In this document: positions 1 through 64,000 of the stretch, in pieces
Layout of the letters: every line of letters begins with the position of its first letter
How positions within the stretch are numbered: the first letter of the stretch is position 1
Assembly: GCF_014083945.1 (NCBI RefSeq)
Contig: NZ_CP046444.1
Location: 1,054,001-1,118,000 of the forward strand
Source: Granulicella sp. 5B5
Lineage (GTDB): Bacteria; Acidobacteriota; Terriglobia; Terriglobales; Acidobacteriaceae
Direction: 5' to 3'
Length of the DNA: 64,000 nucleotides
Program-made: the position numbers and the translations under genes
Notes under the pieces: model-generated
What the model was told of the DNA's origin: nothing
The model's input: the letters and a program-made list of their open reading frames with translations, nothing else
Databases searched by the model: none

Positions 1-265
1 GACATCTGCGCACACTGGCATACTACCGCTCCACAAGCAACCCCTTAAGCACCACGCATTGCTCCGCTGCACCTCTGCCGACTGCCACCTCCGGGCTAAA
101 GTTTCAGCCCATTTAGCCGAGTTCTATACGACAAAGGAGCACCTATGCAGACATGATTCGCAGCATCCGTTATCTCCAGGCTCGCCCACTGCGCCGCCCT
201 CGCCTTCACATCATCTGCCGCGGCTCAGTCGGATGGGGTCTTCTGTTTTCCCGCTTCCTCACAAC

Positions 266-1918
266 TCAGCGCCCGCTCACCTTCGCAAAGTCGATGAATG
301 CGCGCGCCGGATTGGTGTGGATCAGCTTCACGTTCACCTTGTCGCCGACATCCAGCCCCTGCTCGTTCTGCACCACGCGCCCTTCGAACGGCGGCCGGAT
401 CACGCGCACATACACGCCCTTGTCGCTCGCGCCCGTAACCACACCCGGAAACACCTGGCCCACGCGGTCAGCCATGGCTACAGCCGCCACGCGCTTCTGC
501 ATATCGCGCTCGATCTTCCGCAGCGCCTTGTCTGCATCGTTGCAATGCTGCGCAATCGCGCCAAGTTCTTCATCGCTGTACGGAGCAGGCTCATTCCGCG
601 TCATCGCGTGCAGCACACGCTGCGTTACCAGGTCGGGAAATCGCCGGTTCGGTGCGGTCGAGTGCGTGTAGTCTCGTGCCGCCAGTCCGAAGTGTCCAGT
701 CGGATCGTCATCCGGCCGCATCAGCATGTACTGCCCTGGCCCCATCAGCTTGATTACCGCAACCGCCAGGTCCGGATAGTGAATTGAGTCCGTCCGCCGT
801 TGCTCTTCCAGAAAGTTGTTCAAAGCCACCGAGTCCGGATTCACCGGCAGCTCCGTGCCATGCTCATGCGCCAGTGCCACAATGCGGTCCCAGCGCCGCG
901 GCACCACCACCACGCGCTGCAATCCGCTGCGCCCACCTTTGCGCAGAGTCCGCGCCATCACTCCGTTGGCAGCCACCATCAGGTCTTCGATCAGGTTCAT
1001 CGCACGGTTCTGCGTAGCTTCACCGATGTCGATCACACGGCCGTCGACCACCACTGGGTCAGCCTCGGCCTTATGAAACTCCAGCGCACCGCGCTTCACC
1101 CGCGCCGCATGCAGAAGCTGCACCGCCTCGTCCTGCAGCTTCAACTGCTCTGCCAGCCAGTTTGCCGGCAGGCCATCGCCACCTCCCAGGCTCGCATCCG
1201 CATCATGCTCCCGCGCGCTGTCACTCCGCAACGACATCACATCGTCATCAACTACACCCGCGGCCGTCTTCTCCAGCCACGGTCCCACACGCGAGTACGC
1301 CAGCTGCGCGCGGTTCCGCACCATCGCCAGCGAAACGCCCTCTTCCACAATCTCCCCTTCGGCGCCTACAACGAACGTCATCATCACCGCCAGCCGGTCG
1401 GCTGCCTCGTTCAGGCTCGTCAACCCGGTTGAGAGTTCCAGCGGCAGCATCGGAAAGTTCTTTACCGCCGTATAGATCGTCTGCGTCTGCACCTCGGCGT
1501 GTTTGTCGATCGGGCTGTCCTGCTCCACCGCGGCGGCTACATCGCCAATCGCGACCCTCAGGCGAATTCCGCCCGGCACACGGTCAGCCACCTCAATCTG
1601 GTCCAAGTCTCTCGACGTATCATTGTCGATCGACGACCACCCCAGCGGTCTCAGGTCCTCTACACCTGACGGCACCGCCAGCGACGCATAGCGCTGCTCG
1701 ATCGCCGCCATCTGCTCGGCGACACCGTCGCCAAACTCAGGCTTGAACCCTGCGGTATGCATCTCATCCAGCGCCGCCTGCGCCAGGTCAAACGGAACAT
1801 GATGCGTCCCATCCGGGTGCCAGCTGCCAAACGGTGGGTGTCCACCCTCACCATGTTGTTCGTTCGTCTGATGTTGCCGATTGTGTTTCCCGTGGTCGTC
1901 ATGCTTCCTGAAAGACAT
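266..1918 (-). CDS. RNB-domain exoribonuclease (RNase II/R family)
   Basis: Predicted 3'-5' hydrolytic exoribonuclease acting on single-stranded RNA in the cytoplasm. The catalytic RNB domain is visible from about residue 85, with the acidic metal-binding run DNDTSRDLDQ at residues 98-107, and the C-terminus (about 470-550) looks like an S1 RNA-binding domain (GVYVRVIRPP, then a GDKVNVKLI strand). At 550 residues it is shorter than RNase R and lacks clear N-terminal cold-shock domains. Instead the first 43 residues are strikingly rich in histidine and low in complexity, which could bind metal or simply be a disordered tail. The ATG at 1918 follows a short G-rich stretch (GCGGGGC), a weak ribosome site. 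It diverges from the Crp/Fnr gene, sharing a 95-bp promoter region. Family call is sure; RNase II versus RNase R subtype is not. Confidence 0.9.
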   Translation of the reverse strand: MSFRKHDDHGKHNRQHQTNEQHGEGGHPPFGSWHPDGTHHVPFDLAQAALDEMHTAGFKPEFGDGVAEQMAAIEQRYASLAVPSGVEDLRPLGWSSIDNDTSRDLDQIEVADRVPGGIRLRVAIGDVAAAVEQDSPIDKHAEVQTQTIYTAVKNFPMLPLELSTGLTSLNEAADRLAVMMTFVVGAEGEIVEEGVSLAMVRNRAQLAYSRVGPWLEKTAAGVVDDDVMSLRSDSAREHDADASLGGGDGLPANWLAEQLKLQDEAVQLLHAARVKRGALEFHKAEADPVVVDGRVIDIGEATQNRAMNLIEDLMVAANGVMARTLRKGGRSGLQRVVVVPRRWDRIVALAHEHGTELPVNPDSVALNNFLEEQRRTDSIHYPDLAVAVIKLMGPGQYMLMRPDDDPTGHFGLAARDYTHSTAPNRRFPDLVTQRVLHAMTRNEPAPYSDEELGAIAQHCNDADKALRKIERDMQKRVAAVAMADRVGQVFPGVVTGASDKGVYVRVIRPPFEGRVVQNEQGLDVGDKVNVKLIHTNPARAFIDFAKVSGR

Positions 1919-2013
1919 GCCCCGCAGACTACCACGCCAACGTTGTCGAATGTCTATTTCCTATGCCGTACGTCTTTCAGCGTAGTATGTAGGCACAAAG
2001 GAGACCTCCGAGG

Positions 2014-2712
2014 ATGCCGGCATCGCATAGCTGTATCACATGCGCCATCCGTGGACCGCAGTGTTTCTGCACACTGCCGGCTCTGGACCTCCTTGATCTC
2101 GACACCATCGGTGCGCCGCACGACATCGCAGCCAATCAGACCGTCCTCCGCGAAGGTTACTCCGCCGATCGCGTCTACATCATCTGCAAGGGACGTATCA
2201 AGATCTCCGCGGCCTCTGAAGGCGGCCGCCTGCTTCTCGTCCGCATCGCCGGCCCCGGCGACGTCCTTGGCCTCGCTTCGATCCTGCGCACCACGAACCA
2301 CAAGGTCACGGCGGAGACCATCGAACCCTGCCAGCTCAAATCCATCCCTCGCGCTGCCTTCATCGACTTCATGCGTGGCTCACCCGACGTCAGCCAGAAC
2401 ACCGCCCTCGCCGTCGCCCGCGAGTACGAGGCTGCGCTCCTCAGCGCCCGCCGCCTCGCACTCTCCACCTCCGCAGCCGGCAAGCTCGCCAGCGCTCTGC
2501 TCGACTGGGCCCGCATGAACCACATCCACAATAACGAAGCCCTCGAGTTCGCCATGCCCCTCACCCACGAAGAGTTGGCCTGCATGGCTGGCCTCTCGCG
2601 CGAGACCGTCACCCGCCTCCTCGCCCGCTTCCGCGTCGAGGGCCTCGTTGACCAGCAGGGTGAGCGCATGACCCTCCACGAACCCGCCAAGCTGCAGTCG
2701 CTCTACTGCTGA
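2014..2712 (+). CDS. Crp/Fnr-family transcriptional regulator with possible Fe-S ligands
   Basis: Cyclic-nucleotide-binding-fold regulator of 232 residues with a C-terminal winged helix. The helix-turn-helix is at about 183-206, and the recognition helix reads RETVTR at 196-201, keeping the Arg, Glu and Arg that CRP uses on TGTGA half-sites. The N-terminus carries cysteines 7, 10, 17 and 19. A further Cys106 lies in ETIEPC, which aligns position for position with ETSMVC holding Cys122, the fourth [4Fe-4S] ligand of E. coli FNR. An oxygen- or NO-sensing cluster is therefore plausible but inferred. Start chosen at the ATG after AAAGGAG and CGAGG. The gene converges on ctaD one base after its own stop, and a CRP/FNR-like palindrome lies in front of the ctaD unit, so control of the oxidase is an attractive hypothesis. 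Confidence 0.9.
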   Translation: MPASHSCITCAIRGPQCFCTLPALDLLDLDTIGAPHDIAANQTVLREGYSADRVYIICKGRIKISAASEGGRLLLVRIAGPGDVLGLASILRTTNHKVTAETIEPCQLKSIPRAAFIDFMRGSPDVSQNTALAVAREYEAALLSARRLALSTSAAGKLASALLDWARMNHIHNNEALEFAMPLTHEELACMAGLSRETVTRLLARFRVEGLVDQQGERMTLHEPAKLQSLYC

Positions 2713-2713
2713 C

Positions 2714-4405
2714 TCACGCCGCAGTGGCCTCGATAGGCTTGCCCTCCACATCGTCCGTTCGGTGGTCGATCCACTCATAGTCGTAGGCCTCATGCGTCAC
2801 CAGCGGCACGCGGTCGAAGTTATACGTCGGCGGAGGGCTCGGCACGGTCCACTCCAGCCCATACGCCTTCCACGGGTTCCGCGCCGCAATCGGCCCGTAC
2901 TTCAGGCTCCATAGCAGATACATCATCGACAGCAGATATCCCAGCCCCATCACCGTCGCACCGGCGGTCGACATCACATTCAGCATCTGCCACTCCGGCG
3001 GATACATCGCATACCGCCGTGGCATGCCCATATATCCCAGGATGAACTGTGGTCCGAAGGTAAAGAAGAACCCCACAAAGATCAGCAGTGCGGCCAGCTT
3101 CGCAGGCTGCTCCGGATACATCCTGCCGAAGATCTTCGGCCACCAGAAGTGCAGCCCGCCCAGGAACGCCATGATCACCGCGCCCACCATCACAAAGTGA
3201 AAATGCGCGACCACAAAGTAAGTCTCGGTCAGTTGCACATCCATGCCCGTCGCGCCCAGGAACACGCCCGTGCAGCCGCCAATCACAAACAGCCCTATGA
3301 AGCCCAGCGCATACACCATCGGCGCATCGAACCGGATCGACCCTTTGTACAGCGTCGCCACCCAGTTGAACACCTTGATCGCCGAAGGCACCGCCACCAT
3401 CATCGTCAGCAAGCTGAACACCAGCGCCGAGTACTGGCTCACTCCCATGATGAACATGTGGTGTTCCCACACAAAGAACCCGAACACTGCAATCGCAACC
3501 GAGCTGAACGCAATCGCCGTGTATCCGAAGATCCGCTTCCGGCTGAAGCACGCGATCAGCTCACTCATCACCCCCATCGCCGGCAGCAGCATCACATACA
3601 CCGCCGGGTGTGAGTAGAACCAGAACAGATGCTGAAACAGCAGCGGGTCGCCCCCCAGCCTGGGATCGAAGATGCCCACGCCCAGCAGCCGCTCAATCGC
3701 CACCAGCACAATCGCAATCGACACTACCGGCGTGCCCAGGATCATGATGATCGCCGTCGCATAGTTTGCCCAGACAAACAGCGGCAGCCGAAACCACGTC
3801 AGTCCCGGCGCGCGCATCCGGTGCGTCGTCACGATGAAGTTCAACCCCGTGAAGATCGAGCTGAACCCGGCAAAGAACGCCGCCAGCCCGCCCGAGATCA
3901 CGTTCGTATTCACAAACCGCGTGCTCAGCGGTGTCGTAAACGTCCACCCCGTATCGAGGCCGCCGGCCACCACCGTATACAGCAGCAGCGCCGCGCCGAT
4001 CATGTAGCAGTACCAGCTCAAAAGGTTGATCTTCGGAAACGCCAAGTCTCTCGCCCCCAGCATCAGCGGCAGAAGGAAGTTCCCCAGCACCGCGGGGATC
4101 GCCGGGATCAGCACAAAGAACACCATCACCACACCATGCATGGTGAACACCTTGTTGTAGGTGTCCATCGCCATCAGATCGCTGCCCGGCGTCAGCAGCT
4201 CCAGCCTCAGCAGCATCGCCAGCAGCCCACCCACCAGGAAGAAGAACGTCACGCCAATCAGGTACAACAGCGCGATCCGTTTATGGTCCTGCGTCAGCAG
4301 CCAGCTCTTCAGGCTATGGTCGACATTCAGATAGTTGTAGCTCTTCGTCGCCTGTTCCTGCTTCGGCGTGGCAGCCCCTTCCAGCGGCGCGGTCAAGGTG
4401 CTCAT
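2714..4405 (-). CDS. ctaD: Cytochrome c oxidase subunit I (A2-type heme-copper oxidase)
   Basis: Catalytic subunit of an aa3-type terminal oxidase in the inner membrane, reducing O2 to water and pumping protons. Twelve-helix heme-copper fold; visible ligands are His90 (FTMHG), His266 and Tyr270 in YSHPAVY, His315-His316, and His401/His403 in [12 protein letters not shown] replaces the GHPEVY of A1-type enzymes, so the glutamate at the end of the D-channel is absent and the Tyr-Ser pair marks the A2 type. Start taken at the ATG at 4405, preceded by an AGGTGG ribosome site; an upstream in-frame start would add 33 unlikely residues. The ATG overlaps the stop of a possible small upstream ORF (ATGA). 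Subunits II-IV are not in this window. 563 residues, normal length. Confidence 0.96.
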
Positions 4406-4605
4406 CGACCACCTGCCTTCAGCGCCAACGAAGCTGCCGCCACACAATGCGTCATCGCAGCTTGCGACACCGCCAGCACCGCCAACACAATCAGTGGCGG
4501 ACACTCACTCCGCGTCGCATATCCCGTGCAAGTGCCCTTGCACTTGCACGCTTCCCGTGAACTCCCCGCCGCGCAAACACTCTCTTTCGTCGAGACCTCT
4601 GGCAT
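4402..4605 (-). CDS. Possible small membrane protein translationally coupled to ctaD
   Basis: A 67-residue ORF directly upstream of ctaD. Support: a full GGAGGT ribosome site eight bases before the ATG at 4605, an ATGA stop/start overlap with ctaD, and a hydrophobic stretch at about residues 36-60 ([18 protein letters not shown]) that could span the membrane. The N-terminal half is cysteine-rich (CKCKGTC). Against it: no family is recognised, and the CKCKGTCTG codons lie inside a perfect DNA hairpin at 4526-4549, so the ORF may be leader sequence with regulatory structure. If real, it would be a small oxidase-associated protein or a leader whose translation sets ctaD expression. Confidence 0.4.
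4526..4549. repeat. Perfect 10-bp inverted repeat upstream of ctaD
   Basis: Arms GTGCAAGTGC and GCACTTGCAC with a CCTT loop. It lies in the ctaD leader, inside the small upstream ORF. No T-run follows on either strand, so it is not a classical terminator; an mRNA structure or protein site is possible. Confidence 0.6.
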
Positions 4606-4652
4606 GGACACCGACCTCCATCGCCATCCTCACGTCTCGTCCCGCTTGCGTC

Positions 4653-4668
4653 GGTGATTGCAATCACA
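4653..4668. promoter_or_regulatory. CRP/FNR-type palindromic operator
   Basis: GGTGA, six-base spacer TTGCAA, TCACA: nine of ten bases match the CRP consensus TGTGA-N6-TCACA, and eight of ten match the FNR form TTGAT-N4-ATCAA. It is centred about 55 bases upstream of the small ORF before ctaD. The recognition helix of the regulator at 2014-2712 suits a TGTGA-like half-site. Binding is inferred. Confidence 0.55.
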
Positions 4669-4896
4669 TCGAATTACGACCCACCCAGCAAAAAGAAGCC
4701 CTCCACTAAGCGTGCGAGCGACAGGCCCTCTTGCATTACCTGGCAATCCCTGCCCAGCTAACCCCTTGATTCAGAAAATCAGTCATGAAAGCAGCCGCAT
4801 CAGCCGATGACTTCCACGAATCCGCACAGTGGCACCAAACATCGAACTATATGCACGAATACCGCACCAAAACTATCAACCCTATCGCAAACGGAC

Positions 4897-4915
4897 TAGC
4901 ATAATTAACGTCATG
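4897..4915 (+). promoter_or_regulatory. Possible -10 element and leaderless start of sucA
   Basis: CATAAT at 4900-4905 lies eight bases before the sucA ATG at 4913, and no Shine-Dalgarno sequence is present between them. This spacing would put transcription start at or beside the ATG. No convincing -35 hexamer is seen, so the promoter call is tentative. Confidence 0.3.
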
Positions 4916-7462
4916 GCGCCCACCACCACCGCTGCAAAACCCAAGTCGCAACCGGCCTCCACCACCAAACCTGCTCCTGCCCGCGAAACCTCCGGCTCTT
5001 CGCGAGAGGCCCTTAGCTCTTCGCGAGAAGCTACCTTCGACATCTTCCGTCGCTGGGGCTACCTCCAGGCCTCGCTCGATCCCCTCGGCCAGTTCCTCCC
5101 GCCCGAGCCCTTCCCCACCGCGCCGCCGGACGGTCCCGACGCCGCCGAAGCCCGCAGCTACTACTGCTCCACCATCGGCGCCGAGTTTATGCACATCCCC
5201 TCGCCCGAGATCCGCGCCTGGATTCAGCAGCGCCTCGAGGCCCCCGCGCCCACCGCCGACCTCCTCACCGCCAACCGCGTCCTCAATGGCCTCATCCGCG
5301 CCGACGTCTTCGAGCAGGTCATCCAGCAGCGCTACCTCGGCACCAAGCGCTTCTCCCTTGAAGGACTCACCGTCCTCATTCCCTTCCTCGACCAGCTTCT
5401 CTCCACCTCCGCCGACCTCGGTGTCACGCACTGCCTCTTCGCTATGGCGCATCGTGGACGCCTCAACGTCATGGTCAACACCGTCGGCCGCAGCTCCTTC
5501 GAGGTCTTCGCAAAGTTTGAGGATGTCGACCCGCGCTCCACCATGGGCGGCGGCGACGTCAAGTACCACATGGGCGCCACCGGCACCTTCACCACGCCGA
5601 ACGGCAAATCCGTAGAGCTACACCTCGCCTCGAACCCCTCGCATCTCGAAGCCGTGAATCCCGTCATCATGGGCCGCACCCGCGCCTACCAGACGCGCCT
5701 CGGCGAAGTCGGCATCCAGCAGACGCTCCCCGTCATCCTCCACGGCGACGCCGCCTTCGCCGGCCAGGGCATCACCGCCGAAAGCCTCAACCTCGCCACG
5801 CTCGAAGGCTACAACCTCGGCGGCACCATCCAGGTCATCACCAACAACCTGCTCGGCTTTACCGCGCTGCCGTCGGAGTCCAACAGCTCGCGCTTCGCCT
5901 CCGACCTCGCCAAGCGCCTGCCCATCCCCATCTTCCACGTCAACGCCGAAGACCCGCTCGCCGTCACACGCATCGCCGCTCTGGCCGCGGAGTTCCGCGC
6001 CACCTTCCACTCCGACGTCGTCATCGACCTCATCGGCTACCGCCGCCACGGCCACTCCGAGGTCGACGACCCCACTGTCACCCAGCCGCGCCGCTACGCC
6101 GCCATCAAGAACCACCCCACGCTCTCCAAGCTCTACGCCGACTCCATCGGCATCGACCCCACCGCTGAGATCGAAGCCGTCCAGAACCGCTTCCTCGCCG
6201 ACCAGAAGGACGCCACCCAGGCCGATCATCGTCCGCACATGCACTCGCTGCCTGCCTTCTGGTCGCCCTTCTACGGCGGCCATCTGCGCGCCGACGACAA
6301 CCCGCACACCGGCATCGACGCCGCCGAAGCCGCAGCGCTCTCCACCGCGCTCACCACCGCGCCCGCCGGCTTCCACATTCATCCCAAGGTTGAAAAGCTC
6401 CTCGCCCAGCGCGTCGAGATGGGCAGCGGCCACAAGCCTCTCGACTACGGCATGGCCGAGCTCCTCGCCTACGCCTCGCTGCTCAAGGCCGGCGTGCCCG
6501 TCCGTCTCACCGGGCAGGACTCCCAGCGCGGCACCTTCAACCAGCGCCACTCCGTCTTCATCGACATCGAGACCGAGGTCCGCTACTCGCCGCTCAACAA
6601 CATCGCGCCTGACCAGGCACGCTGGGAGGTCTACAACTCCATGCTCTCCGAGGCCGCCTGCCTCGGCTACGAGTACGGCTTCTCCCGTGACTACCCCGAA
6701 GCCCTCACGCTCTGGGAAGCCCAGTTCGGCGACTTCGCCAACGGCGCGCAGATCATCATCGACCAGTTCATCTCCGCCGCCGAGGCCAAGTGGAACCTGC
6801 TCTCCGGCGTCGTCATGCTCCTGCCGCACGGTTACGAAGGCCAGGGCCCCGAGCACTCCAGCGCGCGCATGGAGCGCTACCTCCAGCTCGCCGCGCAGGA
6901 CAACATCCAGATCGCCCAGCCCTCCACGGCCGCGCAGTACTTCCATCTGCTCCGCCGCCAGGCGCTGCGCAAGTGGCGCAAGCCGCTCGTCGTCTTCACC
7001 CCCAAGTCGATGCTCCGCCACCCCGACGCGCTTTCGCCCGTCGCCGACCTCGCCCGCGACTCGTTCCTCAACATCATCCCCGACAACGACACAAAGAACG
7101 CGCGCCGCGTCCTCGTCTGCACCGGCAAGATCGGCCACAACCTCCGTGTCGAACGCAACAAGCGCGGTCTCACCGACGTCGCCATCGTCTTCGTCGACCA
7201 GCTCTACCCCTGGCCCGAAGCCGAGCTCCGCGCGGCACTCGACCAGCACACCACAGCCACCGAGATCGTCTGGGTGCAGGAAGAACCGGCCAACATGGGC
7301 GCACACTCTTACGTCATGCCGTTGCTCAAGCGCGTCACGGGAGACCGCCCATTACTCAGCGTCAAACGCACCGCCTCCGCCAGCCCCGCCACCGGCTCCG
7401 CCAAGGCTCACGAGATGGAAGAAAAAACCCTCATCGACCTGGCCCTGGGCCACAGCGCTTAA
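4913..7462 (+). CDS. sucA: 2-oxoglutarate dehydrogenase E1 component
   Basis: Thiamine-diphosphate E1 of the 2-oxoglutarate dehydrogenase complex, decarboxylating 2-oxoglutarate and passing succinyl to the E2 lipoyl domain in the TCA cycle. The typical E1o order is present: FAMAHRGRLNVM and the VKYHMGATG substrate/ThDP region near residue 215-245, the GDAAFAGQG magnesium/ThDP motif near 280, and the transketolase-like half (GQDSQRGTF, then the GYEGQGPEHSSAR loop). The first 45 residues are a Thr/Pro/Ser/Lys-rich extension. Start set at ATG 4913; an in-frame start at 4829 would add 28 residues of untypical sequence. No E2 or E3 gene is adjacent. A strong terminator follows, so it appears monocistronic. 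Confidence 0.95.
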   Translation: MAPTTTAAKPKSQPASTTKPAPARETSGSSREALSSSREATFDIFRRWGYLQASLDPLGQFLPPEPFPTAPPDGPDAAEARSYYCSTIGAEFMHIPSPEIRAWIQQRLEAPAPTADLLTANRVLNGLIRADVFEQVIQQRYLGTKRFSLEGLTVLIPFLDQLLSTSADLGVTHCLFAMAHRGRLNVMVNTVGRSSFEVFAKFEDVDPRSTMGGGDVKYHMGATGTFTTPNGKSVELHLASNPSHLEAVNPVIMGRTRAYQTRLGEVGIQQTLPVILHGDAAFAGQGITAESLNLATLEGYNLGGTIQVITNNLLGFTALPSESNSSRFASDLAKRLPIPIFHVNAEDPLAVTRIAALAAEFRATFHSDVVIDLIGYRRHGHSEVDDPTVTQPRRYAAIKNHPTLSKLYADSIGIDPTAEIEAVQNRFLADQKDATQADHRPHMHSLPAFWSPFYGGHLRADDNPHTGIDAAEAAALSTALTTAPAGFHIHPKVEKLLAQRVEMGSGHKPLDYGMAELLAYASLLKAGVPVRLTGQDSQRGTFNQRHSVFIDIETEVRYSPLNNIAPDQARWEVYNSMLSEAACLGYEYGFSRDYPEALTLWEAQFGDFANGAQIIIDQFISAAEAKWNLLSGVVMLLPHGYEGQGPEHSSARMERYLQLAAQDNIQIAQPSTAAQYFHLLRRQALRKWRKPLVVFTPKSMLRHPDALSPVADLARDSFLNIIPDNDTKNARRVLVCTGKIGHNLRVERNKRGLTDVAIVFVDQLYPWPEAELRAALDQHTTATEIVWVQEEPANMGAHSYVMPLLKRVTGDRPLLSVKRTASASPATGSAKAHEMEEKTLIDLALGHSA

Positions 7463-7477
7463 CTCTTCCAATAAATC

Positions 7478-7512
7478 AAAAGCCCCTCGCACACCATCGT
7501 GAGGGGCTTTTC
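7478..7512 (+). terminator. Intrinsic terminator after sucA
   Basis: Eleven-base perfect arms AAAAGCCCCTC and GAGGGGCTTTT around a 12-base loop. The A/T ends make it potentially bidirectional. It begins 15 bases after the sucA stop. Confidence 0.9.
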
Positions 7513-7611
7513 CATTGCGTACATCGCGTTCAACACTGCGTACTCTGCGTGAGAGCTTTTTCTTCCTCACACACAAACTCTCCCATAACCCGCAGCATCT
7601 CACTCTCCCAG

Positions 7612-8448
7612 ATGCCCCTGTTCGCCTTCTCCGCCCTCATCTTCGGCACCGCGGTCCTCGCCGGCCTGCTCGGCGCGCTCACCGGCCTTGGCGGCGGAGT
7701 CGTCATCGTCCCCGTCCTCATCATCCTCTTCAAGGTCGACATCCACTACGCTATCGGCGCCTCACTCGTCTCCGTCATCGCCACGTCTTCAGGCGCCGCC
7801 GTAGCCTACGTCCGCGAGGGCTACTCCAACGTCCGCATCGGCATGTTCCTTGAGGTCGCCACCACGCTCGGCGCCATCCTCGGTGCCTGGCTCACCACGC
7901 GCGTCTCCTCCAACGCCATCTCCATCGTCTTCGGACTCGTCCTGCTCTACTCCGCGCTCGCCTCGCTGCGCAGCCGCCACGACTCCCTCGTTACCGACGG
8001 CTCGCCTCTAGCCCGCCGCCTCAAACTCACCGGCACCCTGCCCGATGACTGCGGCAACCACCAGCCCTACACCGCCCAGCGCGTCCCACTCGGCTTCTCC
8101 GTCCTCTTCGGAGCAGGCGCACTCTCCGGACTCCTCGGCATCGGCTCCGGCGCAGTCAAGGTCCTCGGCATGGACCAGGCCATGGAGCTTCCCTTCAAGG
8201 TCTCCACCACCACCAGCAACTTCATGATCGGCGTCACCGCCGCCGCCAGCGCCGGCGTCTACCTTGCCCACGGCTACATCGACCCCGGCCTGTCGATGCC
8301 CGTCATGCTCGGCGTCCTCGCCGGCTCACTCCTCGGCGCCAAGCTCCTCGTGCACGTCCACCCCGTCACCCTCAAGCGCGTCTTCGCCGGCGTCATCACC
8401 GTCCTCGCAGCCGAGATGATCTATCGCGGCTGGAAGGGAAGCCTCTAG
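7612..8448 (+). CDS. TauE/SafE-family membrane permease
   Basis: Polytopic inner-membrane protein of 278 residues belonging to the TauE/SafE (DUF81) family of predicted anion or sulfite/organosulfonate exporters. Two homologous halves each carry a Gly-rich first helix: LLGALTGLGGGVVIVP near residue 15 and LSGLLGIGSGAVKV near residue 170, the family hallmark. A hydrophilic loop (about 125-150) separates the halves. Start set at the ATG at 7612, because upstream in-frame sequence is sucA antisense-frame noise. It is followed three bases later by a DUF1634 gene, the usual partner, so the two are likely one transcription unit. The substrate cannot be told from sequence. Confidence 0.9.
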   Translation: MPLFAFSALIFGTAVLAGLLGALTGLGGGVVIVPVLIILFKVDIHYAIGASLVSVIATSSGAAVAYVREGYSNVRIGMFLEVATTLGAILGAWLTTRVSSNAISIVFGLVLLYSALASLRSRHDSLVTDGSPLARRLKLTGTLPDDCGNHQPYTAQRVPLGFSVLFGAGALSGLLGIGSGAVKVLGMDQAMELPFKVSTTTSNFMIGVTAAASAGVYLAHGYIDPGLSMPVMLGVLAGSLLGAKLLVHVHPVTLKRVFAGVITVLAAEMIYRGWKGSL

Positions 8449-8451
8449 CTC

Positions 8452-8838
8452 ATGCCCTTCTCACTCTCCACACGCCCTACCGATCACGAGCTCGAATCCG
8501 CCGTCGCCCGCGTGCTCCTCGTCGGCGTCTCACTCTCCGCGCTCATCGTCATCATCGGAGCCGTGCTCTATCTCGCGCACACCCACACCACGCCGGACTA
8601 CCGCCACTTCCGCGCACCCACGCTCCACAATCCCATCTCCACCGCCTTCCGCGCCGCACTCCATGGCTCCCCTACCGGCCTCATCCAGTGCGGACTCCTC
8701 GTTCTCATCGCCACTCCCGTCGCCCGCGTCGCTTTATGCCTCGGCGGCTTCGCTCTGCAGCGCGACCGCCTCTACGTCCTGGTTAGCGCCATCGTCCTCG
8801 CCGTCCTCCTCTTCAGCTTCCTCCACAGCGGCGTCTAG
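8452..8838 (+). CDS. DUF1634 membrane protein
   Basis: Small membrane protein of 128 residues with three hydrophobic helices (about 18-42, 75-97 and 106-124). The sequence fits DUF1634, a family found almost always directly downstream of TauE/SafE permeases. Here it starts three bases after the permease stop, so the two are probably co-translated and may form one transport complex. No catalytic residues are evident; role inferred from linkage only. Confidence 0.85.
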   Translation: MPFSLSTRPTDHELESAVARVLLVGVSLSALIVIIGAVLYLAHTHTTPDYRHFRAPTLHNPISTAFRAALHGSPTGLIQCGLLVLIATPVARVALCLGGFALQRDRLYVLVSAIVLAVLLFSFLHSGV

Positions 8839-8899
8839 CTGATAGTTCGCAAACTGGCAGCACATTGAAGATGCGCGCAAGGCAGAATGTGAAAAATGT

Positions 8900-8952
8900 G
8901 TCATCTCGACCGAAGCAGGACAGCTTTATCGTCCTGCGCAGTGGAGAGACCT
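8900..8952. repeat. Dispersed hairpin repeat, class A copy 1
   Basis: Conserved flanks GTCATCTCGACCGAAG and GTGGAGAGACC enclose stem GCAGGAC/GTCCTGC with loop AGCTTTATC. Other copies are at 20698, 53199, 56810, 60103, 60751 and 62965; stems differ but remain paired. Confidence 0.85.
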
Positions 8953-9002
8953 CTGTATTTGGGAGCGCCGCTACAGCTCGTGGACCCACGTATCATCACC
9001 AC

Positions 9003-10331
9003 ATGGGCCGTCTCCTCCCCACCCTCCTGCTCCTCACCGCAACACTCATCCACGCCCAGGAGCCCGCGCCCGCGCCAGCCGCGACACCCGACCTCACCGC
9101 CCCGCTCCCCGACATCCGCCAGCTCGTCCTCGACGTCGAGCGCAACCAGCGCGCCGCCGAAGCCGCTCGCAAGGACTACACCTACCACGTCCACGTCGTC
9201 GAAGAGCAGCTCGACAAGAGCGGCGCCATCAAGAAAGTCTCCACCACCGACTCCGACGTCTTCACCATCAATGGCGTCCCCGTCGACCGCACCACCGCCA
9301 AAAACGGCAAACCCCTCACCCCTGACGAGCAGAAAAAGGAGAGCGACCGCATCGACAAAGAGGTCGCCAAAGCCAAGCAGCGCCGCGCCAAACTCGACAG
9401 CCAGGGTAAAGACTCCAACGCCCGCGGCGACCAGCTCATCCCTGCCTCACGCATCCTCGAGCTCGGCACCTTTACCAACCCGCGCCGCATCTTGCTCAAC
9501 GGCCGCCCCACCATCGTCGCCAACTACACCGGAGACCCCCACGCCAAGACCCGCAACTCCGGTGAAGCTGCCATCCGCGACCTCGTCGGCACCGCCTGGT
9601 TCGACGAGCATGACCGCACCCTCGTCAAAGGCGAGGGCCACTTCCTCAACGACTTCAAACTCGGTGCCGGCCTCGTCCTCAACATCCACAAGGGCTTCAG
9701 CTTCAGCTTCCAAACCGTCAACGTCAACGGCGAAGTATGGCTCCCCAAATCCATCGACGCCCGCGGCGAGGCCCGCATCCTTCTCCTCGACCACATCGAC
9801 GGCCACCTCCACCTCGACGCCACCGACTACCGCAAGTTCCGCTCTTCCAGCAAAATCGTCGGCGAAAGCGCCCCGCTCGGCCCCGACGACCAGCCTCTTC
9901 CGCAGGCGCCCCCACCAACGCCAGCACCCTCACCGCAAACAACGCCCCCGCCCAGACACCGGAGCTATCGCCTAAGCCCAACCTACCTCAGCCGCAATAG
10001 CAATCGACCATACTGTAAATCTTGTCATTCCGCAGCGAAGCGGAGGAATCTGCTTTCTTCTGGATCACCACTACCGCAAATCGGCGGCCAGATCTCCCCA
10101 TGTTGGATTGCTATTTTCAATCAAAGCTATCTTCCGCGAGCGGTTCCAATCCTTCAGTTCTTTCTCTCGCTCAATCGCACTGGCGATGTACTGAAAACGC
10201 TCAAAGTAGACCAAACGCGTGATGTTATAGCGAGCCGTGAAAGACCCAGGCACCCTCTGCCGATGCTGCAAGACTCTCACTCTCAGATCGTTTGTAACCC
10301 CCACATAGCGCGTTCGAGACCTGCTCGCTAG
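9003..10331 (+). CDS. Secreted LolA-like protein, probable C-terminal frameshift
   Basis: Exported protein with a clear signal peptide (residues 1-19, cleavage near HAQ), then a region whose strands (RPTIVANYTG, TAWFDEHDRTLVKGEG, GEVWLPKSIDARGEARILLL) resemble the outer-membrane lipoprotein-sorting (LolA-like) fold. A paralogue lies at 55127-55984. Start ATG 9003 is chosen because the upstream frame is a class A repeat. The open frame runs on to 10331, but after about base 9908 it reads low-complexity Pro and then translated repeat, and overlaps the opposite-strand GIY-YIG gene. In another frame, a tail APTNASTLTANNAPAQTPEL stops at 10000, just before the repeat. The native gene most likely ends at 10000 after a one-base shift near the C5 run at 9909-9913. 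Confidence 0.7.
   Translation: MGRLLPTLLLLTATLIHAQEPAPAPAATPDLTAPLPDIRQLVLDVERNQRAAEAARKDYTYHVHVVEEQLDKSGAIKKVSTTDSDVFTINGVPVDRTTAKNGKPLTPDEQKKESDRIDKEVAKAKQRRAKLDSQGKDSNARGDQLIPASRILELGTFTNPRRILLNGRPTIVANYTGDPHAKTRNSGEAAIRDLVGTAWFDEHDRTLVKGEGHFLNDFKLGAGLVLNIHKGFSFSFQTVNVNGEVWLPKSIDARGEARILLLDHIDGHLHLDATDYRKFRSSSKIVGESAPLGPDDQPLPQAPPPTPAPSPQTTPPPRHRSYRLSPTYLSRNSNRPYCKSCHSAAKRRNLLSSGSPLPQIGGQISPCWIAIFNQSYLPRAVPILQFFLSLNRTGDVLKTLKVDQTRDVIASRERPRHPLPMLQDSHSQIVCNPHIARSRPAR
10024..10052. repeat. Dispersed hairpin repeat, class B copy 1
   Basis: GTCATTCC ... GGAATCTGC palindromic repeat lying between the LolA-like gene and the GIY-YIG gene. Other copies: 18732, 33249, 43438 and 54269. Confidence 0.75.
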
Positions 10332-10361
10332 GATGTAAACGAAAAACTCATACTCACGCAT
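10071..10361 (-). CDS. GIY-YIG endonuclease-domain protein
   Basis: Small stand-alone GIY-YIG domain protein of 96 residues, of the UPF0213/YhbQ-like type. The two signature strands are VYIL at residues 8-11 and RYVGVT at 18-23, followed by the conserved Arg (LRVRVLQH) and a Glu in the AIEREKELKDW helix (about 62-72). These proteins are predicted nucleases, often found in large copy numbers, with unclear physiological substrates. It overlaps on the opposite strand the overextended reading frame of the LolA-like gene, which is one reason to think that frame is shifted. Confidence 0.88.
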   Translation of the reverse strand: MREYEFFVYILASRSRTRYVGVTNDLRVRVLQHRQRVPGSFTARYNITRLVYFERFQYIASAIEREKELKDWNRSRKIALIENSNPTWGDLAADLR

Positions 10362-10451
10362 TCAAGCGATCTGCTCCTTAAACACACAAGGGAACAGCCA
10401 CAGCCGTCCCCTTATGTCCTGATTTGTATCGTTTGTTGTCAGCGCCAAAAG

Positions 10452-10652
10452 TTAGAGAGGCTGTACGTCCGAAGCCTGCCAGCCCTTGGGTCCCTTCACC
10501 ACGTTGAACTGAACGGCCTGACCTTCTTGAAGGCTCTTGAAGCCATTCGAGTTGATCGCCGAGTAATGCACAAACACATCCTCACCGTTCTGTCTGCTGA
10601 TGAAGCCAAAGCCCTTGGCGTCGTTGAACCACTTCACTGTTCCCTGTTCCAT
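10452..10652 (-). CDS. Cold-shock protein (CspA family)
   Basis: Single OB-fold cold-shock domain of 66 residues that binds single-stranded RNA/DNA and acts as an RNA chaperone. RNP1 (KGFGFI) and RNP2 (VFVHYSAI) motifs are intact, and the protein starts GTVKWFND as usual. Start chosen at ATG 10652 with AAGGA about ten bases upstream; a TTG three codons earlier lacks spacing. Almost 300 bases of gene-free, comparatively A/T-rich DNA lie upstream, consistent with the long structured leaders known for csp genes, but no specific fold was worked out. Confidence 0.95.
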
Positions 10653-10950
10653 GTCTCGCAAATCCTTGTGTGATTGACTTTGACGCTGAATCCAAATACG
10701 GGTTTCGGCCTACAACCAATGCAGAAAACCAATCTGTTTCAAACGATGACGAGATGTTAGCACGGCGGACAAATTTTCCACGATTTTTTTTTACCTCGCC
10801 TGTCTGTCGAGTAAATTCAATACCACTCCAGGGGCATCGCAAGAAAATTCACATCGCCACACGAAACATCGCCCACTTAAAAATCACCCTACGCGTTGAC
10901 CAACTCACGCTCACACGTCCCACGGCGATCAAGCCTTAGACGGCCACCGC

Positions 10951-11658
10951 CTACCCAATATGGGAATGCACAATCGCCTCTGCCTTCGCCAGTACTTCAT
11001 CCAGCGTCAGCCCGGTCGAGTCCAGAATCACCGCATCCTCTGCAGGCCGCAGCGGCGAGTCCTGCCGGTTCCGGTCGCGCGCATCGCGCTCCTTCAGGTC
11101 CTCAATAATCGCCGCCTCCGTCACCTTCCGCTCGGCCGCATCCCCCGGCATCGCCTGCCGATACCGCCGGTTCCCGCGCACCTCCGGCGCCGCATCCAAA
11201 AAGATCTTCACCTCGGCATCCGGAAACACCACCGTCCCAATGTCGCGCCCTTCCATCACCACGCCACCGGCCACGCCCAGCTTCCGCTGTTGCTCCACCA
11301 TCCACTCACGCAGTTTGGGATGTATGGAGACCTGCGACGCCGCCGACGTCACGTCCTTGTCCCGCACCCGCCGCGACACATCCACGCCATCCAGCAACAC
11401 AATGTTGCCTTCCATCTGCGGCCGCAGCGCGATCTTCGTCGTCGCGGCCAGTTCCAGCAGCGCAGCCTCGTCCTCAAACCCGAGGTCGTTCTCAATCGCC
11501 TTCAGCGCCAGCGCACGATACATCGCCCCGGTCTCCAGGTTCAGAAACCCGAACCGCCGCGCCAGGTGCGCCGCCATCGTACTCTTGCCCGCACCCGCCG
11601 GTCCATCGATCGCAATCACCGGCCGCTCGCGCTTCACCACACTTGTTGCTGTGCTCAT
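10951..11658 (-). CDS. cmk: Cytidylate kinase
   Basis: Phosphorylates CMP/dCMP with ATP in pyrimidine nucleotide supply, in the cytoplasm. P-loop AIDGPAGAGKST near residues 16-27, the NMP-binding stretch TGAMYRALAL (about 42-51), and the EGRDIGTVVFPDA motif near 136-148 are present, followed by the lid segment RDRNRQDSPLRPAEDAV. Length 235 residues is normal. The ATG at 11658 is the first in frame. It stands alone between the cold-shock gene and a dispersed repeat; the ribosomal protein S1 gene often found downstream is not here. Confidence 0.96.
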   Translation of the reverse strand: MSTATSVVKRERPVIAIDGPAGAGKSTMAAHLARRFGFLNLETGAMYRALALKAIENDLGFEDEAALLELAATTKIALRPQMEGNIVLLDGVDVSRRVRDKDVTSAASQVSIHPKLREWMVEQQRKLGVAGGVVMEGRDIGTVVFPDAEVKIFLDAAPEVRGNRRYRQAMPGDAAERKVTEAAIIEDLKERDARDRNRQDSPLRPAEDAVILDSTGLTLDEVLAKAEAIVHSHIG

Positions 11659-11723
11659 CGTCTCGAATCCACCTCTACCGCAGCCACAATTGGCATCACA
11701 GCCTTGACTGACAGTTGCAGCTG

Positions 11724-11795
11724 GCTTTGAAGGGGACGAGCTTCAGCTCGTCCATTCCTCCGCTATCAGCATCCGGGCTTTAGCCCCGGAGGACA
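11724..11795. repeat. Double-hairpin dispersed repeat, class D variant
   Basis: First hairpin GGACGAGC/GCTCGTCC with loop TTCA, then a second hairpin of the CCGGGC-TTTA-GCCCCGG type. The same arrangement recurs at 46112-46190 with GGACGGGC/TCCCGTCC, so arms change while the loop stays TTYA. Confidence 0.75.
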
Positions 11796-11797
11796 GG

Positions 11798-13972
11798 CTA
11801 CTCGCCTGCCTCAGGCTTTTTACGCGAAAACGTCCTCGGCGCGCCACTCGAAGGCCGCTTGGCACCGAACCCGCCCGGCTTCTTCCCACCAAACGATTTC
11901 TTCGCTCCGCCAAAGCCGCCCGCCGCACGCGGCTTATAAGGACGCTTACCCTCACTGCTCTCCGTCGGCGGAACCCACGGAGCCTTCGTAAACGGACGGT
12001 TCTCATGCCCCTCCGCACGCGGCTTGAATGGCCGCCTCGGAATCGTCCGCTCCACCGGCGGTCCGTCGATCGGCCCGTCATCCTTATACTTCGGCTTCGG
12101 AGCACGCTTCACAAACGGGCGGTCGCCCTCGGTCTTCCGCACATAGGGCCGCTTCGCTCCAAACGCAGGCTTGTCGCCACGATCAAACGTACGCGGCTTG
12201 AATGCCGGCCGCTCGCTACCCTCTTCCGTGCGTGGCCTATACGGACGCTTCGCCCCAAAACTCGGCTTGTCTCCGCGATCGAACGTACGCGGCTTGAACG
12301 CCGGACGCTCACCGCCCTCAGTCGTCCGAGGCGTATAAGGCCTCTTCGCACCAAAGCTCGGTTTATCGCCAAACGCCTTCTTCGCATACGGCTTATCGCC
12401 AAAGCTCTTCCGCGCAAACGGCTTGTCACCATCACGCTTCTCATAGCTACGCGGCTTGAACGCCGGCCGCTCGCCGCCCTCTTCGCCACGCGGCGTATAA
12501 GGACGCTTCGCCCCAAATCCCGGCTTGTCTCCAAACGCTTTCTTCGCATACGACTTCCGTTCAACCGGTTTCCCGTCGAACGTCCGCTTCTCGAACGACT
12601 TCGTCGCCTTCCGCACCGGCGTCCGCTTCTCTTCCGGCAACCCAGCCTGCTCGCGCGGCCCCAACGGCTCGCGATCTTCAGGCGCAGGCTTGCGAAACTT
12701 TGTGAACGAATCCTTCGGAGCAGCCGCCGTACGCGACTTGCGCTCCTCATCCCACGGCTTCGTAAACGCAGGCTTCGACCGCGCAAAAGCGGGCTTGCCC
12801 CCCTCGGCAGCATCGCGCTTGAACGGCCTCCGCTCGCGATCACTCGTGCCCTCGGCGCGAGCGCCACCAAACCGGCTCGTCGGACGCGCTCCTCCAAAGC
12901 TCTTCGGACCCTTAGCAGCTCCGAAGCCCTTCTTCACCCCACCAAAGCTCTTCGCAGGCTTCCCGCGGAACGAGCTCTTCTCAGCCTTATCTCCAGCAAA
13001 GCTGCTGATGCGCCCCGTCCCAATCTTCTTCGGCTTCGGGAACTCGCTTGGCTCAGCAACTTCAGCAGCCTCACCGCCTTCAGCCTCGACGCCGTCCACC
13101 GCCTTCGCCGCAAACGCCGGCAGCCCACCCGGAACATGCAGCAGCGTCTTGCCCTCCGACACCACCGTCTCCAGCTGCCTCGCGCTCGTCAGCGCACGCA
13201 GCACCTCGCGCACGCGGCTCCGCGCCGTCAGCGGCGAAAGGAACGTTGCGATCTCTTCATCGGTCGCAACAAACACCTGTCCCAGATACAGCGAGATCAG
13301 CGCCGACAGCGCCGTCGGCTGCCCCGCATTCGCACCCGCCTTGATCGCCTTCGTAAACCGCCGCGTCGTCAGCTCCCACAGCGTCGCGCCGTCTCCCTGA
13401 TCGAGTAGCGGCAACACCCGCAGTTGCGACCAAAGCTCGCTCAGCCCGCGCAGAATGGCCGTCTCCGTCACCTCGCGGCCCAGCTCATTCGCCAGCTCCG
13501 CCGCGGTCATCGCGCCCTTCTCGGTCAGCACCTCATAGATGTGCAGCCCCAGCGGCGATACCGCAATCGCGCCGCTCGTCACCGGCGGCTGCTTCCAGTT
13601 CTTATCGCCACGCAGCGTAAAAATGTAGCTGAACACCTGCGCCGACGCCACAAAGTCCGGCACATCGCCGGGAACTCCAAGCAGGTTCAGCGGCACCGCA
13701 GCACCCTCACCCACCAGCCGCGACACCAGGTTCTTCGCCGTCGCCGTCTGCGCAGCCGTAGGGGCATCATTCGCCGCACCCAGCGTCGCCTCAACCAGCG
13801 AGGGCGCCGGTGCCGGCAGCTGCAGCGTGCGCGGAGCAAACAACACCAGTCCGTGCTCCGCAATCCACTCCCGCGCCGCCTCCAGCGTCAGCACAGCCTC
13901 GCCGTCCTGGTGCCACGCCTTCGTGCGTGCAGCCGCCAACTGGGCGGCATCAAACTCTTGTATCGAACTCAA
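11798..13972 (-). CDS. AlkZ-related winged-helix protein with long basic repetitive tail
   Basis: The N-terminal ~300 residues look like the winged-helix AlkZ-related family (PDFVASAQVFSYIFTLRGDK, then WELTTRRFTKAIKAG and ISLYLGQVFVATDEEIATFL); AlkZ itself unhooks DNA interstrand crosslinks, but activity here is unknown. The remaining ~420 residues are low complexity, rich in Lys, Arg, Phe, Gly and Pro, with imperfect ~32-residue repeats built on GDKPSFGAKRPY and ERPAFKPRTF. Such tails bind RNA or DNA or drive condensation; function is inferred. Start set at TTG 13972, which has AGAGGA six bases upstream; a GTG at 14008 lacks a ribosome site. The gene lies 95 bases downstream of mutL in the same direction, suggesting a repair-linked unit. 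Confidence 0.7.
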   Translation of the reverse strand: MSSIQEFDAAQLAAARTKAWHQDGEAVLTLEAAREWIAEHGLVLFAPRTLQLPAPAPSLVEATLGAANDAPTAAQTATAKNLVSRLVGEGAAVPLNLLGVPGDVPDFVASAQVFSYIFTLRGDKNWKQPPVTSGAIAVSPLGLHIYEVLTEKGAMTAAELANELGREVTETAILRGLSELWSQLRVLPLLDQGDGATLWELTTRRFTKAIKAGANAGQPTALSALISLYLGQVFVATDEEIATFLSPLTARSRVREVLRALTSARQLETVVSEGKTLLHVPGGLPAFAAKAVDGVEAEGGEAAEVAEPSEFPKPKKIGTGRISSFAGDKAEKSSFRGKPAKSFGGVKKGFGAAKGPKSFGGARPTSRFGGARAEGTSDRERRPFKRDAAEGGKPAFARSKPAFTKPWDEERKSRTAAAPKDSFTKFRKPAPEDREPLGPREQAGLPEEKRTPVRKATKSFEKRTFDGKPVERKSYAKKAFGDKPGFGAKRPYTPRGEEGGERPAFKPRSYEKRDGDKPFARKSFGDKPYAKKAFGDKPSFGAKRPYTPRTTEGGERPAFKPRTFDRGDKPSFGAKRPYRPRTEEGSERPAFKPRTFDRGDKPAFGAKRPYVRKTEGDRPFVKRAPKPKYKDDGPIDGPPVERTIPRRPFKPRAEGHENRPFTKAPWVPPTESSEGKRPYKPRAAGGFGGAKKSFGGKKPGGFGAKRPSSGAPRTFSRKKPEAGE
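12130..12530. repeat. Tandem ~96-bp coding repeats in the basic tail
   Basis: At least two near-exact 96-bp units (around 12171-12266 and 12267-12362) plus diverged neighbours encode the repeating GDKPSFGAKRPY / ERPAFKPRTF pattern. Copy number is likely to vary between strains by slippage or recombination. Confidence 0.7.
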
Positions 13973-14067
13973 AATAATTCCTCTCGTCAACGCGACAACG
14001 CGCGACACGACCTCGCCTCAGCGAAGCCCTCAACAAACCTTGAATGTGCGGGTAGAGCGACGCGCCG

Positions 14068-16026
14068 TTATATGCGCTGAAACGCCCGCTGGATGTCCTT
14101 TAAAGAATACCGCAATGCAATCGGTCTGCCGTGCGGACAGCTCGTCGGATGCTCCGTTTTCCCTAATTCTTTCAACAACCAGTCGATCTTCGCGGGCTCC
14201 AGGGGCATATTCACCTTGATCGCTGCGTGGCACGCGATCGAAGCCGCAATCCGAGTCCGCCTTAGCTCCTCGTTCTCCACCTGCGCCGTCTTCTCGCCCG
14301 CGCCCAGCACCTCTTCCAGCACCCTCTCCAGCTCCTTGCCCTCCAACCCCACCGGAGCCGCCTTCACCGCCAGCGTCCGCGGCCCAAACGGCTCGGCTTC
14401 GAACCCGTTCCGCTCCAGCTCCTCCGCAATCTCCGCAAACGTCACCATCTGCTCCGGCAACAGGTCGATCAGCACCGGCATCAGCAGTCTCTGACGCTGC
14501 ACCGCCTCCACCTTCCGCTCGCGCAGAATCTTCTCAAACAGCACCCGCTCATGCGCCACATGCTGGTCGATGATCCACAACCCCTCTTCATTCACCGCCA
14601 AAATGAACGAGTCCCGCAACTGCCCCACCGGCTTCAACGAAGCCAGCCCATTCAGCGTTCCACTACTCTGGGTGCCCCGTTCATCGACAGCCTCACCGTC
14701 GATGAACGGGGTCGCACTATCCTCATACCCCACCGCAATCCCGCTCCCCTCAAAGCCCAGCCGTCCTGGAGACTCCGCCACCATCCGCCCGTGCAGCTCA
14801 AACGCCGCCACATCCACCGGCTCAATCGTCCCTTCACTCTCCGCCACCATCGCACGCGGCTCAAACACCGGCTGGTCGATCCCCGGCAGCGGCGACACAT
14901 TCACCATCAAACTCGCGCTCGCCGTCGCCGACCCCTCCAGCGCCGTCAGAAAACTCGCCGCAGGCCGCGCCCGCATCAACGCCGTGCGTACCGTGTCGCG
15001 CACAAAATCATGCACAAACGATCCCTGCCTGAACCGCACCTCGGTCTTCGCTGGATGCACATTCACATCGATCTCCGCAGGCGGCATCTCCAGAAACAGC
15101 AGCACCACCGGGAACGACGTCGGCGGAATAATGTTCCGATACGCCTCCGTGAACGCATGAAGTATCAGCCGGTCGCGAATCAGCCTCCCATTCGCAAACA
15201 CATAGATCGAGTTCCTGTTCAGCTTCTGCAGCTCCGGCTTGCTCACGAACCCGCTCACCCGCATCATCCCCGGCGCAGGTGGCTCATAGTCCTCCGGCCG
15301 CTTCCACGGCGGAGGCTCAGGAATCCCCGCCCGCGCAAAATCAATCTCCGCCGCCACCGGCACCAGGCTCTGAAACGTATCGCGCCCAAAGATCTGGAAC
15401 AGCCGCTCGCTCGCATCAGCCACCGCAGGAGCCACCAGCAGCGCCTGCGTCGCGCTGTGCAGCTCAAAGTGCTTCTCCGGATGCGCCAGCGCATAGTGCG
15501 TCACCAGCGCCGCCACATGCCCCAGCTCCGTCTGCTCGCTGCGCAAAAACTTCCGCCGCGCCGGAGTATTGAAGAACAGATCCCGCACCGCAATCGTCGT
15601 CCCCGCAGGCAGCCCGGAATCCTCCACGCGCAGCATGTTCCCACCGGCGATCTCCACCACCGTCCCGGCCTTATCCTCCGCCACGCGTGTCTCCAGCAGC
15701 ACCCGCGCCACACTAGCAATCGAAGGCAGCGCCTCGCCACGAAACCCCAGCGTCGCAATCGTCAGCAGATCATCACTCGACCGCAGCTTCGACGTAGCAT
15801 GACGCTCAAACGCCAGCATCGCATCATCGCGGTTCATCCCGCACCCGTTGTCCACGATGCGAATCAGCTTCCGCCCACCGCCCTCAATCTCCACACGAAT
15901 CCGCGTAGCCCCCGCATCCAGCGAGTTCTCCAACAGCTCCTTCACCACCGACGCAGGCCGCTCCACCACCTCGCCAGCAGCAATCTGGTTCGCCACCTGA
16001 TCAGAAAGTACGCGGATCTTCCCCAT
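14068..16026 (-). CDS. mutL: DNA mismatch repair protein MutL
   Basis: Mismatch-repair ATPase/endonuclease linking MutS recognition to strand incision. The N-terminal GHKL ATPase is intact: ELLENSLDAGA with catalytic Glu and Asn34, DNGCGM (about 58-63), and TLGFRGEAL. The C-terminal domain carries endonuclease motifs DQHVAHE with a Glu five residues on, ACHAAIK and CPHGRP (near 630), so it is a nicking MutL as expected in species without MutH. Val replaces the usual Ala in DQHA. Length 652 residues. Start ATG 16026 precedes the standard MGKIRVLSDQVANQIAAGEV. It heads a minus-strand pair with the AlkZ-related gene; no mutS is nearby. Confidence 0.97.
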   Translation of the reverse strand: MGKIRVLSDQVANQIAAGEVVERPASVVKELLENSLDAGATRIRVEIEGGGRKLIRIVDNGCGMNRDDAMLAFERHATSKLRSSDDLLTIATLGFRGEALPSIASVARVLLETRVAEDKAGTVVEIAGGNMLRVEDSGLPAGTTIAVRDLFFNTPARRKFLRSEQTELGHVAALVTHYALAHPEKHFELHSATQALLVAPAVADASERLFQIFGRDTFQSLVPVAAEIDFARAGIPEPPPWKRPEDYEPPAPGMMRVSGFVSKPELQKLNRNSIYVFANGRLIRDRLILHAFTEAYRNIIPPTSFPVVLLFLEMPPAEIDVNVHPAKTEVRFRQGSFVHDFVRDTVRTALMRARPAASFLTALEGSATASASLMVNVSPLPGIDQPVFEPRAMVAESEGTIEPVDVAAFELHGRMVAESPGRLGFEGSGIAVGYEDSATPFIDGEAVDERGTQSSGTLNGLASLKPVGQLRDSFILAVNEEGLWIIDQHVAHERVLFEKILRERKVEAVQRQRLLMPVLIDLLPEQMVTFAEIAEELERNGFEAEPFGPRTLAVKAAPVGLEGKELERVLEEVLGAGEKTAQVENEELRRTRIAASIACHAAIKVNMPLEPAKIDWLLKELGKTEHPTSCPHGRPIALRYSLKDIQRAFQRI

Positions 16027-16073
16027 GCTCAGATTGTAGTCAGCCCCGGCCTGCGCAAATCGCGGTCAAAACC

Positions 16074-17531
16074 TCACCGGTCCCCAATCACATGCAGCCG
16101 CATAAAGTTCGTCGCTCCGGTCTTCGTCGCCGTACCGGCCACGATCCCCACCACCTGCTTCGGCTTCACATACCCGCCCTGCTCCAGCACATCTTCCGCC
16201 GTCTCCACCAGCTTGTCCGTGCCCGCAAACCGCGCGCACTGTATCGGCGACGTCCCCCAAAGCAGCATCGTCCTATGCACCACGCTCTCATCCGGGCTGA
16301 ACGCATAGATCGGCGCATCCGGCCTGTACTTGCTCAGCAGCCGAGCCGTGTTGCCCGTCTCCGTAAAGATCGCCACGGCGGCCAAGTCGAGGTCCTGCGC
16401 GGCATGCGCCATGCTCTCGCAGATCGTCTCCGGAATCGTCATCAGCACACGCTTGCCATGCGGCTTCAGCGGCTGCTTCGACGGAGCCTCCGCGCGCATC
16501 GATGCCTCCGTCTCCATCACGATCTTCGCCATCATCGCCACCGACTCCACCGGATACTTCCCCGCCGCGCTCTCCGCACTCAGCATCACCGCATCCGTGC
16601 CGTCATAGATCGCATTCGCCACATCGCTCGCCTCCGCCCTCGTCGGCCGCGGGTTTTCAATCATCGACTCCAGCATCTGCGTCGCTGTAATCACCGGCTT
16701 CCGGTACTCCATCGAGCGCCGGATAATATGCTTCTGGATCGCCGGCACCTTCTCCGGCGGCACCTCCACACCCAGGTCGCCGCGGGCCACCATGATCGCG
16801 TCCGCAGCCTCCAGGATCGAGTCCAGGTGGTCGATCGCCTGCGGCTTCTCCAGCTTCGCAATCACCCACGCATCCGACCCCAGCTGCGCGATCCTGCCCT
16901 TCACATACCGCACATCGTCCGCGGTCTGAACAAAACTGACCGCAATCGTGTCGCACCCGGCCTTCAACGCAAACTCCAGGTCCTCTTCGTCCTTCTCCGT
17001 CAACGACGGCACCTTGATCGCCACGCCCGGCAGGTTGATGCCCTTCTTCTCCCCGAGCATTCCGCCGTTCACAATCTCCGTCACCACATCTGCACCCACC
17101 ACCTCCACTACGCGCAGCTCAATCAACCCATCCGACAGCAGAATCTGCGTCCCCGGCACCACATTCTCTGCCAGCGTCGTAAACACCGTGCTCACGCGCT
17201 CCGTCGTGCCCTCAATCTGCTCCGGAGTAATCGTCAGCCGCTTGCCCGTCTCCAGCAGCACCGGCTTGTGGTCCACCAGCACACCCGTGCGGATCTTCGG
17301 CCCCTGCAAATCCGCAAGAATGCAGATCGGCTTGCCTTCTTCCTTCGCCACCTTCCGCACCATGGCAATCAATTCGCTCTTTTGGTCATGAGACCCGTGG
17401 GAAAAGTTCAGTCTGGCCACATCCAGGCCCGCCCGCACCAGCTGCCGAAACATCGTCTCTGTGCTTGAGGCAGGCCCCAGCGTGGCCACAATCTTCGCGC
17501 GACGGCACCACTCCAACTTTCCCTTGTCCAC
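16074..17531 (-). CDS. pyk: Pyruvate kinase
   Basis: Converts phosphoenolpyruvate and ADP to pyruvate and ATP, the last step of glycolysis. Core motifs are present: RRAKIVATLGPAS at the N-terminus, LNFSHGSH, the active-site stretch AVSFVQ and VIAKLEKPQAIDHLDSI, MVARGDLGVEVP, and ITATQMLESMI, with the C-terminal regulatory domain (NTARLLSKYRPDAPI). Start assigned to GTG 17531, which has GGAAGG five bases upstream and gives 485 residues; an ATG at 17606 would add 25 atypical residues. Upstream (17616-17650) is a CCC heptad repeat, then the brkB-like gene in the same direction. Confidence 0.95.
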   Translation of the reverse strand: MDKGKLEWCRRAKIVATLGPASSTETMFRQLVRAGLDVARLNFSHGSHDQKSELIAMVRKVAKEEGKPICILADLQGPKIRTGVLVDHKPVLLETGKRLTITPEQIEGTTERVSTVFTTLAENVVPGTQILLSDGLIELRVVEVVGADVVTEIVNGGMLGEKKGINLPGVAIKVPSLTEKDEEDLEFALKAGCDTIAVSFVQTADDVRYVKGRIAQLGSDAWVIAKLEKPQAIDHLDSILEAADAIMVARGDLGVEVPPEKVPAIQKHIIRRSMEYRKPVITATQMLESMIENPRPTRAEASDVANAIYDGTDAVMLSAESAAGKYPVESVAMMAKIVMETEASMRAEAPSKQPLKPHGKRVLMTIPETICESMAHAAQDLDLAAVAIFTETGNTARLLSKYRPDAPIYAFSPDESVVHRTMLLWGTSPIQCARFAGTDKLVETAEDVLEQGGYVKPKQVVGIVAGTATKTGATNFMRLHVIGDR

Positions 17532-17615
17532 GGATACCTTCCAACGGCTAAAGAGCACGGAGTAACGAGGAATAAGTGTTTGAAATCCGGCACCGCGATT
17601 CTTCATCGCAGTACT

Positions 17616-17650
17616 CTATTCCCTACTCCCTATTCCCTACTCCCTGTTCC
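17616..17650 (-). repeat. Heptad CCC repeat with G-quadruplex potential, copy 1
   Basis: Alternating CCCTACT and CCCTATT heptads give four CCC tracts (17621, 17628, 17635, 17642) with four-base loops. The minus strand reads four GGG tracts, a textbook G-quadruplex pattern, 85 bases upstream of the pyk start. Confidence 0.8.
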
Positions 17651-17655
17651 TTGCT

Positions 17656-18690
17656 TCAGTCCGCTATTCTACCTGTCCGGCGCCTCCGCAAGCCCGGCAG
17701 CTTCCACAGCAGCTCGCTCAGGTGCGGGTCGCGGTCCTGTAACGTCCTCTGCGCATTGAACTCCGCCCCCACCAGCACGCTCAGCGCAATCAGGTACAGC
17801 CAGAACATCAGCGCAATCGCCGCACCCACCGACCCATACACCCGCGAGTAGTTCGCAAACCGCGTCACATAAATCCCAAACAGCAGCGTCGACACGAACC
17901 ACAGCCCCGTCGCCACCATCGCCCCCGGCAGGCTCGCGCTCCAGCTCCACCCCCGCCGCAGCATCTGCCACGGCTCGCGCATGTCCTTCATCAGCGGCTG
18001 CAGCATATCCCCCATGCCCCGCGTCATGTCCGTGCCCAGGTGGTAGATCACCGCGATGATCCCCACACTCCCCGCCAGCGCCACCGTCCACCGCACCACA
18101 AACGCCACCACGTACACCGGCCCGCGAAGGTCAGGCGTCACCTGGTGCGCCACCCACCGCGTCATCAGGTGCCCAAACACCACCAGCCCGCTCGCCAGCG
18201 TCATCGGTAGCAAAGACAGCGGCACCAGCGCCAGCGCCCGCATCCGCACCGGCCAGAAGCTCGACCGCAGCAGCGGCAGCTTATGCGCCCGCCTGAACCC
18301 TTCCATCAGCGTCGCCATCACGCTCGTCGCGCCCGCCAGGCTCACTACCGCCGCGCTCACCACAGCCCGCGCCGTGTACGCGCTCGCATGGCTGTTCGCA
18401 AAATACTCTTCCAGAATCGGGCTCACATTCGACGGCAGCACCCGCCCGAAGAACGTCGCCATCTGCAGCCGCACCGGCATCGCATCCGGCAGCAGGCTCA
18501 CCACCGCCGCCGCCGCAATCAGCGTAGGAAACAGCGCGAACATCGCCGAGTACGCCGTCGCCTGCGCAAGGTTCAGCGCATCATGCTCCATCGCGGACAT
18601 AGCCGCGCGCCGCAGCGTCCGCAACACCTGCCACGCCGCGGACGCCCTGCGACTACACTGCTGCCAGGCTGCCGCGGCTATGGTTGCCAT
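17656..18690 (-). CDS. YihY/BrkB-family inner-membrane protein
   Basis: Polytopic inner-membrane protein of 344 residues of the YihY/virulence factor BrkB (UPF0761) family. About six transmembrane helices are visible, with the typical AQATAYSAMFALFPTLIAA first helix near residues 42-60 and GSVGAAIALMFWLYLIALSVLVGAEFNA near the C-terminus. The family has been annotated variously as transporter or ribonuclease BN; neither role can be confirmed here and no nuclease residues are seen. The region before the ATG contains a class B/class C repeat composite. It precedes pyk on the same strand, with a CCC heptad repeat between. Confidence 0.88.
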   Translation of the reverse strand: MATIAAAAWQQCSRRASAAWQVLRTLRRAAMSAMEHDALNLAQATAYSAMFALFPTLIAAAAVVSLLPDAMPVRLQMATFFGRVLPSNVSPILEEYFANSHASAYTARAVVSAAVVSLAGATSVMATLMEGFRRAHKLPLLRSSFWPVRMRALALVPLSLLPMTLASGLVVFGHLMTRWVAHQVTPDLRGPVYVVAFVVRWTVALAGSVGIIAVIYHLGTDMTRGMGDMLQPLMKDMREPWQMLRRGWSWSASLPGAMVATGLWFVSTLLFGIYVTRFANYSRVYGSVGAAIALMFWLYLIALSVLVGAEFNAQRTLQDRDPHLSELLWKLPGLRRRRTGRIAD

Positions 18691-18731
18691 TGCCCCTCAC
18701 CCATCTCGATCCGCCTAAACTCCCTTGGTTT

Positions 18732-18825
18732 GTCATTCCCGCAGGGAATCTGCGTCTCGAACTACCACCACTACCCGGATGCCCCCATTCATGACGACAG
18801 CTCTATCGTCGGCATGAGTGGGATG
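18732..18825. repeat. Composite dispersed repeat: class B head joined to class C hairpin
   Basis: Class B head (GTCATTCCC ... GGGAATCTGC, 18732-18753), a linker of ACCACCACTACCC type, then a class C hairpin (18776-18825) with arms CCCATTCATG/CATGAGTGGG and inner stem CGAC/GTCG around loop AGCTCTATC. The same joining of a head to class C through an ACCACCAC linker occurs at 20698-20801. Confidence 0.75.
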
Positions 18826-18849
18826 ACGCAGCCCAGCCTCCCACAACTC

Positions 18850-19368
18850 TTACCGCTTCCACTTATTCAAAAACGTCGTCAGCGAGCTCGACTGCATATA
18901 CCGCATGTCCGAAAACTCTTTGTCCTGGCTCACCACCACGCTTCCATCGGGTCGCAGCACCGCCAGCGCCGGCACGCCATGCACCGGCACGCCATACTTG
19001 TGCGCCAGGTCCAGGTTCGCATCCATCCGCCCGATGTTCACCTTCACCTCGATAAAGTGCTTATCGACGATCTCCTCATTCGGGCTCTGGTGAAAGTAGA
19101 TGTCCAGCACCTGGCAGTCGCCGCACCAGTCCGCGCCAAAGTCCAGAATTACGCGCTTGTGCTCCTTGCGCGCCTGCTTCAGCGCCGCCGCCACATCGCC
19201 CTGCGCCGCATCGATCGCCGGATAGATATGCTTGCCCGGCGAATAAGGAATCACCGCCTTGTGCGCTGCCTTAGCCGCCGCATCCACACCTGGTTGCGAC
19301 ATCTGCGCACCCGCCGCCGGAACCAGCAGAGATCCAACAACCAACACCGTCCCGATTACTCGTCTCAT
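18850..19368 (-). CDS. Secreted thioredoxin-like protein
   Basis: Exported thioredoxin-fold protein of 172 residues. A signal peptide covers residues 1-21 (cleavage near AGA-Q) and the active-site motif is DWCGDC at about residues 73-78, with the cis-Pro region GVPALAVL later. It probably reduces disulfides or handles thiols in the periplasm. Start chosen at ATG 19368, which has AAGGAGA six bases upstream; earlier in-frame starts lack ribosome sites and would bury the signal peptide. Downstream on the same strand is the brkB-like gene. No dsbD or cytochrome-maturation partner is adjacent. Confidence 0.85.
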   Translation of the reverse strand: MRRVIGTVLVVGSLLVPAAGAQMSQPGVDAAAKAAHKAVIPYSPGKHIYPAIDAAQGDVAAALKQARKEHKRVILDFGADWCGDCQVLDIYFHQSPNEEIVDKHFIEVKVNIGRMDANLDLAHKYGVPVHGVPALAVLRPDGSVVVSQDKEFSDMRYMQSSSLTTFLNKWKR

Positions 19369-19458
19369 CTCAACTCTCCTTATGCCCATCGGCACCAACC
19401 GCTTACCATCATCCATCAACACACGCCATCCGCGATAGTCACAACCCAACTCTTCCCA

Positions 19459-19625
19459 CCACGACTCAGGTTTCCAACACTGTAGCGCTGGATATCACTG
19501 CCCCGCCACAGCTCAGGTACCCAAGCTGTGACGTTAGATTTCTCCGCCCCGCCACAACTCAGGTACCCCAACGCTTTAGCGTTGGGTCTCACAGCCGCAA
19601 ACAAAGAAGGGGCTTCAGCCCCCGG
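19459..19625. repeat. Three tandem ~47-bp units ending in a class D double hairpin
   Basis: Units start at 19459, 19506 and 19552, each beginning CCAC(G/A)RCTCAGGT. The third is intact, with arms CCCAACGC/GCGTTGGG, loop TTTA, then GGTCTCA and a second hairpin (GGGGC-TTCA-GCCCC); the first two are degenerate. The rest of the gap 19626-19741 before the hydrolase start shows nothing recognisable. Confidence 0.75.
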
Positions 19626-19741
19626 TTTGCTTCTCGCTTCGCATCGGCGATGCTCTCATTCGATGCACCATGCCCGCCATGCGGCACAAAACCCTCTCAC
19701 CCGCATGACGAAACACGCGCAACCGTCCTATCCTTGCTGCC

Positions 19742-20683
19742 ATGACCTCACGGCGCTCGCTGCTTCTCCTCGTCCCCGCCCTCCTCAGCCTCACGCTCGC
19801 CGCGCAGACACCTGCAACTAAGACAGACCCGCCACCCGCCGGTTACACAGACGTCATCCCCCTCTGGCCTGCTGGCCACGTTCCCGGCGCTGTCGGTACT
19901 GACCCTGTCGACATCCCGAAACTCTACAGCTACCCCGCCGCTGGCCCCGGCCCGCACAGCGCCGTCGTCGTCCTCCCCGGCGGCGGCTATACGCACCTCG
20001 TTATGGATAAGGAAGGTGGCATGGAAGCCCGCTGGCTGCAGGCCCACGGCGTCTCCGCCTACGTCGTCCAGTACCGCCTCTGGCCGCGCTACAAGTACCC
20101 CTACCCGCTCCTCGACGGCCTCCGCGCCGTCCGCTACGTCCGCGCCCACGCCAAAGAGTGGGGTCTCCGTCCCGACGCCGTCGGCATCTGGGGCTTCTCC
20201 GCCGGCGGACACATGTCCGGCTACCTCGCCACCGCCGCGCCTGACGCTCCTGAAAATGTATCCGGCACCCACGACGCCATCGACCAGCTCTCCGCGCACC
20301 CCGACTTCGCCATCCTCAGCTACGCCCGCCTCGACCTCGACCCCAAGATCCCCGGCACCTTCGGCATGAAGACCCTCGTCGGTCCCGACGCCACGCAGGC
20401 GCAGATCGACACCGTTGACCCCATCAAGCACGTCACCGCCGCCACCAGCCCCTGCTTCATCTACTCCACCGAGCACGACCAGACCGTCAACGCCCTCAAC
20501 GCCAGCCACTTCTTCTCCGCGCTCATCGCCGTCGGCGTCCCGGCCGAGCTCCACATCTTCGAGCAGGGCCTCCACGGCACCCACATGGGCACCGACAAAA
20601 CCGAGTTCCCCGAGCTCGCCATCACCCCCACCCTCATCCAGCACTGGCTCCAGATCCACAACTGGATGCCCGGCCAGCCCTGA
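19742..20683 (+). CDS. Secreted alpha/beta hydrolase (esterase/acetylesterase-like)
   Basis: Exported alpha/beta-hydrolase of 313 residues of the BD-FAE/acetylxylan-esterase-like group. Signal peptide at residues 1-21 (AAQ cleavage). The oxyanion region is VVVLPGGGYTHL (about 76-87), the nucleophile Ser is in GFSAGGHMSGY (about 158-168), a candidate acid Asp is in STEHDQTVN, and the catalytic His in GLHGTH near residue 280. Substrate is probably an acetylated sugar or plant polysaccharide, inferred from family only. No Shine-Dalgarno sequence is evident before the ATG. A composite class A/class C repeat follows immediately. Confidence 0.87.
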   Translation: MTSRRSLLLLVPALLSLTLAAQTPATKTDPPPAGYTDVIPLWPAGHVPGAVGTDPVDIPKLYSYPAAGPGPHSAVVVLPGGGYTHLVMDKEGGMEARWLQAHGVSAYVVQYRLWPRYKYPYPLLDGLRAVRYVRAHAKEWGLRPDAVGIWGFSAGGHMSGYLATAAPDAPENVSGTHDAIDQLSAHPDFAILSYARLDLDPKIPGTFGMKTLVGPDATQAQIDTVDPIKHVTAATSPCFIYSTEHDQTVNALNASHFFSALIAVGVPAELHIFEQGLHGTHMGTDKTEFPELAITPTLIQHWLQIHNWMPGQP

Positions 20684-20697
20684 ACTACCCATACGGC

Positions 20698-20801
20698 GTC
20701 ATCTCGACCGAAGCGGAGAGACCGCTGTATTTTGCCCGGAACCACCACAACTGCCGGGTGCCCCATCTTCGCGACAGCTTCATCGTCGCTAAGGTGGGAT
20801 G
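20698..20801. repeat. Composite dispersed repeat: class A head joined to class C hairpin
   Basis: Class A head lacking its inner hairpin (GTCATCTCGACCGAAGCGGA, 20698-20722), an ACCACCACAACTGCC linker, then class C (20756-20801) with outer arms CCCATCTT/AAGGTGGG and inner stem GCGAC/GTCGC around loop AGCTTCATC. Confidence 0.8.
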
Positions 20802-20861
20802 CACAACCCTCACCCCCAGGGAACCGCGGACGTCACGCTCCAAACCCGCATCCAACTGCCT

Positions 20862-21062
20862 ATGAACATCGACGACATCGAACAAAAGCGTCCCAACGGC
20901 CCCAACTTCGGGCTCATCGTCATTCTCTTCTGCGTGACGATCCTCGTTGTCTTCGTGCTCTCCCTCTTCTTCGTGCGCTTCGACGGCCACCACCTCCACT
21001 TCCTCCACCACAAGCCCAACCCCAACGCCAGCCTCATCCTCCCAGCAAGCTTCAACGCTTGA
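20862..21062 (+). CDS. Small single-span membrane protein, unknown
   Basis: A 66-residue protein not recognised as any named family. It begins MNIDDIEQKRPNGPNFG, followed by one strong membrane helix (about residues 19-40, IVILFCVTILVVFVLSLFF), then a His-rich tail (FDGHHLHFLHHK). The ATG at 20862 is chosen over a TTG/ATG at 20799 because the latter lies at the end of a class C repeat. A hairpin follows at 21088. Function unknown. Confidence 0.6.
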   Translation: MNIDDIEQKRPNGPNFGLIVILFCVTILVVFVLSLFFVRFDGHHLHFLHHKPNPNASLILPASFNA

Positions 21063-21087
21063 CACGCCCGGTAGAATAAAAGCAGGA

Positions 21088-21111
21088 AGACCCGGCAGGG
21101 ATGCCGGGTCT
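21088..21111 (-). terminator. Terminator-like hairpin between convergent genes
   Basis: Perfect 10-bp stem AGACCCGGCA/TGCCGGGTCT with a four-base loop. On the minus strand it is followed by TTCCTGCTTTTATTC, so it best ends a minus-strand transcript. Confidence 0.7.
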
Positions 21112-21212
21112 AGCTCTTTAACTCGAAGCCCATCAGCGACCAAAGTTCCACAAAAGTGGTTACGAGCTTAACTCCAATCGGCTCCGGATCTTAGCCCCAA
21201 AACCGGGGGAGG
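21088..21212 (-). ncRNA. Candidate structured RNA, copy 1
   Basis: On the minus strand: a CCTCCCCCGG start, the shared blocks CTAAGATCCGGAGC and ACTTTGGT, then a terminator hairpin. A second copy with the same order of blocks lies at 29257-29397. It sits just after the VWFA gene stop, so it may be a 3'-UTR element or an independent RNA. Transcription is not shown. Confidence 0.35.
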
Positions 21213-21218
21213 GTGCCG

Positions 21219-22514
21219 CTACTTGTCGTCCGTCGCATAGTACCCGTCCCGCACCTGGATCGAGTCCTTCTTGTTCTCGTCCGGGTTCTTCAGGCTCAGG
21301 TCGATCTGGTGGTATCCATACCGCGCCTCGTCCGCCGTCGGCGTAAAGCCCAGCCGGTACTGTTGCCGCAGATCGTCACCGATCTCCTTCAGAATCTCGT
21401 CCACCGTCAGTTTCTTACTCACCTCGAACACCGCCCCGCCGGTCTCGCCGCAGATCCGCTCCAGCACCTGCTTGCCATCCACATTCGGCTTCCGGCTGGG
21501 CTCTGTGCGCCCATGCGGATTGCTCCCGCCGCCACCGCCGCCCGGATAACCGCCACCGGGATATCCACCGCCCCCCGGGTAGCCGCCACCCGGATAACCA
21601 CCCCCTGGATACCCACCTCCTGGGTAGCCACCACCGCCCGGAAACCCACCACCCCGCCGGTTGTTCCGGTTGTAGTTATCGTTCTGCTGCCGCTGCTCTT
21701 TGCCCCTGTAGTACACGGCATAGATCACCGTATCCGACTTCTGAGCCGCCTCGATCGCATCCGGCAGGGTCTCCTTGCTGCCCACATCCACGCCATCGGT
21801 CAGCACCACCAGCGCCTTGCGCCCCGTCTGCTTGGCCTCTATCTCATTGGCCGACAGATAGATCGAGTCATACAGCGACGTCCCGCCATGCCGCTCGCGC
21901 CGCCCCTCGCTGTCCGTCGTATCTGTCTCGTCGTCATGGAACGTCGGGCTCTCCGTACCCAGCTCATCAATCGCCTTCTGCAGTCGCGCGTTCTTGTCCG
22001 TCACATCCTGCAGCAGCTCGATCGGCTTGGCGAACTGCACCACAAACGCCTTGTCCGCCGGCCTGTATCCCTTATCCGTAGGCTTCTCACCCACCGCCGG
22101 CAGCAGCGTCTGCTCCAGAAACGCCTGGCTGCCCTTCTGCTCATCCGGTAGCACCTCCCGCTGCGACCGGCTCACATCCACCAGCAGCCCCAGCGTCAGC
22201 GGCACATCCGTATCGTGGTCGAAGTACTTGATCGTCTGCAGTTCAATCGCATCTGGCTTCGCGTCCTTGATCGACCGCGGCCCAGCCTTCAGCACAAAGT
22301 CGTCCTTGGTCAGGTTGTTCACCAACTCGCCCTTGCGCCCGTGCACCACCACCGACAGCACCACCAGCTTCGCATTCACCGAGATGTCCGCCCCCTTGGC
22401 CTGTGCCGGCGGATCGGGCCGCTTCGTCAGCACAGGCCCAGCGTCCTGCGCCCACAACGTTCCAGCCGCACAAACACACACCAATAGGGTCGAACGAAAC
22501 ATAACTCCTCGCAT
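21219..22514 (-). CDS. Secreted VWFA-domain protein (acidobacterial type)
   Basis: Exported protein of 431 residues matching the acidobacterial VWFA-related family. Signal peptide at 1-23 (TLWAQ). A short N-terminal strand domain (VNAKLVVLSVVV, LVNNLTKDDFVL) precedes the von Willebrand A domain with MIDAS motif DVSRS and LTDGVD, which binds divalent metal and mediates protein contacts. A Gly/Tyr/Pro stretch built of YPGGG units (about residues 285-325) interrupts the domain's end before a conserved tail (QQYRLGFTP). Start uncertain: ATG at 22514 or 22502; the GAGGAG lies only two bases before the latter. Function unknown, probably adhesion or envelope assembly. Confidence 0.87.
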   Translation of the reverse strand: MRGVMFRSTLLVCVCAAGTLWAQDAGPVLTKRPDPPAQAKGADISVNAKLVVLSVVVHGRKGELVNNLTKDDFVLKAGPRSIKDAKPDAIELQTIKYFDHDTDVPLTLGLLVDVSRSQREVLPDEQKGSQAFLEQTLLPAVGEKPTDKGYRPADKAFVVQFAKPIELLQDVTDKNARLQKAIDELGTESPTFHDDETDTTDSEGRRERHGGTSLYDSIYLSANEIEAKQTGRKALVVLTDGVDVGSKETLPDAIEAAQKSDTVIYAVYYRGKEQRQQNDNYNRNNRRGGGFPGGGGYPGGGYPGGGYPGGGYPGGGGYPGGGYPGGGGGGSNPHGRTEPSRKPNVDGKQVLERICGETGGAVFEVSKKLTVDEILKEIGDDLRQQYRLGFTPTADEARYGYHQIDLSLKNPDENKKDSIQVRDGYYATDDK

Positions 22515-22645
22515 GCCACAGTAGACGAGTCCCCGCAACTTCAGGTTGCGAACAGGCCCATCGAAGAACGAAGACCAAAAGAAAACAAGTGAGAAGCAGG
22601 ACGTAATAAAGCATTCGCTCTATCCTCTACACACTATCCCCTGCC

Positions 22646-24634
22646 TTACTCATCGCCCTCCTTCAGCTTCGCCACAAAGCTGAAGTCCTCGAGCGTCGTC
22701 GTATCGCCCTTCACCTCGCCAGTCGTCGCCAGCTCTCTCAGCAGCCGTCGCATGATCTTGCCGCTCCGCGTCTTCGGCAGCGTCTGCGTAAACCGCAGGT
22801 CATCCGGACGCGCCAACGCACCAATCTCCTTCGCGACCCACTTCCGCAGCTCCTGCTTCAGCTCTTCGCTCGGCTCGTGGCCCTCTTCCAGAGTCACAAA
22901 CGCCGCAATCGCCTGCCCCTTCAGCTCATCCGGCCTGCCAACAACAGCAGCTTCCGCAACCTTGCCATGCGCCACCAGCGCGCTCTCAATCTCAGCCGTC
23001 CCCAGCCGGTGCCCACTCACGTTGATCACGTCATCCACGCGCCCCATCAGCCAGAAGTAGCCGTCTGCATCCTTACGCGCACCATCGCCTGTAAAGTACT
23101 TCCCCGGAATTTCAGCAAAGTAAGCCAACTCATACCGCGCCGGATCACCCCAGATCGTCCGCGCCCGCGAAGGCCACGGCTGGTCGATGATCAGCAGCCC
23201 ACCATGCCCCGGCGGAACCTCTTCGCCTTCCTTCGTCACCACCTTCGGCACCACACCAAAGAACGGCTTCGTCGCCGACCCCGGCTTCGTCGCCACCGCG
23301 CCCGGCATCGGCGAAATCATGATCGCGCCCGTCTCCGTCTGCCACCACGTATCCACAATCGGGCACTTCTCATGCCCAATCTCGCGGTAATACCACATCC
23401 AAGCCTCCGGATTGATCGGCTCACCCACCGTCCCCAGCAGCCGCAGCGAGCTCAAATCATGCTTATGCACCCACTCGTTGCCCCACTTGATGAACGCCCG
23501 AATCGCAGTCGGAGCCGTATAGAACACGCTCACCTTGTGGTCGTCCACAATCTGCCAGAACCGGTCGCACTCCGGCCAATTCGGCGCACCCTCATACATC
23601 AGTACCGTCGCACCGTTCTGCAGCGGGCCATACACCACGTAACTATGCCCCGTGATCCACCCAATGTCCGCCGTACACCAGTACACATCCTCATCATGCA
23701 GGTCGAAGATGTACTTCGACGTCAGGTACGTCCCCACCGAGTACCCACCCGTCGTATGCACCAGTCCCTTCGGCTTGCCTGTCGTTCCGCTCGTATACAG
23801 GATGAACAGCGGGTCCTCGGCATCCATCCACTCCGCCGGGCATTCGCTCTCAGCCTTCGCCATCAGCTCATGCCACCACAGGTCACGTCCGTCCTTCATC
23901 TCAACCGCAGTCTTCGGTTCGCGCTGATACACCACCACATTCCGAACACCCGGGCACTGCTCCATCGCTTCATCCACAATCGCCTTCAGCTTGATCTCGC
24001 CCCCGCGCCGATAGCTGATGTCCTGCGTCACCACAATCTGGCAGTCCGAATCCGCCACTCGGTCCGCAATCGCATGCGCCGCAAACCCGCCAAAGATCAC
24101 CGAATGTACCGCACCCACCCGCGCGCACGCGAGCACCGCAATCGCCAGTTCCGGGCTCATGCCCATGTACACCGCCACGCGATCGCCCTTCTTCACCCCC
24201 AGGCCCTTCAACACATTCGCGAACTTCTGCACCTCAACATGCAGCTCCGCAAACGTCAGCTTCCGCACCTCAGCCTTGCCATCGACCTTCGGTTCGCCCT
24301 CCCAGATCAGCGCGACCTTGTCCTTCCTCGCTCCCTTCGCATGGCGGTCCACGCAGTTGTGCGACAGGTTCAGCTTCCCCCCGTTGAACCACGTCACCTT
24401 CGCGCCCTCGCCCTCCATCACCGTCCGCCACGGCGCAAACCACTCCAGCTCGTTCGCCGCGTCGGTCCAGAACGCCTCCGGCTGCTCCACGCTCCGCCGG
24501 TACATTGCGTCGTACTCCGCCTCATTTTTGATCCAGGCCTTCTCGCTGAACGCCGCCTGAGGCGGAAACAGACGGTCCTCGCGCATCAGGCTTTCGAACG
24601 TCGTGCTGGCAGGGGAGGCGGTTTCATGCGGCAT
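22646..24634 (-). CDS. acs: Acetyl-CoA synthetase (AMP-forming)
   Basis: Activates acetate with ATP and CoA to acetyl-CoA. The P-loop motif [11 protein letters not shown] is at residues 280-290, with further adenylation motifs [29 protein letters not shown] and the hinge, and the C-terminal lysine motif [12 protein letters not shown] that is acetylated in this family. 662 residues from ATG 24634, the usual length. An AAGGAG lies 13 bases upstream, long but the only candidate; earlier in-frame starts would add about 65 residues without homology. It precedes the VWFA gene on the same strand but is probably separately transcribed. Confidence 0.96.
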
Positions 24635-24860
24635 TAGGCGGTCTAAGCTCCTTATAAATGTGCAAAAGTTTTGGGCGGTCAGCCTACAGAACACACAGCG
24701 GTCTCGTTTTGACACCGATAAACGCACCGGTTCGCATACAGCGGCTGCACTAGAACGGTACGTCATCCCATCAAACACCGGCAACCGCGCCCCTGTGTAT
24801 CGCGTCACGAAATCGCCGCCGTAACCCACACGATGGAACTCGGCATGACATCATGGATGC

Positions 24861-25064
24861 GTGAGTCTCGCATTCCCCCTCATCGGCTTCTTCCTTGGCT
24901 TCGCCTTTGGCGTCGGCTGCGCCCTCGCCGTCATGTACTCCATCTACATGGGAGGCTACCGCGCCGCCGTCGCCGATTCGCTCCTACCCGAGCCCCCCGA
25001 GCGCCTCGAGAAGGCTCGCGCCGCTGCTCTCAAAAAGAGATCCGCTTCAGTCGCCAAAAATTAA
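24861..25064 (+). CDS. Small membrane protein, unknown
   Basis: A 67-residue ORF starting at GTG 24861. Residues 5-30 form a Gly/Ala/Phe-rich membrane helix (LIGFFLGFAFGVGCALAVMY), followed by a short amphipathic, basic tail (PERLEKARAAALKKR). Codon use is like its neighbours and it fills an otherwise empty gap, but no ribosome site is clear and no family is recognised. Plausible but unproven. Confidence 0.45.
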   Translation: MSLAFPLIGFFLGFAFGVGCALAVMYSIYMGGYRAAVADSLLPEPPERLEKARAAALKKRSASVAKN

Positions 25065-25110
25065 CACCCGCTCTGCCGACCGAATCGCGTTCCTTCGTAC
25101 CGTCCGCTCT

Positions 25111-25704
25111 TTACCTCCGCGACTCGAGCTCTCGCCGCAGGGAGCGTACCTCGTTGCTCAACTCCTCCAGCACCGCCATGATCTCCCCGCGCTCAATCTG
25201 CTCGAAAGACGGGCTCTTTCCCTTTACATAAAAGGTGCCGTTCGGTTCCAGCACACATAAATCCACCTGGGAGACATCGTTAAACCCATTCTTGTTCAAC
25301 ACGCTCGCCAGGTCCTCCGGTGACAGAGTTTGCCGTTTCATTTCCATCTCATCAACAACGCCGTCTCGAATGATCGTTGAACTGCTGCCCTCCAGCGTCT
25401 TCGTCAGCTTTGGAGTCCGATACAACACCCACATAAGTAACCAGTTGATTGCTAACAGCGCAAATGCGCCGATGATCCCGCCCGTCACCGAGTTGTCATC
25501 TCCGATGATCGCATTCTGCACCGTATTCGATAACGAAAGCAGCACCACAAGGTCAAAAGGGTTGAGCTGCGCCAGTTCTCGTTTGCCGAACAATCGTAGA
25601 AAGACAATCAGGCATAGATACACAATGACCGGCCGCAAAACTTTTTCAAGCAATGGAATCGGGAGCTGAAACATATCTCGCCACACGTGCAACACAATTC
25701 CCAT
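25111..25704 (-). CDS. DUF421 membrane protein (YetF/YcaP-like)
   Basis: Inner-membrane protein of 197 residues. Three transmembrane helices occupy the first ~90 residues (ends PVIVYLCLIVFLRLFGKRE and GGIIGAFALLAINWLLMWVLY), followed by the cytoplasmic DUF421 domain with the strand TIIRDGVVDEMEMKR and VDLCVLEPNGTFYV, as in YetF/YcaP proteins. Function of the family is unsettled. The ATG at 25704 follows TAGGAGA with eight bases between. Base composition is visibly less GC-rich than its neighbours, which hints at later acquisition. Confidence 0.88.
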   Translation of the reverse strand: MGIVLHVWRDMFQLPIPLLEKVLRPVIVYLCLIVFLRLFGKRELAQLNPFDLVVLLSLSNTVQNAIIGDDNSVTGGIIGAFALLAINWLLMWVLYRTPKLTKTLEGSSSTIIRDGVVDEMEMKRQTLSPEDLASVLNKNGFNDVSQVDLCVLEPNGTFYVKGKSPSFEQIERGEIMAVLEELSNEVRSLRRELESRR

Positions 25705-25912
25705 CAGAAGGTCTCCTATGTACTAACGGTAGCGGGTCACTTTAGTCATATGGTTGCGAATTGGATACATAGTGTAGAAACGGTTTATTGAGTATCCATA
25801 CTTCCGTGACATGCTAAACGATGCATGGCGAGAAATTTCCGTACCCCTAGTGGTGAATAGCGTCGGGACGGATATTCAGAACTAATAAGTTGAAACAACA
25901 CTCGGCCAGGAT

Positions 25913-25977
25913 GCTGAAAATCCGCAAATCCACCGATAACGTAAACACGTTACGCGGGGTTTTTGTGGATTTTCAGC
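25913..25977. promoter_or_regulatory. Long imperfect hairpin upstream of the TonB-type gene
   Basis: Outer arms GCTGAAAATCC/GGATTTTCAGC, partly paired interior, and an inner hairpin TAACGT/ACGTTA with loop AAAC. It lies about 80 bases before the gene. The rest of the 351-base gap (25705-26055) holds a TGGATAC/GTATCCA inverted repeat near 25765-25803 and nothing else seen. Confidence 0.55.
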
Positions 25978-26055
25978 AAGCTCTATCTCAACCGGGAGAA
26001 GAAGCACCGTACGGGCCCTATTTACTGAATCACTCCAGAAGGAACTTTGACCTGC

Positions 26056-27060
26056 ATGCCGAAGCCACTCCGCAGTGCCGATCCTAATCCGAGAGACGTT
26101 CAATTCAGCCACTTTGGCGTGCTGGATGATGGCAAGCGCAGCAAGAGCGCAGCATTTATCTCTATAGGCATCAACCTCTCGATTCTGCTGACCATCGTCA
26201 TTCTCGGTTTGGTCATCAAGAACAACCCCGTCGCCGCAAAGAAGCTGGCCGAAATCTACCTGCCGCCTCCGGCCCCCAAGCCCCCACCGCCACCACCACC
26301 GAGGAATCCCCCGGTGATGCCGCCCAGGGAGCTGCCGACACCGCCCAAGATCAAGACGCCTCCGCCGCCGGAGAAACTGCCGGAGATCGTCAAAATTCAG
26401 CCCGCTCCTCCTAAGCCTCTGCCTCCGGCTCCCGAGGTCAAGGTAATGGCCCCCCCGGCTCCCAAGATCGTCAACCTCGGCAACCCCAAGGCTGCGTCCA
26501 TCCCCAACAACGATCCGCATCCCACGGCTGTGCGCATGGGGAACACCACCAGCCCCATCGTCACCTCCGGCCCGGCTGTGGCTAACGTCAACCTCAACGC
26601 CGGCATGCCGGGTATGCAAGGTAACGGCAGCGGTCCGCACGCCACCAAGGTCAACTTCGGTAGCGGCCTGCCTGGCGGCACTAACCTCAACGGTCACTCC
26701 AACTCAGTCGCTGCGGTCCGGCCCGTCACCCTTGGCGGCACGGTTGCTCCCCCCTCTTCGCCTAAGGTGATCTCGCCAACCTCGGCTGTTGCGTCGCCGC
26801 CCAAGGTGATCTACAAGCCCACCCCCACCTATACGGCTGAAGCGAGGGCAATGCGCATTGAGGGTAATGTCGCTCTCAAGATCCGTGTCACTGCGGAAGG
26901 TGGTGTTGAGGTCATCAGCGTCGTCCGCGGCCTCGGCCACGGCCTTGACCAGTCCGCCCGGCAAGCCACCCTTGCCACCCGCTTCAAGCCCGCCGTGGAT
27001 GCCAACGGCAGGCCGGTCGACTGGGAAGGTACCGTCGTCGTTAACTTCCAATTGAGCTAA
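26056..27060 (+). CDS. TonB-family energy transducer protein
   Basis: Protein of 334 residues with TonB architecture: a short cytoplasmic N-terminus, one membrane anchor at about residues 35-57 (AAFISIGINLSILLTIVILGLVI), a Pro-rich periplasmic spacer with runs of Pro, Lys and Glu (about 68-135), a Gly/Asn/Ser-rich linker, and a C-terminal TonB domain (YTAEARAMRIEGNVALKIRV, then LDQSARQATLATRFKPA). Such proteins couple the proton-motive force to outer-membrane receptors, but the ExbB/ExbD partners are not adjacent. Start chosen at ATG 26056, with AAGGA 12 bases upstream; a TTG at 26047 is an alternative. A long hairpin lies in the leader. Confidence 0.88.
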   Translation: MPKPLRSADPNPRDVQFSHFGVLDDGKRSKSAAFISIGINLSILLTIVILGLVIKNNPVAAKKLAEIYLPPPAPKPPPPPPPRNPPVMPPRELPTPPKIKTPPPPEKLPEIVKIQPAPPKPLPPAPEVKVMAPPAPKIVNLGNPKAASIPNNDPHPTAVRMGNTTSPIVTSGPAVANVNLNAGMPGMQGNGSGPHATKVNFGSGLPGGTNLNGHSNSVAAVRPVTLGGTVAPPSSPKVISPTSAVASPPKVIYKPTPTYTAEARAMRIEGNVALKIRVTAEGGVEVISVVRGLGHGLDQSARQATLATRFKPAVDANGRPVDWEGTVVVNFQLS

Positions 27061-27224
27061 TTCTCACCAGAGTACGAATTGAAGGGATTTTGCCCGGGTT
27101 CACGTATGCTTATGGCAAATCCGTTTTTGGGTATCGCGGGTTCCCAAAAAGCCTGAACGGCCAGATTACCGAACGATTTCCGCAGGGGTACTTGCACCAT
27201 TAAGCTTAGGAGTCTAAACCACTT

Positions 27225-29063
27225 ATGAATTTCACAACAAAACTCACTGCCTCGATTGCCGCTGCTCTTTCGCTTGTACTCTGTCTTCCGGCTTCAGCCT
27301 TCCCTATCGGGAAGAAAAAGCAGACCCAGCAGGAGGTTCGCAAGCTGACCCCCGCACAGAGCGCCCTCATCGACAAGGCCGTCGCGCGTGAGGCTCTGGT
27401 CGTCAAAACCCTCAAAGAACGCACCCCCATCGTCGAGACCTACATCCAGAACATGCGTCCCGACCCGGTCATGGGGCAGACACCCGACGCCGACCTCCAC
27501 TTCCTCGGTCGCGTTAACTTCTCCAAGGTCATCAACGACACCAGCTACGCCCGCGGAGACCGCACCGACAGCAAGAAGGGCAGCTTCTTCAAGCACTCCC
27601 TTGGCTACATCGCCGGCCTCTCCGCCGCCCTGCACCTCACCTATCATGAGTCCGGCTTTGTGCAGATGTTGCTGGTTGACTCTTCCAACTTCAACCGTTC
27701 CACGTACACCTTCTCCTACCTGCGCAACGACTTCCTCGGCACTGTGCCGACCATGGTCTTCGACGTCCAGCCCACCAAGCACAACGCCTACGGCCGCTTT
27801 GCCGGGCGTATCTGGATCGAGCGCAACGGCGGCAACATCGTCCGCTTCAACGGAGACTTCGACGGCGGCACCGCAAACCGTCAGTTCTTCCACTTCGACT
27901 CCTGGCGCACCAACGTGCAGGAGGGCCTCTGGATGCCCACCTCGGTCTACGTCGAAGAGACCGACCCCAAGAGCGCCACCCACTCGCTCGAGTTCAAAGC
28001 CATCAACTACATTTGGGGCTATAGCCTCAAGACCCCCGCCCAGGACTCCGACGAGGCATCCCTGCAAGTAGAGGGTGCCGTGGACGAGTCTGCGCAGGCC
28101 TCCGACGTCAGCCCTCTGGGCGCAGAACGTGAGTGGATTCAGCAGGCCGAGGACAACGTCATCGACCGTCTCTTCACCGCAGGCCTCATTGACGCGCCCT
28201 CGGACTTCGACAAAACCCTCGCCGCCTTGGCCAACAACATCCTGGCCTACAACAATATTCCGGTCTCCCGACCACTTAAGGTGCGCATCCTGCTCACCGA
28301 GCCGCTGGAGTCCATCGCTGTCGGCAACACCATCCTGCTGTCCAAGAGCCTCATCGACACCACCGCCATCCAGACCACCGACGGCGCGCAGCAGATGGGC
28401 AACCTGAACGCTCTGCTCGCCTTCCAGGTCGCGCACATCATCCTCGGTCACCACATCGACACCAAGTACGCCTTCTCGGACCGCCTGCTCTTCCCCTCTG
28501 AGTCGGCCTTCCAGAAGCTGCCCATGCACCACACCGAGGCCGACAACGAAGCTGCTGCTAAGAAGGCGATGGAGCTACTCAGCGTCAAGGACCTCGCCGA
28601 CGGGCAGCAGTACTTCGGCCTCTATCTCCAGCAGCTGCAGGCCCGCCTCAAGGGCCTCAAGGCGCTCACCGATCCGCAGATCGGCGACAGCCTCCTCAAG
28701 CCCGACGGGACTTTCTGGATGCAGGCCATCGTCAGCAAGGGCCCCAAGCTCAATGACACAGACCTGAAGCAGCAGGCCGCCATGCCCCTCGGCGCCTTCC
28801 TCCGCTTCGATCCCTGGACTGACCAGGTCATCCAGATGCACTCGGCCTACGAGCCGCTGTTGAGCGCCCGCGACAAGCTACCGTTCGAAGTCACCCCGGT
28901 CTACCTCAAGCTCAGCTACTGGCAGCCCCCGGCCGCGGCGGCTCCGGCGGCACCGCCGGCCGCCTCTTCAACTGGCGCTCCTGCTGCTGCACCTGCCGCA
29001 GCTCCGGCCGGTAACACCGCCGCCGCACCTACAACAGGTACCTCTAACCCCCCGCAGCAGTAA
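27225..29063 (+). CDS. Secreted M48-like protein with degenerate zinc site
   Basis: Exported protein of 612 residues: signal peptide 1-25 (PASAF), an N-terminal domain to about residue 290, then a segment resembling M48 metallopeptidases. Where these carry HExxH in a helix ending LGHH, this protein reads AFQVAHIILGHH near 398-409: the first His and the catalytic Glu are replaced by Phe-Gln. The downstream EADNEAAAKKAM, matching the third-ligand helix, is retained. It is therefore probably a non-catalytic scaffold or binding protein. The C-terminus is Ala/Pro-rich. It follows the TonB-type gene by 164 bases on the same strand. The N-terminal domain was not recognised. Confidence 0.7.
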   Translation: MNFTTKLTASIAAALSLVLCLPASAFPIGKKKQTQQEVRKLTPAQSALIDKAVAREALVVKTLKERTPIVETYIQNMRPDPVMGQTPDADLHFLGRVNFSKVINDTSYARGDRTDSKKGSFFKHSLGYIAGLSAALHLTYHESGFVQMLLVDSSNFNRSTYTFSYLRNDFLGTVPTMVFDVQPTKHNAYGRFAGRIWIERNGGNIVRFNGDFDGGTANRQFFHFDSWRTNVQEGLWMPTSVYVEETDPKSATHSLEFKAINYIWGYSLKTPAQDSDEASLQVEGAVDESAQASDVSPLGAEREWIQQAEDNVIDRLFTAGLIDAPSDFDKTLAALANNILAYNNIPVSRPLKVRILLTEPLESIAVGNTILLSKSLIDTTAIQTTDGAQQMGNLNALLAFQVAHIILGHHIDTKYAFSDRLLFPSESAFQKLPMHHTEADNEAAAKKAMELLSVKDLADGQQYFGLYLQQLQARLKGLKALTDPQIGDSLLKPDGTFWMQAIVSKGPKLNDTDLKQQAAMPLGAFLRFDPWTDQVIQMHSAYEPLLSARDKLPFEVTPVYLKLSYWQPPAAAAPAAPPAASSTGAPAAAPAAAPAGNTAAAPTTGTSNPPQQ

Positions 29064-29090
29064 GCTGAAGGGGTCGCAACTGGATGTATT

Positions 29091-29120
29091 GCGGAGGCCT
29101 CGCATTTGCGAGGCCTCCGC
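29091..29120. terminator. Strong hairpin after the M48-like gene
   Basis: Perfect 14-bp arms GCGGAGGCCTCGCA/TGCGAGGCCTCCGC with a two-base spacer, 27 bases after the stop. No T-run follows, so termination is likely but not certain. Confidence 0.7.
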
Positions 29121-29256
29121 TCATTCGTCAGGCCAATGACCACACAGTAGCCGCTGATGGAACCACCGCTCCGGCCAGTATCTACCCCATGGGCGTCCAT
29201 CGCGGCATCCGTAAGAATCATCTCTTGACACACCTTCTATAATGAAGATGGAAGTG

Positions 29257-29285
29257 AAAACCCCGGCATCAAGCCGGGGTTTTCC
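29257..29285 (-). terminator. Terminator-type hairpin
   Basis: AAAACCCCGGC/GCCGGGGTTTT with a short loop, flanked by A and T runs. It works best on the minus strand, ending the candidate RNA element at 29330-29397. Confidence 0.8.
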
Positions 29286-29397
29286 ATTGCGGGCCATGAT
29301 CGCCATCCACCTATCTGCCCCACCAAAGTTTGCACTAAAGGGTATACAGCCCTAACCTCAATCCGCTCCGGATCTTAGGCCAAATACCGGGGGGAGG
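29257..29397 (-). ncRNA. Candidate structured RNA, copy 2
   Basis: Minus strand: CCTCCCCCCGG, then CTAAGATCCGGAGCGGATTG, then ACTTTGGT, then a terminator hairpin. It matches the layout at 21088-21212. The remainder of the gap 29064-29468 holds terminators only; no gene is seen. Confidence 0.35.
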
Positions 29398-29413
29398 CAT
29401 GGGCGCTGCAGAC

Positions 29414-29451
29414 AAAGCATGCCCCGGCGGAAGACCGCCGGGGCATGCTTT
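29414..29451 (-). terminator. Terminator of the beta-barrel gene
   Basis: Perfect 17-bp arms, each made of AAAGCATGCCCCGGCGG and its complement, with loop AAGA. It begins 18 bases after the stop of the minus-strand gene and is the most stable hairpin in the window. Confidence 0.9.
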
Positions 29452-29468
29452 ACAGCCGCTGTGCAGCT

Positions 29469-30077
29469 TTAGAAGTGGTACGCAATACCCAGGGCGGGCG
29501 TCATCAGCACGTAGTAGCGGTTCGTTTTGAAGCCAGCCTGCGCCTGGCCGAAATCAGGCGTCTTCATCAGGAACCCGCGATACTGCACACGCACGTCGAA
29601 GCTCGGGCTGATCTCGTACGCCACACCGCCGCCGAACAGTGCACCAATGTTGGTGTTCTGCTTGCTGGGGCTCTGGTGCGTCCCGCTATCCAGGATCGGT
29701 GTAAAGATATAGCCACCGACGCCGGCCTCGAGGAACGGGTTCCAGTTGTGGTAGCTGCGTGTATACACGTAGGCGCCTGTGATCTCCTGCTGGCGGGTAT
29801 GCACCTCTCCCACTGGAAAAGAGGCGCTATGGTAGAGAATCGAATTCTGCGCCCACGAGTAGTTCAGTTCCAGCTGGCTCCTCGGTGTCAGATCATAACG
29901 ATAGCTCGCCAGTATGCCGCCCGTAGAGGTGGTATGCATCGGCTCTACGGTCAGACCATAAACGTCGTTCGCGTAGACTCCCATAAAACTGAGGCTGGCA
30001 TCCTGCCGGCTCTCCTGCGCGTGTCCCACACCTGCGGCGCAAACCAGCAACGCGCCGAGCAACATCATCTTCTTCAT
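29469..30077 (-). CDS. Outer-membrane beta-barrel protein
   Basis: Exported protein of 202 residues with signal peptide (1-20, GHAQ). The mature part has alternating beta-strands typical of small eight-stranded barrels (YRYDLTPRSQLELNYSWAQ, NPFLEAGVGGYIFTP, NIGALFGGGVAYEISPSFDVRVQYRG) and ends in Phe (GIAYHF), the usual Bam signal. Start chosen at ATG 30077, preceded by AAGGGA at 11 bases. Function unknown; porin-like or adhesion barrel. A very strong terminator follows. Confidence 0.8.
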   Translation of the reverse strand: MKKMMLLGALLVCAAGVGHAQESRQDASLSFMGVYANDVYGLTVEPMHTTSTGGILASYRYDLTPRSQLELNYSWAQNSILYHSASFPVGEVHTRQQEITGAYVYTRSYHNWNPFLEAGVGGYIFTPILDSGTHQSPSKQNTNIGALFGGGVAYEISPSFDVRVQYRGFLMKTPDFGQAQAGFKTNRYYVLMTPALGIAYHF

Positions 30078-30348
30078 GCTTACTGAAATCCCTTCGCATT
30101 CGCGCTGCCGGTCCACGTCAAACCCAGGCCTCGTAATTCAGTACAGATTCCCGGGGGCCGCAACGCAATCTTCGTTCAATTGTACCTGCTGCGCTGTCCA
30201 TCGAACGTACACCACCGCGATTCTCTGCTGACCGGACTATATTTCCGTCGTGCAGAACGAACTCTATCCACAGAGCTACGGCTTATACGCTTGGACGCAA
30301 GACCGCCAGAAAGGAGAGGTGCAAACCTCCTATCCGCGCACAAAGAAA

Positions 30349-30372
30349 AAGAGGCCTCCAAAGAGGCCTCTT
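30349..30372 (-). terminator. Terminator of the Spy-like gene
   Basis: Arms AAGAGGCCTC/GAGGCCTCTT with loop CAAA; on the minus strand followed by TTTTTCTTTG. It lies 12 bases after the gene stop. Confidence 0.85.
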
Positions 30373-30383
30373 CAGCTTAATTC

Positions 30384-30833
30384 TTACTGCTGCGGCGGTT
30401 GGCCGCCACCGTCCGGCGGAGGACCGCCCATGCCCCGGCCACGGCGATGTGACTCCATCTCGTCATACTTGGCGGCTTGGTCCGGCGTCAGCAGTGCCTT
30501 AACCTTGGTCGTCTCGTCGGTGTGGATCGCCATCATCTGCGTCCGCATATCGTCGCGCGACAGCGAGCTGTTGCCGCGTAATGCCTCCATCTTGGCCGTA
30601 CCGTCCGTAAAGATGTCCTTCACCTTGGCCGTAACATCATCGGTCAGACCCAGCTGCCTCTGTAGCATCGCCGCACGTTGGCTGGGATCCATCCGCATAC
30701 CGCGACCACCCTGCTGCTGACCATCCTGTGACGGGGGCGGAGCATCCTGCGCCCTCGCCGACGCAACAACCAACCCGGCTCCGCACAGCAATACAGCCAG
30801 GCGTAGCCCCCACATCTTCCCATTCGTCTTCAT
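30384..30833 (-). CDS. Periplasmic Spy/CpxP-like protein
   Basis: Exported protein of 149 residues: signal peptide 1-28 (ASARAQ), then a mostly helical region with the LTxxQ-like segments LGLTDDVTAKVKDIF and LLTPDQAAKYDEM that mark the Spy/CpxP/heavy-metal-resistance family. These act as periplasmic chaperones or stress sensors. Ends are rich in Gly, Pro, Gln and Arg. No two-component system is adjacent. An own terminator follows, so it is probably monocistronic. Confidence 0.75.
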   Translation of the reverse strand: MKTNGKMWGLRLAVLLCGAGLVVASARAQDAPPPSQDGQQQGGRGMRMDPSQRAAMLQRQLGLTDDVTAKVKDIFTDGTAKMEALRGNSSLSRDDMRTQMMAIHTDETTKVKALLTPDQAAKYDEMESHRRGRGMGGPPPDGGGQPPQQ

Positions 30834-30979
30834 CGCTGACTCCGTTTTCTCTCAAAAGATCGAGATGCCCTCGGGCAACTCCAGACTCACTGCTTCCAAG
30901 AGAGACGGCTTACTCCACCAAAGTGTTCCGAGTTCTTCCGATATCTTTACTTCTTGCTACGACTCTCCATCTGCATTCA

Positions 30980-31909
30980 TCAAAGGTGCCCGCCATCGGT
31001 CCGCTCCGCCTGAAAGCAGAATGGATCGCCGTGTTGGGCTGCATGCGCCTCCACCACCCTCAAGAACGCCCGGGCCGCATGAGACAGCGCCGCATGGCGC
31101 CGGTATACCAGTCTCAGCTTTCGCTCGAACATCAGCTCCGGCACAGAAATCGCCACCAGGGTTCCCAGTTCCAACTCGCTCTCCACGGTCAGCTTCGGGA
31201 CCAGGGCCACGCCATTGCCGCGCTGCACAAACCGTTTGATCGCATCCAGCGAAGGCAATTCCACCTCCATCTGCAGCGGCGTCTTGTGCCGTTTGAAGCT
31301 CGCAATCACCTTCTGCCGCAGCGGCGAGGGCACGTTATGCGCCACAAACGGCTCCCGTCCCAGCCGTGCGATCGTCGCCTTCCGCGCCTTCGCCAGCGGG
31401 TGTCCCGGGCTCACAATGCACACCAGTTCATCCCGATACACCACCGTCGACCGCACCTGCGCATCCTCCGGTCGAAAACTGATCACGCCCAGCTCCACCG
31501 AATGGGACAACAACTCGTCCGAGATTCGGCTCGCCAGCGCACGCTGCACCGCCACCTTGATCCTCGGATGCTGCTTACGAAACGCGTCCAGCACCGGCAG
31601 CAGATACAGGCACGTGTACTCGTTCGCCGCCACATTCAGCTTGCCCGTATGCAGAGACCGCAGGTCCACCAGCGCCGACTCCGCATCCCGCCGCAGGTTC
31701 AGCAGCTTCTGCGCATACTCGCGCAACACCTCTCCCGCGTCGGTCAGGTTCCCGGCTGTGCGCTCCAGCAGCGACTCGCCAAGCTCAGCCTCCAGCTTCG
31801 CAATCACCTGGCTCACTGCCGGTTGCGTCCGATGCAGCCTCGTGGCGGCCCGCGAAAAGCTCCGCTCCTCCGCCACTGCTAGGAACGTCTCCAGTTGAAA
31901 CAGGTCCAT
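30980..31909 (-). CDS. LysR-family transcriptional regulator
   Basis: LysR-type regulator of 309 residues: winged helix-turn-helix at about 1-60 (FLAVAEERSFSRAATRLHRTQPAVSQVI) followed by a periplasmic-binding-type effector domain. It is transcribed away from leuA across a 144-bp intergenic region that contains an ATAA-N7-TTAT palindrome with the T-N11-A pattern at 31998-32012. The classic LysR layout makes control of the leu/ilv genes likely, perhaps responding to a pathway intermediate, but the ligand is inferred. No closer subfamily is assigned. Confidence 0.92.
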   Translation of the reverse strand: MDLFQLETFLAVAEERSFSRAATRLHRTQPAVSQVIAKLEAELGESLLERTAGNLTDAGEVLREYAQKLLNLRRDAESALVDLRSLHTGKLNVAANEYTCLYLLPVLDAFRKQHPRIKVAVQRALASRISDELLSHSVELGVISFRPEDAQVRSTVVYRDELVCIVSPGHPLAKARKATIARLGREPFVAHNVPSPLRQKVIASFKRHKTPLQMEVELPSLDAIKRFVQRGNGVALVPKLTVESELELGTLVAISVPELMFERKLRLVYRRHAALSHAARAFLRVVEAHAAQHGDPFCFQAERTDGGHL

Positions 31910-31991
31910 CCGTAGGGCCTTTCCTGCGCAGCCACTGTTGCGCTTCTATCAACGGCCTATACCATCATTAGAAATCGATATACATCTCGCA

Positions 31992-32019
31992 CTTAGCATA
32001 AGGGCAGGTTATGCTTAAG
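31992..32019. promoter_or_regulatory. LysR-type operator before leuA
   Basis: Inverted repeat CTTAGCATAA ... TTATGCTTAAG enclosing ATAA-N7-TTAT (31998-32012), which satisfies the LysR T-N11-A rule. It lies between the divergent regulator and leuA, 35 bases upstream of the leuA start, where bound protein would overlap the leuA promoter or leader. Confidence 0.6.
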
Positions 32020-32053
32020 TCCATCAAGCTGTATGGATGGAGAAAAATTGTCC

Positions 32054-33235
32054 ATGAGTTCAAGCAATCAGGTCATCTTCTTCGACACAACCCTGCGCGA
32101 CGGCGAGCAGTCACCCGGCTGCACCATGCACCATGACGAGAAGCTCCGCATGGCTCATCAGCTCGCCGCGCTCGGTGTCGATGTCCTCGAAGCCGGCTTC
32201 GCCATCGCCTCCCACGGCGACTTCGAGAGCGTCCGTGACATCGCACGCCAGGTCGGTAACTCTGACTCCGCGCCGCGCATCACCTCGCTCGCCCGCGCCA
32301 AGCGTGAGGACATCGAAGCCGCGGCCAAGGCCGTCGAGCCTGCGAAGAAGAGCCGTATCCATACCTTCCTCTCCACCAGCGACCTGCATATGGCCGCCAA
32401 GCTCAAGATCACCCGCGAGCAGGCACTCGAGCAGATCGGCGAGATGGTCGCCCTCGCGAAGACCTACGTCGACGACGTCGAATTCTCCCCTGAAGACGCC
32501 ACCCGCACTGACCCCGAGTTCCTCGTCAAGGTCTGCGAAGTCGCCATCCAGGCCGGCGCCACCACGCTCAACCTGCCCGACACCGTCGGCTACTGCATCC
32601 CGCAGGACTACGCCGCGATGTTCCGCATGGTCCTCGACCGCGTCCCCGGCGCAAAGGACATCGTTCTCTCCGCGCACTGCCACGACGACCTCGGCCTCGC
32701 CGTCGCCAACTCCATCGCAGCCGTCGAAGCTGGCGTCCGCCAGGTGGAGTGCGCCGTCAATGGCATCGGCGAACGCGCCGGCAACGCTGCTCTCGAAGAG
32801 CTCGCCGCGCTCTTCATGGTGCGCAAAGACAAGTTGCCCTACACCAACAACATCGTCATGACCGAGATCTTCAAGACCAGCCAGATGCTCACCGCCTGCA
32901 TCAGCTTCGGCGCTGCGCCCAACAAGGCCATCGTCGGCGCCAATGCCTTCGCGCATGCGGCGGGCATCCACCAGCACGGCGTGCTCGCCAACCCGCTCAC
33001 CTACGAGATCATGACTCGCGAGTCGGTCGGCTACATGGGCCAGAACATCGTCCTCGGCAAGCATAGCGGCCGCAAAGCACTCGAGCATCGCCTGCAAGAG
33101 CTCGGTCACACGCTATCCAGGGAAGAACTCAGCGTCGTCTACGAGCGCTTCACCGACCTCGCCGACCGCAAGAAGCTCATCTACGACCAGGACATCCTCG
33201 CGCTGCTCACCGCCCGCGAGACCGCCATCGCGTAG
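32054..33235 (+). CDS. leuA: 2-isopropylmalate synthase lacking the C-terminal regulatory domain
   Basis: Condenses 2-oxoisovalerate with acetyl-CoA, the committed step of leucine synthesis. TIM-barrel motifs are complete: [12 protein letters not shown] at the start, [29 protein letters not shown] and the HQHGV metal site near residue 308. The protein ends at residue 393 just after the linker subdomain ([10 protein letters not shown]), so the ~110-residue leucine-binding LeuA dimer domain is absent. Leucine feedback inhibition would then be lost. A class B repeat begins 13 bases after the stop, with no remnant of the missing domain. Start at ATG 32054; an ATG at 32033 in frame is possible. 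First gene of the leu/ilv unit. Confidence 0.92.
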
Positions 33236-33248
33236 CTCCTTTTTGCTT

Positions 33249-33272
33249 GTCATTCCCCGAAGGGAATCTGCT
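33249..33272. repeat. Dispersed hairpin repeat, class B copy
   Basis: GTCATTCCCC ... GGGAATCTGC between leuA and leuB, beginning 13 bases after the leuA stop. Confidence 0.8.
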
Positions 33273-33301
33273 TCTCTTCCACCGCCACTAAAGGACCATC
33301 C

Positions 33302-34405
33302 ATGAAGCTCAAGATCGCAATCCTCGCCGGCGACGGCATCGGCCCCGAAGTCACCCGCGAAGCGCAGAACATCCTCACGGCCATCGCTGAAGCGGGCGGA
33401 CACGAGTTCATCTTTACCGACGCCCTCATCGGCGGCGTCGCCATCACGGCCAACGGCACACCTCTGCCACAGTCCACTATCGACACCTGCCTCGACTCCG
33501 ACGCCGTCCTCCTCGGTGCCGTCGGCGACAACAAGTTCAACTCCCTCACCCCCGACAAGCGCCCCGAAGCCGGCCTGCTGCAGATCCGCCAGGTCCTCGG
33601 CGGCTTCGCCAACCTGCGTCCGTGCCTCGCCTTCGAAGCCCTCAGCGAAAACTCGCCGCTGCGACCCGAGGTCACCAAAGGCGTCGATATTCTCTTCGTC
33701 CGCGAGCTCCTCGGCGGCCTCTACTTCGGCCAGCCGCGCTGGTGGAACAAGGACACCGGCGAGGCCATCAACACCATGCGCTACACCAAAGCCGAAGTCG
33801 AGCGCGTCTCGCACATCGCCTTCCAGCTCGCGCAGAAGCGCCGCAAAAAGCTCACACAGGTCGACAAAGCCAACGTACTCGAGTGCTCACAGCTCTGGCG
33901 CGCCACCGTCGACGAGCTCAAGAGCCAGTACCCGGACGTCACCGTCGAGCACCAGCTCGTCGACTCCATGGCGATTCATCTCATGAACACGCCGCGCAAC
34001 TTCGACGTTGTACTCACCGAGAACCTCTTCGGCGACATTCTCTCCGACGAGTCCGGCGTCATCAGCGGCTCGCTCGGCATGCTGCCCTCGGCCACCATCG
34101 GCGGAAAGGTCAATCTCTACGAGCCCGTCCACGGCTCCGCACCGGACATCGCCGGCCAGGGCAAGGCCAACCCTCTCGGCGCCATCCTCACCGCGGCGAT
34201 GGTGCTCCGTCACTCCGCCGGCCTCGAGCAGGAAGCCAAGGCCATCGAAGCCGCCGTGAACAAGGTACTCGCGCAGGGTCATCGCACCAGCGACATCGCC
34301 CGTGGCAACACCGCAGCCAACGTCACCACGCAGCAGATGGGCAAGCTCGTCCACAGCGCACTCGCCGAGTCCATCGACCGCCAGCAATCGCTCCACGCCG
34401 TCTAA
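33302..34405 (+). CDS. leuB: 3-isopropylmalate dehydrogenase
   Basis: NAD-dependent oxidative decarboxylation of 3-isopropylmalate to 2-oxoisocaproate, third leucine step. Isocitrate/isopropylmalate dehydrogenase fold: LAGDGIGPEV near residue 8, LLGAVG, the substrate arginines (QIRQVLGGFANLRP, VRELLGGLYFG), metal-binding Asp residues in NLFGDILSDESGVISGSLGMLPSA, and NAD loop VHGSAPDIAGQGKANP. 367 residues, normal. Second gene of the leu/ilv unit, 66 bases after leuA with a class B repeat between. Confidence 0.97.
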   Translation: MKLKIAILAGDGIGPEVTREAQNILTAIAEAGGHEFIFTDALIGGVAITANGTPLPQSTIDTCLDSDAVLLGAVGDNKFNSLTPDKRPEAGLLQIRQVLGGFANLRPCLAFEALSENSPLRPEVTKGVDILFVRELLGGLYFGQPRWWNKDTGEAINTMRYTKAEVERVSHIAFQLAQKRRKKLTQVDKANVLECSQLWRATVDELKSQYPDVTVEHQLVDSMAIHLMNTPRNFDVVLTENLFGDILSDESGVISGSLGMLPSATIGGKVNLYEPVHGSAPDIAGQGKANPLGAILTAAMVLRHSAGLEQEAKAIEAAVNKVLAQGHRTSDIARGNTAANVTTQQMGKLVHSALAESIDRQQSLHAV

Positions 34406-34417
34406 AGCACGACCTTT

Positions 34418-34463
34418 GGGTGCCCCATCTTCGCGACAGTTTCATCGTCGCTAAGGTGGGATG
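34418..34463. repeat. Dispersed hairpin repeat, class C copy
   Basis: Outer arms CCCATCTT/AAGGTGGG, inner stem GCGAC/GTCGC, loop AGTTTCATC. It fills the leuB to 34477 spacer inside the operon. Confidence 0.8.
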
Positions 34464-34476
34464 AACGATCTCAATC

Positions 34477-35226
34477 ATGCGAACCGCTCTCCAACTCGCC
34501 GCCGCTCTCCTACTCACAGCAGCCAGCGTCCGCGCGCAGGTCAGTAACCCCGACAACCTCGTCGCCCCGCCACCACAGCCGCCGCAACACATTCACCCGC
34601 AGGTCACCGACGACCTGCAATGGCTCTGGCCCTTCACGCGGCCCGATCCCATCGGCCGCGCCTCTGACCTCCGCGTTGACTCCCGCTTTCAGGACATGCT
34701 TCACCGCGAGTTCAAGCAGCCGCAAGCCATGTGGGGCGTCGACCCGCAACATCGACCCGCACTCGCCACCATCATCCCCCTCTTCCTCTCGCAATACGGC
34801 GAAGTCACCACAAAGGACGCGCGCTACATCTCCATCGACGGCTGCGTGCCCAGCTTCTGTCCCTCCGCCGGCCTGCTCTGGATCGACCTCGGTCATCCCG
34901 AATCACACACCGGCCCGCTCATGGTCTTCGCCGCCACCATGTGGGTCGCAGAAGGCCGCGCCTCCAACCAACCCGGAGCCGCCTACACGCTCTGGCTCTT
35001 CTCTAACCACAACCTCGACCCCAACGCGCTACCGCTCGCTCTCACCACCGGCATCTCTGATTGGAGCGCCCGCCTCGCCGCCGCGCACCGCCTCGTCCCG
35101 CACGTCACCCAGGCCCTGCTCGTCGAACCCACCGGCTCCGCACAATCTCTCAACCCCAGCGCCGTCGGCGCCAACACACTACCGCCGCAAATCGATACCG
35201 TCACGCCCGCACCAACCGACAACTAG
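34477..35226 (+). CDS. Secreted protein of unknown function within the leu cluster
   Basis: Exported protein of 249 residues with a signal peptide at 1-20 (SVRAQ), then Pro-rich residues 30-42, and a globular part containing CVPSFC near residues 127-132, a potential disulfide or metal pair. No family is recognised. It sits between leuB and leuC, 71 bases after leuB and 30 bases before leuC, in the same direction, so it is probably co-transcribed although a periplasmic protein has no obvious role in leucine synthesis. Confidence 0.72.
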   Translation: MRTALQLAAALLLTAASVRAQVSNPDNLVAPPPQPPQHIHPQVTDDLQWLWPFTRPDPIGRASDLRVDSRFQDMLHREFKQPQAMWGVDPQHRPALATIIPLFLSQYGEVTTKDARYISIDGCVPSFCPSAGLLWIDLGHPESHTGPLMVFAATMWVAEGRASNQPGAAYTLWLFSNHNLDPNALPLALTTGISDWSARLAAAHRLVPHVTQALLVEPTGSAQSLNPSAVGANTLPPQIDTVTPAPTDN

Positions 35227-35256
35227 CACCGCAGCACCCGAACCACTACGAATCCT

Positions 35257-36681
35257 ATGAGCAACGCTACCGCACCCCGCACCCTCTTCGAAAAAGTCTG
35301 GCAGCAGCACGTCGTCACCGAGCCCGCTGGCGAGCCCACCATCCTCTACATCGACCTCCAGCTCGTCCACGAGGTCACTTCGCCGCAAGCCTTCGAGGGC
35401 CTGCGCATCGCGGGCCGCAAGCTCCGCCATCCCGAGCGCCACATCGCCACCGTCGATCACAACGTCCCCACCACATCCGTGCAGGACCGCCTCGTCATCG
35501 CTGACCAGATCGCCAACGCGCAGGTCAACGCGCTCCGCAAGAACTGCGCCGACTTCGGCATCGAGTTCTTCGACGTGCAGGACCGCTCGCAGGGCATCGT
35601 TCACATGATCGGCCCCGAACTCGGCGCCACCAAGCCCGGCATGACCATCGTCTGCGGCGACTCGCACACCAGCACCCACGGCGCATTCGGTGCGCTCGCC
35701 TTCGGCATCGGCACCAGCGAAGTTGAGCACGTCATGGCGACACAGACGCTGCCGCAGTCCAAGCCGAAAACCTTCCGCATCAACGTCGAAGGCGACCTGC
35801 CATTCGGCGTCACCGCCAAGGACATCATCCTCGACATCATCGGCCGCATCGGCACCGACGGCGCCACCGGCCACGTCATCGAGTACTCTGGCACCGCCAT
35901 CCGCGCCCTCTCCATGGAAGGCCGCATGACCATCTGCAATATGAGCATCGAAGCAGGCGCCCGCGCCGGCATGATCGCTCCCGACGAAACCACCTTCGCC
36001 TACCTCAAGGGCCGCCGCTTCTCGCCGAAGGACGCAGCATGGGATGAGGCAGTCGCGCACTGGCGCACGCTCCCCACCGACCCCGGCGCGACCTTCGACC
36101 GCGAGATGACCATCGACGCAACGAAACTCGCACCCAGCGTCACCTGGGGCACCTCCCCCGGCATGGTCACCACCATCGACGGCACCGTGCCCACACTCGA
36201 CACTGCCGCCACCGACGCCGACCGCAAGAGCTTCACACGCGCCTACGAGTACATGGGGCTGCAACCCGGCCTCAAGGTCGAGGACATCCAGATCGACGCC
36301 GTCTTCCTCGGCTCCTGCACCAACGGCCGCATCGAAGACCTCCGCGCCGCCGCCAGCATCGTCAAAGGCCACAAGGTAGCGACCACCGTCCGCGCAATGG
36401 TCGTCCCCGGCTCACAGGTCGTCAAGAAGCAGGCTGAAGAAGAAGGCCTAGACCTCGTCTTCAAGTCCGCGGGCTTCGAGTGGCGCGAACCCGGCTGCAG
36501 CATGTGCCTCGGCATGAACCCCGACATCCTCTCACCCGGCGAGCGCTGCGCGTCTACCTCGAACCGCAACTTCGAAGGGCGCCAAGGCCGCGGTGGCCGC
36601 ACCCATCTGCTCTCACCCGAGATGGCCGCAGCCGCAGCCATCACCGGCCACCTCACCGACGTTCGCAACTGGAAGTCCTAA
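35257..36681 (+). CDS. leuC: 3-isopropylmalate dehydratase large subunit
   Basis: Aconitase-family subunit that isomerises 2- to 3-isopropylmalate with LeuD. The three [4Fe-4S] cysteines are present in GSCTNGR (near 350) and [10 protein letters not shown] (near 413-422); substrate motifs [20 protein letters not shown] and DRLVIADQ are intact. 474 residues, normal. Preceded by the unknown secreted gene and followed by leuD after a class D repeat, in the order large subunit then small subunit. Confidence 0.97.
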
Positions 36682-36689
36682 CGCACGAT

Positions 36690-36754
36690 CAGGTAGCCCG
36701 AGGCTTTAGCCTCGGGTCTCATAACCGCAGAAAGTTTTGGGGCTTTAGCCCCTA
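36690..36754. repeat. Class D double-hairpin repeat between leuC and leuD
   Basis: CAGGTAGCC, arms CCCGAGGC/GCCTCGGG with loop TTTA, GGTCTCATAACC, then second hairpin GGGGC-TTTA-GCCCC. Confidence 0.8.
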
Positions 36755-36794
36755 GGGTATGCCTTCACGGATGCCCGCACTACCGAGGATCATC

Positions 36795-37433
36795 ATGACG
36801 CCGATCAACATTCTCACCAGCACCGCCGCTCCGCTGCCGTTGCCCAACATCGACACCGACCAGATCATCCCCAAGCAGTTCCTCAAGCGCATTGAGCGCA
36901 CCGGCTACGGCGACTTCCTCTTCTACGACTGGCGCTACAACTTCGACGCGCAGGGCAACACCACCCCCAACCCCGACTTCATCCTCAACAAGCCCGAATA
37001 CAAGGGCTCCGAGATCCTCATCGCCGAGCGCAACTTCGCCTGCGGCAGCTCCCGCGAGCACGCTGCCTGGGCCATCAACCAGTACGGCTTCCGCGCCGTC
37101 ATCGCCCCCACCTTCGCCGACATCTTTTTCTCCAACGCCGGCAAGAACGGCATCATCCTCTGCCGCCTCACCGAAGATGAAGTCCAGACACTCCTCGCCC
37201 GCAGCACCGCGAACCCCAAGCACGAGATCACCATCAACCTCGAGCAGCAGACCGTCACAGACAACGAAGGTTTCTCCGCCCACTTCGACATCGACCCCTT
37301 CCGCAAGCATTGCCTCCTCAACGGCCTCGACGACATCGGCCTCACCCTGCTCCACGAAGACAAACTCAACACCTACGAAGCACGCCACAACGAAGAGTTC
37401 TGGTCAGCACCCAAATCCCAACCCGCAGCATAA
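36795..37433 (+). CDS. leuD: 3-isopropylmalate dehydratase small subunit
   Basis: Swivel domain partner of LeuC. Motifs: NIDTDQIIPKQFLKRIERTGYG near residues 17-38, the FACGSSREHAAWA loop (about 80-92), and ADIFFSNAGKNGIIL. 212 residues, normal. Start at ATG 36795 with GAGGA five bases upstream; an in-frame ATG at 36759 lies in the repeat-rich spacer and adds 12 atypical residues. Followed by ilvD after an 85-bp spacer containing a class E repeat. Confidence 0.96.
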   Translation: MTPINILTSTAAPLPLPNIDTDQIIPKQFLKRIERTGYGDFLFYDWRYNFDAQGNTTPNPDFILNKPEYKGSEILIAERNFACGSSREHAAWAINQYGFRAVIAPTFADIFFSNAGKNGIILCRLTEDEVQTLLARSTANPKHEITINLEQQTVTDNEGFSAHFDIDPFRKHCLLNGLDDIGLTLLHEDKLNTYEARHNEEFWSAPKSQPAA

Positions 37434-37437
37434 GACC

Positions 37438-37495
37438 GGTGCGAAACTTTGCGCTTTCCTTCGCGAACTTTGCGGGAACGCCTTTGCTTTTGCAC
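37438..37495. repeat. Class E repeat (TTTGCG-type)
   Basis: AAACTTTGCG ... CGCGAACTTTGCGGGAACGC between leuD and ilvD. Related stretches: 7512, 56008, 59175, 60165 and 63858. Confidence 0.6.
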
Positions 37496-37518
37496 TTGCT
37501 TCTAGAAAAGGAATGTAG

Positions 37519-39237
37519 ATGTCCACTCCCGGCAAGACAAACTCCGTCGTCCTCACTGAAGGCCCCAACCGCGCCGCAGCCCGCGCCATGCTCCGCGGCG
37601 TCGGCTTCACCAAAGAAGACCTCTCCAAGCCCATCATCGGCATCGCCAACACCTGGACCGAGGTCGGCCCCTGCAACTACCACCTCCGCGACGTCGCCGA
37701 GGCTGTCAAGGAAGGCGTCCGCGCCGCTGGCGGCACACCCATGGAGTTCAACACCGTCACCATCTCCGACGGTATCACCATGGGCACCGAAGGCATGAAG
37801 GCCTCGCTCATCTCCCGCGACCTCATCGCCGACAGCATCGAACTCGTCGCCCGCGGCAACGCCTTCGACGGCCTTGTCTGCATCGCCGGCTGCGACAAGA
37901 ACATGCCCGGCGCCATCATGGCCCTCGCCCGCCTCGACATCCCGGGGCTCATGCTCTACGGCGGTAGCATCGCTCCGGGGCACATGCACGTCGGCACCGA
38001 CGGCAAGACGCCCGAACCCGGCAGCAAGAAAGAGATCGACATCACCATCCAGCAGGTCTTCGAGGCTATCGGCGCACACGCCGCCGGCAAAATCTCCGAC
38101 GCGCAGCTCGAAGAGGCCGAGTCCACAGCCTGCCCCGGCGCCGGTGCCTGCGGCGGCCAGTTCACTGCGAACACGATGGCGATGGCCGGCGAGTTCCTCG
38201 GCATCTCTCCCATCCAACTCACCGGCGTCCCCGCCATGAGCCAGGAAAAACACGCCGCCTCCCGCGAAGCCGGCAAGCTCGTCATGGACCTCGCTCGCAG
38301 CGGCCTCAAGCCCTCGCAGATCATCACCCGCGAATCGCTCGAAGACGCTGTCTCCGCGGTCTGCGCCTCTGGCGGCAGCACCAACGCCGTGCTTCACCTC
38401 ATCGCCATCGCGCACGAGCTCAACATCCCACTCAACGTCGACGACTTCGACACCATCAGCGAGAAAACGCCCTTCATCTGCGACCTCCAGCCCGGCGGCA
38501 AGTACGTCGCCAAGGACTACCAGAACGCCGGCGGCTCGCGCCTGCTCGCGCAGCGCCTCGTCGAAAAAGGTCTGCTCCACGGCAACACACCCACCGTCAC
38601 CGGCAAGACCGTCCGCGAAGAAGCCACCACCGCCACCGAGACCAAGGACCAACAGATCATCCTCCCCTGGTCCGCTCCGCTCAAGAAGACCGGCGGCCTC
38701 GTCATCCTCAAGGGCAACCTCGCACCCGAAGGCTGCGTAGTCAAAGTCGCCGGCCACGAGCGCCTGCACCACACCGGCATCGCTCGCGTCTTCGACTCCG
38801 AAGACGCATGCTTCGCCGCCGTCGAGAGCGGCGAGATCAACCCCAACGACGTCCTCGTCATCCGCTACGAAGGCCCCCGCGGCGGCCCCGGCATGCGCGA
38901 GATGCTCGCCGTCACCGCCGCCATCAAAGGCATCCCCGAACTTTCTGAAACCGTCGCACTCCTCACCGACGGCCGTTTCAGCGGCGCCACCCGAGGCCTC
39001 ATGGCCGGCCACGTAGCTCCCGAAGCCCAACTCGGCGGCCCCATCGCTGCCGTCCACGAAGGCGACACCATCACCTTCGACATCCCCAACCGCAAGCTCA
39101 CCCTCAACATCAGCGACGAAGAGCTCGCCGCCCGTCTCAAAACCGTCAAGCCCCGCGAGATCCCTTACAAACGCGGCGTCTTTGCCAAGTATGCCAACAC
39201 CGTTTCAAGCGCCAGCAAGGGCGCAATCACCACTTAA
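37519..39237 (+). CDS. ilvD: Dihydroxy-acid dehydratase
   Basis: Dehydrates dihydroxy-acids to the 2-oxo acid precursors of valine and isoleucine, with an iron-sulfur cluster. Cluster cysteines are seen in GCDKNMPGA (near 120) and TACPGAGACGGQFTANTMAM (near 190-210); further motifs GGSTNAVLHL and GRFSGATRG are intact. 572 residues, normal. AAAGGAATGTAG precedes the ATG. It follows leuD by 85 bases and precedes an unknown 93-residue gene by 15 bases, so all are likely one unit. Confidence 0.97.
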   Translation: MSTPGKTNSVVLTEGPNRAAARAMLRGVGFTKEDLSKPIIGIANTWTEVGPCNYHLRDVAEAVKEGVRAAGGTPMEFNTVTISDGITMGTEGMKASLISRDLIADSIELVARGNAFDGLVCIAGCDKNMPGAIMALARLDIPGLMLYGGSIAPGHMHVGTDGKTPEPGSKKEIDITIQQVFEAIGAHAAGKISDAQLEEAESTACPGAGACGGQFTANTMAMAGEFLGISPIQLTGVPAMSQEKHAASREAGKLVMDLARSGLKPSQIITRESLEDAVSAVCASGGSTNAVLHLIAIAHELNIPLNVDDFDTISEKTPFICDLQPGGKYVAKDYQNAGGSRLLAQRLVEKGLLHGNTPTVTGKTVREEATTATETKDQQIILPWSAPLKKTGGLVILKGNLAPEGCVVKVAGHERLHHTGIARVFDSEDACFAAVESGEINPNDVLVIRYEGPRGGPGMREMLAVTAAIKGIPELSETVALLTDGRFSGATRGLMAGHVAPEAQLGGPIAAVHEGDTITFDIPNRKLTLNISDEELAARLKTVKPREIPYKRGVFAKYANTVSSASKGAITT

Positions 39238-39252
39238 AGGAAGCGAAAAATT

Positions 39253-39534
39253 ATGGCACTCACAGGACTAGGCTTTCGAGAAACACGCGTATGGCGCGCC
39301 AGCGACGACGGTCACTTCTACATCTTCGAATGCTTCGAGCACATATCCGGAGGCGGGTTTGTATGCCCATATGCCTCCGTGCATCGCAACTGGAATTTCA
39401 TGAGCCAGCACATAGAGGATGTCCAGCTTCGCCACAAAGTCTTCACCGAGCTCACCAACCCTCATGCAAAGGTCTACGCCACGCTCGAAGAGGCCATCGA
39501 CAACTTTGATCTGAGCCAGGCATTCGACGGATAA
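39253..39534 (+). CDS. Unknown 93-residue protein between ilvD and ilvB
   Basis: Small soluble protein, 15 bases after ilvD. Predicted alpha/beta fold; the N-terminal half is aromatic (VWRASDDGHFYIFECFEHI), with two Cys (about 27 and 38), and the C-terminal half is helical (VYATLEEAIDNFDLSQ). No family recognised and no transmembrane segment. AAAGGA lies 11 bases before the ATG. Composition is less GC-rich than the flanking ilv genes, suggesting insertion of a foreign gene into the operon. Function unknown. Confidence 0.75.
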   Translation: MALTGLGFRETRVWRASDDGHFYIFECFEHISGGGFVCPYASVHRNWNFMSQHIEDVQLRHKVFTELTNPHAKVYATLEEAIDNFDLSQAFDG

Positions 39535-39597
39535 CGCAATCCACTTCAGCCGGCCGAACAGAAACTCGCAGCTATCCGACACACTCGGAGGAACCAT

Positions 39598-41439
39598 ATG
39601 ACGAACGCGAACCAACACCCCACACTCACCGGAGCCGAGATCCTCTGGGCCTCGCTCGCCGGCGAAGGCACCACCACCGTCTTCGGCTACCCCGGCGGCG
39701 CGATCCTACCCATCTATGATGCGCTGAGAAAGTTCCCGACGATCCACCACGTCCTCGTCCGCCACGAGCAGGGCGCATCGCACATGGCGGACGGTTACGC
39801 CCGCGCCAGCGGCCGCGTAGGCGTCTGTATGGCGACCTCCGGCCCCGGTGCCACCAACCTCGTCACCGGCCTCGCCACCGCCATGCTCGACAGCATCCCC
39901 ATGGTCGCCATCACCGGTCAGGTCTCGTCGAAGGTCCTCGGCTCCGACGCCTTCCAGGAAGTCGACATCACCGGCATCACACTGCCCGTCACCAAGCACA
40001 ACTTCCTCGTCACGCGCGCCGAGGACATCGCCCCGGCCATCCGCGAGGCCTTCCAGATCGCCCGCAGCGGCCGCCCCGGCCCCGTCCTCGTCGACATCAC
40101 CAAAGACGCGCAGCAGGCCACCGCCGTCTACGACTTCGACGCCGCTGCGCCGCCCGCCTACCGCCCGCACCCCATGCTGCACAAGCAGCTCCACGCCGAC
40201 TCGCCTTCGATCAAGCAGGCACTCGAGCTCATCCTCGCCGCGAAAAAACCAGTCATCCTCGCCGGCCACGGCATCGTCGAATCCGGCGCTGAGCGCGAGG
40301 TAATCGCCTTCGCCGAAGCCCTGCAGATCCCCATCGCCAGCACACTTCTCGGCCTCGGCGCTGTCCCCGCGGCACACCCCCTGCAGCTCGGCATGATGGG
40401 CATGCACGGCGAGTCGTGGGTCAACAACGCCATCCAGCAGGCCGACCTCCTGCTCGCCTTCGGCATGCGCTTCGACGACCGTGTCACCGGCAACCTCGCC
40501 AGCTACTCACCCAACTCGAAGAAGATCCACATCGAAATCGACCCCTCCGAGATCAACAAGAACGTCCGCGTAGACGTCTCCCTCATCGGCGACCTCAAGC
40601 AGGTCCTCAACATCCTCCTGCCCCAAATAGCCCGTCATTCTGAGTGGAGCGCCGCGAAGTCGAAGAACCCCGAAGGCGTTCGCCCCGCCACGACCGCGCA
40701 AACCTTTTCAACCACCGCTTCGCCTTGGCTCTCCGAGATCAACAAATCCAAAGGCTCCGCCGCCGTCCGCGACATCATCAATCTTCCCGACAATGGCCAC
40801 CTCTACGCCGCGCACGTCATCCACGACATCTGGCGCGAGGCCCAGGCCGCAGGCCGCCTCGAAAACACGATCATCGTCACCGACGTAGGCCAGCACCAGA
40901 TGTGGGAAGCGCAATACTTCAAGCACGAGTCCCCACGTTCGCTCGTCACCTCCGGCGGCCTCGGCACCATGGGTTTCGCGCTGCCCGCAGCCATCGGCGC
41001 AAAAGCCGCGCAGCCGCACAAGGATGTCTGGGTCATCGCCGGCGACGGCGGCTTTCAGATGACCGCCGCCGAGCTCTCCACCATCCAGCAGGAGGGCCTC
41101 GCCATCAACATCGCCGTCATCAACAACGGCTTCCTCGGCATGGTCCGCCAATGGCAGGAGACCTTCTACGACAAGAACTACTCCGCCTCGCCCATCCTCT
41201 CGCCGGACTTCGTCATGCTCGCCGCCGCCCACGGCATCGCGGGCGCCAGCGTCAGCAAGCGCAGCGACGTCATCCCGACCGTCACCAAAGCCCGCACCAG
41301 CGGCAAACCCTTCCTCATCAACTTCCAGGTAGAAAAAGAAGACGGCGTCTACCCCATGATCGCCCCCGGCGCCGCCCTCCACGAAATGGTCCGCCGCCCA
41401 ACCCACGACCCGCTCCTCGAAACCGCGGAGGATGAATAG
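39598..41439 (+). CDS. ilvB: Acetolactate synthase large subunit, with a repeat-derived insertion
   Basis: ThDP- and FAD-dependent catalytic subunit of acetohydroxyacid synthase, first shared step of branched-chain synthesis. The N-terminal ThDP domain shows FGYPGGAILPIYDAL, the catalytic Glu in LVRHEQGASHMADGYARA, then the central FAD-binding domain and the C-terminal ThDP motif (GDGGFQMTAAELSTI ... NNGFLGMVRQWQ). Residues about 345-378, between the central and C-terminal domains, are an insertion (ARHSEWSAAKSKNPEG ...) whose DNA at 40633-40673 reads like a dispersed palindromic repeat of the GTCATTCTGAG type, in frame. 613 residues. GGAGGA precedes the ATG. Confidence 0.95.
   Translation: MTNANQHPTLTGAEILWASLAGEGTTTVFGYPGGAILPIYDALRKFPTIHHVLVRHEQGASHMADGYARASGRVGVCMATSGPGATNLVTGLATAMLDSIPMVAITGQVSSKVLGSDAFQEVDITGITLPVTKHNFLVTRAEDIAPAIREAFQIARSGRPGPVLVDITKDAQQATAVYDFDAAAPPAYRPHPMLHKQLHADSPSIKQALELILAAKKPVILAGHGIVESGAEREVIAFAEALQIPIASTLLGLGAVPAAHPLQLGMMGMHGESWVNNAIQQADLLLAFGMRFDDRVTGNLASYSPNSKKIHIEIDPSEINKNVRVDVSLIGDLKQVLNILLPQIARHSEWSAAKSKNPEGVRPATTAQTFSTTASPWLSEINKSKGSAAVRDIINLPDNGHLYAAHVIHDIWREAQAAGRLENTIIVTDVGQHQMWEAQYFKHESPRSLVTSGGLGTMGFALPAAIGAKAAQPHKDVWVIAGDGGFQMTAAELSTIQQEGLAINIAVINNGFLGMVRQWQETFYDKNYSASPILSPDFVMLAAAHGIAGASVSKRSDVIPTVTKARTSGKPFLINFQVEKEDGVYPMIAPGAALHEMVRRPTHDPLLETAEDE
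40633..40673. repeat. Repeat-like palindromic sequence inside ilvB
   Basis: CGTCATTCTGAGTGGAGC ... GCGAAGTCGAAGAACCCCG has the GTCATTC start and GAA(C)CCC end of REP-type elements, related to class B in this window. It has no stop codon in the ilvB frame. Confidence 0.55.
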
Positions 41440-41547
41440 ATGATGCGGGAACGTCGAAAGAACAATCGACTTCAGCGCAAGACGGGCACATGCCCATTCT
41501 CTGTCCTGCTCAATGAGACACCTGAAACGTGTCCCATCACGTTCGGC

Positions 41548-42203
41548 AAAGCGCCGAAGGCGCGTCCTATACCAGCCTGGGGCGTAGCCCCAGGTACGCC
41601 CGCCATAACGGACAGAGGGCTGAAAGCCCGATCTATCCCAGCCTCAGTCCCAAAGGTAACGCTCGTCGAATTCCATCCTGTATTTCCCAAGGAACGCACG
41701 AAACTCATCCTGAAACGTCTGCTTCTTGTGGTGCGACTCCTGCGTATCAATGTAATGAATCAACGCATTCAAATCGGACGGGCCAACAGAGAACGCGCCG
41801 TACCCGCGTTGCCACGCAAACTTCGTCAGCTTCGGAGACTGGCTCTTCAACCACTTAGACGAGGACGCTTTGAGTTCCGCAACCAAATCCGAAACATTCG
41901 CGGTGCGGGACAGGCGAATGGCGAGATGAACATGATCGCCAACACCTCCAACCCGAAAACATTCGCATTGGTTATTCCGAATAACAGTCGCAAGGTACGC
42001 ATAAAGATCGGGCCGTACATCCACATCAAGAACGGGGACGCGGTCCTTCGTACTGAAGATCACATGGACGAGCAGGAACGCAAGCGATTGAGCCATTGCG
42101 GAGAGTATAGATCGGACTTTCAGCCCTCTCGTATGCGCTTGACCTCTTTCCTAGGGCTGGGGCTCCGTCTCAGGCTGGTATCGAACGCGCTTCCAGCGCT
42201 TTT
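41548..42203. mobile_element. REP-associated transposase element with long inverted arms
   Basis: About 656 bp: the transposase gene sits between left arm (41548-41638) and right arm (42105-42203), which are inverted repeats of each other. Inner parts match at 22 of 24 positions (GAGGGCTGAAAG(C/T)CCGATCTAT, 41615-41638 with 42105-42128). Outer parts share GCGC...GGCGCGT, ATACCAGCCTG and AGCCCCAG. Each arm folds into small hairpins such as CTGGGGC-GTA-GCCCCAG. It separates ilvB from ilvN. Confidence 0.7.
41644..42096 (-). CDS. IS200/IS605-type HUH transposase (REP-associated tyrosine transposase-like)
   Basis: Y1 transposase of 150 residues. The HUH metal site is GDHVHLAI with His55 and His57, and the likely catalytic tyrosine is Tyr115 in the IHYIDTQESHH helix. 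FAWQRGYGAFSVGPSD and the C-terminal YRMEFDERYLWD are typical of the small transposases found across Acidobacteria. No accessory TnpB is present. Inverted repeat arms lie five to ten bases outside both ends of the gene, the layout of REP-associated (domesticated) transposases rather than of an ordinary insertion sequence. It may have spread the dispersed repeats of this genome; this is inference. Confidence 0.88.
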   Translation of the reverse strand: MAQSLAFLLVHVIFSTKDRVPVLDVDVRPDLYAYLATVIRNNQCECFRVGGVGDHVHLAIRLSRTANVSDLVAELKASSSKWLKSQSPKLTKFAWQRGYGAFSVGPSDLNALIHYIDTQESHHKKQTFQDEFRAFLGKYRMEFDERYLWD

Positions 42204-42714
42204 AGCCTGCACCCTTTTCATCTGCACATTCTCACTCCTCGGCTGCAACTCTGTCCCTAAACCCGCCACCACTTCAACGCCTGTGACCGCCACCGCGCAA
42301 ACCTACCCCGCACACCCCACCACATCACCACCACCCTTCAAGCTCTTCCACCAGACCAAAGACTCCATCACCCTCGTCACCGGCGACGACGCAACCGACG
42401 ACCAAATCGAAGCCATCGTCTGGCAGCTCCATGACGCCGCACAAACTCACACCTTCAACAAGCTCCACATCCCGCAAAAGTTCATCGACGACCGCGACCC
42501 CATCGTCTTCTTCCACATCTATCGCGGCTCCAAATGCGCCGCTGAAAAATACGCCGCTGGAGACCCACCCTGCGGTGGCAGCTACCACGCCGCCGGCGAC
42601 TACACCCTCGGCAGCTTCAAGAACCCCAACCGCGACGACGGCGTCCTCCTCCACGACGAAGACCATCAGGTCGAACTCTGGAACGCCGACGCCGCATCCA
42701 CTGGTCCGCACTAG
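42133..42714 (+). CDS. Putative lipoprotein of unknown function
   Basis: 193-residue reading frame with a type II signal: hydrophobic LPALLACTLFICTFSLLG followed by the lipobox Cys38. The mature part begins Ser/Thr/Pro-rich and continues into a small domain (DQIEAIVWQLHDAAQTHTFNKLHIPQ, IVFFHIYRGSKCA). No family recognised. The only available start codon, ATG 42133, lies inside the right arm of the transposase element, so the native start may have been replaced when the element inserted. It is followed by a CCC heptad repeat and ilvN. Confidence 0.55.
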   Translation: MRLTSFLGLGLRLRLVSNALPALLACTLFICTFSLLGCNSVPKPATTSTPVTATAQTYPAHPTTSPPPFKLFHQTKDSITLVTGDDATDDQIEAIVWQLHDAAQTHTFNKLHIPQKFIDDRDPIVFFHIYRGSKCAAEKYAAGDPPCGGSYHAAGDYTLGSFKNPNRDDGVLLHDEDHQVELWNADAASTGPH

Positions 42715-42745
42715 CGCTCTGTCACTTCGCGGGGAATCCGTTTAT

Positions 42746-42776
42746 CTATTCCCTGCTCCCTATTCCCTACTCCCTG
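42746..42776 (+). repeat. Heptad CCC repeat with G-quadruplex potential, copy 2
   Basis: Four CCC tracts at 42751, 42758, 42765 and 42772 with four-base loops, ending eight bases before the ilvN ATG. Its end also supplies the GAGG that may serve as ribosome site. Confidence 0.8.
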
Positions 42777-42783
42777 AGGCTTT

Positions 42784-43404
42784 ATGCTCCACACCTTCGT
42801 AGCCCTCGTTCAAGACAAACCCGGCGTGCTCACCCGCGTCGCCTCGCTCTTCCGCCGACTCAGCATCAACATCGTCTCGCTCACCGTCGGCGAGTCCGAA
42901 CGTCCCGACACCTCGCGCATGACCATCGTCTGCGAGGCCCCCGAAAACGCAGCGCACCGCATCCGCGCCTCGCTCTATAAGCTTGAAACCACCGTGCACG
43001 TCGATGAGCTCAATCGTTCCGAAGCCGTCATCCGCGAACTCTGCCTCATCAAGGTCCAGGTCGGCCCGGACTCCCCGCACGGCCTCCACTCGCGCTCCCA
43101 GGTCTTCGAGCTCGCACAGGTCTTCCGCGCCCGCGTTGTCGACCTCGCACCCGAGTCCATCATGCTGGAGATGACCGGCAGCGCCTCCAAAATCGAAGGC
43201 CTCATCCAGGTCCTCGGCGAATCCAATTACACCATCCTCGAGGTCTCGCGCACCGGCCGCATGGCCATGCGCCGCGGTCACCACACCAGCCGCGTCCTCA
43301 AGGCGCTCGGCAGCCCCACCTCGCTGCCGCCAGCACACTTTCCCACCCTCGACCCCGACGCTCTCAACGAGGAAGACATCCTTCCCAGCGAGTTCGACGA
43401 TTAG
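42784..43404 (+). CDS. ilvN: Acetolactate synthase small subunit
   Basis: Regulatory subunit of acetohydroxyacid synthase carrying an N-terminal ACT domain (TFVALVQDKPGVLTRVASLFRRLSINIVSLTVG, residues 4-37) and a C-terminal ACT-like domain (SKIEGLIQVLGESNYTILEVSRTG); it binds valine and activates IlvB. 206 residues, with a Glu/Asp-rich tail. Usually ilvN follows ilvB within a few bases; here 1.3 kb with a transposase element and a lipoprotein gene intervenes. GAGG lies four bases before the ATG. Confidence 0.94.
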   Translation: MLHTFVALVQDKPGVLTRVASLFRRLSINIVSLTVGESERPDTSRMTIVCEAPENAAHRIRASLYKLETTVHVDELNRSEAVIRELCLIKVQVGPDSPHGLHSRSQVFELAQVFRARVVDLAPESIMLEMTGSASKIEGLIQVLGESNYTILEVSRTGRMAMRRGHHTSRVLKALGSPTSLPPAHFPTLDPDALNEEDILPSEFDD

Positions 43405-43437
43405 TTTTTGCTCTTGCTTTTCTTGTTGTCATTCCGG

Positions 43438-43465
43438 GCGTAGCGAGGAACCTGCTTCCTGCTCG
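43438..43465. repeat. Dispersed hairpin repeat, class B copy
   Basis: GTCATTCCGGGCGTAGCGAG followed by GAACCTGC, in the ilvN-ilvC spacer. Confidence 0.65.
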
Positions 43466-43522
43466 AACTGACACCGACCTAAACCATCACCGGCTTCATC
43501 AACCAAACGAAAGAGAATCCTC

Positions 43523-44548
43523 ATGGCAAAGACATACCACGATCAAGACGCTGACCTCTCCCTCATCCAGGCCAAGAAGGTCGCCATCATCGGCTACGGC
43601 TCACAGGGCCACGCCCACGCGCTCAACCTCAAGGACTCCGGCGTGCACGTCAAGGTCGGCCTGCGCCCCGGCTCACCCAACGCGAAGAAGGCCGAGCTCG
43701 CCGGCCTGGAAGTCGGTTCTGTCGCCGAGGTCTCCAAGTGGGCCGACGTCATCATGAACCTCACGCCTGACCAGACCGCCGCGAAGGTCTACCACGCTGA
43801 GATCGAGCCTCACATGAAGCCCAACGTCACGCTCATGTTCGCGCATGGCTTCAACATCCGCTTTCGCACCATCACTCCCCCAGCCACAGCCGACGTCTCG
43901 CTCGTCGCTCCGAAGTCCCCCGGCCATCGTGTCCGTGAGGTCTTCACCGAAGGCGGCGGCGTCCCAGGCCTCGTCGCCGTCGAGCAGGACGCCAGCGGCA
44001 CCGCCCTCGCGCTCGCACTCTCTTACGCCAAGGGCATCGGCTGCACCCGCGCCGGCGTGCTCGAAACCACCTTCACCGAAGAGACCGAAACCGACCTCTT
44101 CGGCGAGCAGGCTGTCCTCTGCGGCGGCACCTCCGCCCTCGTCAAGGCTGGCTTTGAAACTCTCGTCGAGGCCGGCTACCAGCCCGAGCTCGCCTACTTC
44201 GAAGTCCTCCACGAGCTCAAGCTCATCGTCGACCTCATGTACCGCGGCGGCCTCGAGTACATGCGCTACTCCATCTCCGACACTGCCGAGTGGGGCGACT
44301 ATGTCAGCGGCCCGCGCATCGTAACTCCAGCCGTCAAGCAGGCCATGAAGGAGGTCCTCAATGACATCCAGTCCGGAGCCTTTGCCAAGCGCTTCATCGA
44401 CGACCAGAACTCCGGCCGCAAGGAGTTCGAGGCCTTCCGCGCGCAGGACCGCAACCACCCCATCGAAAAAGTCGGTGCAGAGCTTCGCGCCGCGATGCCC
44501 TTCCTTGACCCGGTCAAGGTCGAAAACGGCACCGTCGTCAAAGCCTAA
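43523..44548 (+). CDS. ilvC: Ketol-acid reductoisomerase
   Basis: Isomerises and reduces acetolactate to dihydroxyisovalerate using NAD(P)H and Mg. Class I enzyme: Rossmann [13 protein letters not shown] near residue 25, cofactor loop [10 protein letters not shown] near 47-56, and the metal-binding Asp/Glu residues in [16 protein letters not shown] and [14 protein letters not shown]. 341 residues. The loop position usually holding a second Ser/Thr is Asn here, so NADPH preference should not be assumed. GAGAATCC precedes the ATG. Last gene of the leu/ilv unit; a perfect terminator follows. Confidence 0.97.
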
Positions 44549-44565
44549 TCACCTACTGCATCAAA

Positions 44566-44598
44566 GCAAAGCGAGAGGCCCAGCGCCTCTCGCTTTGC
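44566..44598 (+). terminator. Terminator of the leu/ilv unit
   Basis: Perfect 14-bp arms GCAAAGCGAGAGGC/GCCTCTCGCTTTGC with a five-base loop, 17 bases after the ilvC stop. T-run is weak (CATTTGC). Confidence 0.85.
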
Positions 44599-44617
44599 CA
44601 TTTGCAAAGGAGCCACC

Positions 44618-45112
44618 ATGTCTCTCGCCATCCCTGTCGACGACCTCCTCCGCTGGAACGACCTCACCGCGCAGCGTTGGCGCGATCACCTCCACGCACA
44701 CCCCGCTCTGCTCGCCGTGCCCTGCGACGTCCGCAACTCCAGCAACGTCGCGCAGGTCCTCCAGCACATCGTCGCCGTCGAGCTCCGCTACGCACAACGC
44801 CTCGCCGCTCAACCCGAGAGCAGCTACGACGAGGTTCCCTTCGGCTCACCCGACGAGATCTTCGCCACGCACCAGCGCGCCTTCGACCTCATCCGCCCCC
44901 TCCTCGCCGACGACACCTACGACTGGAACGACCCGCTCGACTTCCAGACCATCACCCTCGGCAGGATCCGCGCCGCGCGCCGCGACATCCTCCTGCATAT
45001 GCTCTTCCACGGCATTCGCCACTATGCGCAGCTAGCCACGCAGGCACGCACCGCCGGCTTCACGCCCACTTGGCCCATGGACTTCCTCATGCTCAACGCG
45101 CAGCGCATCTGA
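44618..45112 (+). CDS. DinB-family protein
   Basis: Four-helix-bundle DinB/YfiT-like protein of 164 residues. The putative metal-binding histidines are in LQHIVAVELRYAQRL (near residue 50) and HMLFHGIRHYAQLATQAR (near 128-136), the family's three-His pattern. Members are thiol-dependent or metal-dependent enzymes of mostly unknown substrate. AAAGGAG precedes the ATG with good spacing. It runs convergently into the oxidoreductase gene, stop against stop. Confidence 0.88.
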   Translation: MSLAIPVDDLLRWNDLTAQRWRDHLHAHPALLAVPCDVRNSSNVAQVLQHIVAVELRYAQRLAAQPESSYDEVPFGSPDEIFATHQRAFDLIRPLLADDTYDWNDPLDFQTITLGRIRAARRDILLHMLFHGIRHYAQLATQARTAGFTPTWPMDFLMLNAQRI

Positions 45113-46042
45113 CTACCCGCGCATCACCTGCTCCGTCGCCCAGTCCGTCCACACCGCCTCACGTCCCGGCGATACCAACGCCGCACCATCCAGCACCGCC
45201 GCCACAAAATTCTCAATCAGCGGCAGATGCACATTCTTCGCCACAGGCAGCTGCTCCGCACCACCGGGCCAGCGAATCTCCGGCCCATTCAACGGAGTCA
45301 TCGCAATCTCCCCCTCCGTCCCCACCACGCGAAACTCATCGCGCCCCACCCGCGAGTTCCACCTTGCATCTACAACGGCATGAACGCCACCGGCATAGCT
45401 CATCACCGCCGTCGCAGAGTCCTCCACCTCCAGCCCATGAACCGCATTCGACCGCAGCCCCACAGCCCGCTCCGGCTTGCCAAACAAAAAGTTCAACGCA
45501 TCAATCCTGTGCGAAGCCACGTCATACAACGGCCCACCACCGGCCATCTTCGGATCGCGCAGCCATCCACGCTCCGCGCTCTCCAGCCACCCGTGATAGA
45601 TCCCTTCCGCAAACACCGGCGTCCCAATGGCACCCGCAGCAATCAACGCCTTCGCCCGCATCAGCTTTGGATAAAACCGCCGATAGTACGCCACCCCAAA
45701 CATTCTCTGCGCGGCATCCGCGGCAGCCACCATCGCCTCAGCCTGCGCATAGTTCATCGCGACCGGCTTCTCGCACAACACATGCTTGCCCACCTTCAGC
45801 GCAGCGATCGTCTGCTCCGCATGGAACACCACTGGCGAAGCCACATACACTGCATCAATCGCATCATCAGCCAGCGCCGCATCCAGCGTCGCCCACGCAG
45901 CCGCATCCGGATACACCTCAGCCTTCTTCGCATCCCGAGTCACCACCCCGCGCAACACACTGCGCTTTTCGGTCAAGATCGCGGGAATCACCCGCTTCCG
46001 CGTAATATCGCCAATGCCCACAACCAGCCAGTTCACATGCAT
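45113..46042 (-). CDS. Gfo/Idh/MocA-family oxidoreductase
   Basis: NAD(P)-dependent sugar or polyol dehydrogenase-like enzyme of 309 residues. Rossmann start WLVVGIGDITRKRVIPAI, nucleotide/nicotinamide motif VYVASPVVFHAEQTIAALKVGKHVLCEKPVAMN reduced here to its key EKP near residue 92, and a C-terminal substrate domain with GGGPLYDVASHRIDALNFLFG. Start uncertain: ATG at 46042 or 46054; upstream in-frame extension to 46318 runs through a dispersed repeat and the next gene. Substrate not determinable. Confidence 0.88.
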   Translation of the reverse strand: MHVNWLVVGIGDITRKRVIPAILTEKRSVLRGVVTRDAKKAEVYPDAAAWATLDAALADDAIDAVYVASPVVFHAEQTIAALKVGKHVLCEKPVAMNYAQAEAMVAAADAAQRMFGVAYYRRFYPKLMRAKALIAAGAIGTPVFAEGIYHGWLESAERGWLRDPKMAGGGPLYDVASHRIDALNFLFGKPERAVGLRSNAVHGLEVEDSATAVMSYAGGVHAVVDARWNSRVGRDEFRVVGTEGEIAMTPLNGPEIRWPGGAEQLPVAKNVHLPLIENFVAAVLDGAALVSPGREAVWTDWATEQVMRG

Positions 46043-46111
46043 GTGTCCCAGCATAACTGACCCGCATCTCATCGCTTGAGCAAGAGCGGAACAGACAGTG
46101 GAGCTGTTTGG

Positions 46112-46190
46112 CCGGCTTTGAAGGGGACGGGCTTTATCCCGTCCGTAAAATCCCGGATTTAAAAGAGGGGCTTTAGCCTCGGAGGGCGAA
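46112..46190. repeat. Class D variant double hairpin
   Basis: GGCTTTGAAGGGGAC, arms GGACGGGC/TCCCGTCC with loop TTTA, then a GGGGC-TTTA-GCCTC hairpin. Same order as at 11724-11795. It lies between divergent genes. Confidence 0.7.
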
Positions 46191-46231
46191 GGGACCGCCA
46201 AACTGACCTCTCGCCAAGACAAGGAGCCATC

Positions 46232-47251
46232 ATGCAAGCGCACTCTCTCCGCCTCAACGCCTTCGGACTCGATAACGTCGCCCTCACCCCCACCGAAGTC
46301 GCCGCCCCTGGCCCACACGAGGTCCTCGTCGAGCTACGCGCCGCCAGCCTCAACTACCGGGACCTCATGGTCGTCCTCGGCCATTACAACCCGAAGATGG
46401 AACTCCCCCGCACCATCGGCTCCGACGCCGCAGGCACCGTCACCGCCGTCGGCTCCGCTGTCACACGCTTCAAGCCTGGCGACCGCGTCGCCTCACTCTT
46501 CTTCCAGGACTGGCTCGACGGTCCCTTCACCCCCACCACTGGCAAGTCCGCTCTCGGCGGCCCCATCGACGGCGCCTTCACCACCGCACGCCTCTTCTCT
46601 GAAGACGGCCTCATTCATATCCCCACATACCTCACCGACGAGCAGGCGGCCACACTCCCCTGCGCCGCCCTCACCGCCTGGAACGCCCTCGTCGAAAAAG
46701 GCAATCTCCATGCAGGCCAAACCGTCCTCGTCCTCGGCACCGGTGGCGTCTCGCTCTTCGCTCTCCAAATCGCAAAGCTCCATGGCGCGCGCGTCATCGT
46801 CACCAGCTCATCGGACGAAAAACTCCAGCGCGCCCGTGCTCTTGGCGCCGACGACACCATCAACTACCGCACCACCCCCGCCTGGGACAAAGCTGTCAAA
46901 GACCTCACCAGCGGTCTCGGCGCCGACCACGTCGTCGAAGTCGGGGGGGCCAACACCTGCCCGCTCTCGGCCTCAGCCGCAGCCTTCAACGGACACATCC
47001 ACGTCATCGGCGTCCTCTCCGGCACCGATGGCCCCGGCATCGATCCCCGCCAGGCCCTCGTCAAAGCCCTCAACATCCACGGCATCTACGTCGGCAGCCG
47101 CGCCATGTTCGCCCGCATGAACGCCGCCTTCATCGTCGGCAAAACTCAACCCGTCATCGACCGCGTCTTCCCGCTCACCGACGCCCGCGCAGCCTTCGAG
47201 CACGTGCAAACCGGCAGCCACTTCGGCAAAATCGTCCTCTCCCTCCGATAA
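46232..47251 (+). CDS. Zinc-independent MDR-family alcohol dehydrogenase/quinone oxidoreductase
   Basis: Medium-chain dehydrogenase/reductase of 339 residues. GroES-like N-terminal domain (NYRDLMVVLG, TIGSDAAGTVTAVGSAV) and Rossmann domain with VLGTGGVSLFALQIAKLHGARVI reduced to the key GTGGVS near residue 170. The Cys cluster of structural zinc is absent and the catalytic zinc position is Asn-Tyr-Arg rather than Cys, as in quinone oxidoreductase-like members. CAAGGAG precedes the ATG. Substrate unknown. Divergent from the Gfo/Idh gene. Confidence 0.88.
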   Translation: MQAHSLRLNAFGLDNVALTPTEVAAPGPHEVLVELRAASLNYRDLMVVLGHYNPKMELPRTIGSDAAGTVTAVGSAVTRFKPGDRVASLFFQDWLDGPFTPTTGKSALGGPIDGAFTTARLFSEDGLIHIPTYLTDEQAATLPCAALTAWNALVEKGNLHAGQTVLVLGTGGVSLFALQIAKLHGARVIVTSSSDEKLQRARALGADDTINYRTTPAWDKAVKDLTSGLGADHVVEVGGANTCPLSASAAAFNGHIHVIGVLSGTDGPGIDPRQALVKALNIHGIYVGSRAMFARMNAAFIVGKTQPVIDRVFPLTDARAAFEHVQTGSHFGKIVLSLR

Positions 47252-47254
47252 AAT

Positions 47255-47300
47255 GGGTGCCCCATTCACACGCAGTCTCATCGCGGATGAGTGGGGGATG
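47255..47300. repeat. Dispersed hairpin repeat, class C variant
   Basis: Outer arms CCCATTCA/TGAGTGGG, inner CGC/GCG, loop AGTCTCATC. Stem changes relative to other class C copies are paired. Confidence 0.75.
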
Positions 47301-47346
47301 CATCCTCTGCAGAACAGGGAAGCACCCGCTTTACTTCCAATAAAAA

Positions 47347-47366
47347 TGGCTCCCCGCAGGGAGCCA
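47347..47366 (-). terminator. Terminator of the DUF427 gene
   Basis: TGGCTCCC/GGGAGCCA with loop CGCA; on the minus strand followed by TTTTTATTGG. Confidence 0.85.
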
Positions 47367-47387
47367 CTCTTCACAGCCAATCCACAA

Positions 47388-47675
47388 CTAAGTCGTCACG
47401 ATCTCCACACCCCGCCAGAACGCCACATGGCGCTTCACCGACTTCGCCGCCGGCTTAGGGTTGGGGTAGTACCAGGCCGCGTCAGGGTTCTCCTGACCAT
47501 CCACCAGAACCGTGTAGTACCGGGCCTGTCCCTTCCAGGGGCAATTGGAACTCGTTGAGCTAGGCTTCAAAAATGCCCGGTTCACAGCCTCTTCAGGGAA
47601 GTAAATGTTGCCTTCAATCGTCTCTACCTTATCGCTCTCCGCGATAGTCTGTCCGTTCCAAATCGCCTTTGGCAT
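47388..47675 (-). CDS. DUF427 protein
   Basis: Small beta-rich protein of 95 residues of the DUF427 family (KAIWNGQTIAESDKVETIEGNIYFP, then CPWKGQARYYTV and DAAWYYPNPKPAAKSVKRHVAFW). Members are often annotated only as conserved hypothetical and may be ligand-binding enzymes; no catalytic residue is proposed. It has its own terminator and a gap of 195 bases to topA in which nothing further is seen. Confidence 0.9.
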   Translation of the reverse strand: MPKAIWNGQTIAESDKVETIEGNIYFPEEAVNRAFLKPSSTSSNCPWKGQARYYTVLVDGQENPDAAWYYPNPKPAAKSVKRHVAFWRGVEIVTT

Positions 47676-47870
47676 ATTCGCCCTCTTGACTTTTCAATAA
47701 GATACGGCTCTCAAGTGCTCAGCAGATTGTACCTGCCTGTGCACCCGGACCGGTCGTTATGGCCGAGTACAGAACACAGTGTAGCACATCTCTATTGGAA
47801 ATGGAAAGTCTCCGCGCATGAACCTACCAAAATCAGTAGATTTCCTCCTGCAAACCGAAGGCGACACCGC

Positions 47871-50780
47871 TCAGGCCACAGCCTCCACCATCGGACGCGT
47901 CTTCTCCGGATCAGGCCGTTTCAGATCCACAGGAGCCTCCTTCAGCTTCGGCGGACCGATCTTCTTCTGATATCCACAGGCTGGCGTCGTAGGAGCCTCT
48001 ACCTCGGCTCCCTTCTTCGCCCGTTTCTTCGGCATCGCCTCGTGGTTGTTCGGACACACCAGGAACGTCCCCTCGGCATTCGACACCTCCACCAGGTACG
48101 CCGAATCGCACTTCGGACACGTCTGGTTCACCAGCTTCTGGTTGCTCGTAAAGTCGCACTTCGGATACCGCGTGCACCCATAGAACGTATCCCCGCGCCG
48201 GTTCTTCCGCACGGCAACCTCGCCCCCACACTTCGGGCACGGCACATCCAGCAATTCCTGCTTCACATACTTGCACTTCGGATAGCCCGAGCAGGCAATG
48301 AACTCGCCATACTGCCCATCGCGCTGCAGCAGCGGCTTGCCGCACTTCGGACAAGGCTCTTCCAGCACCACCGGCGGCTTCGACTGCACCTTCTGCGTCA
48401 GCTTCCGGATCGTCTTGCACGGAGGATCTTCGTTGTACCCAGGGCAAGCCATAAACGGTCCCCACGGCCCATTGCGGAGCACCATCGTGCGCCCGCAGTT
48501 GTCGCAGGCCTCATCCTCCTGCTCTGCCGCATCCGCCCCAGGAGTCGTCAAATCCGGCTTCGCCGACACGTTCTCCTTCGTAAAGTCGCAGCTATCCGGC
48601 TCGACAATCAGCTTTCCGCCAACCTTCCGCGCCTCTTCCGCGCCGCGCTCCAGCGTCTCAAGCAGCGAGCCCTTATCGGCAACTTCAACCGACATCTCCG
48701 TCACATCGTCGTTCATCACCTTCACATGCACCGGAAAGCTGAACGCATCCGTGACCTTCTTCACCGAAACCTTAGGCGTCTTCTTCAGCGGCCCCAGCGC
48801 AATCGTCACCGGCTTCGCCTTCGTAAAGTTCGAGCACGAGTAGAAGCTGCCGAACTTGCCCCACTTCAAAATCAGCGGCGCGCCGCACTTCTCGCAGACT
48901 TCATCAGAGGGCTTCTCCCACGCCTTGACGTCCTCCATCTCAATCTCGGCGACCTTCAGTTCTTCCTCAAGATGCCCATAGAAGCCCTTCAGCAGGTCCG
49001 TCCACTTTTCGGTGCCATCTTCCACGGCATCCAGCTCATTCTCCAGACCAGCCGTGTACTCCACCTTGAAGATGTATGGAAAGTTCTTCACCAGCAGGTC
49101 TGTCACCACCATGCCGATCTCGGTCGGCACAAGCTTCTGCTGGATCTTCTTCACATAATCGCGTTCCTGGATCGTATTGATGATCGAAGCATACGTCGAA
49201 GGCCGGCCAATGCCGTTCTCTTCCAGCGTCTTCACCAAACTCGCTTCGTTGAACCGCGGCGGCGGCTGCGTAAACTTCTGCTGCGGATCGACCTTGTTGC
49301 ACGCCAGCGCCTGCTTCTCCTTCAGCTCTGGCAGTCGCTTGTCATCCGAACTCTCTTCGGCGCCCTCGCCCTCTTCAGCCGCAGCGGCCTTCTCGGCCTC
49401 CACGCGGGCGGCCTTAGCCTTCTTGTTCTCTTCGTCAAAGTGAAGCCATCCAGAAAACTTCAGGATGCTGCCCGTCGTGCGAAAGTCATACGTGGCATCC
49501 GCCTTCGCCTCGATCTCCACCGTCGTCTGGTCGAACACCGCCGGCATCATCTGGCTTGACACCGCGCGCTCCCAGATCAGCTTGTACAGCCGGTACTGCT
49601 CATCGCTCAGATACCGTCGAATCTGCTCCGGCACGTACTCCACATTCGTCGGGCGAATCGCCTCATGCGCCTCCTGAGCATCCTTCTTGCTCTTGTAGAC
49701 GTTCGGCTTCTCCGGCAGATACTTATCGCCGAGCTTCTTGCCCACCCACTCCCGAATCTCACGCACAGCATCGGCACTCAAATTCGTCGAGTCCGTACGC
49801 ATGTAGGTGATCAAACCCACAGTGCCTTCGTTGCCGATCTCCACGCCTTCATACAGCCTCTGCGCCACGCCCATTGTGCGCCGCACATTGAAGCCCAGCC
49901 GTCCTGCCGCCTGCTGCTGCAATTGGCTCGTCGTAAACGGGGCCTTCGGGTTGCGCCGCTGCTCGCGCTTCTCAATCGAGCGCACCGTCCACTTCGCGCG
50001 CTCCAGCTGGCTCAGCACTTCATCCACAGCCGCCTTGTCCGGCAGCGCGTTCGATAGAAACTGCTCCTTACCTTCCTTGTCCGTGCCATTCGACACGCGA
50101 ATCGGCTGCCCGGCCACGGCCACCATCCGCGCCGTAAACTCCTGCCCCCCGTCTTTTGGAGACCGGCCTTCGGGCGCAAGCACCGCATCTATATTCCAGT
50201 ACTCCACCGAGTTGAACGCATTGATCTCCCGCTCGCGCTCCACAATCAGCCGCAGCGCGACGGTCTGCACACGCCCCGCACTCAGCCCACGCTTCACCTT
50301 GTCCCACAGCAGCGGAGAGATCTGGTACCCCACCAACCGGTCCAGCACGCGCCGCGTCTGCTGCGCGTCTACCAGGTTCTCGTCCACATCCCGAGTATGC
50401 TGAAACGCCGCCTGCACAGCCTTCTTCGTAATCTCGTTGAACGTCACCCGCCGCAGCTTGCTCTTATCCTTAATAGAGGGCAGTAGCTGCATCTTTAAAT
50501 GCGCGGCAATCGCCTCACCTTCGCGATCAGGATCGGCGGCCAGAAACACGCTGTCGCTCTTCGCCGCCAGCTTCTTCAGCCGGTCAACCACCTTCTCCTT
50601 GCCCGGAGACACAATCAGCGTCGGCTCAAACGTCCTCCGCTTCAGCTCCACGCCGATATCGTTCTTCGGCAGGTCCATAATGTGGCCAATCGAGGCCTCC
50701 ACCACGTAGTCGCTGCCCAGATATTTCCCGATCGTCTTCGCCTTCGCGGGCGACTCCACGATCACTAAATTCTTTGCCAT
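47871..50780 (-). CDS. topA: DNA topoisomerase I
   Basis: Type IA topoisomerase relaxing negative supercoils. Toprim domain with VIVESPAKAKTI and DPDREGEA (residues 83-90), catalytic Tyr326 in GLITYMRTDS. The C-terminal third holds five zinc-ribbon-like units, beginning CEKCGAPL, CDNCGRTM, CPKCGKPL, CPKCGGEV and CPKCDSAY, more than the three of E. coli. 969 residues from ATG 50780; no good ribosome site is seen, but the N-terminus AKNLVIVESPAKAKT is standard. dprA lies upstream in the same direction, a common pairing. Confidence 0.97.
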   Translation of the reverse strand: MAKNLVIVESPAKAKTIGKYLGSDYVVEASIGHIMDLPKNDIGVELKRRTFEPTLIVSPGKEKVVDRLKKLAAKSDSVFLAADPDREGEAIAAHLKMQLLPSIKDKSKLRRVTFNEITKKAVQAAFQHTRDVDENLVDAQQTRRVLDRLVGYQISPLLWDKVKRGLSAGRVQTVALRLIVEREREINAFNSVEYWNIDAVLAPEGRSPKDGGQEFTARMVAVAGQPIRVSNGTDKEGKEQFLSNALPDKAAVDEVLSQLERAKWTVRSIEKREQRRNPKAPFTTSQLQQQAAGRLGFNVRRTMGVAQRLYEGVEIGNEGTVGLITYMRTDSTNLSADAVREIREWVGKKLGDKYLPEKPNVYKSKKDAQEAHEAIRPTNVEYVPEQIRRYLSDEQYRLYKLIWERAVSSQMMPAVFDQTTVEIEAKADATYDFRTTGSILKFSGWLHFDEENKKAKAARVEAEKAAAAEEGEGAEESSDDKRLPELKEKQALACNKVDPQQKFTQPPPRFNEASLVKTLEENGIGRPSTYASIINTIQERDYVKKIQQKLVPTEIGMVVTDLLVKNFPYIFKVEYTAGLENELDAVEDGTEKWTDLLKGFYGHLEEELKVAEIEMEDVKAWEKPSDEVCEKCGAPLILKWGKFGSFYSCSNFTKAKPVTIALGPLKKTPKVSVKKVTDAFSFPVHVKVMNDDVTEMSVEVADKGSLLETLERGAEEARKVGGKLIVEPDSCDFTKENVSAKPDLTTPGADAAEQEDEACDNCGRTMVLRNGPWGPFMACPGYNEDPPCKTIRKLTQKVQSKPPVVLEEPCPKCGKPLLQRDGQYGEFIACSGYPKCKYVKQELLDVPCPKCGGEVAVRKNRRGDTFYGCTRYPKCDFTSNQKLVNQTCPKCDSAYLVEVSNAEGTFLVCPNNHEAMPKKRAKKGAEVEAPTTPACGYQKKIGPPKLKEAPVDLKRPDPEKTRPMVEAVA

Positions 50781-50993
50781 ACTGCACACCCATTCAGAGA
50801 CCCAACAGCCGAAGCCTTGTCTCCGCTTCCAATTCCTATGCAACCTATCACGGTTTCCGGAGGGCAAGTCAAACTCGCCGTCCTGCCCTTTGCTCCATCT
50901 TCGCGTTCAGTCACGCGTTCCCACTCGGTCTTGGACGTTCCAAAACCTCATCGGTGATTCCTGCCTATCGTCATGAAAAGACGGCCTCTACCA

Positions 50994-52181
50994 CTAGAAG
51001 CAGCGCACGTACTTTTTGCCTGGCATCTGCCGCACACGGCCTGCTATCTCCAGTTCAAACAAGGCAGTAAATATCTCACCTGACACAAGCTTGGCTTCCA
51101 GCCGTTCGATCAGCGTATCCAGCTGCACGGCTTCGTCCTGCCGTAACTCTTGTATCACGAGCCGTTCATGCTCGCTCATCGGCTGCCCTGAACCAGCTTC
51201 GACGAATAGAGATGCACTCTGGCCCGAAGAAGATTCATCGCGACCCGTCCGCGCCTGTATCTCGTCCTCCAGTTCAACCCGCACCTGGCTCGGCAAATCT
51301 TCCCAGATGTCCTCCCAAGTCGCTGTCAACTTAGCCCCTTGCTTGATCAGCGTATTCGGCCCCCACGAGTTCTTGTTCGTCGCGTTCCCCGGCACCGCAT
51401 ACACATCGCGCCCCTGCTCCAGCGCGCACCGAGCCGTAATCCGAGTCCCCGAATACTCCGCCGCCTCCACCACCAGCACCCCCACGCTCAGCCCACTCAG
51501 CGTCCTGTTCCGGATAGGAAAATTCTGCGGCGCCGGAAACGTCCCCAGCGGAAACTCACTCACCACCGCCCCACCCTGCGCCACAATCTGCTCAGCCAGC
51601 TTCTTGTTCTCCTTCGGATAGATCACATCGATCCCCGTCCCCCACACCGCCACCGTCACCCCATTCGCATCTAGAGCCCCTTTGTGCGCACACGTGTCCA
51701 CCCCACGCGCCATCCCACTCATCACCACCATCCCCCGCAGCGCCAGCTCGCGACTCAACATCTCAGCCATCCCCGCACCATATGGCGAAGGATGCCGCGT
51801 CCCCACCACCGCAATCCCCGCCCTCGTCAGTTGCGACACATCGCCCCGCACCCACAGCACCGCCGGCGGATCATAGATATTCAACAGCCGCTCCGGATAC
51901 CCCGCATCCTCCGGCGTCAAAAACACCGCCTGCTGCTCAAGTGTCCTCTCGGCCTCTTCCATCGCCGCCTTGCGAGCCTGCCCGTCCGCGATAAACTGCG
52001 CCGCCGCCGCCGGAATTCCGGTCCCCTCCAGCTCCGTCAACGAAGCCGAAAACACCCGCTCCGCCCCACCCAGCCTCTGCATCATCCTCGCCGACCGCGT
52101 CGGCCCCAACCCTGGCGTCAACACCGCCGCCAGCCACCCCAAACGAGCCTCTTCACTCGCATTCAACAAGCTTCCATTCAT
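50994..52181 (-). CDS. dprA: DNA-processing protein DprA
   Basis: Single-strand-DNA-binding loader of RecA in natural transformation. The Rossmann-like core shows VVGTRHPSPYGAGMAE, SGMARGVDTCAHKGAL, VWGTGIDVIYP and FPIRNRTLSGLS. An N-terminal helical (SAM-like) region and a C-terminal winged helix (ERLEAKLVSGEIFTALFELE) flank it. 395 residues from ATG 52181, with GAGGGA six bases upstream; earlier in-frame starts have no ribosome site. Precedes topA by 213 bases. ComF at 57 kb suggests the species keeps competence genes. Confidence 0.96.
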   Translation of the reverse strand: MNGSLLNASEEARLGWLAAVLTPGLGPTRSARMMQRLGGAERVFSASLTELEGTGIPAAAAQFIADGQARKAAMEEAERTLEQQAVFLTPEDAGYPERLLNIYDPPAVLWVRGDVSQLTRAGIAVVGTRHPSPYGAGMAEMLSRELALRGMVVMSGMARGVDTCAHKGALDANGVTVAVWGTGIDVIYPKENKKLAEQIVAQGGAVVSEFPLGTFPAPQNFPIRNRTLSGLSVGVLVVEAAEYSGTRITARCALEQGRDVYAVPGNATNKNSWGPNTLIKQGAKLTATWEDIWEDLPSQVRVELEDEIQARTGRDESSSGQSASLFVEAGSGQPMSEHERLVIQELRQDEAVQLDTLIERLEAKLVSGEIFTALFELEIAGRVRQMPGKKYVRCF

Positions 52182-52255
52182 TCCGCGTCCCTCTCTGCTG
52201 CGTCGTGCGCCCATCCTACCGCATCTAGTATCTTGGAGACAGCAGGGCACTTGGA

Positions 52256-52288
52256 TCTACTCCCTATTCCCTACTCCCTATTCCCTGC
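52256..52288 (+). repeat. Heptad CCC repeat with G-quadruplex potential, copy 3
   Basis: CCC tracts at 52262, 52269, 52276 and 52283, exact seven-base period, ending three bases before the mqnA ATG. Confidence 0.8.
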
Positions 52289-52291
52289 CTT

Positions 52292-53158
52292 ATGCGTATT
52301 GCCGCAATATCGTTCCTCAATCCCGCCCCTCTGCTCTACAACTTCGAGCACGAACCCACAGCGACAGACCTCAGCACGCGCTACAGCGTCAACTACACGT
52401 TGCCCTCCGCCTGCGCCGAGCAGCTGCACGCAGGCACCGCCGACCTCGGCCTCATCCCCATCGCGTCGCTCACGCCGCAGCTCGCCATCGTCCCCGGCTG
52501 CACCATCGCCTCGCTGAACGAAGTCCGCAGCATCCTCCTCCTCGTCAAAAACCCCGCAGCTCTCTCACGCGACGAAGCCCTCACCCGCGTCCGCACCGTC
52601 GCAGCCGACGCCGCCTCCCGCAGCTCGCAGGCCTACACCCACATCCTCTTCGAGCACTTCCACCACACCCGCCCCACCTTCCATGAAGAGGATGCAGCAC
52701 AGGACGACAGCCCCATCCGGATGCTCGCCGCCCACGACGCCGCACTCCTCATCGGCGACCCTGCCCTCCTCGCACGCGAGCACCGAGCACAGATCGACGC
52801 CGCACACCCCAACCTCCTCTGGCTCGACCTCGCTCAACTCTGGCGCGAGCTCACCGGACTCCCCTGGGTCGCCGCCGTCTGGGCCGTCCGCCCCGAAGCA
52901 CTAACGAACTTCCCCGCAACCCAGCTCATCGACGACCTCATAGCGAGCCGCGACGCCGGTCTCGCCAACACCGAAACCCTCGTCACCGAGTGGGCCCCGC
53001 GCATCCCCATCCCCGCAACCACCATCCGCACCTACCTCACCCAGAACATCCACTACACCCTCGACTCCGACTGCCTCCGCTCCATCGAGCTCTTCCGCAC
53101 CCTGGCCGCAAAGATCAACACACTCCCACCACTCCCCACCCTCAACCTCCTAGACTGA
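52292..53158 (+). CDS. mqnA: Chorismate dehydratase of the futalosine menaquinone pathway
   Basis: MqnA removes water from chorismate to give 3-enolpyruvylbenzoate, first step of the futalosine route. Periplasmic-binding-like fold of 288 residues: the start RIAAISFLNPAPLLYNF matches the family's AISYLNT-PL signature, followed by LPSACAEQLHAGTADLGLIPIA and SLNEVRSILLLVKN near 78-91, plus LLIGDPAL. No other mqn gene is in this window. No ribosome site precedes the ATG; instead the CCC heptad repeat ends three bases away. Confidence 0.9.
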   Translation: MRIAAISFLNPAPLLYNFEHEPTATDLSTRYSVNYTLPSACAEQLHAGTADLGLIPIASLTPQLAIVPGCTIASLNEVRSILLLVKNPAALSRDEALTRVRTVAADAASRSSQAYTHILFEHFHHTRPTFHEEDAAQDDSPIRMLAAHDAALLIGDPALLAREHRAQIDAAHPNLLWLDLAQLWRELTGLPWVAAVWAVRPEALTNFPATQLIDDLIASRDAGLANTETLVTEWAPRIPIPATTIRTYLTQNIHYTLDSDCLRSIELFRTLAAKINTLPPLPTLNLLD

Positions 53159-53198
53159 GCAAACTTTCCCCGAGTAAACTTTCCCCGAAGAAAGATGT

Positions 53199-53250
53199 GT
53201 CATCTCGACCGAAGCATCGCAGCCTTATCGCGATGCGTAGCGGAGAGACC
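53199..53250. repeat. Dispersed hairpin repeat, class A copy
   Basis: Stem GCATCGC/GCGATGC, loop AGCCTTATC, flanks GTCATCTCGACCGAA and AGCGGAGAGACC. Between the convergent mqnA and DUF429 genes; the following 53251-53374 holds another small hairpin (GGCCTTTAGGCC) and no gene. Confidence 0.85.
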
Positions 53251-53374
53251 TGCATCTGCCGTAGCAAGCGCCGTGGGCGCGAGCGTACAAACGGAGGGAG
53301 CAGTGGCCTTTAGGCCACTGATAGAGACCCATGCAAAAGGCCTTCAGGCCCGGGTCGGTCTGACAGCCTCAATC

Positions 53375-54298
53375 TCAAACCCCCGGCGCCCAAGTCCACC
53401 CCTCCACCCCATGCAGCGGCTCCCGCGGCTTCGGCAGCGACACAAACTCCGCGCGCCGTTCCGCCATCACCATCGTCGTCACCAGCGCATCGAAGGCATC
53501 TTCGCTTCCCTTAGCCTTCTCCATCACCCCACGCGAAAGCTCCCGATACTCCGTACTCTCGCTGCGCTTCTTCGCTAAGTACGCCGTCCGAGCCTCCGCA
53601 CTCGACTTCCGCACCGCCCCAGTATTCAGCCGCGTATAGATCTCCACCACCAGCGGACACGGCTTCTTCAAACCCAGCGCCGGCCGGTCAAACGGCCACA
53701 CCCGAAACCCCGCCGCCCGCAGCTTCAACAACACACCAAACCCGCGCAACGACGCCGTCCCCACGCTCCCTGCTCCGCCAATCTGAAACACACTCTTCGG
53801 CGCAATGCCTCTCACCCGCGCCTGCCGCTCTGCCTCAGGAATCAGCGCCGCCAGCTTGCAATCAATATCCGTCGCCCGCAACATCCTGTGCAGTTTCTCC
53901 CCCGAAAACTCCTCGGGCCGCTTATGAGGCTTCCCCCAGAATCTTCGATCTACACTCTCGCGCCCCAACCACCGCTCCACAAACCCCTCGCGCTCCGCCA
54001 GCTCCCAGAACTCCGGCCCACTCGCCGCACCATGCTCGCCGCTCACAAACCACGCCGGAAACCCAAAGCAAAAATCGAACCCCACCACCATCCGCGGAGT
54101 CTCCTTCGCCAGCTCCATCAACCACTCCGCAATCTCCACCCGAGTCCGCCCACTCTCCAGCCTTACCCGCTCGCCCTCAGTCCATACTCCCGCCCAGATA
54201 TGCCGCCGCTGCCCCGCCGCATCCACCCTGCCCGACCAGTCAATCCCCACCACCCGTTCAACTTGTCTGTCATTCCCGAAGGGAATCTGCTTCCTCAT
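53375..54298 (-). CDS. DUF429 protein (predicted RNase H-fold nuclease)
   Basis: DUF429 family protein of 307 residues. The RNase H-like start VVGIDWSG supplies the first acidic residue, with MVVGFDFCFGFPAWF near residue 70 and the C-terminal EDAFDALVTTMVMAERRAEF helix carrying Asp/Glu as in Holliday-resolvase-like nucleases; activity unproven. Start assigned to ATG 54298 after CAGGAG. The first ten residues (MRKQIPFGNDRQ) are encoded by a class B dispersed repeat, so the original start may have been a GTG near the VVGIDWSG codons. Confidence 0.8.
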   Translation of the reverse strand: MRKQIPFGNDRQVERVVGIDWSGRVDAAGQRRHIWAGVWTEGERVRLESGRTRVEIAEWLMELAKETPRMVVGFDFCFGFPAWFVSGEHGAASGPEFWELAEREGFVERWLGRESVDRRFWGKPHKRPEEFSGEKLHRMLRATDIDCKLAALIPEAERQARVRGIAPKSVFQIGGAGSVGTASLRGFGVLLKLRAAGFRVWPFDRPALGLKKPCPLVVEIYTRLNTGAVRKSSAEARTAYLAKKRSESTEYRELSRGVMEKAKGSEDAFDALVTTMVMAERRAEFVSLPKPREPLHGVEGWTWAPGV

Positions 54299-54400
54299 TG
54301 GCTCCTGCCCCTTTTCGACCTCACCATCACTCAGGTACCCCGACGCTTCAGCGTCGGGTCTCATAGCCCACAAAAAATAGAGGGGCTTTAGCCCGGAGGT
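54269..54400. repeat. Class B hairpin followed by class D double hairpin
   Basis: Class B (54269-54290) overlaps the DUF429 5' end. Class D (54331-54400) has arms CCCGACGC/GCGTCGGG with loop TTCA, GGTCTCATAGCCC, then GGGGC-TTTA-GCCC. Confidence 0.8.
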
Positions 54401-54431
54401 TTGCTTTTCACTACTGTCTCTCCACTACTGT

Positions 54432-54983
54432 CTACTCACTATCGACAACGTCGATCTCCTCCACCTCCGCGCCCCACCCTCTCAACACCTTCCAAACCGT
54501 CTTCGTCGAAAACCCCGCAGCCATCAGCCGACGCATCGCCCGCGCCGTCTCCTTGTCATCCTCCGGCTTCTTCATCCGCTTGCGTTCGACATATGCCTTC
54601 GCCAGCGCGACCTCATCCACATCCTCATACGCCGCCGTCAACGCAACACTCGCGGTCTCGCCGCCGATACCTTTCTGCATCAACCCCTGCTGCACGCGCC
54701 GCTTGCCGAACTTTTCATTCTCCTGCCGCAGCCGCGTATAGTCAGCAGCGAAGCGCTCATCGCTCAGGTAGCCATACTCCTTCAGCTTGATCATCACGGC
54801 CTCAACCGCAGCCTGCCCATCCTCACCCGGCTCCGCACGCTGCAGCATCAGCCGCCGCAAGTCGCGCTCGCTCTTCATCCGAGACCCCAGCGACTTCACC
54901 GCATACTCCAGCAGCCCCGCCACATCCAGCGGCGCCCGCACCTTCTTCGTCTTACCGAAACCAGTTGCTCTGCCAAAAGCCAT
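54432..54983 (-). CDS. recX: Regulatory protein RecX
   Basis: Inhibitor and modulator of RecA filaments, made of three-helix repeats. Family segments visible: LEYAVKSLGSRMKSERDLRRLML, IKLKEYGYLSDERFAADYTRLRQE, KFGKRRVQQGLMQKGI and a C-terminal RAMRRLMAAGFSTKTVWKVL. 183 residues from ATG 54983. The N-terminal 20 residues are basic and Gly-rich. recA is not adjacent. Short repetitive ACTACTGTCT-type sequence lies at its 3' side. Confidence 0.92.
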   Translation of the reverse strand: MAFGRATGFGKTKKVRAPLDVAGLLEYAVKSLGSRMKSERDLRRLMLQRAEPGEDGQAAVEAVMIKLKEYGYLSDERFAADYTRLRQENEKFGKRRVQQGLMQKGIGGETASVALTAAYEDVDEVALAKAYVERKRMKKPEDDKETARAMRRLMAAGFSTKTVWKVLRGWGAEVEEIDVVDSE

Positions 54984-55061
54984 ACCCCGCAGTCTACGCC
55001 GCCCCTTCAACCAATTCCCGACCAAACCCGTCTATCCTGTTGAAGACCGCACCCACATGCT

Positions 55062-55106
55062 GGGTGCCCCATCTTCGCGACGGCTTCATCGTCGCTAAGG
55101 TGGGCT
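55062..55106. repeat. Dispersed hairpin repeat, class C copy
   Basis: Outer arms CCCATCTT/AAGGTGGG, inner GCGAC/GTCGC, loop GGCTTCATC, directly before the LolA-like gene. Confidence 0.8.
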
Positions 55107-55126
55107 GTACAGACTCCGACTCGCCC

Positions 55127-55984
55127 ATGACCAGGCCTCTCCTCACTCTCGCTCTCATGGCTCTCGCCACCCCAGCCTTCGCCCAGGGCTTCGGCCCACT
55201 CGACCCCACGCCGCCCACCGGCATCACTATCCCCGAGATCATCCAGAAGATGGGCACACAGGAGTCCGCCTTCGCCGCCGCGCGCCTCGACTACACCTTC
55301 ACCCAGGACGTCAAATTCTTCACCATCTCCGACGACACCGGCAAGCCCGACGGCGAGTACCACCAGGTCACCGACATCTCCTTCGACGACGCCCACCACC
55401 GCGTCGAGCACGTCACCTTCGCCCCGCAGAACACACTCGAACGCGTCATCATGACCGAGAACGACATGAAGGACATCGAGAACAAGCTCCCCTTCGTCCT
55501 CACCTCGCCCGAGCTCCCCGAGTACAACCTCACCTACCTCGGCCGCCAGCACGTCGACGACCTCGACACCTACGTCTTCGACTGCGCCCCCAAGCAGTTC
55601 GTCAAAGGCCAGCGCTACTTCCAGGGCAAGGTCTGGCTCGACGTCATCGACAACGAGATCGTCCTCATCAACGGCATGACCGTCCCCCAGGACACCCGCG
55701 CCGGCCACGAAGACCTCTCACCGCCCTACACCACCTACTACGAGCAGGTCGACGGCAAATACTGGTTCCCCACCTACACCAAGGCCGAGGGCATCCTCCA
55801 CTTCGCCGCCGCCCACGGCGCCCTCTCGCAGGACGTCCACGTCCGCTCCGTCGTCCGCTACACCAACTACAAGCGCTTCCACTCCAGCGTCACCATCCTC
55901 TTCAACGGCCAGGACATCAGCACCAACAAGGACGACTCCACCAAGCCCCAACCCACCACCTCACCCGCCAAACCGCAACCCTGA
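55127..55984 (+). CDS. Secreted LolA-like outer-membrane lipoprotein-sorting protein
   Basis: Exported protein of 285 residues. Signal peptide at 1-19 (ATPAFAQ). The mature part (LDYTFTQDVKFFTISDD, DTYVFDCAPKQFVKGQRYFQGKVWLD near 150-175, DGKYWFPTYTKAEGIL, VRSVVRYTNYKRFHSSV) has the curved-sheet pattern of LolA/outer-membrane lipoprotein-sorting families common in Acidobacteria. Paralogue of the gene at 9003. The C-terminal tail is Lys/Pro/Thr-rich. Start at ATG 55127, after a class C repeat. Precise substrate unknown. Confidence 0.75.
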   Translation: MTRPLLTLALMALATPAFAQGFGPLDPTPPTGITIPEIIQKMGTQESAFAAARLDYTFTQDVKFFTISDDTGKPDGEYHQVTDISFDDAHHRVEHVTFAPQNTLERVIMTENDMKDIENKLPFVLTSPELPEYNLTYLGRQHVDDLDTYVFDCAPKQFVKGQRYFQGKVWLDVIDNEIVLINGMTVPQDTRAGHEDLSPPYTTYYEQVDGKYWFPTYTKAEGILHFAAAHGALSQDVHVRSVVRYTNYKRFHSSVTILFNGQDISTNKDDSTKPQPTTSPAKPQP

Positions 55985-56007
55985 CCCACCTCAAAAATCA
56001 AAAGTTA

Positions 56008-56070
56008 CGCCACAACTCCCGTGGCGTAACTTCGCGTTTCTCTTCGCGAACTTTGCGGGAAAGTCTTTGC
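56008..56070. repeat. Class E repeat (TTTGCG-type)
   Basis: TTACGCCACAAC/GTGGCGTAA hairpin followed by CGCGAACTTTGCGGGAA. Lies between convergent genes. Confidence 0.55.
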
Positions 56071-56086
56071 CGCTGCCTGTTCTCCT

Positions 56087-56734
56087 CTACGCCGCCGTCT
56101 CATTCTCAAAGTAAAGATACTTCCGCCAGTTCGCATCCGCGGACCCAATCATCCGCATAATATGCCGCGACGTATGCAGCGAGAACGGCCGTGGCTCACG
56201 CAGCAGCCGCATCTCCGTCAGCTCATGCAGCATCTGGTTGCCCTTCCGCCGATTGCAGTCCTTGCAGCACGCCACCAGGTTCTCCCACGTCGAAAGCCCG
56301 CCCCGCGACCGCGGAATCACATGGTCCAGCGTCAGCTCCGCCGCCGTCAGCACCTTCTGGCAGTACTGGCACGTATTGCGGTCGCGCAGCAGAATGTTCT
56401 TCCGGCTCAGCGCCCGTGTCTGGTGCGGAATCCGCCGGTACTCCAGCAAACGAATCACGCTCGGCATCTGCAGGTTCATCCTGTGCGAATGAAGAACCGC
56501 CCCCTGCTCCTCCTCCGTGCGCGCGATCCCCTTCAACACCAGCACCAGCGCCCGCCTCGCGCCGCAGATGTTGATTGGCTCATAGCTCGCATTCAGCACC
56601 AGCACCGGCGTCTGCATCGCCGGCTGCCGAAACACGCCCATCCGTATATCGATCGCCTCCGCCCGCGCCGTTCCCGGCACCGGATGAGTCGTGTGATGTC
56701 TATTGCCCGTCCGCTTTGTCCGCCCAGCCTGCAT
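56087..56734 (-). CDS. HNH endonuclease-domain protein
   Basis: HNH nuclease-like protein of 215 residues. A first domain ([28 protein letters not shown]) precedes the zinc-supported HNH module with [16 protein letters not shown] (catalytic His) and [12 protein letters not shown] near residues 118-165. This type is widespread and single-copy in many phyla; target unknown. The ATG at 56734 is preferred because GGAGG lies six bases upstream; later ATGs at 56641 and 56617 have no ribosome site. Confidence 0.9.
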
Positions 56735-56809
56735 TCCTGCCCTCCGAGTTTTCTGCGTACCCTTGAATCTGCTTACCTTTGAAGTCTTTCTGCGTACCCT
56801 TGAAGATGT

Positions 56810-56862
56810 GTCATCTCGACCGAAGCATCGCAGCCTTATCGCGATGCGCAGTGGAGAGACCC
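56810..56862. repeat. Dispersed hairpin repeat, class A copy
   Basis: Stem GCATCGC/GCGATGC, loop AGCCTTATC. Just upstream TTCTGCGTACCCTTGAA is present twice (56751 and 56789). Confidence 0.85.
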
Positions 56863-56868
56863 GCTTCT

Positions 56869-57909
56869 CTACCCATCACTCCCGCCAAACCTTCTCTGCC
56901 GCGACACATCCGGCTCAACCAGCTTCGGCGACCACATCGCCACCTCCACCGGCTCCATCTGCTCACTCCGAGCGCTCTCCGGCTGCACCTTCGCCGCCGT
57001 CGCCACCCAAACCTTCGCCGCCCCCGCACGCATCAACACCCGCGCACACTCCCGAGCCGTCGCTCTGGTCGTCATAATGTCATCCACCAGCAGCACCTCA
57101 CGCCCGCGCAGCGCTTCACTCTTTACAACCCGAAACGCCCCACGCAAACTCGCCCTCCGCTCCTTCGGGGACGCCATAAAATACAGCGGCCTGGTGTTCT
57201 TCACGCGCACCAACACACCGCTCTCGATCCGCAGCCGCCACTCCGGCGTAGCCTTCTTCAGTCGCTTCACCGCAGCCCGCGCCAACAGCAGCGCCTGGTT
57301 ATAACCACGCTCCCGCTCGCGAGCGGCAAACAACGGCACCGGCACCACCACCAGCTCCTTCGCGGCTTCATCACACAGCATCATCGCCGCCCGCGCCACG
57401 CGCTCGCCCAGCACCAGTTCCGCCAGCGCACGACGTCCCGCAAACTTCAGCAGGTGCAGCATCTCGCGCATCTCATCGTCGTAGTCGCCGCTCGCCACGG
57501 CCCGTTCAAACTCTGGAGGAGCCAGCCTGCACATCGTGCACGCTCTCACGCCCATCGCCGCCGCAAACCGCGCGTCTTCAAGCCAAGAGGCTTCGCGCAT
57601 CCCCATCGCGTCCCCACAACGCGCACAAACCGTCTCATCCCGCTCCGCCGTCTCCGCGCCCACACGCGCCAGGCAGGCTTCGCAAACCCTCACCGTCCCC
57701 AAACGCCCCATCGCTCCGCCACACAGGCGGCACTCCGACGGCATCACCACACTTGCTAAATCGCTGACACTCGTCCAGACGGCCCCACCCGCCTGCTTTA
57801 CCGTCTGCTTGCCAAATCCGCCGCTACTTCGCAGCACGCGCGTAACAGCGCGCCATCCTGCCGCCCTCCGGCTCACAGCGAGCGAACCCTGGCCGGGCGG
57901 ACCACCCAT
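56869..57909 (-). CDS. ComF-family phosphoribosyltransferase-like protein
   Basis: ComF-type competence protein. Zinc-ribbon cysteines CRLCGG, CEACL, CARCGD and CTMC in the N-terminal third, then a PRTase domain with [38 protein letters not shown] (family signature) and the PRPP loop [13 protein letters not shown]. Such proteins help transformation with DprA, present at 51 kb. Start uncertain: ATG 57909 gives 346 residues, longer than the usual ~230; a GTG nearer the [16 protein letters not shown] segment is possible. Confidence 0.85.
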
Positions 57910-58075
57910 CTCGAGTTGGACATCCTTCACGCTTTCGCTGCTGAAGACCGACCTTCCTCGCGGCAGTGCAAGAGAAACACCAGCTCTGCCCAATGAGCGC
58001 AGTATACCTGTGCCCTGTTAATGCTGCAATTCACAGCACCCGGTGAACCTCCCCGTATCCCACCGCGCCACCGCT

Positions 58076-58175
58076 CGGTACCCTGACGCTTCAGCGTCAG
58101 GTCTCATAGGCTCGACAGAAGAATAAGGGCTTTAGCCCTTCGCTACTTCCTATTTCCTACTTCCTATTTCCTGCT
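58076..58175. repeat. Class D double hairpin followed by degenerate heptad repeat
   Basis: Arms CCTGACGC/GCGTCAGG with loop TTCA, GGTCTCATAGGC, then AAGGGC-TTTA-GCCCTT. Next, CTTCCTATTTCCTACTTCC (58145 on) is a heptad repeat with CC rather than CCC tracts, before ctaB. Confidence 0.75.
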
Positions 58176-58199
58176 CCTGTATTCTTAAAAACACAGCCC

Positions 58200-59165
58200 G
58201 TGCCCACCACCGCCTCAGCTCCGGCCGCAGTCCCCGCCACGCCCCGCTCTGCCTCCCGCTCCACGCTGCTGGCCGACTACGCCATCCTCGTCAAGCCTCG
58301 CGTCTCGCTGATGGTCATCATCACCGCCGCTGCCGGCTTCTACCTCGGCTCGCTGGCGTCCGGCATCCCGCCCTTCAACCTCCTGCTCCTCAAAACCCTC
58401 ATCGGAGTAGCCCTCGTCACCGCCGGCTCCTCCGTTCTCAATCAGGCGCTTGAGCGCAACACCGACCTCCTCATGCCGCGCACCGCCTCCCGACCCATGG
58501 CACAGCGCCGCATCTCCTTCGCCCACGGCCTCGTTCTCGGCTTCCTCCTCGTCTGTGGAGGCTCCATCTACCTCGCCTGGGCCGTCACCGCTCTCACCGG
58601 CCTGCTTACACTTCTCACCGCCGTCGCCTACGTCGCCATTTACACCCCGCTCAAGCGCATCACCACACTCAACACCTTCATCGGGGCCTTCCCCGGCGCA
58701 CTGCCTCCGCTCATCGGCTGGACCGCCGCCCGCGGCCTCATCGAGTGGCCCGCCGTCGCTCTCTTCGCCATCCTCTTCGTCTGGCAGTTCCCTCACTTCA
58801 TGGCCATCGGCTGGCTCTACCGCAAGGACTACGGCGAAGCCGGCATCCGCGTCACCTCCACCCAGAGCTCTGCCGCCTGGGCCGCGCGCTCCTCCGCCGT
58901 GCAGGCTCTCGTCTACGCCATCCTCATGGTCCCCGTCAGTCTCTGGCCCTACTGGCTGCACCTCACCGGCCTGCCCTACGCCCTCGTAGCGACAGCCCTC
59001 GGCCTCTGGTACCTCGCCGCCACCATCCGTTTCTTCGCCATCACCCGCCACCCCAACGAGCCGAGCCGCACCATCGCCCGTCACCTCCTCAAAGTCTCCG
59101 TCATCTACCTGCCACTGCTCCTTATCGCCATGATGCTCAACGCCCATGGCCGCCTCCTCTTCTAA
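58200..59165 (+). CDS. ctaB: Protoheme IX farnesyltransferase (heme O synthase)
   Basis: UbiA-family prenyltransferase adding farnesyl to heme B to make heme O, precursor of the heme A needed by the aa3-type oxidase at 2.7 kb. Motifs: NQALERNTDLLMPRT with the Mg-diphosphate residues near 83-97, and FPHFMAIGWLYRKDYGEAGI near 200. About nine transmembrane helices, 321 residues. Start at GTG 58200 (no clear ribosome site). Followed by a DUF420 gene, another oxidase-assembly factor, after a class E repeat. Confidence 0.95.
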   Translation: MPTTASAPAAVPATPRSASRSTLLADYAILVKPRVSLMVIITAAAGFYLGSLASGIPPFNLLLLKTLIGVALVTAGSSVLNQALERNTDLLMPRTASRPMAQRRISFAHGLVLGFLLVCGGSIYLAWAVTALTGLLTLLTAVAYVAIYTPLKRITTLNTFIGAFPGALPPLIGWTAARGLIEWPAVALFAILFVWQFPHFMAIGWLYRKDYGEAGIRVTSTQSSAAWAARSSAVQALVYAILMVPVSLWPYWLHLTGLPYALVATALGLWYLAATIRFFAITRHPNEPSRTIARHLLKVSVIYLPLLLIAMMLNAHGRLLF

Positions 59166-59259
59166 CCGCCTTTCCCTTACTTGGCGAAACTTCGCTAACT
59201 CCGCGAACTTTGCGGGAACGCTCTTAGCCTCTGCCACCACGAAACTGAACCCAACGCCC

Positions 59260-59808
59260 ATGACGCAGCAAGACACAACCCGCACCCCACCCTCCATCAT
59301 CGCCGCCATCCTCGGCGTCAGCCTCGTCGCGTCTCTCTTCCTCGCCTGGCTGGTCTATTACCACCCACCCACCGACGCCGCCGGCCACCACCTCGCCTTC
59401 CTCCCCGAGCTCGACGCCGTTCTCAATGCCATCTGCGCCATCTTCCTCATCAATGGCTTCCGCCACATCCGCGCCCGCCGCATCGCCGCACACCGCAACA
59501 GCATGTTCGCGGCCTTCATCGTCTCCAGCGCCTTCCTCGTCGCCTACATCGCCAACCACGTCCTGCACGGCGACATCCTCTTCCCCACCACGCATCCCAC
59601 CGCGCGCCTCATCTACCTCTGGGTCCTTCTGCTCCCGCACATCCTGCTCGCAGTCGTCGCGCTGCCCATGATCCTGATCACTTTCTTCCTGTCACTCACA
59701 GGCCGCTTCCCCGCCCACAAAAAACTCGCCCGCTACACCTTCCCCATCTGGCTCTACGTCTCCGTCTCCGGCGTAGTCGTCTACGCCATGCTCGCCGCCT
59801 ACCGCTAA
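59260..59808 (+). CDS. DUF420 membrane protein (CtaM/YozB-like)
   Basis: Membrane protein of 182 residues with about five helices, in the DUF420 family. His-rich helix ends are conserved: LAFLPELDAVLNAICAIFLINGF, HIRARRIAAHRNSMF, IANHVLHGD and LLPHILLAVVALPMILITFF. In Firmicutes the DUF420 protein CtaM (YozB) is required for functional heme-copper oxidase, so an assembly role beside ctaB is likely. Start at ATG 59260, since the upstream frame passes through a class E repeat. Confidence 0.85.
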   Translation: MTQQDTTRTPPSIIAAILGVSLVASLFLAWLVYYHPPTDAAGHHLAFLPELDAVLNAICAIFLINGFRHIRARRIAAHRNSMFAAFIVSSAFLVAYIANHVLHGDILFPTTHPTARLIYLWVLLLPHILLAVVALPMILITFFLSLTGRFPAHKKLARYTFPIWLYVSVSGVVVYAMLAAYR

Positions 59809-59815
59809 ACCTTTC

Positions 59816-59850
59816 GCTACTCCCTATTCCCTACTCCCTGTTCTTCCCCC
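59816..59850 (+). repeat. Heptad CCC repeat with G-quadruplex potential, copy 4
   Basis: CCC tracts at 59822, 59829, 59836 and 59846, ending immediately before the next ATG at 59852. Confidence 0.75.
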
Positions 59851-59851
59851 T

Positions 59852-60079
59852 ATGCAAGACGACACAAAGACCATCCTCAAAACCGGCTCCACCATCTTCC
59901 TCACGGGAGTCGCCTCCGCCGCGCTCATGTACACCGTCTTCGGCGGAGTCACCAAACAGGGCCCGCACACCAACGGCGGCTGGCTCGCCCTCATGGTCGC
60001 CATGGGCTGCCTCCCCACCGGAGCCCTCACCCTCGTCCTCGGCCTCGCCAAACTCTTCGGCGACCTCCACCGCGACTAA
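59852..60079 (+). CDS. Small two-span membrane protein, unknown
   Basis: A 75-residue protein with two hydrophobic helices (about 14-32 and 42-66) joined by a Gly/His loop (KQGPHTNGG). No family recognised. It follows the DUF420 gene by 43 bases in the same direction, separated by a CCC heptad repeat that replaces a ribosome site. Co-occurrence with ctaB and DUF420 could mean an oxidase-related role, but this is guesswork. Confidence 0.6.
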   Translation: MQDDTKTILKTGSTIFLTGVASAALMYTVFGGVTKQGPHTNGGWLALMVAMGCLPTGALTLVLGLAKLFGDLHRD

Positions 60080-60102
60080 CCCCACCCCACATACCCCGAT
60101 GT

Positions 60103-60240
60103 GTCATCTCGACCGGAGTCCGCGCCCTTTGCGGACGTAGCGGAGAGACCTGCGGTTGCCCTTGCCGTTGCCTGTTCTACTCTGCGACCTTTGCGGGCTT
60201 TTACTTTGCGCCCTCTGCGTGAACGCTTTTGCCGCAGCGA
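60103..60240. repeat. Class A hairpin followed by class E repeat
   Basis: Class A (60103-60151): stem GTCCGC/GCGGAC with shortened loop GCCCTTT. Class E (60165-60240): CTCTGCGACCTTTGCGGGC and TACTTTGCGCCCTCTGCG. No gene in 60080-60353. Confidence 0.75.
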
Positions 60241-60353
60241 TGCGCCGCAGGCGCGAGCGTACCCCGGAGTAGCGGCATCGCTCCGGCGCGCTATCATCCT
60301 AAAAAGTTAGGACTAGGATCAAACTTCCCCAAACCTCAGCCGTCCAACCCCAC

Positions 60354-60542
60354 ATGTTCCCCAAGCCCCTTGCCGCGCTCATCCTCCTCGACGCGCACGG
60401 CATCATCCGCGTCATCCAGCCCGTCGACGAGGCCGCCATCGCCCCCGGCAGCACCATCGACTCCGCCATCGCCCAAGTCGGCTCAGCCTTCCCTTTCCGC
60501 CCACGGCCTGTCAACCCCAAGGTTCCCACACACACACCCTAA
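60354..60542 (+). CDS. Doubtful small ORF, 62 residues
   Basis: Contains LILLDAHGIIRVIQPVDEAA followed by a helix (TIDSAIAQVGS). The first part resembles the strand-turn-strand of thioredoxin/peroxiredoxin-fold proteins, so it may be a remnant. No ribosome site and a Pro-rich end; low confidence. Confidence 0.25.
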   Translation: MFPKPLAALILLDAHGIIRVIQPVDEAAIAPGSTIDSAIAQVGSAFPFRPRPVNPKVPTHTP

Positions 60543-60750
60543 ACCGATTACAAACAATACTTACGCACTCCAAACCAAAAACACTTTCCCCACCTCAACC
60601 TTCTATACTGGAACTAGGGGAGCTGACTCACTGGATAACTGGCAAACTGGCAACTGAAACCCGCAAACCAGGGGCAGGCTCGCTCTATCCTCTATCCCCT
60701 CTCCACTATCCGGCGTTGCCCAAAAAACTCTTCGTTTATCCCAAAAGCTT

Positions 60751-60801
60751 GTCATTTCGACCGGAGCATCGCGGTTTTATCGCGATGCGGAGCGGAGAAA
60801 C
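60751..60801. repeat. Dispersed hairpin repeat, class A copy
   Basis: Stem GCATCGC/GCGATGC, loop GGTTTTATC, flanks GTCATTTCGACCGGA and AGCGGAGAAACC. The gap 60543-61084 holds this repeat, a short-period CTATCCTCTATCCCCTCTCC stretch (60682-60712), and the ssb-proximal hairpin; no gene. Confidence 0.8.
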
Positions 60802-60932
60802 CCCTGTATTTGCAGTAGCGAGAGCCGAAGGCGCGAGCGTACCCCAACCGGACAACCGGAAATGGCGCACTTTTGGGGCAAAGCCCCCACTATCCCCTTT
60901 CTTTCCCATATCATACCCATAACTATATACAG

Positions 60933-60975
60933 AATCAGCCACTTACCCCCGGGATCACCCCGTAAGTCGCTGATT
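60933..60975. promoter_or_regulatory. Inverted repeat upstream of ssb
   Basis: Arms AATCAGCCACTTAC/GTAAGTCGCTGATT (13 of 14 pairs) with a 15-base C/G-rich loop, about 110 bases before the ssb start. It could be an RNA hairpin in the leader or an operator. Confidence 0.5.
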
Positions 60976-61084
60976 TCACTGGATACCTCCGCTACATAGG
61001 GGAGGGGGAGGGGATATCAGTTTCGTCCCGAAATTCCTCGCCCATCACTCTGCTATCCTCGACAACTGACAACGGAGAGCATCC

Positions 61085-61567
61085 ATGGCAAAAGGCGTTA
61101 ACAAAGTCTTCCTCCTCGGCAACCTCGGCAAAGACCCCGAGATCCGCACCACACCCAACGGCATGACCGTCGCCACCTTCACCCTCGCCACCGCCGAGCG
61201 CGCCAAGGGCGCCGACGGCCAGTGGGCCGACAAGACCGAGTGGCACAACCTCGTCGCCTTCCAGCGCACCGCCGAGATCATCCGCGACTACGTCAAGAAG
61301 GGCTCGCAGGTCTACATCGAAGGCAAACTCCAGACCCGCTCCTGGGACGACAAGGAGTCCGGCCAGAAGAAGTACCGCACCGAGATCCTCGTCAACGAGC
61401 TCACCCTGCTCGGCGGCCGCGGCGAAGGCGGCGGCAGCTCCTCCGGCAGCGGCTACTCCCGCTCCTCCTCCTCCGGATCATCCTCGTCAGCCTCCTACAG
61501 CGGCGGCAGCACCTCCACGCCCGACTACGCCGACCAGCAGATCACCGACGACGACATCCCGTTCTAG
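61085..61567 (+). CDS. ssb: Single-stranded DNA-binding protein
   Basis: OB-fold SSB for replication, repair and recombination. KVFLLGNLGKDPEIR at the N-terminus, TEWHNLVAFQRTAEI and YIEGKLQTRSW in the core, a Gly/Ser-rich flexible linker (about 112-145) and the acidic tail ending DDDIPF that recruits partner proteins. 160 residues. ACGGAGAGCATCC precedes the ATG. Not adjacent to rpsF/rpsR as in many bacteria. A 14-bp hairpin lies upstream. Confidence 0.97.
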   Translation: MAKGVNKVFLLGNLGKDPEIRTTPNGMTVATFTLATAERAKGADGQWADKTEWHNLVAFQRTAEIIRDYVKKGSQVYIEGKLQTRSWDDKESGQKKYRTEILVNELTLLGGRGEGGGSSSGSGYSRSSSSGSSSSASYSGGSTSTPDYADQQITDDDIPF

Positions 61568-61590
61568 CGCCTCTGTCAGGGCCTCTCCGC

Positions 61591-62604
61591 GTGCCTACAC
61601 CTCCATCGCATGCACTCCGTCGAGCTGGCACCAAGCCGCATTCACCCGCGCGGCTCACGGCTTGCATACTGGCGGTACTGCTGGCACCTCTGGCCGCTGC
61701 GCAGCGCCACAACGGCCTCTCCTCGCCGCCCACCGCGCCGCCGCCGCCAAAAGGCCTAGCAGGTAAGGCAATCGTCCCCGTCAGCACCGGCATGGGCGCA
61801 CTGCAGTTCGCCTCCGTCAACTACGGAGTCCCCGCGCCGCAGTCGCTCACCCGCCAGCTTGAAGCCGACGACGACCGCACCCGCGCCGCCGCTCTCTCCG
61901 CCATCGGCTCGCCCGCGCAGTACCTCGGCCGCGGCCACACCCCTTACCCGCACTCCATCCAGCTCAGCTTCGTCGCCCTCGGCCTCACCGACGAGCTCGA
62001 CGCCATCCTCACCGTCGAGCTCGACCAGCACATCGTCAGCGCCGTCCTCATGCCCCATGGCGACAGCTGGGCCCGCATCGCGACCCTCACCTACGCCACC
62101 TCCTTCGCCAATCCCTCCACCACCCCGGCCACATTCCTCCGCATCGCCCGCTCGCTCATGCAGCACGAGCGTTACCGCGCCGTCTACCGCGCCACCACCG
62201 TCGCCGCCAACGGCGACCTCACCGAGAACGAAGCGCACCTCCGCATCCTCAACAACAAGGCCGTCATCCTCATTAGCTTCGCCTCCTCTGCCCGCGTCTG
62301 TAGCAATCCCAAGCGCCCCGGCTGCGACATCACCCACCGCTGGCTCCAGCCCGACCCCGTCGACCCCTCACAACACTTCTTCCTCGTCACCGCCAACGGT
62401 CATCTCTCTCCGCACGAGGCCGCCGACCCGCTCGCCTCCGACACAACCTTCCAGCAGTCGCACCTCCACACCTTCACCTGCCAGCCCTTCAACTACTCCG
62501 ACACCACCGAGCGTTACGAGCCCACCGCCAACCCCGGTCCCTGCACCGCATCCGCCCCACAGCCGCCAACGCCACCAGCCGCGCCACACGAACCGGTACA
62601 CTGA
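61591..62604 (+). CDS. Secreted protein of unknown function
   Basis: 337-residue reading frame from GTG 61591 (AGGG ten bases upstream). After a basic N-terminus (RRAGTKPHSPAR) comes a hydrophobic segment LTACILAVLLAPLAAAQ, a probable signal peptide ending near residue 36. The mature part has a stretch that looks like an HEAT/armadillo-like start (LTRQLEADDDRTRAAALSAIG) and then beta-rich sequence with a few Cys (CSNPKRPGC, FTCQPFNYSDTTERY). No family recognised. It lies 23 bases after ssb and five before cyaY in the same direction, so it may be co-transcribed with both. Confidence 0.65.
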   Translation: MPTPPSHALRRAGTKPHSPARLTACILAVLLAPLAAAQRHNGLSSPPTAPPPPKGLAGKAIVPVSTGMGALQFASVNYGVPAPQSLTRQLEADDDRTRAAALSAIGSPAQYLGRGHTPYPHSIQLSFVALGLTDELDAILTVELDQHIVSAVLMPHGDSWARIATLTYATSFANPSTTPATFLRIARSLMQHERYRAVYRATTVAANGDLTENEAHLRILNNKAVILISFASSARVCSNPKRPGCDITHRWLQPDPVDPSQHFFLVTANGHLSPHEAADPLASDTTFQQSHLHTFTCQPFNYSDTTERYEPTANPGPCTASAPQPPTPPAAPHEPVH

Positions 62605-62609
62605 AACAG

Positions 62610-62948
62610 ATGATCGACGAAGCCACCTTCCGCCGCGAATCCGACACCGTCCTCGAATCCCTCAAGCAATCCCTCATCCGCTCCGAAGAGGCTGGCGGCT
62701 TCGAGACCGAAGAGAAGAACGGCGTCCTCAACATCCTCTTTGAAGACGACCCCTCCGCACGCTTCGTCTTCTCGCCCAACACCCCCGTCCGCCAGATCTG
62801 GATCTCCGCCCACTCCACCAGCTTCAAGCTCGAGTGGAACGAAGCGCAGCACGCCTTCACGCTCCCTAAAACCGGCGAAGACATCCGCACCCTCACCGAG
62901 CGCCTCCTCCGCGAGCAACTCGGCGACGACTCGATTACACTCAGCTAG
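62610..62948 (+). CDS. cyaY: Frataxin-like iron-sulfur assembly protein CyaY
   Basis: Small alpha/beta protein of 112 residues of the frataxin/CyaY family, which binds iron and modulates IscS during Fe-S cluster assembly. An acidic N-terminal helix (about 1-27) is followed by the strand core NGVLNILFEDDPSARFVFSP and VRQIWISA, then FKLEWNEA, as in E. coli CyaY (GVLTITFENGSKIIINRQ and HQVWLA). Metal-binding acidic residues are mostly in the first helix and strand. Starts five bases after the secreted gene. No isc genes are adjacent. Confidence 0.85.
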   Translation: MIDEATFRRESDTVLESLKQSLIRSEEAGGFETEEKNGVLNILFEDDPSARFVFSPNTPVRQIWISAHSTSFKLEWNEAQHAFTLPKTGEDIRTLTERLLREQLGDDSITLS

Positions 62949-62964
62949 GTCATCCTCCACCGAG

Positions 62965-63017
62965 GTGTCATCTCGACCGAAGCATCGCAGTCCTATCGCG
63001 ATGCGTAGTGGAGAGAC
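62965..63017. repeat. Dispersed hairpin repeat, class A copy
   Basis: Stem GCATCGC/GCGATGC, loop AGTCCTATC, flanks GTCATCTCGACCGAA and AGTGGAGAGACC. Confidence 0.85.
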
Positions 63018-63040
63018 CTGCAGTTGGAATCACCTCAACC

Positions 63041-63826
63041 ATGCCCCTTCTCTCGGTCGCCATCGTCACCTTCAACGAAGAGGCCAACCTCGCGCGCACG
63101 CTCGCCAGCGTCGCCCCGCTCTTTAGTGGGATGCCCGGCGAGATCATCGTCGTCGACTCACACTCCACCGACCGCACCGCCGAGATCGCCCGCACCCATA
63201 ACGCCACCGTCATCGCCCGCGACTGGCCTGGCTTCGCCGAGCAGAAAAACTTCGCCATCGCCCAATGCACCGGCGAGTGGGTTCTCTCCCTCGACGCCGA
63301 CGAAGAACTCACCCCCGAGCTCGCCACCGAGATCCACATTCTCCTCAACTCAAATCCCACAACAAGCGCCTTCTACCTCAAGCGCCGCAACCTCTTCCTC
63401 GGCCACTGGATCAAACACGGCGGCTTCTACCCCGACGCCAAACTCCGCCTCTTCCGCCGCACCGCCGCCGCGCAGTTCACGCCACGAGCGGTCCACGAAG
63501 TCATCGCCTTCGACGGCCCCACCGCCACCCTCACCCACGACCTCGTCCACCACGCCTATCCCACGCTCGCCACCTACATCGAGCACATGGACCGCTACAG
63601 TACACTCAGCTCAGACATCCTCGTCGCCAAAGGCCGCACCAGCCGCGCGCTTCCTGCATTCATCGCAAACGTAGCGATCTTCCCCGCACTCACCTTCATC
63701 AAGAACTACGTCTTCCGCCTCGGCTTCCTCGACGGCCGCGAAGGCCTCCTCCAGCACCTTTACCACTCCGTCTACGCCAGCTGGAAGTACGCAAAGGCAT
63801 GGGAGCAGTCGCACCCAAAGAGATAG
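63041..63826 (+). CDS. Family 2 glycosyltransferase (WaaE/KdtX-like)
   Basis: GT-A-fold glycosyltransferase of 261 residues, likely adding a sugar in lipopolysaccharide core or another envelope glycan. N-terminus LLSVAIVTFNEEANLARTL, IIVVDSHSTDRTAEIAR, and the DxD-type LSLDADEELTPELATEI near residue 83-99, followed by FYLKRRNLFLGHWIKHGGFYPD, which is typical of the WaaE/KdtX group. Start at ATG 63041; an in-frame GTG/ATG earlier lies in a class A repeat. The following 63827-64000 holds a class E repeat and no complete gene. Confidence 0.88.
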   Translation: MPLLSVAIVTFNEEANLARTLASVAPLFSGMPGEIIVVDSHSTDRTAEIARTHNATVIARDWPGFAEQKNFAIAQCTGEWVLSLDADEELTPELATEIHILLNSNPTTSAFYLKRRNLFLGHWIKHGGFYPDAKLRLFRRTAAAQFTPRAVHEVIAFDGPTATLTHDLVHHAYPTLATYIEHMDRYSTLSSDILVAKGRTSRALPAFIANVAIFPALTFIKNYVFRLGFLDGREGLLQHLYHSVYASWKYAKAWEQSHPKR

Positions 63827-63857
63827 CGCGCGTAGCCGGGTCTGTTAGGCCGCACAC

Positions 63858-63912
63858 AGCATTCTTCGCGAAACATGGCTGACTTCGCGTACTTTGCGCG
63901 AGCGCTCTCCCG
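63858..63912. repeat. Class E repeat (TTTGCG-type)
   Basis: ATTCTTCGCGAAACATGGC and CTTCGCGTACTTTGCGCGAGCGC. A short minus-strand open frame also enters from the right edge (stop near 63969) but is too short to judge. Confidence 0.5.
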
Positions 63913-64000
63913 TCCCAGCAACAGCTCTATCAGGCAACCTCTTTCGAAGCCCTTTATTGCCCCGCTAATTAGGCGGCTTTCTTCTCACCCATCGTTCTTA

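Follow-up and report, generated by a model that had tools for sequence, protein, structure and literature searches.

The window, by which we mean the whole 64-kb stretch of DNA that was analysed (G000:C1:1054001-1118000 of a complete 3.93-Mb chromosome), holds a gene for subunit I of cytochrome c oxidase, ctaD, situated between a regulator of the Crp/Fnr family and a CRP-type palindrome. The features of the locus are the following:

266-1918, minus strand: RNase II/R-type exonuclease, divergent neighbour of the regulator (gene model, domain match)
2014-2712, plus strand: Crp/Fnr-family regulator, convergent with ctaD, with a RETVTR helix and Cys7, Cys10, Cys17, Cys19, Cys58 and Cys106
2714-4405, minus strand: ctaD, lone cytochrome c oxidase subunit I of the A2 type (COX1 domain, A2-type motif)
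4402-4605, minus strand: small Cys-rich open reading frame of 67 aa, its stop and the start of ctaD overlapping in ATGA; C-x-G-Y-x5-C-P-x3-V in 19 of 19 loci
4615-4619, minus strand: Shine-Dalgarno-like GGAGG of the small reading frame (from sequence)
4619, minus strand: predicted transcription start, placed 7 nt past the -10, from which the operator centre would lie at -41.5
4626-4631, minus strand: putative -10 hexamer GAGGAT (xAxxxT), 22 bp after the operator; spacing found in 13 of 13 promoters
4653-4668, no strand: CRP-type operator GGTGATTGCAATCACA, kept at all 13 lone-ctaD loci
4913-7462, plus strand: sucA-type 2-oxoglutarate dehydrogenase E1, divergent, beyond the operator (gene model, domain match)

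The product of ctaD scores 478.7 bits for COX1 and 657.4 bits with the CtaD_CoxA model, slightly below its cut-off of 670.75. The motif YSHPxVY, which we take to be a marker of subunit I of A2-type caa3 oxidases, is present in all 13 lone and all 41 main ctaD sequences. The main ctaD of the same chromosome is found at 1857676 and is 70% identical to the one in the window. Since the COX2 genes of this genome lie elsewhere (1859775, 200950 and 3802593) and none adjoins it, the ctaD of the window is a lone gene. An earlier note on this DNA had spoken of a ctaD unit: ctaD does lie downstream of the operator, but it comes without COX2, and a small reading frame sits in between.

Close relatives of this gene were sought in 28 genomes of the genus and 200 genomes of a larger family, and they occur in 5 of the former and in 8 genomes outside the genus. 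In a tree, all 41 main-ctaD rows fall on one side of a branch with 100/100 support. One of the matches, at G001:C2:892234-893892, was read through one TAG.

The regulator runs towards ctaD and, as had been claimed, ends one base from it (2712 on the plus strand, 2714 on the minus strand). It is adjacent and convergent at 10 of the 13 loci, while it lies 1.2 kb off in G217 and about 11 kb off in G061; in G204 a perfect site precedes the ctaD operon, yet this genome has only a 39% homologue of the regulator, located elsewhere. Membership in the Crp/Fnr superfamily is clear from PF00027 (62.9 bits) and PF13545 (62.8 bits), both over the cut-off, and from PDB folds of the family that match with Z scores up to 26.3 (rmsd 2.3, 224 aligned residues). 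The AlphaFold model has a mean pLDDT of 78.5, with 56-61 for the first 20 residues. The protein stays below the NCBIfam cut-off for Fnr (54.3 bits vs 228).

Conservation of the palindrome across genomes

The element described earlier as GGTGA-N6-TCACA, matching nine of ten CRP consensus bases upstream of ctaD, is indeed found at 4653-4668. It agrees with TGTGA-N6-TCACA in 9 of 10 bases, contains a perfect palindromic core of 14 bp, and lies 248 bp from the start codon of ctaD and 47 bp from that of the small reading frame. How much weight can such a match carry? The 64-kb window contains one operator-like match with at most one mismatch, compared with a mean of 1.03 in 100 shuffles, 66 of which had at least one, so that the window by itself cannot establish an operator.

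A comparison of loci that were selected by ctaD similarity, independent of the site, gives a different picture. TGTGA-N6-TCACA is found 202-334 bp upstream of the lone ctaD at all 13 loci, from 13 genomes; 11 of the sites are perfect and two, in the window and in G022, have one mismatch. G005 carries a second site at -450 of its lone ctaD. None of the 41 main-ctaD loci, which are the best-scoring among the matches, carries a site within one mismatch of the pattern in its upstream region; at one of them, L063, that region spans only some 210 bp. The distant ctaD homologues L066 and L067 were left out of this comparison. Conservation of the palindrome upstream of ctaD in close relatives was one of the two tests on which the earlier note had let its proposal stand or fall, and the outcome of 13/13 against 0/41 makes the palindrome convincing beyond the window alone. 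One chance match per window is to be expected, but in view of these counts it is barely conceivable that the palindrome is accidental. An FNR-type reading of the site as TTGAT-N4-ATCAA was also considered and dropped: the window site departs from it at two bases, and at the other four loci of the genus the site shows no match of this kind.

The same pattern is enriched in whole genomes. The chromosome of the window contains 67 sites that deviate by no more than one base, vs 20 for the reversed control pattern, and perfect TGTGAYNNNNRTCACA sites number 137 in the 28 genus genomes vs 5 for the control. Perfect sites average 5.7 in the 24 genus genomes that have a homologue of the regulator (E < 1e-30), and the four genomes without one contain 0, 1, 0 and 0 (Mann-Whitney p = 0.0013). 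Being numerous with the regulator and near nil without it, the motif goes with the regulator family. G006 has a single perfect site, the one at the lone-ctaD promoter, and two of the three in G005 are at this promoter as well. In another Acidobacteriota MAG, a perfect site lies just past the end of a regulator homologue (L006:1375-1390). In the chromosome of the window, perfect sites cluster at 3599218-3625340 (L070, L071) and 3298886-3299730 (L072) of G000:C1, near genes for a NiFe hydrogenase, cytochrome b, a universal stress protein, a nitroreductase and a multihaem cytochrome; genes near sites were chosen by a simple codon-position score, and ten of them were compared with Pfam. These clustered sites probably form the low-oxygen regulon of a paralogous regulator.

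Promoter geometry and the small reading frame

Downstream of the site, facing ctaD, an xAxxxT hexamer starts at +22 in eight promoters and at +23 in five, thus in 13 of 13, and any other offset from +6 to +45 shows it in at most three. In none of 20,000 leader shuffles did the best pair of adjacent offsets exceed 8, though the shuffles overstate independence since the 13 promoters are related by descent. A scan of the leaders by identical columns gave no clear -10; the hexamer scan gave one. With a hexamer at +22/+23 the site would lie at -41.5 or -42.5 of the predicted start, the position of a class II activator. Judged by these predicted starts, the promoter corresponds to the class II type activated by Crp/Fnr proteins, with an operator near -41.5 and a -10 present. 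The same spacing towards a gene is seen at several, though not all, of the perfect sites elsewhere in G000.

The site could be thought to serve the divergent sucA and not ctaD. It lies in the region between these two genes in the window and in G005, sucA (identified by eye in the relatives) is still the divergent neighbour in six genomes that lack this ctaD, and at L090 the sucA side likewise shows an xAxxxT at +23. However, the -10 at +22/+23 faces away from sucA in the window, at both sites of G005 and in those six genomes, and L086-L088 have the site without an adjoining sucA. Reading the sucA side of the window site by eye, we found no hexamer at class II spacing. A role in sucA expression instead of ctaD expression is therefore very unlikely.

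What lies directly behind the promoter is a small reading frame of 50-90 aa, found between site and ctaD at 13 of 13 loci. Its signature C-x-G-Y-x5-C-P-x3-V is invariant in all 19 loci that carry the frame. The window copy matches no Pfam or NCBIfam family, and the copy in G202 resembles DUF2284, a predicted metal-binding family, at E = 0.017, which falls short of the cut-off. This weak likeness is centred on the C-x-G-Y...C-P motif, and the small frame differs from DUF2284 in being merely 50-90 aa long and in the lack of a match for the window copy.

Six genus genomes that have no ctaD beside the regulator (G009, G012-G016) retain the same site, with a -10 at +23, directed towards a homologue of the small reading frame. 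The frame thus follows the site both with and without ctaD, and the small protein is the part of the target common to both arrangements. Perhaps it is a metal-handling assembly or control factor. Behind the small frame, these six genomes have a conserved element of about 140 nt, which has a consensus fold of -69.6 kcal/mol and six base pairs changed on both sides. The element occurs in 9 of the 28 genus genomes (G007-G009, G012-G017), is absent from G000 and gave no match in Rfam. Its loci are L089, L090, L019-L022 and L163-L172, and it follows the small frame where ctaD is missing. It is possibly a regulatory RNA under the same promoter. At G008:C5:11683-12075, a regulator homologue with two stop codons, a decaying copy, adjoins an element of this RNA-like kind. 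The window itself contains an Acido-Lenti-1 RNA at 41550-41594 on the minus strand (45.8 bits, cut-off 37).

DNA recognition and cysteines of the regulator

The recognition helix RETVTR, which had been pointed out before, is located at residues 196-201. It keeps the CRP residues R180, E181 and R185 (RE-x3-R), as do all 12 neighbouring regulators, and has R, E, T and R where the FNR-type helix has V208, E209, S212 and R213. The regulator homologue L017 (G012) has Gln in place of Glu181 and has lost Cys19; a perfect site is still found beside it. With nine of ten CRP consensus bases in the operator, RETVTR in the protein, and cAMP-bound GlxR and mycobacterial CRP among the closest folds, one might suspect catabolite control of the cAMP-CRP type. 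Yet of the cAMP contacts of CRP (E72, R82, S83, T127 and S128) the window protein keeps 0 of 5, each being either substituted or absent, and the NCBIfam CRP score is 56 bits vs a cut-off of 266, which renders such control highly improbable.

All 12 neighbouring regulators and all 12 paralogues have Cys7, Cys10, Cys19 and Cys58 without exception; Cys17 is present in 10 and Cys106 in 9 of the 12 neighbours. Cys7 and Cys10 align with FNR C20 and C23, columns that hold Cys in all 12. The remainder of the FNR ligand set (C20, C23, C29, C122) is not reproduced: the C29 column lacks Cys, which is found one and three columns later, and the C122 column has Lys. Cys106 was considered as an equivalent of C122 and rejected, as it aligns three columns ahead of C122, at a position where a Cys is found in CRP as well. 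Elsewhere in the Acidobacteriota, L005-L009 have the same four cysteines, and L010 is without the N-terminal cysteines and Cys58 together. Taken at the level of sequence, the set C-x2-C-x8-C plus C58 is FNR-like and not FNR-identical. The regulator probably works like FNR, a proposal founded on Cys7, Cys10, Cys19 and Cys58, which would hold an oxygen-labile [4Fe-4S] cluster.

Crp/Fnr proteins with other sensors exist, and the circuit could be real without being a low-oxygen activator: the regulator might repress the operon in air or respond to NO, haem or redox state. The Lys in the C122 column and the three of 12 neighbours without Cys106 would be in line with this, as would G009 and G012, which lack this ctaD and have lost Cys19 yet keep the regulator, the site and the small frame. 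The fixed -41.5 geometry, which is typical of activators, and the invariant CxxC at the position of FNR C20/C23 argue against it. So does the published upregulation of a single ctaD of Terriglobus roseus at low oxygen (PMC8407424). On balance we regard a different signal or a repressor as unlikely.

Is the neighbour the protein that acts at the site? A paralogue at G000:C1:3299005, 41% identical, shares the RE-x3-R helix and is itself preceded by a perfect site, 119 bp ahead of its gene; other perfect sites lie close to the genes for the NiFe hydrogenase, the universal stress protein, the nitroreductase and the multihaem cytochrome. The site in G000 might be used mainly by this paralogue as part of its wider hydrogenase and stress-protein regulon, leaving the neighbour redundant or modulating, and the retention of operon and site in G204, with only the 39% homologue, would suit such a role. 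But G001, G005, G006 and G022, in which the search found no such paralogue, keep the site, and the neighbour stays beside ctaD at 10 of 13 loci. Control chiefly by the paralogue thus appears rather unlikely.

These same four genomes, out of the five genus genomes with a lone ctaD, contain no close homologue other than the neighbouring regulator; each has one to three perfect sites, and in three of the four, one or two of these are at the lone-ctaD promoter. Having a single close homologue and few perfect sites fits the self-contained oxygen or redox circuit that the earlier note had suggested, which is borne out as far as the linkage and the site at 13 of 13 loci are concerned. The cysteines suggest oxygen or redox as the signal, as do expression results published for another strain. 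None of 12 promoters of the regulator itself contains the site, so any feedback would not act through this motif.

A candidate low-oxygen circuit

We propose, with a probability of about 70%, that the palindrome serves a two-gene operon, consisting of the small reading frame and ctaD, as its class II activator site, to which the FNR-like neighbouring regulator would bind at low oxygen. The site, its spacing, the operon and its linkage to the regulator are established by sequence comparison. Points that count against the proposal are the Lys in the C122 column, the distant homologue of G204 and the identical helix of the paralogue in G000. The regulator would be an FNR-like sensor with CRP-type DNA specificity, in which Cys7, Cys10, Cys19 and Cys58 would hold an oxygen-labile iron-sulphur cluster. 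A fall in oxygen would make it dimerise, and the dimer, placed at -41.5 in lieu of a -35 element, would recruit RNA polymerase. The small protein and the alternative A2-type caa3 subunit I would be raised together, and the latter would presumably join the caa3 oxidase made from the main cluster.

Several known systems resemble parts of this arrangement. Escherichia coli FNR and FnrL-type sensors share the Crp/Fnr fold, the CxxC at the C20/C23 columns and the presumed control of respiration from -41.5. Unlike FNR, the window regulator has a CRP-type and not a TTGAT-type site, Arg at V208, a third Cys three columns later, and Lys in the C122 column with an invariant Cys58 instead. Bacillus Fnr, HcpR and mycobacterial Crp use sites similar to TGTGA-N6-TCACA for respiratory genes, the mycobacterial target being cydAB; they have other sensor parts and targets, whereas here the regulator is linked to a lone ctaD. 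Orphan isoforms of catalytic subunits, such as ctaDI/ctaDII of Paracoccus and ccoN4 of Pseudomonas, likewise come without subunits II and III of their own, but the present gene is accompanied by a small Cys-rich protein and by a linked regulator dedicated to it.

A further parallel lies within the Acidobacteriaceae, for which additional single ctaD genes outside superoperons have been described (PMC8407424); the lone gene of the window may be of the same kind. In T. roseus KBS 63 a single ctaD is upregulated at low (nanomolar) oxygen, and still after a shift to anoxia (Trojan et al. 2021). The main text of that article contains neither 'fnr' nor 'regulator' (0 occurrences), and names no regulator or operator. 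A literature search whose coverage includes few subscription papers returned no paper on this regulator, operator or small reading frame.

More tentatively, and with less than even odds, these regulators of the Acidobacteriota might represent a distinct class of oxygen sensor, in which a [4Fe-4S] cluster on C-x2-C-x8-C and the beta-roll Cys58, replacing FNR C122, would be combined with CRP-type recognition. Its linked member would run a one-promoter circuit with a new small metal-binding protein as the conserved core target, which some lineages would combine with an alternative oxidase subunit and others with a conserved structured RNA. Two parts may be new, namely the small Cys-rich protein and the regulator's set of cysteines.

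The oxidases with which soil acidobacteria respire oxygen at nanomolar levels are classed as low-affinity (PMC8407424). The locus in the window is probably a switch for respiration at very low oxygen. For a lone ctaD of the kind that is upregulated at nanomolar oxygen, it provides a testable regulator, operator and promoter, extends the operon by a conserved, unannotated small protein, and points to an oxygen-sensing cysteine arrangement unlike that of FNR.

Follow-up and report, generated by a model that had tools for sequence, protein, structure and literature searches.

We interpret a short transposase locus between ilvB and ilvN, located in the 64,000-nt stretch of Granulicella sp. 5B5 DNA analyzed here (hereafter, the window), as a copy of a widespread mobile element that ends in inverted arms of three hairpins each and has a sole gene, encoding an HUH transposase of subclass 1.2, with the Rfam family Acido-Lenti-1 being the DNA end of this element. 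We would put the probability of this reading at about three in four. The more specific proposal that we are looking at a REP/REPIN-like system on the IS200 side (subclass 1.2), found in a dozen phyla and explaining Acido-Lenti-1 as a single-stranded DNA end, seems likely to us, albeit less firmly so; it would extend the REP/REPIN phenomenon from class 2 to the IS200 side and to phyla in which it has not been described.

The transposase and its arms in the window

The transposase gene (41644..42096, minus strand) encodes a protein of 150 aa. The first-pass annotation had called this an HUH transposase, and profile searches, which identify the ORF as Y1_Tnp (PF01797, E 1.9e-24) and as a match to NF033573 (65.5 bits; cut-off, 55), bear this out. 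In the alignment of genus proteins, the HUH residues His55 and His57 as well as Tyr115, Gln119, His122, and His123 are invariant (12/12); the window protein carries the Y motif YIDTQESHH together with DHVH and WQRGYG, and its C-terminal tail can be aligned to the end across the genus rows. For the AlphaFold model of the protein (pLDDT 86.5), the nearest folds found by Foldseek are ISDra2 and IS608 TnpA (E 4e-8 to 1e-6), with TnpAREP (4er8) as a weaker match (E 1.8e-4). To judge from its sequence, the gene is intact and under purifying selection (dN/dS of ~0.07 between the window genome, G000, and genome G005). It is a single-copy gene in the 3.93-Mb, single-contig window genome; relatives that are 55 to 79% identical to it occur in 12 of the 28 genus genomes, and some other genomes hold several copies. 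Given that its GC3 is 0.61, compared with 0.87 for ilvB, and that the protein tree mixes phyla, the history of the gene is consistent with horizontal transfer.

Inverted arms of ~95 bp had also been proposed at first pass, and both the inverted repeats and the matches of a covariance model, R1, confirmed arms of ~88 to 95 nt with the order H1-linker-H2-spacer-H3. R1 was built from 27 genus arms, both window arms included, leaving out L041_3p, whose arm is cut by a contig end, the degenerate L044_3p, and a few others. The left arm, on the 3′ side of the transposase gene (41549..41636, plus strand), is a complete three-hairpin arm: H1 (41551..41563) reads GCGCC-GAA-GGCGC; H2 (41576..41594), preceded by an ATACCAG linker, reads CCTGGGGC-GTA-GCCCCAGG; and H3 (41617..41629) reads GGGCT-GAA-AGCCC and is followed by GATCTAT, all three lying on the plus strand and being supported by covariation. 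The right arm, on the 5′ side of the gene (42107..42201, minus strand), is degenerate. Here, as judged from the sequence and the genus alignment, H1 (42187..42199, minus strand; GCGCT-GGA-AGCGC) and H3 (42114..42126, minus strand; GGGCT-GAA-AGTCC) are intact, and H2 (42157..42174, minus strand) has decayed. Between the two arms, an inverted repeat of 46 nt (41548-41593/42157-42202) is 83% complementary and another of 23 nt (41614-41636/42107-42129) is 96% complementary. With R1, the left arm scored 92.9 bits (E 7e-19), as against 58.2 bits (E 1.5e-10) for the right arm, each of the two being itself part of the model's building set.

The expectation that each arm would fold into hairpins holds for the left arm, whose fold under DNA parameters comprises all three (z -3.5, with 0/200 shuffles as good), and for only part of the right arm, in which H1 and H3 pair, H2 is broken, and a fold other than that with three hairpins has the lowest energy (z -1.3). 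As the right arm has lost H2, the window element is probably no longer mobile in cis.

Regarding its class, the protein fits the IS200-side subclass 1.2 of TnpAY1, an assignment made by motifs. Shared features are the length of ~150 aa (~148 reported), DH[IV]H, WQ, Y---Q--HH, a C-terminal extension, and low copy number; Y---Q--HH itself is found in 76/79 named relatives by motif count. Subclass 1.2 has been reported to lack REPs and to be found chiefly among Cyanobacteria and Bacteroidetes (Quentin et al. 2018, PMC6006769), and titles and abstracts of the open-access TnpAREP literature since 2018 describe no REPs for it. In contrast, the present element has conserved three-hairpin arms and dispersed copies, and occurs in Acidobacteriota, Verrucomicrobiota, Planctomycetota, and others.

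Could this be an ordinary IS200/IS605 insertion sequence (subclass 1.1) whose ends resemble inverted repeats by chance? NCBIfam and Foldseek do place the protein beside IS200/IS605 TnpA, IS608 and ISDra2 being the closest folds, and the likeness may extend to the way in which HUH and tyrosine residues act on hairpins of single-stranded DNA; in addition, the element is tnpA-only and ~650 bp long. However, we deem such an origin very unlikely in light of the Y---Q--HH motif and the conserved C-terminal tail, which differ from the Y[IV]ENQ of subclass 1.1 (PMC6006769), the low copy number, and the 55 to 79% identity within the genus where near-identical copies would be expected. Moreover, IS200 ends are small subterminal hairpins, unlike the long inverted three-hairpin arms seen here, which also occur alone elsewhere, so the first-pass distinction from IS200 ends was upheld. 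TIRYTs/TIRtrons, too, combine a Y1 transposase with terminal inverted repeats; some of them come from Acidobacteria, and some are present in repeated genomic copies (Di Nocera et al. 2013, PMC3733652). However, the GGGGWSAS motif common to many of them does not characterize our arms. We set TIRYT membership aside on the basis of the published subclass assignment, in which 26 TIRYTs fall into subclasses 2.1, 2.2, and 2.5 and none into 1.2 (Quentin et al., PMC6006769).

Arms linked to the transposase across phyla, and the Rfam family Acido-Lenti-1

The arm design is shared by the flanks of the genus transposases, with both arms pointing inward. Over the three helices, 96.7% of the cells in the 27 genus arms are paired, compensatory changes affect 13/18 base pairs, and 62 cells are doubly changed, as compared to 16.1 ± 3.7 after shuffling (0/500) and much lower values in slid controls. 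Among 111 arm matches at transposase loci across phyla, all 18/18 pairs show compensatory change, with 332 doubly changed cells versus 96.5 ± 14.2 in shuffles and far lower numbers in slid controls; note that this alignment was fitted to the R1 structure, which favors pairing, and so the shuffles and slides weigh more than the raw percentage. Specifically, all 5 pairs of H1 covary both in the genus and across phyla, and H2 covaries at 6/8 pairs in the genus and at 8/8 across phyla. The arms are GC-rich hairpins adjoining genes, as chance palindromes or transcription terminators of the neighboring genes would be, but compensatory changes at every pair across phyla, a constant order and distance of the arms with respect to the gene, and the lack of a T-run 3′ of the arm hairpins in the window sequence leave such an explanation with next to no probability.

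For a broader view, we scanned one genome per species with a profile and kept the best 80 of >500 relatives. The 79 tabulated ones comprise 25 from Verrucomicrobiota, 17 from Acidobacteriota, and 15 from Planctomycetota, the remainder belonging to Lentisphaerota, Armatimonadota, Kiritimatiellota, Myxococcota, and others. According to R1, at least one arm flanks 70/80 of these named relatives, at odds with the "no REP-like hairpins" trait of subclass 1.2, and no arm was found with this model at the other 10/80 loci. A 5′ arm lies on the gene strand at 59/80 loci and a 3′ arm on the opposite strand at 56/78, with both present at 45/78; the distance from the gene is typically 4 to 16 nt. Arms occur at a density of 3.2 per kb up to ~250 bp from the gene and of 0.17 per kb beyond. 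The arms thus belong to the transposase, a link that extends across about a dozen phyla.

One part of the arm is already on record, albeit as an RNA. RF01687, the Rfam family of Acido-Lenti-1 RNA, matches H1-linker-H2 of the left arm on the strand opposite to the arm (41550..41594, minus strand; 45.8 bits, gathering score 37, E 6.4e-9), and the right arm gives a sub-threshold match (42150-42200, plus strand; 28.2 bits). Sequence and structure agree over this segment, as do the phyla (Acidobacteria and Lentisphaerae), the difference being that RF01687 is filed as a small RNA, whereas here it is part of the end of a transposase element. RF01687 therefore is the H1-linker-H2 part of the arm. In 149 Acidobacteriota genomes, scored with cut-offs of E <= 1e-15 for the transposase (33 genomes) and E <= 0.001 for RF01687 (37 genomes), 28 have both, 5 the transposase alone, 9 RF01687 alone, and 107 neither (Fisher p 1.3e-17, odds ratio 67; these statistics ignore relatedness). 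As a side observation, one Acidobacteriota genome with a 91% complete assembly (G150) shows at least 38 RF01687 matches, many of them with equal top scores, and no transposase match.

Acido-Lenti-1 was listed as a probable RNA of Acidobacteria and Lentisphaerae by Weinberg et al. 2010 (PMC2864571), and its function is described as little known in a 2026 paper (PMC13298647); our own literature search for the arm sequence itself found nothing. If Acido-Lenti-1 were a genuine structured RNA, the transposase would merely insert beside it or carry it along. Such a scenario could invoke the 2010 listing, the left arm's folding well with RNA parameters, too (z -3.2), and the 9/149 Acidobacteriota genomes with RF01687 and no transposase. 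Nevertheless, we consider it improbable: inverted copies of the motif flank the transposase gene on both sides, the motif also forms convergent palindromic pairs, arms number from dozens to more than 100 per genome, and the 11 matches that RF01687 gave in 20 transposase loci of Acidobacteriota all fall within ~200 bp of the gene. Wobble pairs provide a further hint. Read in arm orientation, they are mostly G-T and not A-C, namely, 17 versus 7 in a manual set (11:7 for the 5′ arm and 6:0 for the 3′ arm) and 23:5 and 32:6 at the two ends in a model-fitted set, whose counts are biased by the model. This suggests that the folding strand is the arm's own in each case, and the reverse of the one annotated by Rfam. 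Acido-Lenti-1 is thus most likely a DNA element end and not an RNA gene, which gives a testable identity to a family that has been filed as RNA since 2010 and is still annotated as a regulatory ncRNA; if true, "Acido-Lenti-1 ncRNA" calls near genes of interest should be taken for mobile-element ends. A covariance model and exact arm sequences are now at hand for cleavage assays.

Dispersed arms and REP-like organization

Arms are by no means restricted to the transposase locus. R1 detects them in 20 of the 28 genus genomes, including some without a transposase gene, and finds at least 125 in genome G003 and at least 130 in G004, these counts being lower bounds because 150 candidates were scored per genome. 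The window genome is sparsely populated: its eight strong R1 matches comprise two at the gene and six elsewhere, that is, about six other full arms in 3.93 Mb. The first-pass annotation had suggested a search for solitary copies, which thus did turn up arm-like repeats elsewhere in the genome. It took the covariance model to do so; a search with IUPAC patterns returned only the left arm itself, and BLAST with the whole element yielded mostly chance short matches. Two of the solitary arms in the window genome (L085 and L087) contain an extra hairpin of ~40 nt in the H2 loop.

The transposase had been imagined as the engine behind the repeats of this genome, a role that the numbers do not support. 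Only one of the six dispersed arms is nearest to the arms of the resident element, most of them being of another subtype; with so few other full arms and with this difference in subtype, the window copy probably is not the source of the solitary arms in its own genome. In G004, a transposase of that genome provides the closest arm for roughly 20 of 28 dispersed ones, as assessed by eye and with ties included.

In G003 and G004, many arms occur as convergent palindromic pairs of ~190 bp with 11 to 18 bp between the arms. Such pairs were present, by manual count, at 22 of the 35 loci inspected in these genomes, 10 of them having been pre-chosen as pairs, and all were convergent; the window genome showed none. 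At three orthologous intergenic sites, arms are present in both G003 and G004 and absent from the matching interval of genome G010, whose flanks are too diverged to fix the boundaries of the element. Comparing 10 pairs of G003 flanks (2422 of 3120 nt query) with G004 and G010 did not reveal a clean empty site whose ends could be defined exactly, and the G003/G004/G010 site comparison yielded no rule for target sites. At two loci, L272 and L293, palindromic arm pairs are centered in a flanking inverted repeat (gcgagagtc/gactctcgc and ggcacgaaacc/ggtttcgtgcc, respectively), which perhaps reflects a preference for hairpin targets. At another, L276 (G003:C1:5520768-5522654), ~300 bp of non-transposase DNA with a different abundant repeat lies between a half arm and a full arm.

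This organization is reminiscent of REPs with their class 2 transposases (RAYTs) and of REPINs, in which a low-copy HUH transposase sits between inverted palindromes, further copies of which are scattered singly and in inverted pairs. Specifically, dispersed inverted pairs without a gene, as in REPINs, exist in G003 and G004. The differences lie in the details: class 2 (TnpAREP) proteins have Y---NP and GT[AG]G-footed hairpins, whereas the present ones have Y---Q--HH, and each arm has three hairpins (~90 nt), with pairs spanning ~190 bp. The Y---NP motif was found in 0/79 named relatives, and the arm alignments show no conserved GT[AG]G foot before H1, H2, or H3, leading us to reject membership in class 2. 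Of the REP-associated layout proposed at first pass, the bounding and dispersed palindromes therefore stand, and the class 2 affiliation does not.

How such a system might work can be pictured from the biochemistry of IS608/ISDra2 and TnpAREP (general knowledge and PMC6006769). The transposase would recognize the hairpins of the arm in single-stranded DNA, such as that at replication forks, and Tyr115, together with a metal bound by the HUH motif, would nick beside the arm hairpins. Cleavage and rejoining could then move either the gene-carrying element or, in trans, a gene-less arm pair, and the arms left behind would make up the REP/REPIN-like population.

The ilvB-ilvN site

In the window, the element is located between ilvB (39598..41439, plus strand; acetolactate synthase large subunit, TIGR00118, 701 bits) and ilvN (42784..43404, plus strand; small subunit, NF008864/TIGR00119), as had been reported. 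It is not the only gene to separate them, for a lipoprotein gene with the lipobox SLLGC (~42133..42714, plus strand), recognized in the ORF list and by genus comparison, lies there as well. Nor is the ilvB-ilvN pair "usually tight", as another gene already intervenes in most relatives. The comparison of the locus in genus genomes without an intact element, likewise suggested at first pass, found nine in which a lipoprotein and/or an acetyltransferase gene separates ilvB and ilvN and five with a tight gap of ~100 bp.

Six genomes (G000, G001, G005, G011, G025, and G026) carry the element in antisense orientation ahead of the lipoprotein gene that neighbors ilvN, and G027 retains a remnant. Despite the recurrence of site and orientation, a single ancestral insertion between ilvB and the lipoprotein gene was rejected by the AU test, given that the transposases at this site do not form one clade (p 0.0135; G000+G005+G025, p 0.0019). 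It follows from this tree topology that the site has probably been occupied more than once, or that one copy has been replaced by another.

These observations also bear on the possibility of a domesticated gene, one that no longer moves by itself and is kept for a host function such as repair or genome structure, its arms being binding sites or relics. The single copy in the window genome, the low dN/dS between G000 and G005 (~0.07), the site and orientation common to six genus genomes, and the decayed right arm would all suit such a gene. On the other hand, the lack of one clade at the shared site and the phylum-mixing tree point to repeated arrival, the gene is present in only 12 of the 28 genus genomes, and other genomes contain several copies. 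We therefore regard domestication as rather unlikely, if the most credible of the alternatives, and favor the mobile element.

In the window and at L132 and L112, the neighboring lipoprotein gene seems to draw its start or signal peptide from arm sequence. In the window, it is the right arm that contains the ATG closest to the lipobox on its upstream side. In G026, MEKRKGLKALPIFALIVASLLTVGC of the lipoprotein start spans an H3 hairpin; in G025, the lipoprotein MAAPLALMLSLTLGC starts in H1. A separate curiosity is an unbroken frame of 424 codons (41440-42714, plus strand), which begins just after the ilvB stop codon, traverses the whole element antisense to the transposase, and continues into the lipoprotein gene. 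Because the matching frame in G025 contains a stop, we assume that it is probably a product of chance in GC-rich DNA. Lastly, ilvB itself has an in-frame insert (~40626-40760; RHSEWSAAKSKNPEGVRP...) whose DNA resembles the common "cattctgag...gaagaacccc" repeat, and a stretch similar to this insert is found at ~43430.
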